Source of the DNA: Thermoplasmata archaeon
Lineage (GTDB): Archaea; Thermoplasmatota; UBA186; UBA287
Direction of reading: 5' to 3'
Assembly: GCA_011620765.1 (NCBI GenBank)
Contig: WOYO01000014.1
Location: 1 to 33,376 of the forward strand
Length of the DNA stretch: 33,376 nucleotides
In this document: positions 1 through 33,376 of the stretch, in pieces
How positions within the stretch are numbered: the stretch's first letter is position 1
Layout of the letters: each line of letters starts with the position of its first letter
Program-made: the position numbers and the translations under genes
The notes under the pieces: generated by a model
The model's database searches: none
What the model was told of the DNA's origin: nothing
The model's input: the letters and a program-made list of their open reading frames with translations, nothing else

Positions 1-2
1 AG

Positions 3-443
3 GTAGAGAAGCAGAATGAGATGGTTGCCTATCTCATGATAGTGTATATAGCATTCTTTGTCTTCCTTGTCATAATCATGCTGATGGCGGAAACATTCTT
101 ACCTGCTATGGCCAGCATGACGCCAGGGGGTGCAAGCGTTGCAGGCACTCCTATTCAGGGATTGAATGTAAAACCTCTGGATCTGGATTTTTATAATAAC
201 GTATTTTATTGGGCTGTGATCATACAGGCAATAGGCGGAGGCATAATAGGAGGAGTTATGTACGATGCTTCTATGGTCAGCGGTATGAGGCATGCATTCA
301 TAATGTGCCTGGTTGCCTATCTATTTTTCAGGTTCCTGGTGTTTGGTGTTACAAACTTAATACCAGCGCTGCCGATGATGATCCTGCTGATCTTCACATT
401 TTTCATAGCGCTGTTTCCTTCAATGACCGAGACTAAAGCTTGA
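3..443 (+). CDS. C-terminal part of an archaeal type II secretion/type IV pilus membrane protein (T2SSF / TadC / FlaJ-like), truncated by the window start
   Basis: The reading frame is open to the window edge (VEKQNEMVAYLM...). Three or more hydrophobic helices and the C-terminal 'IIQAIGGGIIGGVMYDASMVSGMRHAFIMCLVAYLFFR' resemble T2SSF-family C-termini. Confidence 0.65.
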   Translation, partial: VEKQNEMVAYLMIVYIAFFVFLVIIMLMAETFLPAMASMTPGGASVAGTPIQGLNVKPLDLDFYNNVFYWAVIIQAIGGGIIGGVMYDASMVSGMRHAFIMCLVAYLFFRFLVFGVTNLIPALPMMILLIFTFFIALFPSMTETKA

Positions 444-1458
444 TGAGCTTGTAGTCTCTCTCACCAAGTCCTATCTCCTCACCATACTCAAGCTGTCTCT
501 CACCAGCCTTTAGAAACTCAGCTCCCTCTTCAACAGCGAGGTCCAGAGAGCACTGATCTATACTGACGGCATCCTTTGAAGCCAGTATGCCTATATCCGT
601 GACAGCGCTCCTTCCAGCCCATGGCGCGCAATCGCATCTCGGCGTTATGTCTCTCACTACGTTTACAAATCCCATGTGCTCACCAAAGTGCTTTTTTATG
701 GCATAGGCAAACTCTGCTATCCTCTCCTGAAGCTCAGTCTCATTTGCTGGCTCAACATCTATCGCATCATGCGGGCAGAAAGCAACGCATTCCCCGCACC
801 CTATGCATGTCGATAGGTCTATGCGTGCAACATCCTCTACTGTTATGGCACCACTGGGGCACCATTCTTCGCACACACCATCTGCTTCACATCTCTCTTC
901 GTTTACCCTGGGCTTTATCACCGCATGAAGCATCTGCTTACCGCTCCTGCTAGCCATACCCATGCCAATGTTTTTTATAGCTCCACCAAAGCCTGCGGAG
1001 TCATGCCCTTTGAAGTGGCTCAGCGCCAGCAGGGAATCGCAATGCTTGTATGCAAGACCTATCCTTGCTTTATCAAAGTGCTTTAGCCCGAGATCTATCT
1101 CAAAGTAGTCTCTACCACTTATTCCATCACCTATTATCACAGGCACACCCGTGGTTGCAAAAGAAAAACCATTCTTTATAGCGCACTCAATATGCTCTAT
1201 CGCATTCTGCCTTTTACCTCTGTATAGTGTATTGCAGTCAGTCAAAAAAGGAAGCCCTTTCTCTTTTGTTAAGAGAGAAAAAAATCCAGCTATTTCAGGA
1301 TTTATGTGGTTCAGATTTCCATATTCCCCAAAATGTATCTTTATGGCTATATTACCGAAAAGATTGTAATCAGCCATATTATAAAGCTTTTCAAGGTCAT
1401 CAAAGAGCTTTTCTTCAGCCCCCCTCTCTCGAAGATCAAGGAAAAATACTTCTGTCAT
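433..1458 (-). CDS. DUF362 domain-containing protein with C-terminal 2x[4Fe-4S] ferredoxin motif
   Basis: 341 aa. Cys motifs CEADGVCEEWCPSGAI and CIGCGECVAFCPHDAI, plus 'KIHFGEYGNLNHINP', 'LSHFKGHDSAGFGGAIKNIGMG' typical of DUF362. Confidence 0.9.
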   Translation of the reverse strand: MTEVFFLDLRERGAEEKLFDDLEKLYNMADYNLFGNIAIKIHFGEYGNLNHINPEIAGFFSLLTKEKGLPFLTDCNTLYRGKRQNAIEHIECAIKNGFSFATTGVPVIIGDGISGRDYFEIDLGLKHFDKARIGLAYKHCDSLLALSHFKGHDSAGFGGAIKNIGMGMASRSGKQMLHAVIKPRVNEERCEADGVCEEWCPSGAITVEDVARIDLSTCIGCGECVAFCPHDAIDVEPANETELQERIAEFAYAIKKHFGEHMGFVNVVRDITPRCDCAPWAGRSAVTDIGILASKDAVSIDQCSLDLAVEEGAEFLKAGERQLEYGEEIGLGERDYKLIKL

Positions 1459-1462
1459 ATGT

Positions 1463-1717
1463 CTACGCCAGGGCCTCTACAGCCCCAATTATGTTCCATA
1501 TCGCGGTTCTTGCGTGCATCGGAACGTTTGGATCGTTAGCCAGATTATCCAGGATCTCAAGGGCGTCAGCTTTCTTGAGGTCTATCGGCATGCTTTCATC
1601 CTGCAGGATCTTTCTTATCTCTTCTGCAGCTCTTTTCACATTTCTGGGCAAGGAATAATCCTGTACTATTGAATTTAGAAATGTCTCAAGTTCCATTACC
1701 GTTGTCATTATTATCAC
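1463..1717 (-). CDS. UPF0147 family protein
   Basis: 84 aa. 'RNVKRAAEEIRKILQDESMPIDLKKADALEILDNLANDPNVPMHARTAIWNII' matches the small archaeal UPF0147 family. Confidence 0.9.
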   Translation of the reverse strand: MIIMTTVMELETFLNSIVQDYSLPRNVKRAAEEIRKILQDESMPIDLKKADALEILDNLANDPNVPMHARTAIWNIIGAVEALA

Positions 1718-1804
1718 CTTTTAATGTAAGGGATTCGGAGTTGAAAAGGATTTCTATTGTAAGGCAAGTAACTAACTATATTAGGAAGCATATTTATTAT
1801 TTCT

Positions 1805-2974
1805 ATGGAGCTCAGAGGCATAGCTTTTGTGGACGGAGGCTTTGAGGACTGCAGAATAGTCATAGAGAATGGAAAAATAGAGAGAGTGGAGAAGAACACT
1901 GGAGAAAGGAATGTCAGAGGTTTTATTCTGCCTGCTGGCATCGATATCCATGTGCACTTCAGGGATCCTGGTTATGCACACAAGGAGGATTTTTACTCAG
2001 GTTCGGTGGCGGCAGCCTTCGGGGGGATATCCTGTGTGGGTGATATGCCAAACACAGAGCCGAGAGTAAAGAATAGGGAAGCGCTTGAGGAAAAAAAAGA
2101 AATAGCCAGAGCGAAGAGCGTGGTTGATTTTTTCTTATATGCGCAGGCAGGGAAGAGCTGTGATAAAAAGCTCAATGTTAAAGCATACAAGCTGTACACA
2201 TATGAGGATAACCCCATGGAGGCTAGCGGCATAGACAAAACCGTGAGCTTTCACTGTGAGAAAAAGGAGCTGTTTGATCATGATTTTGATAGACCGAAGG
2301 ATCTATCAGAGCATGCGAGATACAGAAATGAGAGAAGTGAGATTAAAGCTGTGGAGGAGGTAAATAACGTTAAAGTGAAGAAGCACTTCGCGCACATATC
2401 CTCCATGAACGCTCTCCGATTGGCTGCCGGCACAAAAGAGATCACCCCGCACCACATGCTTTTCAACTATGAGCACATAGACAAGAGGGATGCTCGATTC
2501 AAGGTTAACCCTCCCATAAGGAATAATGGCAGAGATCTTCTAAGAGCCTTTAATGAGGGCAGGTTTGATATCCTTGCAAGCGATCATGCGCCCCACACCA
2601 TAGAAGAGAAAGAGGTCTTTGAGGACGCGCCCTCTGGCATGCCCGGTGTTGAAACAATGTATCCCATAATGCTCTCCCTTGTGAAAAAAGGTGTTGTTGA
2701 TATGAGAACGCTTATCAGAGCGCTATGCGAGAGACCGGCAGAGCTCTCTGGCCTGAAGAAGGGCAGGATAAGAGAGGGTTATGATGCGGATATCATTCTT
2801 GTGGACATGAGCGAGGAGAGAATAATAAAGGAGGAAGAGTTGCACTCAAAGTGTGGATGGAGCGCTTTCAACGGGTTCAGCGCAATATTCCCATACGCTC
2901 TCTATCTAAGGGGAACCCAGATAACAGAGGGCAGTGAATTGCTCGTTCAGAGAGGCTATGGTGCTGAGGTGTGA
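1805..2974 (+). CDS. pyrC: dihydroorotase
   Basis: 389 aa amidohydrolase. 'PAGIDIHVHFRDPGYAHKEDFYSGSVAAAFGG', 'ASDHAPHTIEEKE', 'SGMPGVETMYPIML'. Confidence 0.93.
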   Translation: MELRGIAFVDGGFEDCRIVIENGKIERVEKNTGERNVRGFILPAGIDIHVHFRDPGYAHKEDFYSGSVAAAFGGISCVGDMPNTEPRVKNREALEEKKEIARAKSVVDFFLYAQAGKSCDKKLNVKAYKLYTYEDNPMEASGIDKTVSFHCEKKELFDHDFDRPKDLSEHARYRNERSEIKAVEEVNNVKVKKHFAHISSMNALRLAAGTKEITPHHMLFNYEHIDKRDARFKVNPPIRNNGRDLLRAFNEGRFDILASDHAPHTIEEKEVFEDAPSGMPGVETMYPIMLSLVKKGVVDMRTLIRALCERPAELSGLKKGRIREGYDADIILVDMSEERIIKEEELHSKCGWSAFNGFSAIFPYALYLRGTQITEGSELLVQRGYGAEV

Positions 2975-3017
2975 AGACAGAAAAGTAAATATTTGTATAT
3001 GTGCATTGTAGCTTCGC

Positions 3018-3125
3018 ATGAAGAGAAGTTCTAGAGATTGGAAGAAGAGAGGAAGAATGCGCTGGAAGTGGAGAAAGAAACGTATGAGGAGAATGAAGAG
3101 AGCTCAGAAGCTGAGACAGAGATGA
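3018..3125 (+). CDS. rpl41e: 50S ribosomal protein L41e (35 aa; internal ATG at 3057 is an alternative start)
   Basis: Manual translation MKRSSRDWKKRGRMRWKWRKKRMRRMKRAQKLRQR*. Extremely basic, with the 'MRWKWRKKRMRRMKR' signature of L41e. Too short for the supplied ORF track. Confidence 0.8.
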   Translation: MKRSSRDWKKRGRMRWKWRKKRMRRMKRAQKLRQR

Positions 3126-3264
3126 GGGGGTATGGGGTAGTGGCATCCTAGCGGGCTCCAGTTAAGGGGATGATTTGAATAGGGTCTTCTGAGGCATGAT
3201 GAGTGACTGGAGCAATGACCCAAGGAGAGACCCGCGGATCTGGGTTCAAATCCCAGTACCCCCA
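3126..3264 (+). tRNA. tRNA-Trp (CCA) with a ~68-nt intron (about 3162-3229)
   Basis: Acceptor GGGGGTA/TACCCCC. Anticodon stem GCGGG (3151-3155)/CCCGC (3231-3235). Anticodon CCA 3158-3160. T arm CTGGG-TTCAAAT-CCCAG. Discriminator A3264. CCA is not encoded. Confidence 0.92.
3162..3229 (+). ncRNA. putative box C/D guide RNA embedded in the tRNA-Trp intron
   Basis: D' CTGA 3189-3192; C' ATGATGA 3196-3202; weak C (ATGATTT ~3170-3176); weak D (ATGA 3215-3218). Guide ACTGGAGC (3206-3213) pairs with GCTCCAGT around the anticodon, and guide GGGTCT (3182-3187) pairs with AGACCC. The +5 rule gives positions 34 and 39. Confidence 0.75.
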
Positions 3265-3289
3265 CTTTTTGCTAATCTTATTTTACTCA

Positions 3290-3880
3290 TCTGTTTCATC
3301 GTTCTATAATGTTATGCCCCAAAACTCAGATTTTAAGAGCGATTATCTATTATTTATCCCCTGAAGCTTCTGTTTTCTAACCTATCTGTGGGCATTGTCA
3401 CCAGAAAGGGAACTATGAGGCCCACGACGGTTAGGTCATGGCTCAGTTGGAGTATACCGCAATAGGTCATTGGTGCTTTAGCGTCTGTTGTTTCTATGTT
3501 GAGAAGACGTGGGTGGTTGCTTCAAAGTCTGCAGCAATCTAAAATAGGAGTTAAAGGAAGCACTGCTGGTTATGTCACATCATAGACAAATTTAAACTGG
3601 TCCAGCACATTATAACATAACGAAGAAGTGGTGTGCTTTCGGGAATAAAAAAGTTACATGTTTCAAATCAGGGATAATAGTTATGGCAGCAAACAACATT
3701 CCTGGAAGTAAATATTGAGAAAATAACCAAGCGATTAACGTATTAAACATGCCCGCACAATCGACAAAGCTCATGTGAAATCTAATACAATAAAACAGGA
3801 TGGAGCACCTCTTCAGCAAAGGAGTGCACACAAACATTTCAGGAAAAACCTTGAAAAAGAGCTGCAGACGATATAGCAAA
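3290..3880 (+). pseudogene. degenerate coding relic(s), possibly transposase-derived
   Basis: No intact gene. Interrupted peptide-like stretches include '...VGIVTRKGTMRPTTVRSWLSWSIPQ*VIGALASVVSMLRRRGWLLQSLQQSKIGVKGSTAGYVTS*', 'TKKWCAFGNKKVTCFKSGIIVMAANNIPGSKY*' and 'IKHARTIDKAHVKSNTIKQDGAPLQQRSAHKHFRKNLEKELQTI*'. The second weakly resembles IS5/IS1182-type catalytic cores. Confidence 0.3.
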
Positions 3881-3882
3881 GA

Positions 3883-4410
3883 TCATTTTATGAGATCATC
3901 TATATTCATTCCGCACATGCTGCTCAGCTCTTCGTGCAGCGCTCTAACCCTTTCAGCGGTTTTTGTGAGATTTTTTCTTCTGAGCGCTTCTATCTCCCTC
4001 TCAACGCTCTGCCTTCTGGTTGTTGCTATGAGATTATCTGCATGGCAGACTATCTTTTCCTCTATCGTTTCAGGCATATAGTTTCCTTCAGGGAGCCCCA
4101 GAGCCTTTGCATCCTCTCTATCCAGCCCCCCACCTATGTGCCTTTCGATTATGCGGATTATTCTTTCATCTATTCCCAGCGCTCTTGCTATCTGTGCTCC
4201 AGCGATAGCGTGTTTTATTCCATTTGTTCTGCACCTGCCTATATCGTGGAGCATAGCCCCCCTCAAAACAAGATCCAGATCTACGCTATAGCCTCTCTCT
4301 ATGAGCTTCTTTGCTATTATCTCTGCAACATCTCTAACAGCCCTGCAGTGCTCTATAACAATATCTGCACATCCCGCCTTCCTTAGTATATCCTCATCCA
4401 CACAGCTCAT
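3883..4410 (-). CDS. HD domain protein (TIGR00295-like metal-dependent phosphohydrolase)
   Basis: 175 aa. 'HCRAVRDVAEIIAKK', 'LRGAMLHDIGRCRTNGIKHAIAGAQIARALG', 'HIGGGLDREDAKALGLP'. Confidence 0.88.
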   Translation of the reverse strand: MSCVDEDILRKAGCADIVIEHCRAVRDVAEIIAKKLIERGYSVDLDLVLRGAMLHDIGRCRTNGIKHAIAGAQIARALGIDERIIRIIERHIGGGLDREDAKALGLPEGNYMPETIEEKIVCHADNLIATTRRQSVEREIEALRRKNLTKTAERVRALHEELSSMCGMNIDDLIK

Positions 4411-4443
4411 CGCATTGAGAGCTCTTATTTCTTGCTTTGAGAG

Positions 4444-5556
4444 CTATTTTATGAGAACTCCTCCCCTTGATTTTTTGAAGAAGTCTATCACACTCTCATA
4501 CTCTTCTATCTTCTTTCTGAGCATTGCATTTTCTTCAAGCAGGTTATTGGCTTTTTGCTTTAGAGATGTGTTGTCATTGGTAAGATCTTTCACGTTTTCA
4601 GAGAGCTTTGTTACATTCTCATCCTTCATCTTTGATTCTTCCTTCAGCTTCTCTATCTCTGCCTCCATCCCTGCAAGGAGCTCTTCTTTGAGCTCGCTCT
4701 TTCTTTTGTTAAGGAGACCATTCAGCGCATTTATCTCCTCCTGCGAAGTTAAGTTCTCCAGCCTCAGCTTCTGAACTTCTGTCTCTTTCTCGCTCATTTT
4801 TTTCTGCAGTTCTGCTAGCGTCTTTGATAACCCTGTGTTTTTCGCTTTCAGAGTTTCGTCAGCTCTCTGAGCTCTCAAAAGTTCCTCATCCTTCATATCG
4901 AGCTCTTCAGCTATCCTGTTCTTTTCTTCCTCCAGAGAGCTTTTAACCTTTTGCAGCTCCTCAAGCTCCTTTTTTGATTTATCAAAAGATTCTTTTATGG
5001 CGGAGAGCTGTTTATTTAGCTCATCTATTGCCTCTTTTTTCTCAGAGATCTCTTTTTTCAGGGGCTCAATCTCGCTCGATAATGAAGCTATCGCTCTATC
5101 TCTTTCCTGCATCGCCAGCTCAAGCTCTTCAACCCTCTTGCTCAGAGATCCTAGTTCCTGCTCTTTTCCCTCCAGAGAATTTCGTGTTTCTTCCAGCTCT
5201 CTCTCAAGCAGAGATACTCTATTGCTCTTCTCCTCCAGTTCTGCAAGAGCCTTATCCCTCTCTTCCTCTACGCTTCTGAGTCTCATCTCTAAATCCGGGA
5301 GCCTATTCTCATAATCAGCTACTTTTTTACGCGCGTTCTCGAGATCAAACAGAGATCTATTCCTTTCCTCAGATGCCTGAGATAGTTGAGCTTTAATTCT
5401 TTCTAACTCATTGTTTATAGCAATAATCCTCTCTTTTAGCAGCGAGTTTTCCTTGGTTGATCCTTCTAGCTCTCTTCTGAGCTCTCTATTTTCTTCTGCC
5501 AGTCTGTTGAGTTTTTCTCCAAGCTGCTGGAGTTTTATTGCGGGGTCACCGAGCAT
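4444..5556 (-). CDS. coiled-coil protein (370 aa)
   Basis: Almost entirely heptad-rich Glu/Lys/Leu sequence. No Walker motif. N-terminal 'LQQLGEKLNRLAEENRELRREL'. Confidence 0.85.
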   Translation of the reverse strand: MLGDPAIKLQQLGEKLNRLAEENRELRRELEGSTKENSLLKERIIAINNELERIKAQLSQASEERNRSLFDLENARKKVADYENRLPDLEMRLRSVEEERDKALAELEEKSNRVSLLERELEETRNSLEGKEQELGSLSKRVEELELAMQERDRAIASLSSEIEPLKKEISEKKEAIDELNKQLSAIKESFDKSKKELEELQKVKSSLEEEKNRIAEELDMKDEELLRAQRADETLKAKNTGLSKTLAELQKKMSEKETEVQKLRLENLTSQEEINALNGLLNKRKSELKEELLAGMEAEIEKLKEESKMKDENVTKLSENVKDLTNDNTSLKQKANNLLEENAMLRKKIEEYESVIDFFKKSRGGVLIK

Positions 5557-5570
5557 TAACCTCCTCCAGC

Positions 5571-5894
5571 TTAGGGGCCGCTCTCCAATTGATCTACCTG
5601 ACCGCTGAGCTCCTCTATCTGAGATACGAGATCATTATAGCTCCTCTCCACTTCTTCGAGCCTGCTTCTGAGATTGTTATTTTCTCTTGTCAGATCCTCC
5701 GCTCTATTTTCCAGCTCTGTTTTTTCTCTATTCATCTCATCTCTCTCTGCGCTCATCTGCTGGAGATTAGAAGTGAGATCATAAACCTCATTCTCCTTTT
5801 CATTCAGCCTGCTGCGGAGCTCCTTATTCTCCTTTAAAACCTCCTCAAATCTCTCTCTGATCTTCTGTATCCTTTCACCTACATCACTCATCAT
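5571..5894 (-). CDS. small coiled-coil protein (107 aa)
   Basis: 'GERIQKIRERFEEVLKENKELRSRL' and heptads throughout. Its start overlaps the upstream gene's stop by 4 bp (5891-5894). Confidence 0.82.
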   Translation of the reverse strand: MMSDVGERIQKIRERFEEVLKENKELRSRLNEKENEVYDLTSNLQQMSAERDEMNREKTELENRAEDLTRENNNLRSRLEEVERSYNDLVSQIEELSGQVDQLESGP

Positions 5895-8257
5895 TTTTCT
5901 TTACCTCCCATTACTTCCTCGTCAAGCTCCTCAAGCATCTCCATCAAAGCGCCGTGTGCGTTTTCCAGGGATGCTATGGATCTCTTCAGTTCTTCATTCT
6001 CATTTTTTAGAAGCTCTATGTTCTCTATTAAATCTTTCTTCTCTGTTTCTCTCTCTTCGAGTGTCCTCTTGAGTTCATCAATCGCCAGATTCTTTTCCTC
6101 AAGCTCTTTCTCCAGTGAAAATAGTTTATTCTCTATTTCCTGTAGCTCTTCTTCCCGAGCACGGTTCTCGTTCTTTAAGCTTTCAAATTCTTCTCTAAGC
6201 GCGGGCAATCTGTCGTTTATCTCCTGCTCTTTCTCAGCTCTCAAAGCTTCATGCTGGGATCTTAAGCCTTCGATCTCACTCTCAAGATCCTTCTTATCTG
6301 CCTCAAGCTTTGTTATTAAGCTCTTTAGCTCTTCTATCCTCATTTCATTGTCGTTCAGCGGCTCAGTGAGCTGCGCACCTTCTTCTGTCAATATCTCTTT
6401 TTCTTCTCCAGGCGCCCTTATAGAGATCAGATTTTCATTCAGCTTTTTTATTTCTTTCTGTAGCTGCTCGATCCTGGAGTCCCTCTCGCTGATCTCTTCT
6501 TCACTCTTCTTTGATTCTTCTAAGATCTTTTCTTTAAAGCTCTCCAGCTGTGAGTTTAGTGCTGTAATTCTTTCCTCTCTCCCTCTTAATTCCTCACTAA
6601 AGGCATTTACCTCTTTTCTCAGCTCTTCTGTCTCTTTCTCATACCCTTCTTTTTCTGTTGATAGCTGCTCTGTTCTCTCTTTAAGAGCTTCCAGCGCAGA
6701 GCTCAGGGTATCAAGAAGCTGTGATCTCTCTTCTGTATCCTTTTCTAACTCTACGATCTCTTCACGCAGAGATCTCAGCTGTTCTCTCTGGGCTTCGAGA
6801 AGCTCATCTTTTTTGCTCGCCTCTTCAAGCTGTCTCTGAAAATCTTCCAGCAATTCTTCTTTTTCCTCCTCTTTTCCTCTGAGCTCATTCCTTTCGTTCA
6901 CAAGTGCAACGAGCTTTTCCTCAAGCTCTTCTTTCTCAGATCCCAAGCTTTCAAGCTGTGTTTGAAGTGAAATTTCGGAGCTTGTGCTCTCAAGCTCTGC
7001 CTCTAAAGTTCTTATTTCCTCCTCCAGAGCACTCTTTTCCTTCTCTCTTCTTTCTACCTCCATCCTGAGCTCTTCAGCCTCTCTTTCTTTGCTCTCCTTT
7101 TCTGCTGATAGCTGCTCTACTCTCTCTTTGAGCGCTTCCAGAGAAGAGCTCAGCTGTTGTGTATTTTTCTGAAGCTCTTTAACTCTATGCTCATAGTTTT
7201 CCCTATCAGAGATAACTTCTTGAAGCTGTACCTGGAGCGCAGCAAGCTGTTCTTCCATAGCTCCTTTAACATTTGTAGTGCTCTCAAGCTCTGCCTCTAA
7301 AGCCTCTGTTCTTTCCTCAAGGGATCTCTTTTCCTCAGATGCTTTTTCTAGCTCCTGGCTCACCTCGTTTATCTCTGCTCTCAGCTCATCTTCTTTTTCT
7401 GCTCTTGCATCCAGAGATCTTTCAAGCTCTTCTTTCTCAGCTCTCAAGCTCTCTATCTCACTCTCAAGATCCTTCTTATCTGCCTCAAGATCTGTTATTA
7501 TGTCCTTTAACTCTTCTATCTCTCTCTCATTGCCGCTCAGCCGCTCTTTCTCTTCTTTAAAGCCCTCTATCTGTGATCTGAGCTCTTCCATCTCGCTCTG
7601 GAGCTTCTCTATATTGGAGCTGCGCTCGCTCGATTCCTGCGTAGCCGCTTCTAAGCTCCTTTCTTTCTCCTCCAGCTGTGAGCTCAATGCTGCAATCCTC
7701 TCTCTCAATTCTTCAGCAATCCTTTCCTTCTCTTCTTTCAAAGCCCTCAGATTATCTTCTACCTCTTCTCTCTCTTTGCTTATACCCTCTATATTATTTT
7801 CAAGATCTGATATCCTCTCTTTGAGAGCCTCTATCTCTATTTCTCTGCTCTCAGCCTCCTCCTTAAGCTCTCTTATGGTTCTCTCACGCTCCTCCAGCTG
7901 TGAGTTCAGTGCTGTTATCCTCTCCTCTTTCTCTTTGGAGTGCTCTGAGAGCTCCTCTTTTTCTTCATTAAGTGTATCTATCTCTTTTCTCAGCTCTTCT
8001 GTTGTGTCCTGCCATTCTTTTCTCTCCGCTTCATGTTTCTCTATTGATTCTTTAAGCAATCTGTTCTCTTCTACCAGCTCTTCAAACTTTTTTCTTATCT
8101 TTTCAAGCCTTTCATTGACCTGTTTTACAATAGCACTTTTTGATTCTTTCAGTTGAGCTATCTCATTATCTCTCTTTCTCAGCTCTTCTTTAAGAGAGTC
8201 CCTTTCTCTGATCAATTTTGTAAGGAGGTCTCTCACATTTTTATCCATTCTCTCCAT
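5891..8257 (-). CDS. large coiled-coil protein (788 aa), SMC-like in composition but lacking ATPase heads
   Basis: Continuous heptads and several internally repeated segments (e.g. 'DLEADKKDLESEIE', 'LEALKERxEQLSxEKE', 'ERITALNSQLE'). No P-loop or ABC signature was seen. Confidence 0.85.
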   Translation of the reverse strand: MERMDKNVRDLLTKLIRERDSLKEELRKRDNEIAQLKESKSAIVKQVNERLEKIRKKFEELVEENRLLKESIEKHEAERKEWQDTTEELRKEIDTLNEEKEELSEHSKEKEERITALNSQLEERERTIRELKEEAESREIEIEALKERISDLENNIEGISKEREEVEDNLRALKEEKERIAEELRERIAALSSQLEEKERSLEAATQESSERSSNIEKLQSEMEELRSQIEGFKEEKERLSGNEREIEELKDIITDLEADKKDLESEIESLRAEKEELERSLDARAEKEDELRAEINEVSQELEKASEEKRSLEERTEALEAELESTTNVKGAMEEQLAALQVQLQEVISDRENYEHRVKELQKNTQQLSSSLEALKERVEQLSAEKESKEREAEELRMEVERREKEKSALEEEIRTLEAELESTSSEISLQTQLESLGSEKEELEEKLVALVNERNELRGKEEEKEELLEDFQRQLEEASKKDELLEAQREQLRSLREEIVELEKDTEERSQLLDTLSSALEALKERTEQLSTEKEGYEKETEELRKEVNAFSEELRGREERITALNSQLESFKEKILEESKKSEEEISERDSRIEQLQKEIKKLNENLISIRAPGEEKEILTEEGAQLTEPLNDNEMRIEELKSLITKLEADKKDLESEIEGLRSQHEALRAEKEQEINDRLPALREEFESLKNENRAREEELQEIENKLFSLEKELEEKNLAIDELKRTLEERETEKKDLIENIELLKNENEELKRSIASLENAHGALMEMLEELDEEVMGGKEK

Positions 8258-8261
8258 GATT

Positions 8262-8822
8262 TCAGCTCCAGGAACTTTTATTTATATCCTTATCATTATT
8301 AAGATTTTTTGATATCCTGTATAGATAAACCCTGTTTTTTCTATCCGCTTTTTCAGGCTCCCAGCCATCAAATGTCCAGATGTATGTTACAACCCTTGCG
8401 CCATCTTTCAGCTCTTTGAAGAGCTTTGTTCTCAAACGATTGTTAACGCTCTGGTATAAAAAAAGAGCAACAACATCAGCATCTCTAAGGTCTGTATTGA
8501 AAAAATTCTCTCTCACAACCTCTGCGTTTTTTAACCTATTCGTCTTTATTCTAAGCTTTGTTATCGCATATCTTATTGGATCCAATTCTACACCAACTGC
8601 GTTGGCGCCGTAATGTTTGGCTGCTGTTATGACAATTCTTCCATCTCCGCAGCCTAAATCGTAGAGCTTTTCGCCCTTTTTTAGTTCTGAAACATCTAAC
8701 ATCTCTCGTACGATGCGCATAGGAGTTGGATCCCATGGAGCACTTTTTATGAGCGCAGGCCATAATTTTGATACAAGGTAAATGATGCAGAGAACTGCTA
8801 TAACTATCGCAAGGTAAAACAT
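8262..8822 (-). CDS. class I SAM-dependent methyltransferase
   Basis: 186 aa. N-terminal TM helix followed by 'KKGEKLYDLGCGDGRIVITAAKHYGANAVGVELDPIRYAITKLR'. Confidence 0.85.
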   Translation of the reverse strand: MFYLAIVIAVLCIIYLVSKLWPALIKSAPWDPTPMRIVREMLDVSELKKGEKLYDLGCGDGRIVITAAKHYGANAVGVELDPIRYAITKLRIKTNRLKNAEVVRENFFNTDLRDADVVALFLYQSVNNRLRTKLFKELKDGARVVTYIWTFDGWEPEKADRKNRVYLYRISKNLNNDKDINKSSWS

Positions 8823-8845
8823 ATACCAAAATAGAAAGGGATATA

Positions 8846-8856
8846 TATAGATTTTT
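8846..8856 (+). promoter_or_regulatory. probable archaeal TATA box for tRNA-Pro
   Basis: 'gggatatatatag' lies about 20-25 bp upstream of the tRNA 5' end at 8871, in the divergent gap with the methyltransferase gene. Confidence 0.5.
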
Positions 8857-8870
8857 ACTTTTCTCCTTAA

Positions 8871-8943
8871 GGGGCTGTAGGGTAGCTTGGTATCCTACGG
8901 GCTTTGGGAGCCCGAGACCCCAGTTCAAATCTGGGCAGCCCCA
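8871..8943 (+). tRNA. tRNA-Pro (TGG)
   Basis: Acceptor GGGGCTG/CAGCCCC. Anticodon arm CGGGC-TTTGGGA-GCCCG. TTCAAAT T-loop. Discriminator A8943. No intron and no encoded CCA. Confidence 0.95.
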
Positions 8944-8974
8944 TAAAAAATAAATATGCCCTCTCCATTCAGCT

Positions 8975-9376
8975 ATGGTGTACAGAAATCCTTCACTGGC
9001 TGTTGATGCGGTTGTGATAAAAGGGGAAAAAGTCCTTCTAGTTAGAAGAAAAAACGAACCCTACAAAGGAATGCTTGCATTGCCTGGAGGATTTGTGGAA
9101 TACGGAGAAAAGACAGAAGAGGCTGTGTTGAGAGAGTTAAAAGAGGAAACAGGAATGAAAGGAAGAATAAAAAGATTGGTCGGAGTGTTTTCAGACCCTA
9201 AGAGGGATCCGAGAGGTCACGTTGTGAGCATTGCGTATCTGGTAGAACCAGTGAGTGAAGGCATAACTGCGGGGGATGATGCAGCAGAGTGTGAATGGAT
9301 AGGAATAAAGGATATAAAAGAGCTTGCATTTGATCACAGGGAAATAATAAAAAATGCGCTGGAGATGATAGAATGA
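8975..9376 (+). CDS. NUDIX hydrolase
   Basis: 133 aa. Nudix box 'GGFVEYGEKTEEAVLRELKEETGM'. Confidence 0.92.
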   Translation: MVYRNPSLAVDAVVIKGEKVLLVRRKNEPYKGMLALPGGFVEYGEKTEEAVLRELKEETGMKGRIKRLVGVFSDPKRDPRGHVVSIAYLVEPVSEGITAGDDAAECEWIGIKDIKELAFDHREIIKNALEMIE

Positions 9377-9672
9377 TGTTCTGTCCAAAATGCCATCTCC
9401 TTCTATATCCAAAGGATGGCAAGATGGTTTGTAGAAAGTGCGGGTATGAAACAGAAAGAACCGAAGGGCATGTTGTTGTTGAGGAGCACAGGGAAAAGGA
9501 AATATCTGTGCTGAGTGGTGAGGAGGAGGCACTTCCTAAAACAAATGTCACATGTCCAAAGTGTGGCAACAACGAAGCTTACTGGATACTGCGTCAAACA
9601 AGAAGTGCTGATGAACCTGAGACAAGGATATATACATGCACAAAGTGCGGTCACAGGTGGAGGGAGTACTAG
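9373..9672 (+). CDS. transcription factor S (TFIIS-like RNA polymerase cleavage factor)
   Basis: 99 aa. Two Zn ribbons: CPKCHLLLYPKDGKMVCRKC and CPKCGNNEAYWILRQTRSADEPETRIYTCTKCGHRWREY. Confidence 0.92.
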   Translation: MMFCPKCHLLLYPKDGKMVCRKCGYETERTEGHVVVEEHREKEISVLSGEEEALPKTNVTCPKCGNNEAYWILRQTRSADEPETRIYTCTKCGHRWREY

Positions 9673-9747
9673 GATAATCTGAAAAAGCTTCCAATACGCA
9701 CCAAAAAAGAAAGATTGAAATATCAGAGGACGCATATTTTGTCTTGG

Positions 9748-10062
9748 ATGGAGATAAAAGCAAAGATCTGGCTTGAGATAGATGGCAGACCGATCATAGG
9801 GGAAGGCAGAGCTCAGCTGCTTGAGCTTATTGATGAAACAGAATCCATAAGCGAGAGCGCAAAAAGGATGGGCATCTCTTATAGATATGCCTGGGGAACA
9901 ATAAAAGAGATAGAAGATAACCTTGGGAAGAGCATTATAACGTCCTCCCGGGGCGGTGCTGGAGGAGGAAAAACTGAGCTGACCGAAGAGGGAAAAGCTC
10001 TGCTCAAAGAGTTCAGAGAGAAGGAAGAGCTCTTCAGAAGGGGTATATTGAGTGAGGACTAA
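9748..10062 (+). CDS. ModE N-terminal-domain/LysR-type wHTH regulator (start revised from 9715)
   Basis: 'AKIWLEIDGRPIIGEGRAQLLELIDETESISESAKRMGISYRYAWGTIKEIEDNLGKSIITSSRGGAGGGKTELTEEGKALL'. Confidence 0.85.
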   Translation: MEIKAKIWLEIDGRPIIGEGRAQLLELIDETESISESAKRMGISYRYAWGTIKEIEDNLGKSIITSSRGGAGGGKTELTEEGKALLKEFREKEELFRRGILSED

Positions 10063-10068
10063 CCTGTG

Positions 10069-11118
10069 CTAGGCTATAGCTCTAACAGGGCAGATGGTTA
10101 TGCAGAGCCCGCATCTTGTGCAGGAATCTGATACTGTTTTTTTCTCTATGCTTATTGCTCTGCTCGGGCATGCCCTTTCGCATATCCCGCATGCAGTGCA
10201 GTTATCTGCTATCTCCGGCTTTTTTGTCATCTCTTCTCTCTCATGCAGTGCAGAAGCCCTCAGCTCCTCGGCGCAAGAATGGCCGCTTTCTCTTACGAAT
10301 TCTTCAAGCTCCCCTGCTATCTTTCCATAGATATTAGGTCCCCAGTAGAGCGCTGCCGTGCACACCTCTACGGCGCTTGCGCCGCACATCAAAAACTCTG
10401 CTGCGTCAATTCCCTTGCTTATGCCCCCAACACCTATTATCGGCTTTTTGAAGACCTCTGATATCTCTGAAACTATGCGCAGAGCAACTGGCTTTATCGG
10501 TGGCCCAGAGAGCCAGCCATATCGCTCTCCGAGCAGAGGTCTTTTTGCTCTGGCATCTATCGCCAGCACCGGGCCCAGAGTATTTATCGCTACGATCCCA
10601 TCAACAAATGGCTCTATTGCTCTTGCGACCTCTTTGACATTCTCTGTGCTGGGGCTTATCTTTGCAAAAATAGGTATGCTGACGCTCTCCTTAAGGCTTT
10701 TAGCAACCTCCATGAGGCTGCCTATGGATTTGCTTATGTAATGGGTTGAGAACTCTATGCCTGAAGCTCCAGCATCCTCTACTTTTGGTCCAAGAAAGAC
10801 AAGCTCATCAGCTGTATATCCTATGCTCGCTATAACCTTAACTCCAGAGCTCTCTGCTATGGCATACTCTTTTTCTATCCACTGCTCCCATGGTATCTCT
10901 GACCAAGTCTCACAGTTTACCATGCCTTTAGATATGGAGCCTTGCTGAATGCAGGCTATGTTCGGATGCTTTACCAGAGCCCTTCTTGTGCATATGGTCT
11001 TTGTAACAAGGGCACCGGCTCCACCCCGTGCAGCTTCGAGGAGTATAGCGCCGCTCTGTGACGTTGGTCCAGCGGCAGTTAATACAGGATTTCTAATCTC
11101 TATCCCGGCAAGATCCAT
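10069..11118 (-). CDS. dihydroorotate dehydrogenase-like/PreA-like flavoprotein with C-terminal 2x[4Fe-4S] domain
   Basis: 349 aa. 'LAGIEIRNPVLTAAGPTSQSG', 'PIIGVGGISKGIDAAEFLMCGASAVEVCTA', and ferredoxin motifs CTACGICERACPSRAI / CTRCGLCITICPVRAI. Confidence 0.85.
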   Translation of the reverse strand: MDLAGIEIRNPVLTAAGPTSQSGAILLEAARGGAGALVTKTICTRRALVKHPNIACIQQGSISKGMVNCETWSEIPWEQWIEKEYAIAESSGVKVIASIGYTADELVFLGPKVEDAGASGIEFSTHYISKSIGSLMEVAKSLKESVSIPIFAKISPSTENVKEVARAIEPFVDGIVAINTLGPVLAIDARAKRPLLGERYGWLSGPPIKPVALRIVSEISEVFKKPIIGVGGISKGIDAAEFLMCGASAVEVCTAALYWGPNIYGKIAGELEEFVRESGHSCAEELRASALHEREEMTKKPEIADNCTACGICERACPSRAISIEKKTVSDSCTRCGLCITICPVRAIA

Positions 11119-11626
11119 GATAAAAAGAGCGCTTATGATACATAACAGTTGCGTATATCTTTTCCGGCATTATATCTCTGTTCTCTTTGTCTATGTGCTC
11201 AATAATTGCATCATCAAAGTCTAAAGCTCTTTTCACACTATCTGCAAAGATATCTCTACACGTTATTATGATGCATTTCTTTTCCTTCAAGAGAGGAAAA
11301 GCTCTGTAAAACCCTTTTCCGCTGAGCTCCAGCCTTCCGATCTCGTCTACAATGCACACATCACCATTTTTCCTCAAAGACTCTATACCAAAGTCTATCC
11401 CCTCTCTTAAAAAAAAGTATTTGCCAACCTTTTCCTTTAAAGATTTCACTGGATTCTCTGTTGCCAATAGTGCGCTTTCCGCGCTTTTTATATCCTCTAT
11501 CATTAAGCCTCCCTCTATCCTGTGTGTTATAAAACCACAGACTTCCATTTTATCCATGAGCTCTATTGCTTTTTTGCAACAGGTTGTCTTCCCTGTGCCC
11601 CTTTTCCCGGAGAGCAGTAACCTCAT
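11093..11626 (-). CDS. THEP1-family nucleoside-triphosphatase
   Basis: 177 aa. 'LLLSGKRGTGKTTCCKKAIELM', 'VCGFITHRI', 'CIVDEIGRLELSGKGF'. Confidence 0.88.
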   Translation of the reverse strand: MRLLLSGKRGTGKTTCCKKAIELMDKMEVCGFITHRIEGGLMIEDIKSAESALLATENPVKSLKEKVGKYFFLREGIDFGIESLRKNGDVCIVDEIGRLELSGKGFYRAFPLLKEKKCIIITCRDIFADSVKRALDFDDAIIEHIDKENRDIMPEKIYATVMYHKRSFYHGSCRDRD

Positions 11627-11653
11627 GGTCTAAAACGTAAATGTGAAATCATA

Positions 11654-12175
11654 TCACAGGAGCAGTGTAAATGCTATTGCTATCATAAGCAGAGCCGAAG
11701 CACTTTTTGGCTCAGCCCTTATTTTATCAACTTTGAGTTTTGTTGTCATCTCGCAGAGCAGTGCTGCTATTGGAATGGATATGATGATGCCAGCGTCGAT
11801 CCTGTTAGGTAGCACCGTTGCAGCCGATCCGAGCGCTGCTGTCAGCCCCAAAAGAGATCCTCTAGCATGTGGCACAAAATTAAAAAGGATTGTTAAGAGC
11901 GCAGCCTCGCACATTATAGCAATCATGGGGCGTAAGATACTCACAGAGGGAAAAATAAAAAAATCAATCAGTTTGAAAGAGGCTGCTATGAAGCCAGAGA
12001 GCAGAACTACGCCCTCTTTGTTGGCGCCAATGATGAAGGGCATAACCAGAGCGATCATTATTGCTCCGGTGTATGGAAAAAATGGAAGCACCACATGCAT
12101 AAATCCGCCAAACAAAGCCTCTATTATACCCCAGATCGACCCGAAGAAAATCGCCGACACTATTTTTCTATCCAT
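11654..12175 (-). CDS. integral membrane protein of unknown function
   Basis: 173 aa with multiple hydrophobic segments. Confidence 0.65.
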   Translation of the reverse strand: MDRKIVSAIFFGSIWGIIEALFGGFMHVVLPFFPYTGAIMIALVMPFIIGANKEGVVLLSGFIAASFKLIDFFIFPSVSILRPMIAIMCEAALLTILFNFVPHARGSLLGLTAALGSAATVLPNRIDAGIIISIPIAALLCEMTTKLKVDKIRAEPKSASALLMIAIAFTLLL

Positions 12176-12235
12176 GCTTGCACCTCAACATATAGTCATG
12201 AGCTTATAATATATAAATCATTTTTTCTTTTGGAT

Positions 12236-13408
12236 TCAACCAAGAATCGCTCTGATGACCTGCGGCATGAGGGTTGCAAGGGATAGATACCTTGAGTTTA
12301 TGTATCTCTGGGGCTCTGCCAGCACATCTGCTATCAAAGGCTCTGCGATCCTAGATGGATAGTCTATGTCGCCATACATTGAGATCTTATTGAGCAGTTC
12401 TTCATCAGGTGCATTGAATATCCTTCTCAGCTCATTCTCATTTAAGCTATAGATGAGCCTTCTTGCTATAATTCCAAACCTTATCTCTCTCTCAAACTCT
12501 TTTCTCCACAGCTTTTGATATTCTGACAGGCTCTTTTCATCCATTGCATCCTTCTCTAAAGCTTTGGATGCAACTTCTGCGCATATCTTTGCGCATTTCA
12601 GGCTTATATTAACTCCACCGCCAGAGATGGGCTTTACCTGCATAGCTGAATCTCCAACAAGCATAACCCGATCAGCATAGCTCTTTCTCCTCAAACCAAT
12701 TGGTATCCCTCCACCGAAGATCTCATCGGGCTCTGCATCAAGCTTTTTCAGAAGTTTTTTCAGGTATGCAGATGCGGAGCCCTCATTAACACCCAACCCT
12801 ATTCTGCACCTATCCTCAGCTACTGGTATAACCCATGCAAAGAAGCCCGGCGCCACATCTCTGCCGAAGTATACCTCAACGTTCTCTTTTTCTCCAGGCT
12901 TATAACGAGCGTTGCACTGCATCCCCCTTATTATCTCTCCCTTTTCCTTAAGACCAAAAGAGTTTGCGACTTCGCTTCTGATGCCATCTGCGCCTATAAG
13001 GACTCTGCACGTTATCCCATTGACCGATATGCCATCGTTCTTCCTCTCAAATCTGTTTGCTTTTTCACCCAGTCTTATGTGCGCTCCTGCAGCTTCTGCT
13101 TCTTCTGCGATTATCTTATCAACAACACTCCTTTCAAGAACAAGGGATTTACAGCTTTCAGCATGCAAAAATAGCTCTTCATCTCTGAACAGTATATGCG
13201 CGCCTCTTATCTCATTTTCTATGGCTTCTTCAAAGCTTATGTCGGTTATGTCCTCTATCCTCGGATGTATCAAACCAGAGCAGTGCTTTGGCAGCCCTAT
13301 CTTTTCGTGCTCCTCAAAAACAACAACCTTGAAGCCTTTTTCAGCAAGAAGTTTGGCGCAGAATGCCCCGGAAGGCCCGCACCCGGCTATAGCAACATCA
13401 TAATTCAT
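12236..13408 (-). CDS. geranylgeranyl reductase family FAD-dependent oxidoreductase
   Basis: 390 aa. 'DVAIAGCGPSGAFCAKLLAEKGFKVVVFEE', 'GIPIGLRRKSYADRVMLVGDSAMQVKPISGGGVNISL'. Confidence 0.88.
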   Translation of the reverse strand: MNYDVAIAGCGPSGAFCAKLLAEKGFKVVVFEEHEKIGLPKHCSGLIHPRIEDITDISFEEAIENEIRGAHILFRDEELFLHAESCKSLVLERSVVDKIIAEEAEAAGAHIRLGEKANRFERKNDGISVNGITCRVLIGADGIRSEVANSFGLKEKGEIIRGMQCNARYKPGEKENVEVYFGRDVAPGFFAWVIPVAEDRCRIGLGVNEGSASAYLKKLLKKLDAEPDEIFGGGIPIGLRRKSYADRVMLVGDSAMQVKPISGGGVNISLKCAKICAEVASKALEKDAMDEKSLSEYQKLWRKEFEREIRFGIIARRLIYSLNENELRRIFNAPDEELLNKISMYGDIDYPSRIAEPLIADVLAEPQRYINSRYLSLATLMPQVIRAILG

Positions 13409-13440
13409 AACAATTAAATAATCATAGGTTAATATTTTTT

Positions 13441-13872
13441 ATGGAGATATTTGCGCTCCTTGCGATCATCCTCTTCTTTGCTGCTTTTTACAGAGATGCA
13501 GAACTCTTCGCTATTTTGCCCTTAACCCTGATAATTCTCTCTTTTCTCATTACACTTTTTGTTCCGAATGCTGTGGTGCCATTTATTATCTCTATAGCGG
13601 TATTTTTGCTGCTGATTGGGTGGAGGGAGCAAGGGATACCGGACAGGGCACATCGTATTGATGTGCATCTTGATGTCATAGAGACTCTGGCAAAAAGGAG
13701 GGAGAAGGAGCTGGAGATGATAGAAGAGCTGAAGCGCAGGATCTCAAAGGAGCCTGAAAGAAGCGTGAGAGATTACATGGATTCGCAGAGATCCCAGCAT
13801 TACGCTACGGTAAAGAAGATCAACAGGGAGATGGGGTTATACTGTGATGAGATAAGGAAGAACTGGGAATGA
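13441..13872 (+). CDS. small membrane protein with cytosolic helical tail
   Basis: 143 aa. N-terminal hydrophobic helices then a charged helical region. Overlaps pth2 by 4 bp. Confidence 0.65.
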   Translation: MEIFALLAIILFFAAFYRDAELFAILPLTLIILSFLITLFVPNAVVPFIISIAVFLLLIGWREQGIPDRAHRIDVHLDVIETLAKRREKELEMIEELKRRISKEPERSVRDYMDSQRSQHYATVKKINREMGLYCDEIRKNWE

Positions 13873-14207
13873 AGCTGGTGGTTGTTGTTCGTAAAGATAT
13901 AAAAATGAGCAAGGGCAAGCTCGCGGTTCAGGTAGCGCATGCAGCTGTTGAATGCGTTCTTCTCTCCAGAAGAGATAAGGTTGAAGAGTGGAGAAAAGAG
14001 GGGGCAAAGAAAATCGTTGCCAGGATGAGCGACTTAAATGAGCTTTTTGAACTGAAAAGAGAGGCAGAGGCGCAAGGCATAGTAAACTATCTTGTAACAG
14101 ACAGAGGCTTGACAGAGTTCAAGGAGCCTACGATAACATGCCTGGGTCTTGGACCGGAGAAGGATGAGGTGGTGGATAAGCTGACCGGGGGTTTGAAGCT
14201 TGTATAA
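13869..14207 (+). CDS. pth2: peptidyl-tRNA hydrolase, Pth2 family
   Basis: 112 aa. 'KLVVVVRKDIKMSKGKLAVQVAHAAVE', 'VTDRGLTEFKEPTITCLGLGPEKDEVVDKLTGGLKL'. Confidence 0.95.
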   Translation: MKLVVVVRKDIKMSKGKLAVQVAHAAVECVLLSRRDKVEEWRKEGAKKIVARMSDLNELFELKREAEAQGIVNYLVTDRGLTEFKEPTITCLGLGPEKDEVVDKLTGGLKLV

Positions 14208-14775
14208 ACAGAACATAAGGATAATAGGCATAGATGATGGACCTTTCACCTTCAGGAAAAAAAGCACGGTTGTTATCGGTGTTGTTATCAGGGGTAAGAG
14301 TTATGTGGAGGGCATAATCAAGAGCAGAATAAAGATAGACGGGGATGATGCAACAGATGTGCTGAAAAAGATGGTTCTGAAGAGCAGGTTTGCGGATCAG
14401 ATTAGGATTATCATGCTTGATGGCATAACCCTGGGTGGCTTTAATGTTATAGATATAGATGAGCTCCATAAATCTATTGAAAGACCTGTAATAAGCATAA
14501 CCAGGGATCTGCCAGATGAGGAAAAGGTTAGAGAGGCTTTGATCAAATACTTTGATGACTGGGAAAAAAGAGTGGAGATCATAGAAAGGCACCCTCTCGT
14601 AGAGGTTGAGACAACCTATAAGCCGATCTACATAAAATTTTGTGGCATTGAAGAAGGAGAGGCAAAAAGAGCTGTGAAAAATTCCATAGTGAGAGGATGC
14701 ATCCCGGAGCCTGTAAGACTGGCGCACATAATAGCCAGCGCCTTTGTGCTCGGGGAATCCAGAGGTAATGCATAA
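14200..14775 (+). CDS. DUF99 family protein
   Basis: 191 aa. 'IRIIGIDDGPFTFRKKSTVVIGVVIRG', 'IMLDGITLGGFNVIDI'. Confidence 0.87.
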   Translation: MYKQNIRIIGIDDGPFTFRKKSTVVIGVVIRGKSYVEGIIKSRIKIDGDDATDVLKKMVLKSRFADQIRIIMLDGITLGGFNVIDIDELHKSIERPVISITRDLPDEEKVREALIKYFDDWEKRVEIIERHPLVEVETTYKPIYIKFCGIEEGEAKRAVKNSIVRGCIPEPVRLAHIIASAFVLGESRGNA

Positions 14776-14822
14776 TCTCGCATCAATCAACAGTTATTTA
14801 TTCCACTTTTTCCTTTCTCCTT

Positions 14823-16127
14823 GTGGAAGAGATAAGAGAGCGTGTAGAAAAAGATGGGGTTGAGTTCATAAGCCTCCAGTTCTCAGATCTTCTGGGGCTG
14901 GTTAAAGAGGTCGTTATACCTGTGGAAGAGCTTGGTGATACGCTCAGTTATGGTGCATGGTTTGATGGCTCCAGCATAGAGGGCTTTGCAAGGATACAGG
15001 AGAGCGATCTGTTCTTAAAGCCTGATGAAAGCACGTATGCGATAGTGCCGTGGCAAAATGAAGGAAAGACCGCACGTTTCATATGTGATATATATGACAA
15101 AGATGGCAACCCCTTCCCATATGATCCAAGGCACATACTGAAGGAAGAGATAGAAAAAGCCAGAGCTTCTGGCTACACATACAATGTTGGACCTGAGCCA
15201 GAGTTTTATCTGCTAAATGAGGATCTCTCTCCCTTAGATGCGGGAGGCTACTTTGATATGTCTTCATATGCAGGCTATTCTCTTATAAAGGAGATTGTGA
15301 GATCACTGAAGAGCTTTGGTATAGAGGCTGAGGCTGCGCACCATGAGGTGGGCAGAGGGCAGTATGAGATAGACTTTAATTACGGAGAGGCATTAACAAC
15401 GGCAGATAGAATAATAACTCTAAAGTATGCAGTAAAGAAGATAGCACAGATGAGAGGCTTTGTGGCAACGTTCATGCCAAAGCCATTCAGAGGAGCTCCC
15501 GGCAGCGGAATGCATGTGCATGAAAGCCTTTCAGATCTCAAAGGGAAAAATCTTTTTTATGATGGAAATGATAAATACGGCCTATCTGCTCTGGCGTACA
15601 ATTTTATTGGGGGGCAGATGGCGCACATAAAGGAGATGTGCTTATTTCTCTGCCCGACGGTCAACTCATACAAAAGGCTTGTCCCAGGTTTTGAGGCCCC
15701 TGTTTACATATCCTGGGGGTCTATGAACAGAAGTGCTCTTATAAGGGTTCCTAAGTGGTTCGGCGCAAAAGAGGATAGCGCAAGGATTGAGATAAGGTGT
15801 GCTGACCCTACGTGCAACCCGTATCTGGCTTTTGCTCTAATGCTCTCTTCAGGGCTCGATGGGATTCAGCACAGGATAACACCACCTCAACCGAGGGAAG
15901 AGAACATATATTCTTTAGACAGCTCCGCACTCAGCGAAAGGGGTATAGAGCCTCTTCCAAGCTCCTTGTTTGAAGCTATAGCAATGTCTCAAAAGAGCGA
16001 TATGTGCAGGAGAGTTATGGGAAAAGATCTATTCAGAAGGTACACATCTGTGAAGGAAGAAGAGTGGGATGATTTTAAGATAGAAGTTACAGAATGGGAG
16101 AGAAAGAGATATGGAGAGATCTACTGA
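14823..16127 (+). CDS. glnA: glutamine synthetase type I (GTG start)
   Basis: 434 aa. 'WFDGSSIEGFARIQESDLFLKPD', 'AAHHEVGRGQYEIDF', 'FMPKPFRGAPGSGMHVHESL', 'NSYKRLVPGFEAPVYISWG'. Confidence 0.97.
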   Translation: MEEIRERVEKDGVEFISLQFSDLLGLVKEVVIPVEELGDTLSYGAWFDGSSIEGFARIQESDLFLKPDESTYAIVPWQNEGKTARFICDIYDKDGNPFPYDPRHILKEEIEKARASGYTYNVGPEPEFYLLNEDLSPLDAGGYFDMSSYAGYSLIKEIVRSLKSFGIEAEAAHHEVGRGQYEIDFNYGEALTTADRIITLKYAVKKIAQMRGFVATFMPKPFRGAPGSGMHVHESLSDLKGKNLFYDGNDKYGLSALAYNFIGGQMAHIKEMCLFLCPTVNSYKRLVPGFEAPVYISWGSMNRSALIRVPKWFGAKEDSARIEIRCADPTCNPYLAFALMLSSGLDGIQHRITPPQPREENIYSLDSSALSERGIEPLPSSLFEAIAMSQKSDMCRRVMGKDLFRRYTSVKEEEWDDFKIEVTEWERKRYGEIY

Positions 16128-16986
16128 GCTAAAGCCAGATAGTTTAAAGGTTGTATTGCCAAAAGGAAGACTTTATGAAAGGGTCGCAGAGCTCTTCAAG
16201 GATGCTGGGATAGATATTGAAAGAGCTTCTGAAAGAATGTACGGGTTGGCAAACAAGGATTTTGATATGAATGTAAAGGTTATGAAGCCCCAGAATATAC
16301 CGAAGCTTATAGAAATGGGCTCGCACGATATAGGATTTACCGGATTTGACTGGATAGAAGAGAGCAAAGCTGATGTATGCGTGATCCTGAATCTGGGCTT
16401 CGATCCTGTCCGAATTGTAGCTGCTGTGCCAGAGGGAGCGACCAAAGAGCAACTTTTACGCAGGAAGATAGTCGTTGCCTCCGAGTACGAAAATCTTGCA
16501 AGGGAGTATCTGGATAGAGAGGGCTTTGACTATGTTTTAATAAGGACATATGGGGCAACGGAGGCTTTTCCGCCAGAGGATGCGGACATGATAATAGACA
16601 ACACTTCCTCTGGCAGAACGTTAAGAGAACAGCACCTGACGCCTATAGATACGCTCATGGAATCTTCAACAAGATTCATAGCTAACAAAAAGGTGCTCGA
16701 TAGAAGGAGAGACGAAATAGAAAAGCTAAAGCTACTATTCAAATCCGTGCTAGACGCCAGAGAAAGGGTGATGCTGGAGATGAATGTGTCAGATGAAAAG
16801 CTTACGGATATTATCAAGGTTCTTCCATGCATGCGTGCTCCAACGATTGCTCCCCTCTACAACAATGAGGGCTATGCTGTTAAAGTAGCTGTTAAAAAAG
16901 GCGAGGTGAAGGAGCTCATTCCAATGCTCAAAAGATTGGGAGCAACAGACATCCTGGAGTATGAGCTGAAAAAGGTGGTAGCTTGA
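16111..16986 (+). CDS. hisG: ATP phosphoribosyltransferase (long form with C-terminal regulatory domain)
   Basis: 291 aa. 'VVLPKGRLYERVAELFKDAGI', 'DIGFTGFDWIEE', 'ADMIIDNTSSGRTL', C-terminal 'MRAPTIAPLYNNEGYAVKVAVKKGEV'. Overlaps glnA end by 17 bp from the listed start. Confidence 0.95.
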   Translation: MERSTELKPDSLKVVLPKGRLYERVAELFKDAGIDIERASERMYGLANKDFDMNVKVMKPQNIPKLIEMGSHDIGFTGFDWIEESKADVCVILNLGFDPVRIVAAVPEGATKEQLLRRKIVVASEYENLAREYLDREGFDYVLIRTYGATEAFPPEDADMIIDNTSSGRTLREQHLTPIDTLMESSTRFIANKKVLDRRRDEIEKLKLLFKSVLDARERVMLEMNVSDEKLTDIIKVLPCMRAPTIAPLYNNEGYAVKVAVKKGEVKELIPMLKRLGATDILEYELKKVVA

Positions 16987-17996
16987 GGGAAGAGCTGAAA
17001 GCTTTGGAGCCATACATGGTAAGGAGCAACAGAATAAATGCGCAGAGAATGGACCTCAATGAAAACCCCTATGGTTGCTCAAAAAAGGTCATGAAAGAGC
17101 TAAGACGGTTTAAAGGATATGAGCTTTATCCTGAGTATGATAGTCTTCTTGAAGCACTGGCTGAAGAGTTCTCTCTGAAAAAAGAAAACTTCATCCTTAC
17201 ATGTGGAGGTGATGATGCTATAAGAATCATTATAGATGGTTGTGTTGACAGAGGCAACAACGTTGTGCTTCCCTCACCAACATATTCAATGCTTCCTGTA
17301 TTTTTGAAGGCAAAAGGAGCAAGGATCTCAGAGATCCCTTACAAAAAAGACCTCTCATTTCCTTCAGATGAAGTTTTTGATAGCATAGACAGAAACACAG
17401 CGCTGATAGCACTAGTGAACCCCGGGAATCCTACTGGAGGCATTATAGAGGAAAAAGGCCTTCAGAGAATCATTGAGAAGGGCCCATATGTGCTGCTGGA
17501 TGAAACATACTGGCACTTTGTGGGAAAGAGCTATGCAAGCTGGGTTAAGAAGCATGACAATCTCTTCATAGTGCAGAGCTTCTCAAAGGCCTATGGGCTT
17601 GCAGGTTTGAGAATCGGATTTGTGGCATCGGATGAAAAGAACATAGAGGAGCTGCGTAAGATCGCTCTCCCATACTCTGTGAGCTCGCTGAGCGCCAGAG
17701 CAGCAGAGATCGCTCTGGCAGATAAGGATTTTGCCCGCATGGTTGTTGAGAGAACGCAGGTTGAGAAAAAGTATCTAAAAAGAGCTCTCAGGCATTTTTG
17801 CGAAGTGAAGGACACACATACAAACTTTCTCCTGGCATACTTCGGAGAGGATAGCAAAGATGTCTTCAAAGCCCTGGAGCAGAGGGGCATACTTGTGAGA
17901 GATATGAGCTCTGTGCTACCGGGCTATTTGAGAATAAGTGTGGGTAAGAGAAAGGATAACAGGGCTCTTATATCCGCGCTGAAGGAGATAAAATAG
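16983..17996 (+). CDS. hisC: histidinol-phosphate aminotransferase
   Basis: 337 aa. 'MDLNENPYGCSKKVMKEL', 'NPGNPTGGII', 'QSFSKAYGLAGLRIGF'. Confidence 0.95.
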   Translation: MREELKALEPYMVRSNRINAQRMDLNENPYGCSKKVMKELRRFKGYELYPEYDSLLEALAEEFSLKKENFILTCGGDDAIRIIIDGCVDRGNNVVLPSPTYSMLPVFLKAKGARISEIPYKKDLSFPSDEVFDSIDRNTALIALVNPGNPTGGIIEEKGLQRIIEKGPYVLLDETYWHFVGKSYASWVKKHDNLFIVQSFSKAYGLAGLRIGFVASDEKNIEELRKIALPYSVSSLSARAAEIALADKDFARMVVERTQVEKKYLKRALRHFCEVKDTHTNFLLAYFGEDSKDVFKALEQRGILVRDMSSVLPGYLRISVGKRKDNRALISALKEIK

Positions 17997-18059
17997 GGTA
18001 TGAGCTAAGATGGAAAGGACACATAAATATAAATAAAGTATCAAGCAGATTTGGTTTAT

Positions 18060-18638
18060 ATGAGAGAGGCTGAAATAGAGCGTATAACGAAAGAGACGAG
18101 GATAAACATGAATCTCAATATTGACGGATCCGGGAAAGGGGACATAGAGAGCGGGATAGGGTTCTTCGATCATATGCTTGAGAGTTTTGCTGTTCACGGG
18201 CTTTTTGATATTAAAGCAAGGATAAAGGGTGACTTAAAAGTCGATCAGCATCATACTGTGGAGGATACAGGTTTTGTTCTGGGGCTGGCATTCAAGAAAG
18301 CTCTTGGTGCAAAGGAAGGGATAAAAAGAAGCGGTTTCTCTTTTTTTCCGATGGATGAGTCTTTAGCTTTTGTGGCTGTTGATCTCTCTGGTAGGGCTTA
18401 TGCAAGGGTTGATGCGAAGTTTAGAGGAAAGAAAATAGGGGATCTCAGCACAGAGGTTATTGATGATTTTTTTGAGGGTTTTGCTAGAGGCGCGGAGTCA
18501 ACTCTCCACGCAAAAGTGCTCTATGGCAGATCAGACCACCACAGGGCTGAGGCTCTGTTCAAGGCTTTCGCAAGAAGTATGAAAGAAGCTTGTGAAATAG
18601 AGGGCAGAGGAATACGAAGCGCAAAAGGAGTGATATGA
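18060..18638 (+). CDS. hisB: imidazoleglycerol-phosphate dehydratase (start revised from TTG 18051 to ATG 18060)
   Basis: 'GIGFFDHMLESFAVHG', 'DQHHTVEDTGFVLG', 'RSDHHRAEALFKAFARS'. Confidence 0.95.
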   Translation: MREAEIERITKETRINMNLNIDGSGKGDIESGIGFFDHMLESFAVHGLFDIKARIKGDLKVDQHHTVEDTGFVLGLAFKKALGAKEGIKRSGFSFFPMDESLAFVAVDLSGRAYARVDAKFRGKKIGDLSTEVIDDFFEGFARGAESTLHAKVLYGRSDHHRAEALFKAFARSMKEACEIEGRGIRSAKGVI

Positions 18639-19264
18639 TGGATTACATGGATGATACGGATAATATAATGGTAGGCATAGTGGATTATGGTGCTGGCAAC
18701 ACAGGCTCTGTGAGCAGGGCAATTGGGTTTCTTGGAGGCAGGTATAAAATAGTAAGGGAAAGATCAGATCTTTATGATGTAGACAAGCTTATATTGCCGG
18801 GTGTGGGAAGCTTTGGTAAAGCTGTTGAGCGTATGAAAGAGAATGAGCTTTATGATGAAATAAGCAGATGGATAAAGAGCAACAAGCCTCTCTTAGGCAT
18901 ATGTCTGGGTATGCAGCTTCTCTTCGAAGGAAGCGATGAGAGCCCTGATGCAGAGGGTTTTTCTCTCTTTAAAGGAAGATGCTCAAAATTCGATGCAAAA
19001 AAAGTTCCTTTGATCGGCTGGGGATCTATAGAGCTGAAGAGGGATTCGAAGCTCTTCAAAGATGTGCCAGATGGCTCTTTCTTTTATTTCCTTCACAGCT
19101 ACTATGCGCCTTCTGTAGAGACAGATGCACTGCTGGCAACAAATAGCTATGGGGTAGAGTACTGCTGCGCAGCTTTTAAAGGCTCTATCTTTGGGGTTCA
19201 GTTTCACCCTGAGAAGAGTGGTGAGGTGGGTCTAAAAGTGATAGGAAACTGGATGGAGGTGTAG
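18635..19264 (+). CDS. hisH: imidazole glycerol phosphate synthase subunit HisH
   Basis: 209 aa. '[14 protein letters not shown]', '[17 protein letters not shown]', '[14 protein letters not shown]'. Confidence 0.95.
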
Positions 19265-20020
19265 ATGGTAGCTATAAGAATAATACCCTGCCTGGACGTA
19301 AAGGATGGCAGGGTGGTAAAAGGAAAAAGGTTTGCGGATCTGAGAGACGCTGGAGACCCTGTTGAAAAAGCATCAAAATACTATAAAGATGGGGCAGATG
19401 AGCTATTCTTCCTGGATATAAGCGCTACAGATGAGGGTAGAAAAACTATGCTGGAGGTTGTGAAAAAAATCTCAAGGAGGGTCTTCATTCCACTGGCTGT
19501 CGGAGGTGGTATAGGTAGCGTTGAGGATGTCAGAAATGCGCTTGCAGCGGGAGCAGATAAGGTTGCGATGACAACCGCAGCGCTGAAAAATCCAGAGCTT
19601 ATAAAAGACTGTGCTGAAACCTTTGGCTCCCAATGTATAACCGTTTCTATAGATGCTAAGAGAATTGATGGATCATGGCGTGCCTTTATAAACGGAGGTA
19701 AAGTAGATTCTGGCAGGGATGCTATTGAGTGGGCGAAAGAGGCTGTATCCCTCGGTGCAGGGGAGCTTCTTTTAAATTCCATAGACATGGATGGAACACA
19801 GGAGGGGTATGATATTGAGCTTATAAGAAAGATCTCTGAGGCTGTGAGCGCTCCAGTTATAGCCTCTGGTGGAGCTGGCAGCCCTGAGCACATACTGGAA
19901 GCAATCAAAGATGGTAGGGCAGATGCCGTGCTGGCAGCATCCATACTGCACTATGATACTTACACAATACCTCAGATAAAAGAGTATTTAAGTGCAAATG
20001 GAGTGCTGGTGAGACCATGA
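19265..20020 (+). CDS. hisF: imidazole glycerol phosphate synthase subunit HisF
   Basis: 251 aa. '[30 protein letters not shown]', '[12 protein letters not shown]', '[16 protein letters not shown]'. Confidence 0.96.
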
Positions 20021-21252
20021 TAGCTTCCATAGACCTTATGGGAGGAAAAGCTGTGGGGCTTTTGAATGGTAAAGAAAAGATATTTGAAGCGGATGCGTTA
20101 AAGCTTGCAAGAAGATTCTCAAAGCTATTCAGGCTTGCAGTTATAGACATCGATGCAGCTATGGGAAATGGAAACAATGATGCGCTGATAAAAGAGATAT
20201 TGAAATTTGCCGACTGCAGGGTTGGAGGAGGCATAAGAAGTGTTGAAAGAGCAAAGGAGCTTCTAGCATATGGAGCTGAAAAGGTCATAGTAGGCTCTAA
20301 AGCATTTGAGGAGGACACGATAAATAAGGCTTTTCTCAAAAATCTCAGGGATACAGTTGGGAGAGAAAGTGTGATAATAGCGATAGATTGCAAGGATGGA
20401 ATTATTCAAACAGAGGGGTGGAAGCACAGCACAGATTTAAAGCTCACAGAAGCTTTGCATACGCTGGAAGAGTACTGCTCAGAGTTCCTCTTTACAGATA
20501 TCAGCAAGGATGGCACACTTGAAGGAGCAAACATAGATGAGCTCAGGGATCTCTTAAAGAAAACAGGAAATGCAATAACCGTTGCCGGGGGGGTTAGATC
20601 TATAGAGGAGCTAAAGGGGATAAATGTTCTGGGAGCTGATGCCCAGGTTGGCATGGCCCTCTACAATGGGGATATAGACCTTAAAGAAGCTTTTATAGAG
20701 ACTCTTAACTGGGGCTCAGAGCTCATACCAACTGTTGTTCAGGATATCAGAGGTCAGGTTTTGATGCTGGCATATAGCAATAAAGAATCTTTAGAGAGGA
20801 CTTTAAGTTCAGAGGAGATGTGGTATTTTTCAAGGTCCAGAGGAAAACTATGGAAAAAGGGTGAGAGCTCTGGCAATACGCAGAGGTTGCTTAAGCTCAG
20901 AGCAGATTGCGATAGCGATACCCTGCTGGCTGTTGTAGAGCAGAAAGGCAATGCATGTCATCTGGGAAGCTACTCTTGCTTTGGTGCAAAAAACTTTACG
21001 ATAAAGGATCTCTATAATACAGTCAAAGATAGAATAGAAAACCCAAGAGAAGGATCGTACACAGCAACGCTTGATGATACAAAAGTCAGGGAGAAATTGC
21101 TTGAAGAAGCTGGCGAGATAGTTGAAGCTAAAACAAAGGAGGATATAATATGGGAAGCAGCGGATGTTATCTATTTTCTAACTGTTCTCTTAGCCAGAGA
21201 GGATGTTACGATAGATGGCGTGTTGTTTGAGCTGAGGAGAAGGAGAAGATGA
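20017..21252 (+). CDS. hisA-hisIE: fused HisA - HisI - HisE protein (ProFAR isomerase / PR-AMP cyclohydrolase / PR-ATP pyrophosphatase)
   Basis: 411 aa single ORF. HisA 'ASIDLMGGKAVGLLNG...RVGGGIRSVERAKELLAYGAEKVIVGSKAF'; HisI 'GQVLMLAYSNKESLERTLSSEEMWYFSRSRGKLWKKGESSGNTQ...DCDSDTLLAVVEQKGNACHLGSYSCF'; HisE 'KVREKLLEEAGEIVEAKTKEDIIWEAADVIYFLTVLLARE'. Confidence 0.93.
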   Translation: MIASIDLMGGKAVGLLNGKEKIFEADALKLARRFSKLFRLAVIDIDAAMGNGNNDALIKEILKFADCRVGGGIRSVERAKELLAYGAEKVIVGSKAFEEDTINKAFLKNLRDTVGRESVIIAIDCKDGIIQTEGWKHSTDLKLTEALHTLEEYCSEFLFTDISKDGTLEGANIDELRDLLKKTGNAITVAGGVRSIEELKGINVLGADAQVGMALYNGDIDLKEAFIETLNWGSELIPTVVQDIRGQVLMLAYSNKESLERTLSSEEMWYFSRSRGKLWKKGESSGNTQRLLKLRADCDSDTLLAVVEQKGNACHLGSYSCFGAKNFTIKDLYNTVKDRIENPREGSYTATLDDTKVREKLLEEAGEIVEAKTKEDIIWEAADVIYFLTVLLAREDVTIDGVLFELRRRRR

Positions 21253-22469
21253 GGATTATAAGGAATGCTCCAGAAGAGCAGGCAGAGAGATCCTTCTCTG
21301 TAGAAGGCATTGGAGAGATCATAGAGAGGGTAAAAGAGCAGGGGGATAGAGCAATTTTTGAATATACCGAGAGGTTTGATGGCATAAAGCTAAGCTCCAT
21401 AGCTGTTGAGAAAACGAAGATCGAAAGAGCAAGGGTTGATGACAGACTTGAAATAGCACTTAAAGAAGCGAAAAAGAGGCTGGAGCTTTTCTCAAGCAAG
21501 CAGATGGAATTTATGAAGGGCTTTTCCCTTGAGATATCTGAAGGTGTTGAAACCTGCCAGAGAGTGGAGCCAATAGAGAGAATAGGCATATACGTGCCGG
21601 GGGGAAAAGCGCCATTGTTCTCAACGCTCCTTATGTGCGCAGTCCCTGCAAAGATCGCTGGAGTAAAGGAGATAGCGATCTGTACCCCACCAATAGTTAA
21701 AGAAGAGGTGCTGTATACAGCAAAGCTATGCGGGGTTGATGAAATATATAGCGCTGGCGGAGCCCATGCGATAGCTGCTCTGGCATTCGGCACAGAGAGC
21801 ATAAGGAGAGTAGATAAGATATTTGGTCCTGGCAATAGATACGTGACTGCAGCAAAAAAGGAGGTTTTTGGGCATGTTGGCATAGACATGCTTGCTGGTC
21901 CCAGCGAGGTGCTCATAATAGCGAGCGAAAATAGCGATGTTGAGGCTATTGCTCTGGACCTTATAGCGCAGGCGGAGCATGGAAGCGACTCAATAGCAAC
22001 ACTGATTACAGACTCTGAGGATCTTGCTAAGCGGGTGAGCGAAGAGGTTGAAAAAAAGCTGAACGCTTTCGAGTGGGCTAGAGAAGCGATAGAAAAGAAT
22101 GGAAGGATAATGTTGGTTGAGGGCAAAGAGAGAGCAATAGAGCTTGCTAACAGGATAGCCCCGGAGCATCTTGAGCTTATGGATGAGAGGATTGATGAAA
22201 GAGAGCTAAAGAGCTTTGGCTCTCTTTTTATAGGCTCTCCTGTCGCCTTCGGTGACTACTGCGCAGGAATAAACCATGTTCTGCCAACCAATGGCAGTGC
22301 ACGTTTTTCATCAGCTCTTTCAGTTAAAGACTTTTTAAGGGCATCCAATGTGCTGAAGGTAAAAGATGAAGGAAAAAAACAGATGGACTGCGCAAAGGTT
22401 ATGGCTGAATATGAAGGTATGAGAGCACATGCCGCATCCATAGAGCATTCGAACTTCGGTAGCTCTTAA
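21249..22469 (+). CDS. hisD: histidinol dehydrogenase
   Basis: 406 aa. 'IGIYVPGGKAPLFSTLLMCAVPAKIAGV', 'KIFGPGNRYVTAAKKEVFGHVGIDMLAGPSEVLIIA', 'NHVLPTNGSARF'. Confidence 0.97.
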   Translation: MRIIRNAPEEQAERSFSVEGIGEIIERVKEQGDRAIFEYTERFDGIKLSSIAVEKTKIERARVDDRLEIALKEAKKRLELFSSKQMEFMKGFSLEISEGVETCQRVEPIERIGIYVPGGKAPLFSTLLMCAVPAKIAGVKEIAICTPPIVKEEVLYTAKLCGVDEIYSAGGAHAIAALAFGTESIRRVDKIFGPGNRYVTAAKKEVFGHVGIDMLAGPSEVLIIASENSDVEAIALDLIAQAEHGSDSIATLITDSEDLAKRVSEEVEKKLNAFEWAREAIEKNGRIMLVEGKERAIELANRIAPEHLELMDERIDERELKSFGSLFIGSPVAFGDYCAGINHVLPTNGSARFSSALSVKDFLRASNVLKVKDEGKKQMDCAKVMAEYEGMRAHAASIEHSNFGSS

Positions 22470-22515
22470 TAGAGAGAGTAGAAAAAAGGTTAAATGAAGT
22501 AACATTATTGTAAAT

Positions 22516-24729
22516 ATGCAGCTCTCTGGCATAGACGAAGAGAAAGGAAGGGTAAGGGTCTGGCTTGGAAAAGAGTATAAGCTCTTTGATTTTCATCCCT
22601 ATTTTTATATTCATGTGCAGAAAGAAGGAGGAATAGAGGATCTCCTCAGAGATCAGGAAAATATTTTAAACATTGAGCCGCAGAGAAAGAGACTATTTGG
22701 AAAAGAGCTGGAGGTCTATAAAGTAACATTCGAGGATCAGAAAAGCATGAACTCATGCAAAAGAGAGCTTTCAGATAATGAGATCTTCGAAGAGGATATA
22801 CCATTAACAAGAAGATTTCTGGTAGATAACAAGCTTGTGCCGTACGGTGATGTTTCCCTGGAGAAAGGGGAGATAAGGACGGAAAAGGAGAGGAGCGGTA
22901 GAGAGTTAAAGCTATTTGCATTCGACATAGAGACGCACACAAGAAATATAATAGATTCCAAAAAGGATCCCATCATAGCGATATCGATAGCAACCAGCGG
23001 TGGCAGGAAAGATGTTATAATATCAAAGGATGAAAAAGAGATCATAGAAAAATTTGTATCCGCATTCAATGAAGAGGATCCTGATGTTGTTCTCACATAC
23101 AATGGGGACTCCTTTGATTTCCCATATCTCGTAGAAAGAGCAAAGAAGAATAAGATATCTTTAGCGCTTGGCAGGGATGGCAGTGCTGTTAATGCGAGAA
23201 GGGGTGGGGTAAGAGATACATACACTATCGCAGGCAGGGATACAGTAGATTTATACAGGATCGTTGAGAGAGATCTGCAGGAAGTTAAGGTAAAAACATT
23301 AGATAACGTCGCGGAATACCTGGGTGTGATGCGTAGAGAGGATAGAGTGCTGCTGGAGAATGATGAGCTGTTTGAGCTGTGGGAAAAGGGGGAAATAAAA
23401 AAGATAGAGGAATACACCATAGATGATGTTATATCAACCCTGGAGATAGGAAAAAAGCTTTTACCGATGCAGATAGAGCTCTGCAGGCTTGTGAAGCAGT
23501 TCTTAACAGATTGTTCACGAATGGGGAGAGGAAGGCAGGTTGAGAGCTATCTCATGTACAAAGCTGCTGAGCGCAATGAGCTCATACCGCCGCGCAGGTA
23601 TGTGCAGAGCGAGCACATGTATGAGGGCGGCTATGTGATGGAGCCTGAGAGAGGGCTTTTTGAAAATGTTGTTGTGCTTGATTTTGCCAGCATGTACCCA
23701 AATATAATGATAGCTTATAACATAAGCCCTGACACGTATGTGGAGGGTGGCGATGAGGAGCACTGCTATATAAGCCCCTCAAAGCATGCTTTTCTCAAGC
23801 AGCCTGATGGTTTCTTCAGGCAAATACTGAAAGAGTTGATAGAGGAGCGAAAGAGACTGAAGAAGAGCGCTAAGAGCTCTGTTGATGCGCTGAGGCAGCA
23901 GACAATAAAGATACTGACGAATTCTTTTTATGGTTATACGGGCTGGGGTGGAGCCAGATGGCATAAGCTTGAGTGCGCTGAAGCTACGGCTGCATGGGGA
24001 AGGTATACGATAAAAAAGGTTATAGAAGAAGCAAGGAAACGCGGGATAGAGGTAATATACTCAGATACAGACTCCCTGTTCTGCGTTGAAAAGGGGGATA
24101 TGAGATCATTCGCTGAAGAGATGAACTCCCAGCTTCCTCTGGAGCTGGAGATGAGGGAGCGATACAAAAGGATATTCTTTGCCGGAAAAAAGAGGTATGC
24201 AGGTCTTCAGGATGATGGTTCTATCGTTGTGAGAGGGCTTGAGGTTAGAAGAGGTGACTGGTGTGAGCTCGCAAAGAAGCTTCAAGAAGAGGTGATAAAC
24301 ACTATACTGAGAGAAGGGGATGTGGAAAAAGCCAGAAACATGGTTATTGAAGCTATAGACAGGGTAAAAAGCGGAAAAGCGGGTGTAGAAGAGCTTACAA
24401 TATACAAATCAATAACCCGAAGCATTGATTCCTACGAAACCGCTCAGGCCCACGTTGCAGCGTTGAAGAGGGCTATGGATGAGCAGCAGGATATAGAGTT
24501 CAGCAACAAAATAGGCTACGTTGTTCTTGAGGGCAAGGGAAAGATAAGCGATAGAACAAAGATCTCCAGCACTCTGAGCGATAAAGATAGGATCGATAAA
24601 GATTATTACATTGAGAATCAGATAATACCTGTGGCACTGCGCATTCTCGAGCATTTCGGCATAACCAAGGAAGAGCTCCTTGGTAAAAAACAGCAGAATC
24701 TGGAGAAATGGTTCTCTTCACAGGGTTAA
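22516..24729 (+). CDS. polB: family B DNA polymerase
   Basis: 737 aa. Exo I 'FDIET', exo II 'YNGDSFDFPYL', 'VLDFASMYPNIMI', 'KILTNSFYGYTGW', 'VIYSDTDSLF'. The C-terminal 'QQNLEKWF' fits a PIP box. Confidence 0.96.
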   Translation: MQLSGIDEEKGRVRVWLGKEYKLFDFHPYFYIHVQKEGGIEDLLRDQENILNIEPQRKRLFGKELEVYKVTFEDQKSMNSCKRELSDNEIFEEDIPLTRRFLVDNKLVPYGDVSLEKGEIRTEKERSGRELKLFAFDIETHTRNIIDSKKDPIIAISIATSGGRKDVIISKDEKEIIEKFVSAFNEEDPDVVLTYNGDSFDFPYLVERAKKNKISLALGRDGSAVNARRGGVRDTYTIAGRDTVDLYRIVERDLQEVKVKTLDNVAEYLGVMRREDRVLLENDELFELWEKGEIKKIEEYTIDDVISTLEIGKKLLPMQIELCRLVKQFLTDCSRMGRGRQVESYLMYKAAERNELIPPRRYVQSEHMYEGGYVMEPERGLFENVVVLDFASMYPNIMIAYNISPDTYVEGGDEEHCYISPSKHAFLKQPDGFFRQILKELIEERKRLKKSAKSSVDALRQQTIKILTNSFYGYTGWGGARWHKLECAEATAAWGRYTIKKVIEEARKRGIEVIYSDTDSLFCVEKGDMRSFAEEMNSQLPLELEMRERYKRIFFAGKKRYAGLQDDGSIVVRGLEVRRGDWCELAKKLQEEVINTILREGDVEKARNMVIEAIDRVKSGKAGVEELTIYKSITRSIDSYETAQAHVAALKRAMDEQQDIEFSNKIGYVVLEGKGKISDRTKISSTLSDKDRIDKDYYIENQIIPVALRILEHFGITKEELLGKKQQNLEKWFSSQG

Positions 24730-25674
24730 AAGATAGACAGCAAAGGTTGCAAGCCAGTGCTCACCCTCATAATGGCCGCTCATAATATAGGGCAAAGAAG
24801 CTTCAGCATGCTCTGCAGCTGACTTAGTGATATCTGAAGGTGCTGCTTTAGAGATCTCAAGCATGCACCATGCCCTGCTCAGGTTTAAGCCATCCAGGTG
24901 AACTATATAGGGATCGGAGCGATCTGAAATGATAACGGGCTTGAAAGAGATCACAGGTAAAAATCTATGCAACCATTCTGAGAATTCCTCGCATGGTAAA
25001 ACGCGCTGCATCAGCGCTGCTTCTATCAGAGAAGGAGATAGGAAATCATCTCCATCGGGCTCCCATGATGCAGGGTAATTCTCATCTTTACCAAAATAGG
25101 TCAGGCTTCTCTCTATAAGCAAGTCTTCAAGCTCTTTGTTGCGCAGTTTTTTAGCGTAGTCCAGCGCAAATGCTATACCGAAGGCGGTGTTTTGATGCTT
25201 GCCACAGCGCACAGGGTATTTCTGCTTTGGCAGAAAATTCAGATAGAGACCAGCGATCTCATCAGCCAGTGGCTTAAGCTTTTTTTGCCACTGTTTTCCA
25301 TCCTCAAATCCTGAGAGCTCCTCATAAAGCTTCAGCAGCCATGCCCAGCCATAGGTCCTCTCAAAAGATGGGTGCTTTTTAAAATACTCTGCCTCCTTCT
25401 CCAGGTTTTCAGAGCTGAGCGTATCGTCCAGAGCGCTATGGATCTCTGGTAGAAGGTCAGGAAAGAGCCTTAAGATACGAACAAGCATCCAGTGCGTGTG
25501 CACTGCGGAATGCCAGTCAAAGCAGCCATAGAATGCTGGATGCACCGCAGCAGGATTCTTTATATCTGAAGGAGCGCTCAAAGAATGTCCTGTATGGGGG
25601 AATTCTCTCCTTATGTTCTTAAGGGCAAGATCTGCGAAGTTTAAAGCTAGCTCTTTATCAAAGGTTTTTTCCAT
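24718..25674 (-). CDS. DUF2891 family protein
   Basis: 318 aa. 'HPAFYGCFDWHSAVHTHWMLVRILRLFP', 'SLIEAALMQRVLP', 'HLDGLNLSRAWCMLEIS'. Convergent 12-bp overlap with polB. Confidence 0.85.
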   Translation of the reverse strand: MEKTFDKELALNFADLALKNIRREFPHTGHSLSAPSDIKNPAAVHPAFYGCFDWHSAVHTHWMLVRILRLFPDLLPEIHSALDDTLSSENLEKEAEYFKKHPSFERTYGWAWLLKLYEELSGFEDGKQWQKKLKPLADEIAGLYLNFLPKQKYPVRCGKHQNTAFGIAFALDYAKKLRNKELEDLLIERSLTYFGKDENYPASWEPDGDDFLSPSLIEAALMQRVLPCEEFSEWLHRFLPVISFKPVIISDRSDPYIVHLDGLNLSRAWCMLEISKAAPSDITKSAAEHAEASLPYIMSGHYEGEHWLATFAVYLLTL

Positions 25675-25707
25675 GCATTTAATGCAAATTCGAAAATATC
25701 CATTTTG

Positions 25708-26175
25708 CTACTGGAGAAGCATGAGCTTTGCCTTTCTGCCTCCATAGACTATATCTTTCACCTCTCTAAAACCGAGCTTTTTCCAGAAATTCTCTGAGTG
25801 CTGCACCGCCACAAGCTCTATCGCTCTGAAGCGCCGTGCAACATCTAAAGCCCTTGAGAAGAGAGCGCTACCTGCGCCCTTTCCTCTAAACTCTGGCAAT
25901 ACTGCTATGTCATGGACATAAAGACAATCAGCATTTTCAGGAAGCTCTTTGATCGGGGTATCTAAAGGAACGTATTCTCCAATTCTCCATGGGTGCGAGA
26001 ACAAATATCCTGCAGGTTTCTCACACCAGAGACCATAACAACCAGAAGGATAGAGCTGCAGAATGCTTTCAAACTTCTCCCTGCTCTCCCAGTAATCCTC
26101 ATGATAGCAAGCCTTCTGTATCTCAAGCACCTGTTCTATGTCCTTTAAGGTAAGGTTCTTTATCAGTCCATCCAT
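25708..26175 (-). CDS. GNAT family N-acetyltransferase
   Basis: 155 aa. 'LYVHDIAVLPEFRGKGAGSALFSRALDVARRF', 'NFWKKLGFREVKD'. Confidence 0.88.
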   Translation of the reverse strand: MDGLIKNLTLKDIEQVLEIQKACYHEDYWESREKFESILQLYPSGCYGLWCEKPAGYLFSHPWRIGEYVPLDTPIKELPENADCLYVHDIAVLPEFRGKGAGSALFSRALDVARRFRAIELVAVQHSENFWKKLGFREVKDIVYGGRKAKLMLLQ

Positions 26176-26360
26176 CTGTCAGAGACCCAGTCCACCAAGT
26201 ATCCCATCACCAGAGGCATCACTATTATATAGATTATCCACCCAATGTAAGGTACCGAGCCCATTAGACCTATGAGAAAACTTGCTGCCATGGTTATCAG
26301 GGTAAATATAACCCCACAAACCCAGTAATTCACCCATTTGTTCGCAAATAGTTGAGCCAT
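26163..26360 (-). CDS. small membrane protein (65 aa, two predicted TM helices)
   Basis: Hydrophobic. Stop overlaps the start of the GNAT gene. TATA-like 'atataa' just upstream. Confidence 0.55.
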   Translation of the reverse strand: MAQLFANKWVNYWVCGVIFTLITMAASFLIGLMGSVPYIGWIIYIIVMPLVMGYLVDWVSDRWMD

Positions 26361-26485
26361 TTATATCACCGAAGATGATGAGCTATCGTCTTTATATTAA
26401 TTTCTAAAATGTAATGTTAACCGACATGGGTAACATTGAACCATTTAGATATATACCAGCAGGCACACAATTTATAGTTAAGAAC

Positions 26486-27007
26486 CTAACTTAAGATACT
26501 AAAATTATTTCCAAGAAACTTTTGCATCCGTGATTTAGCAAAACTCAATGAGCACCCAAATTTTTTAAATGCGTCGAGAATTATCTGTTTTAGGTGATCG
26601 AGATCTTGTATGAAAGTCCGTGAAATGATTCTCCGAATACTTTTCCAGATGTATTCAATTGGGTTCAGATCCGGGGAGTATGGCGGTAAATATACCAGTT
26701 TCATACGATTCAGATCTGCGAATTCCCGTGTTTTATTTGCATGATGAGACCGGAAATTATCGAGGATGATAACAATATCTGCATCTGGATTCTTGTTTCG
26801 GATAGCCTGAAGGAACTCGCAGACATCCTCCTTCTTCGAATGTTCGTGAAATTCAAGAACGGAACATCCGTTAATTGGGTAAAATCCGAATGTATTTGCC
26901 CGGAATTTTGAGGTGTTCTTTACCAGCGTAGGATGACCACAGGACCAGAGTCGCTGTGTATTTGCCGTTGTTTGTGGAGATGTTTCATCCAGAAATCCAA
27001 TAATCAC
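26486..27007 (-). CDS. IS630 family transposase, DDE catalytic part (second ORF of a frame-disrupted gene)
   Basis: 'IIGFLDETSPQTTANTQRLWS', 'VIILDNFRSHHANKTREFA', 'LVYLPPYSPDLNPIEYIWKSIRR'. Confidence 0.88.
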   Translation of the reverse strand: MIIGFLDETSPQTTANTQRLWSCGHPTLVKNTSKFRANTFGFYPINGCSVLEFHEHSKKEDVCEFLQAIRNKNPDADIVIILDNFRSHHANKTREFADLNRMKLVYLPPYSPDLNPIEYIWKSIRRIISRTFIQDLDHLKQIILDAFKKFGCSLSFAKSRMQKFLGNNFSILS

Positions 27008-27020
27008 ACCTGGATTTATT

Positions 27021-27506
27021 TCAGGTAGTTTTTTTTAAGAGAGATTCGGCATCATCGGGTCGACGGTAATCATGAGTGAATGGTTTTCCATATTTCATCT
27101 TCAACTTCTTCAGGATGATTCGAATTTGTTTAAGAGTATATTCAACACCGAATTTCTCATATATCAGGGTACGGACTTCATCGGTCGTCCATGTGGATTT
27201 TTGACTTAACAGTTCTTGTAACTGATTGAATTCTTCTGATGAGAGTTTCATTGGCCTCCCTCCAGCATAACGAGGAATAATCCCATCATATCCATTCTCA
27301 TTCCACCTTCGTTGCCAGATGTATCCTTCATTCCTTGTAATCCCCACCCTTTGTGCAGATTCTTCTACGCTCGTTCCTTCATATCGATATTTTATAAAAT
27401 ACAGTCTTTTGAGGATTTTCGTGTCTTTTTCCAGAGTTTTAATTCTCGATTCCAATTCATCTACGGTAATACGTCTCTGTATCGGTATCTGTTCAGACCA
27501 GGGCAT
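27021..27506 (-). CDS. IS630 family transposase, N-terminal HTH/winged-helix part
   Basis: 'GTSVEESAQRVGITRNEGYIWQRRWNENGYDGIIPRYAGGRPMKLSSEEFNQL'. Ends in an A8 run (reverse complement of T8, 27029-27036) where the frame is lost. Confidence 0.87.
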   Translation of the reverse strand: MPWSEQIPIQRRITVDELESRIKTLEKDTKILKRLYFIKYRYEGTSVEESAQRVGITRNEGYIWQRRWNENGYDGIIPRYAGGRPMKLSSEEFNQLQELLSQKSTWTTDEVRTLIYEKFGVEYTLKQIRIILKKLKMKYGKPFTHDYRRPDDAESLLKKTT

Positions 27507-27553
27507 ACATAGAATTGGTATCTGTTGTAATAAATGTATGGTTCTTAACTATA

Positions 27554-27770
27554 TACCCATGGGATACCTATCATAATTGTACTACCTAACAAACTCAGAA
27601 ATTAGATCCTCAGATTTCTCGAATACTTTATCAAGTCTTAGAACTTCTTCATTGAATGTACGAATACAACGCTCTACCTTACCCTTTGACTGTGGGTAGT
27701 GTCTTGGTGCATGCTCTACACTTATTCCTATTCTTTACAACCACTATGTGTCTCTACCGTAGTGTATCCC
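27554..27770 (-). pseudogene. C-terminal fragment of an rve-type (IS481-like) transposase within miniature element copy 1
   Basis: Reverse-strand translation '...RIGISVEHAPRHYPQSKGKVERCIRTFNEEVLRLDKVFEKSEDLISEFVR*YNYDRYPMG...' with an in-frame TAG where Trp is expected. Confidence 0.75.
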
Positions 27771-27987
27771 ATTCCGCATTCCCTACCAATGAATAGGCAG
27801 GGGATTAGAATAATGTCTATGTTACCAATGTTGCTTTACTTTACATAATCAAAATCTCTGTGCGCGAGCATGCCCTTACTATTTAGGCTAGACAGAGGTC
27901 ATATCTCCTTACATTACACAAATGTATATATTCCTGAATAGGTAAATTTATAAATAGATTAACCAATACAATACCTGTGGTAGTAAA

Positions 27988-28224
27988 ATGGAAGACGAAA
28001 TATCCAAAGCTGCCCTTGAGGTAATAATTAGTGCTGAGGAACCATTGGAAACAAAAGAAGTAGAAGAAAGAGTGAATAAGATTGTAAAGGATACACCTAG
28101 GACAAAATTATTTTATAGTCTTAATAATCTTAGAGCGGAACGGTTAATAAAAGGAAAATTTATCGGTCCCGGCAAAGGCGTATGGGTCTGGTGGAATAAA
28201 GGGATCTTCAAAAAAGGATGGTGA
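27988..28224 (+). CDS. small winged-helix-like DNA-binding protein (78 aa), first gene of the R-M operon
   Basis: 'ALEVIISAEEPLETKEVEERVNKIVKDTPRTKLFYSLNNLRAERLIKGKFIGPGKGVWVWW' has a wHTH pattern. It ends 4 nt before mod. Confidence 0.65.
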   Translation: MEDEISKAALEVIISAEEPLETKEVEERVNKIVKDTPRTKLFYSLNNLRAERLIKGKFIGPGKGVWVWWNKGIFKKGW

Positions 28225-28228
28225 GAAA

Positions 28229-30373
28229 ATGGAAAAAGTAACTGATGAACAAATAAAATTTATTGCTCAAAGATTGAAAGAAGGTAAACCTCTGCCTGAA
28301 GAGTTCAAATGGCTCTTATTTGAAGGAAAGCAAGAAGCTGAATTGGGTTATTTTGGAAAAGAAAGAGATATTGATGTAATAACGGAAACGATGGCCGTTC
28401 CTCTCCAAAGAGTTAAAGCATTTGGTAAAATAAAAGATGATGAATGGCACAATATGCTTATTTTTGGTGATAATTTACAAGTTCTAAAAGAATTGATGCT
28501 TTGGAAAGAAGCCGGAAAACTAAAAAATCCCGATGGAAGTTTAGGTGTTAAGTTAATTTACATAGATCCACCTTTTGGTACAGGAGATATCTATGGGAAA
28601 GGAGATGTTGGAGCTTATTCTGCTAAAATGGTAGGAGCAAAATACTTAGAATGGTTAAGAAAGAGACTAATTCTGTTAAAAGAAATCCTTTCTGACGATG
28701 GAAGCATCTATGTCAGAATTGATTATCATTTTGGACATTATGTTAAAGTTTTGATGGATGAGATTTTTGGAAGAGAGAATTTTCAGAATGAGATTGTAAT
28801 AAATAGAACAAGAAGATTAAAAAGTGAAGGAAATAAATTCTATATTTCTACAGACTCTATTTTCTTTTATACGAAAACTGATAATTATTTATTCAATCAT
28901 GTAAAGATGGAGGAACCTTATGAAATTGAGATAAAGTGTACTGATGAACCTGCAGCTCGTAAAGTTAAAAGAGAACTTGAAAAAAATATAGTAGATTGCG
29001 AAGTAAAAATTGAGAAAAATAAACTTCTACTAAGAAATCAAAAATGGGTTGAAATGCACGCTTCTTCTAAGAAAATTGATAATCCTCCACGAAAATTCTT
29101 TGGTAAAATGATTAAACCGCCGAGAAAAAGAAGATGGATGTGGAATCAAGAAGCCATTGACAAAATGATTGGACAAGGGTTTATTAGAATCAATAAGAAC
29201 AATGGGTTGCCAGAACTTATTAGAACTTGGCGGCATTTAGGAACAGATTGGACAGATATTAAAGGATACAGCCAAACAACAGGATACCCAACAGAGAATT
29301 CTGAAGAGTTATTAGAAAGAATTATCTCTGCTGGTTCAAACGAAGGTGATATGGTTCTTGATGCTTTTGCAGGCTCTGGAACAGCAGGGGCAGTTGCTGA
29401 GAAATTAGGAAGAAGATGGATTATGATCGATGCTGGGAGACTTGCAATCTATACAATGATTAAAAGAATGTTGAATCTGAAAGAAGAAATTGGAAACACA
29501 GGAAAAGATTTGAAGCCAAACCCATTTGCTGGATACAATGCTGGTCTGTATGATTACAAGTTAGTTAAAGAATTGCCATTTGAACAGTATAGGAAATTTG
29601 CTTTAGAATTATTCCAATGTAAAGATGAACCTCATGAAGTAGGAAAAATAATGCTAGATGGTTATTTTAGCCTGGATCATGTTTTAGTTTTCAAATGGAA
29701 GAACGAAGGAGAGTTGGTTGTTGACCACGAATTTATTAATGAATTACATTCTTTAATTGGAGATAAGATAGGAAAAAGATTCTTTATTATTGCTCCCTGG
29801 GCAAATGTTGCTTTCAGAGAAGATGTAGTCCAAAAAGACGATGTCAGATACTTTATGCTAAGAATACCTTATTCGGTTATTGATGAATTACATAAAAAAC
29901 AATTTACACCTCTTGTGCAACCTATTTATACCTCTCAAGAAGTCAATGTTGTTATGGAGCAAGTAGGGTTTGATTTTATCAATCCACCTGCTGTTGAATG
30001 TGAGTATTATATTGATAAACCAAAAGCAGGTCTTGGTAGATTTACTGGAGAAAAGGAAGCTGTTATCAAAATAAAAAAATTTTATAGTAATGTTGTTTCT
30101 AAGAAACCAATTTCTGATGAAGATAGAGGCTTCAAATCACTATCTATGGTTATGGTTGATATGAACTATAATACTGAGTGGTTTAATTTCTCTAAATGGA
30201 TTAGCTCTAAAGACATAGAGAAAAATGATTGGGAAATAAGACTTGACACCGAGAAATTAGGTGAAAAAATAATGGTTGTGTACATTGATAGTTACGGAAA
30301 CGAAAAGAAAGAAGTTTTGAGTTTGAATAATTTTAAAGGAAATGAAAATAAATCCACGAAGGAGGGGAAATAA
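28229..30373 (+). CDS. mod: type III restriction-modification DNA methyltransferase (Mod, beta-class order)
   Basis: 714 aa. 'NMLIFGDNLQVLKELM', 'KLIYIDPPFGTGDIYG' (DPPF motif IV), then 'MVLDAFAGSGTAGAVAEKLGRRWIMID' (motif I). Confidence 0.92.
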   Translation: MEKVTDEQIKFIAQRLKEGKPLPEEFKWLLFEGKQEAELGYFGKERDIDVITETMAVPLQRVKAFGKIKDDEWHNMLIFGDNLQVLKELMLWKEAGKLKNPDGSLGVKLIYIDPPFGTGDIYGKGDVGAYSAKMVGAKYLEWLRKRLILLKEILSDDGSIYVRIDYHFGHYVKVLMDEIFGRENFQNEIVINRTRRLKSEGNKFYISTDSIFFYTKTDNYLFNHVKMEEPYEIEIKCTDEPAARKVKRELEKNIVDCEVKIEKNKLLLRNQKWVEMHASSKKIDNPPRKFFGKMIKPPRKRRWMWNQEAIDKMIGQGFIRINKNNGLPELIRTWRHLGTDWTDIKGYSQTTGYPTENSEELLERIISAGSNEGDMVLDAFAGSGTAGAVAEKLGRRWIMIDAGRLAIYTMIKRMLNLKEEIGNTGKDLKPNPFAGYNAGLYDYKLVKELPFEQYRKFALELFQCKDEPHEVGKIMLDGYFSLDHVLVFKWKNEGELVVDHEFINELHSLIGDKIGKRFFIIAPWANVAFREDVVQKDDVRYFMLRIPYSVIDELHKKQFTPLVQPIYTSQEVNVVMEQVGFDFINPPAVECEYYIDKPKAGLGRFTGEKEAVIKIKKFYSNVVSKKPISDEDRGFKSLSMVMVDMNYNTEWFNFSKWISSKDIEKNDWEIRLDTEKLGEKIMVVYIDSYGNEKKEVLSLNNFKGNENKSTKEGK

Positions 30374-30374
30374 A

Positions 30375-32897
30375 ATGCCGGAGAAACTTAAAATTAGCCC
30401 AAATGATTTGGTATTGGAGGTTTCGGAAAATGTAGATCCTAGAAAATTTGATATTTCTAAATACGATGATTTTATGGATGCTGTTTTTGGCAACAGATAC
30501 TATCATAAAGAAGCTGTCAAAAAGACCCTATTCTATTTTTTGAGTGGAAATTACAGGAATCTGAGAGATCTAGCACTGCAAAATTATAAAACAAACGAGA
30601 TACTACAAAAAATCTTTCCTAGACAAGTAGATTACGAGAAACATCTTCAACTTCCAGATAAGCTTTCTGCAACTATCGAAGAAGCAACTGCCACAGGCAA
30701 AAGTTATGTTTTATATGTTGTTGCTCGGATTATGTTAGTAGAGGGGATTGTAAATAGGGTTTTAGTTCTATGCCCCTCAACTACAATTGAAACTGGTTTA
30801 ACAGAAAAATTCAAAGAACTCTCTTCTGATCCTGAATTGATTAGATTGCTTCCTCAAGATGCTAAAACCCCAAGAATAATTAGTGGAGATGAAACTATTA
30901 AAGAGGGCGATATTTGTATTGAAAATATTCATGCAGTTTATGAAAGGACTGGTTCTTCGATTGGGGCAAGTTTAAAAGGAAAAGGCCAAGAAACATTGGT
31001 TTTGAACGATGAAGTACACCATGTTTATAATAAACCAGGAAGAGACGAAGCAATAAAGCAGTGGAAAATATTCCTTCAGAATCCAGATTTTAACTTCAAA
31101 TATGTTCTTGGAGTCACGGGGACGCCATATATCGAAAATGAATATTTCTATGATGTTATTTACCGATACTCATTAAGACAGGCAATAGAGGATAATTTTG
31201 TTAAGCTGATAAAATATGCTGTGGAAGGTGGGGCTACAACAGAGGAAGAACAATTTAAGATGATATACGATCACCATTTAAAGAACAGAAGAAAATACAG
31301 AGAAATAAAACCGTTGACAATACTTGTTACAAAAGATATAAACAATTGTAAGGATTTAGCAGAGAGATGGGTTGAGTTCATCTCTAAAATAGAAAAAATA
31401 TCAAAACCTGAAGCAGAGAAAAAAGTTTTAATTGTAACATCGGCTGATGAACATAAGCAAAACGTCTTAAAACTCAGAAATGTTGATGATAAAGATAATC
31501 CTGTTGAATGGATTACCTCTGTTAGCATGCTTTCAGAAGGGTGGGATGTAAAAAATGTATTCCAAATAGTACCACATGAAAAAAGAGCCTTTAATTCTAA
31601 ACTTTTGATTGCTCAAGTTCTTGGGAGAGGTCTAAGAATACCTCCACAGTATGCCATTGAGAAACCAGAGGTAATTATCTTCAATCATGTCAGATGGGCG
31701 CCAGAAATAAGACAACTAGTGGAAGAAGTAATGGAAATAGAATTAAGACTTCATATCTACCCTATCAAAGAGAAAAATGATTATAATTTTAAAATACATC
31801 AAATAGTTTATGAAGTTAAAGAAGAGCCGAGAGAGACAAAATTCAAAACAGAAGGGCCTAAAAAGATAAATTTTTCTCCACAAGTAGAAGCTTTAGAAAA
31901 AGAGACTGAATTTGAGAAAGTAGGTACTCGCGAAAGAGAAATTATCAAAGTAAAAGTCTTCTATAATTTTTATACAGTCGAAGATGTTGCCAATGATATC
32001 TGGAACAGGCTTGTGTGGGATGACAGAGAATTTGAAACAGATTCTTCTAAGAAATTTACATTAAAAAAGATAGAGAAACTGTTAAAAGATGCATTGAAGG
32101 AGATAGGAGAAAAGAATAACAGAATATCCGAAGAAAACAAATTGAAAGCTATTCAAGCTTTCGGTATATTTAGAAGAAAGAAAACAAAATCTCCAAAATA
32201 TGAGAGATCGATAAAGGAAATAGATGAACTTAAAACAGAAGATATCAAATCGCATTCCATTAGCATAAGTTCTTTAAGAAAGGGTTTAACAGTTTTCTTT
32301 GACGAAAACTCTATGAAATACAGTAATGAAGAAGATAAAAAGGTGTTAAAAAGTTTACCAGAAGATGAAGCTATTCCTGCATATGCTCTGGGGGATAGAT
32401 ATATTCAAAATACATATTTTTTCAAAACACCTACAAATATCTGTGTTGCTTCATCATCACCAGAGCGATTATTTGTTAAAAAACTTGTTGAAAAGGATAA
32501 TTCAGAATTAGTTGATGGTTGGATAAAATCCAGGGATGTGGGCTTCTATTCTATAGATTACTATTGGCGTAAGGGTGAACACCACAAGAAAGGATCTTTC
32601 AATCCCGATTTCTTTCTGTGGAAAAAGAAAGATAATATGATAATTGTTGTAGAGATAAAGGAAGACGCATTGATAGAAGAGGTTAGTGATGAGAACACGG
32701 ACGTTGCCAAAGAACATAAAGCTAAATATAAATTTGCCAAAGATCATTTTGAAGAGTTAAATAAAAACAAAGAGATAAAAACAAAGTACTTCTTCACATA
32801 TTTAACCCCAAAAGACTTCGATAAATTTTTTGAATATTTGAGACAAAGAAAAATAGAGAAATTTAATCCAGAAATAAATATAGCATTAGGAAGATAG
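30375..32897 (+). CDS. res: type III restriction endonuclease subunit (Res; start revised to ATG 30375)
   Basis: 'EATATGKSYVLYVVARIML' Walker A, 'LVLNDEVHHVYN' motif II, 'LLIAQVLGRGLRIPPQ' motif VI, C-terminal 'FNPDFFLWKKKDNMIIVVEIKEDAL' PD-(D/E)XK nuclease. Strong RBS 'ggaggggaa' upstream. Confidence 0.9.
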   Translation: MPEKLKISPNDLVLEVSENVDPRKFDISKYDDFMDAVFGNRYYHKEAVKKTLFYFLSGNYRNLRDLALQNYKTNEILQKIFPRQVDYEKHLQLPDKLSATIEEATATGKSYVLYVVARIMLVEGIVNRVLVLCPSTTIETGLTEKFKELSSDPELIRLLPQDAKTPRIISGDETIKEGDICIENIHAVYERTGSSIGASLKGKGQETLVLNDEVHHVYNKPGRDEAIKQWKIFLQNPDFNFKYVLGVTGTPYIENEYFYDVIYRYSLRQAIEDNFVKLIKYAVEGGATTEEEQFKMIYDHHLKNRRKYREIKPLTILVTKDINNCKDLAERWVEFISKIEKISKPEAEKKVLIVTSADEHKQNVLKLRNVDDKDNPVEWITSVSMLSEGWDVKNVFQIVPHEKRAFNSKLLIAQVLGRGLRIPPQYAIEKPEVIIFNHVRWAPEIRQLVEEVMEIELRLHIYPIKEKNDYNFKIHQIVYEVKEEPRETKFKTEGPKKINFSPQVEALEKETEFEKVGTREREIIKVKVFYNFYTVEDVANDIWNRLVWDDREFETDSSKKFTLKKIEKLLKDALKEIGEKNNRISEENKLKAIQAFGIFRRKKTKSPKYERSIKEIDELKTEDIKSHSISISSLRKGLTVFFDENSMKYSNEEDKKVLKSLPEDEAIPAYALGDRYIQNTYFFKTPTNICVASSSPERLFVKKLVEKDNSELVDGWIKSRDVGFYSIDYYWRKGEHHKKGSFNPDFFLWKKKDNMIIVVEIKEDALIEEVSDENTDVAKEHKAKYKFAKDHFEELNKNKEIKTKYFFTYLTPKDFDKFFEYLRQRKIEKFNPEINIALGR

Positions 32898-32934
32898 CAA
32901 ATATACCGTTTAACGGTACTTAAATATATTTAAT

Positions 32935-33293
32935 ATGTAATGTTAACCGACATGGGTAACATTGAACCATTTAGATATAGACCAGCAGGCACACAATTTA
33001 TACCCATGGGATACCTATCATAATTGTACTACCTAACAAACTCAGAAATTAGATCCTCAGATTTCTCGAATACTTTATCAAGTCTTAGAACTTCTTCATT
33101 GAATGTACGAATACAACGCTCTACCTTACCCTTTGACTGTGGGTAGTGTCTTGGTGCATGCTCTACACTTATTCCTATTCTTTACAACCACTATGTGTCT
33201 CTACCGTAGTGTATCCCATTCCGCATTCCCTACCAATGAATAGGCAGGGGATTAGAATAATGTCTATGTTACCGCTATTGCTTTACTTTACAT
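32935..33293 (-). mobile_element. miniature rve/IS481-like element, copy 2 (359 bp, uninterrupted)
   Basis: About 355/359 identical to copy 1, same orientation. Carries the same transposase fragment and the same in-frame TAG, with the same terminal inverted repeats. Confidence 0.87.
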
Positions 33294-33376
33294 GAAAGAA
33301 AATATATAAGGAAAAGAGGTCTGTGATCATGCACAGATTCTCCCGTAACAGAGAATAATTTTTGGAGAAGCTCATC

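Follow-up and report, generated by a model that had tools for sequence, protein, structure and literature searches.

We describe a five-gene cluster on the minus strand of an archaeal contig, in which three coiled-coil proteins are encoded between a methyltransferase and an HD-domain metallohydrolase. The window, that is, the whole stretch of DNA analysed (33,376 nucleotides), is an entire contig of a 1.29-Mb assembly that is 87% complete. We think that the cluster is a lineage-specific operon for a cytoplasmic scaffold of rods or filaments, expanded by duplication and accompanied by a membrane-anchored aKMT-like methyltransferase, and we give this reading a probability of about 0.5. Most likely, the cluster represents an undescribed internal scaffold, found beyond its genus in no other genome searched; as judged from the genes, it stands as a well-supported gene family, not as a demonstrated system. 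Few structural proteins of the coiled-coil type have been described from archaea. An operon that varies the number and length of its coils within one genus would be a natural case of a filament or scaffold originating by duplication, with a possible link to lysine methylation added.

The five genes extend from 8822 to 3883 and, in transcription order, encode a methyltransferase of 186 aa (8262-8822), coiled coils of 788 aa (5891-8257), 107 aa (5571-5894) and 370 aa (4444-5556), and an HD-domain metallohydrolase of 175 aa (3883-4410), with spacings of 4, -4, 14 and 33 bp. Both the open reading frames of the window and the gaps between them exactly match the five packed minus-strand genes described in the sequence-only reading. 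A TATA box (CTATATATAT, 8841-8851, minus strand) lies about 23 nt upstream of the methyltransferase start codon, so a leaderless mRNA is predicted. The block CTATATATATCCCTTTC-ATTTTGGT directly precedes this start both in the window genome and in Euryarchaeota archaeon UBA287, the only other genome of the genus compared. Among the cluster genes, the methyltransferase alone has a conserved TATA box ahead of it, and Shine-Dalgarno-like sequences precede the coil genes: GGAGCTGAAATCATG before the 788-aa gene, GGAGGT before the 107-aa gene and GGAGGAGG (5557-5570, minus strand) before the 370-aa gene, where UBA287 has GGAGGGGGG. A single operon is thus likely. The HD gene, which follows the widest gap (33 bp), has no clear site of this kind, and a sigma-70 type promoter scan is uninformative for an archaeon. 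The packing and order of the genes are kept in the sister genome, as is the promoter block, and from them we infer a single transcript. A tRNA-Pro(TGG) gene (8871-8943) is found between the divergent methyltransferase and Nudix genes.

The three coiled-coil proteins share a hydrophobic period of 3.50 residues (power 7.4-12.5 vs 1.2-1.7 in shuffles). They are rich in lysine and glutamate (glutamate 19-27%), contain no cysteine and one to three prolines, and have a pI of 4.6-5.1. AF2 models, made as monomers, consist of helices only: residues 5-216 and 236-363 in the 370-aa protein, and four helices spanning residues 3-783 in the 788-aa protein, with a proline-containing linker at about 614-630. 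Since their pTM is low (0.24 and 0.20, respectively), only secondary structure was taken from these models. Signal peptides and TM segments are absent from the three coils. So are both halves of the ATPase head of SMC, Rad50 and ASRP proteins (Walker A, signature, Walker B) and, with no cysteine in any of the three, the CxxC zinc hook of Rad50. These absences argue against SMC, Rad50, secreted or membrane-embedded roles. In Pfam and NCBIfam, the coils match the coil regions of many unrelated families, nearly always below the curated cut-offs. Rod profiles of crescentin and intermediate filaments remain below cut-off (Rod_CreS, PF19220, 22.8 bits vs 100; PF00038, 26.1 vs 40), as does Arcadin-4 of the crenactin cluster (NF053563, 17-21 bits vs 860), and in the PDB the 107-aa family is related to generic coils, for example myosin. 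Heptad periodicity, profile searches and helix-only models thus bear out the earlier description of coiled coils with neither P-loop, TM segment nor globular domain.

The same reading had also proposed an N-terminal module common to the three coils. The module strings were located at residues 49-69 of the 788-aa protein, 7-30 of the 107-aa protein and 9-30 of the 370-aa protein. In the 788-aa protein, the module (46-78) sits behind a conserved N-terminus of its own (residues 1-45), which places it close to the N-terminus, not at it; a long rod, the linker and a conserved C-terminal rod (about 645-785) follow. The 107-aa protein consists of the module (4-36) and a 70-residue coiled-coil tail. 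When 28-residue stretches were compared without gaps, the module was the best pair between the 788-aa and 107-aa proteins (72, next 56). Across genomes, it topped the comparisons of the 788-aa protein with the 97-aa ortholog of UBA287 (74, next 59) and of the 346-aa coil of UBA287 with the 107-aa protein (72, next 47). The null consisted of 5,203 windows taken from unrelated coiled coils (SMC, Rad50-like and others); these windows overlap, so that their counts are not independent trials. A profile from four long-coil sequences scored 73.5 on the 107-aa protein and 65.2 on the 97-aa protein, whereas no null window exceeded 43.2. The converse profile, built from the 107-aa and 97-aa proteins, scored 57-84 on the long coils, against a null maximum of 48.0, the partial 592-aa ORF of UBA287 giving the value of 57. 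Judged by these scores, the relatedness of the 788-aa and 107-aa families exceeds generic heptad similarity, the alternative against which the claim had been set, and lies far outside the null. The module claim therefore stands for these two families and for further UBA287 ORFs, and it is marginal for the 370-aa protein. This protein scores 43.8 against the null maximum of 43.2 (0 of 5203 windows exceed it) through a weak match at residues 4-36, in the same register from Met1; its 412-aa ortholog reaches only 31.0, with 27 null windows higher, and the genome search with the module profile gave it 11.9 bits (E 0.38). Its membership of the module family is possible.

Synteny in relatives, which the proposal of a cluster implied, was found in UBA287, where order and packing are the same; the cluster-bearing genomes are two, both incomplete (87% for the window genome, 63% for UBA287). 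In UBA287 the cluster is split over the ends of two contigs and contains at least five coiled-coil ORFs, a longer array than that of the window. The methyltransferase comes first, followed by a 346-aa coil, a coil of at least 141 aa, the contig break, coils of at least 592, 97 and 412 aa, and the HD gene. No overlap was found between the two contig ends, so the break may hide more. The 346-aa coil corresponds to the N-terminal part of the 788-aa protein, and the C-terminus of the 592-aa fragment matches the 788-aa C-terminus; should the 141-aa and 592-aa fragments be pieces of a single gene, two modules would lie in it. Between genomes, divergence is much faster for the coils (42-55% identity) than for the enzymes, which are 83% (methyltransferase) and 76% (HD) identical. 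The 107-aa and 97-aa proteins are 55% identical, and so are the 370-aa and 412-aa proteins, although the last 17 residues of the latter pair reach 88% and the C-terminal tail VIDFFKKSRGGVLI is invariant. The flank upstream of the methyltransferase, with Nudix, zinc-ribbon, ModE-like and dihydroorotate dehydrogenase genes, is conserved in both genomes. One of the module-bearing coil ORFs of UBA287 (L084:3-425), which starts with the basic sequence MRRLFGRKDSK, is absent from the window and runs off its contig.

Origin by duplication, already suggested from the window, is supported by the module scores and by codon identity. The 141-aa and 592-aa ORFs of UBA287 use the same codon at 14 of 15 identical residues (6.3 expected), indicating a recent duplication. 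Between the 788-aa and 107-aa genes the figure is 8 of 14 (6.4 expected), which is chance, and thus this duplication, if real, is old. Internal DNA repeats of 99-118 nt with 79-89% identity are found in the long coils of both genomes.

The cluster is not a general archaeal feature: among the genomes searched, it was found in this genus only. When 390 genomes of the phylum were searched with the module profile, only the two genus members gave matches above 24 bits, and none of the 388 others did. Six module copies scored 60-71 bits, but they are the sequences on which the profile was trained, and so the informative part is the absence elsewhere. A scan of genome contigs with the 370-aa protein gave no match, a scan of contigs with the methyltransferase alignment returned UBA287 alone, and outside the genus the 788-aa and 370-aa proteins match generic coils only. 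A class-mate 93% complete (G002) has neither the coils nor the methyltransferase, and no coil lies near its HD domain. The nearest methyltransferase homologs outside the genus, in two genomes (G006 and G039, 35% identity in the alignment), are N-terminally anchored and have no coil neighbours; genomes of one family (f6) contain related TM-anchored methyltransferases with no coils nearby, and the HD protein occurs without coils across the phylum. As the nearest relatives of the enzymes elsewhere lack coil neighbours and the module was found in the genus only, the association is a product of this lineage. In another genome (G043), a 290-aa coil lies near a weak methyltransferase match and shows no sign of the module. 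A different tandem array exists in the same phylum, on contig C11 of genome G008, where three adjacent coiled-coil proteins have CPxCxGxG zinc-ribbon-like tails (L108:3899-6976); the same contig encodes an 1839-aa coiled-coil protein with a second coiled-coil ORF ahead of it (L110:3922-10001).

The methyltransferase is most likely a membrane-anchored, putative aKMT-like protein-lysine methyltransferase. Its residues 1-25 are hydrophobic and probably form a TM anchor, followed by a class I fold of the aKMT/FAM173 type with the SAM motif DLGCGDGR and an NFF motif. The whole catalytic domain (residues 26-170) aligns to aKMT4 of Sulfolobus (PDB 5fa8/5jwj, E 3.6e-32; PMC4639711). The window enzyme differs from aKMT4 in its N-terminal hydrophobic anchor, its operon with coiled coils and its score against the aKMT profile NF041081 (109 bits, below the cut-off of 200), and it is the only clear homolog of its type in the window genome. 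The aKMT family has broad specificity (PMC4639711), and crenarchaeal methyllysines are found mainly in alpha-helices, with no sequence context (PMC2929605), so that the neighbouring coils are plausible substrates. The HD protein passes the cut-off of its family (TIGR00295, 186.1 bits vs 172.35; PF01966). HD proteins of this family are often fused to the tRNA methyltransferase Trm56, as they are in the class-mate G002 (L107:8468-9433). The window protein, in contrast, stands alone, with Trm56 on another contig (G000:C45:33338-33685), a separation that we read as fission or relocation. This protein probably has a metabolic or tRNA-related role and is a passenger in the cluster.

In the scaffold reading, one operon would produce a set of soluble cytoplasmic rod proteins, which would associate in parallel, by way of the heptads and the N-terminal module, to form homo- or hetero-oligomers. 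The extended 788-aa coil would give rods of up to about 115 nm, which may work as a filament or scaffold specific to this genus of archaea, and the array would expand and contract by duplication within and between genes. The TM-anchored methyltransferase, translated just ahead of the longest coil, may methylate exposed helix lysines near the membrane. It is tempting to go further and imagine an archaeal filament system with subunits made by tandem module duplication, length set by internal duplication, assembly tuned by the co-translated anchored methyltransferase, and the short module-only paralogue in the role of an end or nucleation factor; we regard this fuller picture as improbable.

Against a scaffold, coiled coils serve many roles, the methyltransferase occurs without coils in family f6 and the HD protein without coils across the phylum, and the 370-aa protein may be unrelated to the other coils. 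The coils could instead be fast-evolving spacers or adaptors, each with a different partner, sharing an operon through local duplication and forming no joint structure. The rapid divergence of the coils relative to the enzymes would suit this explanation, as would the differences in gene number and length between genomes and the marginal relatedness of the 370-aa protein, but conservation extends to gene order, spacing, Shine-Dalgarno-like sites and the two ends of the 370-aa protein, and several ORFs retain the module close to their N-terminus. We consider the spacer explanation about half as probable as the scaffold.

Two other explanations seem unlikely to us. The coils could be headless partners of chromosome organisers, docking as rods onto SMC or Rad50 or tethering DNA. 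Canonical SMC-family heads are present elsewhere in the genome, and the long coil finds its best family matches in the coil regions of SMC and ASRP proteins. However, these matches are compositional and far below their cut-offs (121 bits vs 567 and 104 vs 300), and the proteins lack heads, a zinc hook and a DNA-binding domain, and their genes are not linked to SMC genes. Alternatively, the coils could mainly be substrates of the methyltransferase, for control of stability or surface charge, with structure secondary. The 4 bp between the first two genes, the broad-specificity enzyme family and the lysine- and glutamate-rich coils would fit such a role; the related anchored methyltransferases of the f6 genomes lack nearby coils, and thus the coils are not an obligate substrate.

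A scaffold would have counterparts in overall form among known systems. Bacterial coiled-coil-rich proteins (CCRPs), crescentin and cyanobacterial filament-forming proteins can build filaments (PMC7002697). As in the window, these are long headless heptad coils with no signal peptide or globular domain, several per genome; the sequence relation is restricted to the heptads, and the window coils are tandem archaeal genes with an N-terminal module. The Mad20/23/25/26 coiled-coil network of Desulfovibrio magneticus, which organises magnetosomes with actin-like proteins (PMC12748827), likewise comprises several lineage-specific coiled-coil proteins, but neither actin-like nor magnetosome genes were seen near the window cluster. 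Sph3 of Haloferax volcanii, an archaeal coiled-coil protein for which a cytoskeleton-like part in cell shape has been proposed, is described as SMC-like (PMC10869688), whereas the window coils have no SMC head.

A viral origin was rejected after scans of viral contigs gave no match. PADLOC matches of the coils to JetC, LmuB and DruC profiles were read as compositional, and a defence-system reading was likewise discarded. Separately from the coil cluster, the window contains a type III restriction-modification pair (28229-32897; Mod 714 aa, Res 851 aa), adjoined by a split IS630-like transposase (26486-27506, DDE_3 and HTH parts). A DUF2891 protein (24718-25674, minus strand, 405 bits) is encoded beside PolB. 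An Rfam tRNA match of 139 nt (3126-3264, plus strand) was missed by ARAGORN, which suggests a large intron.
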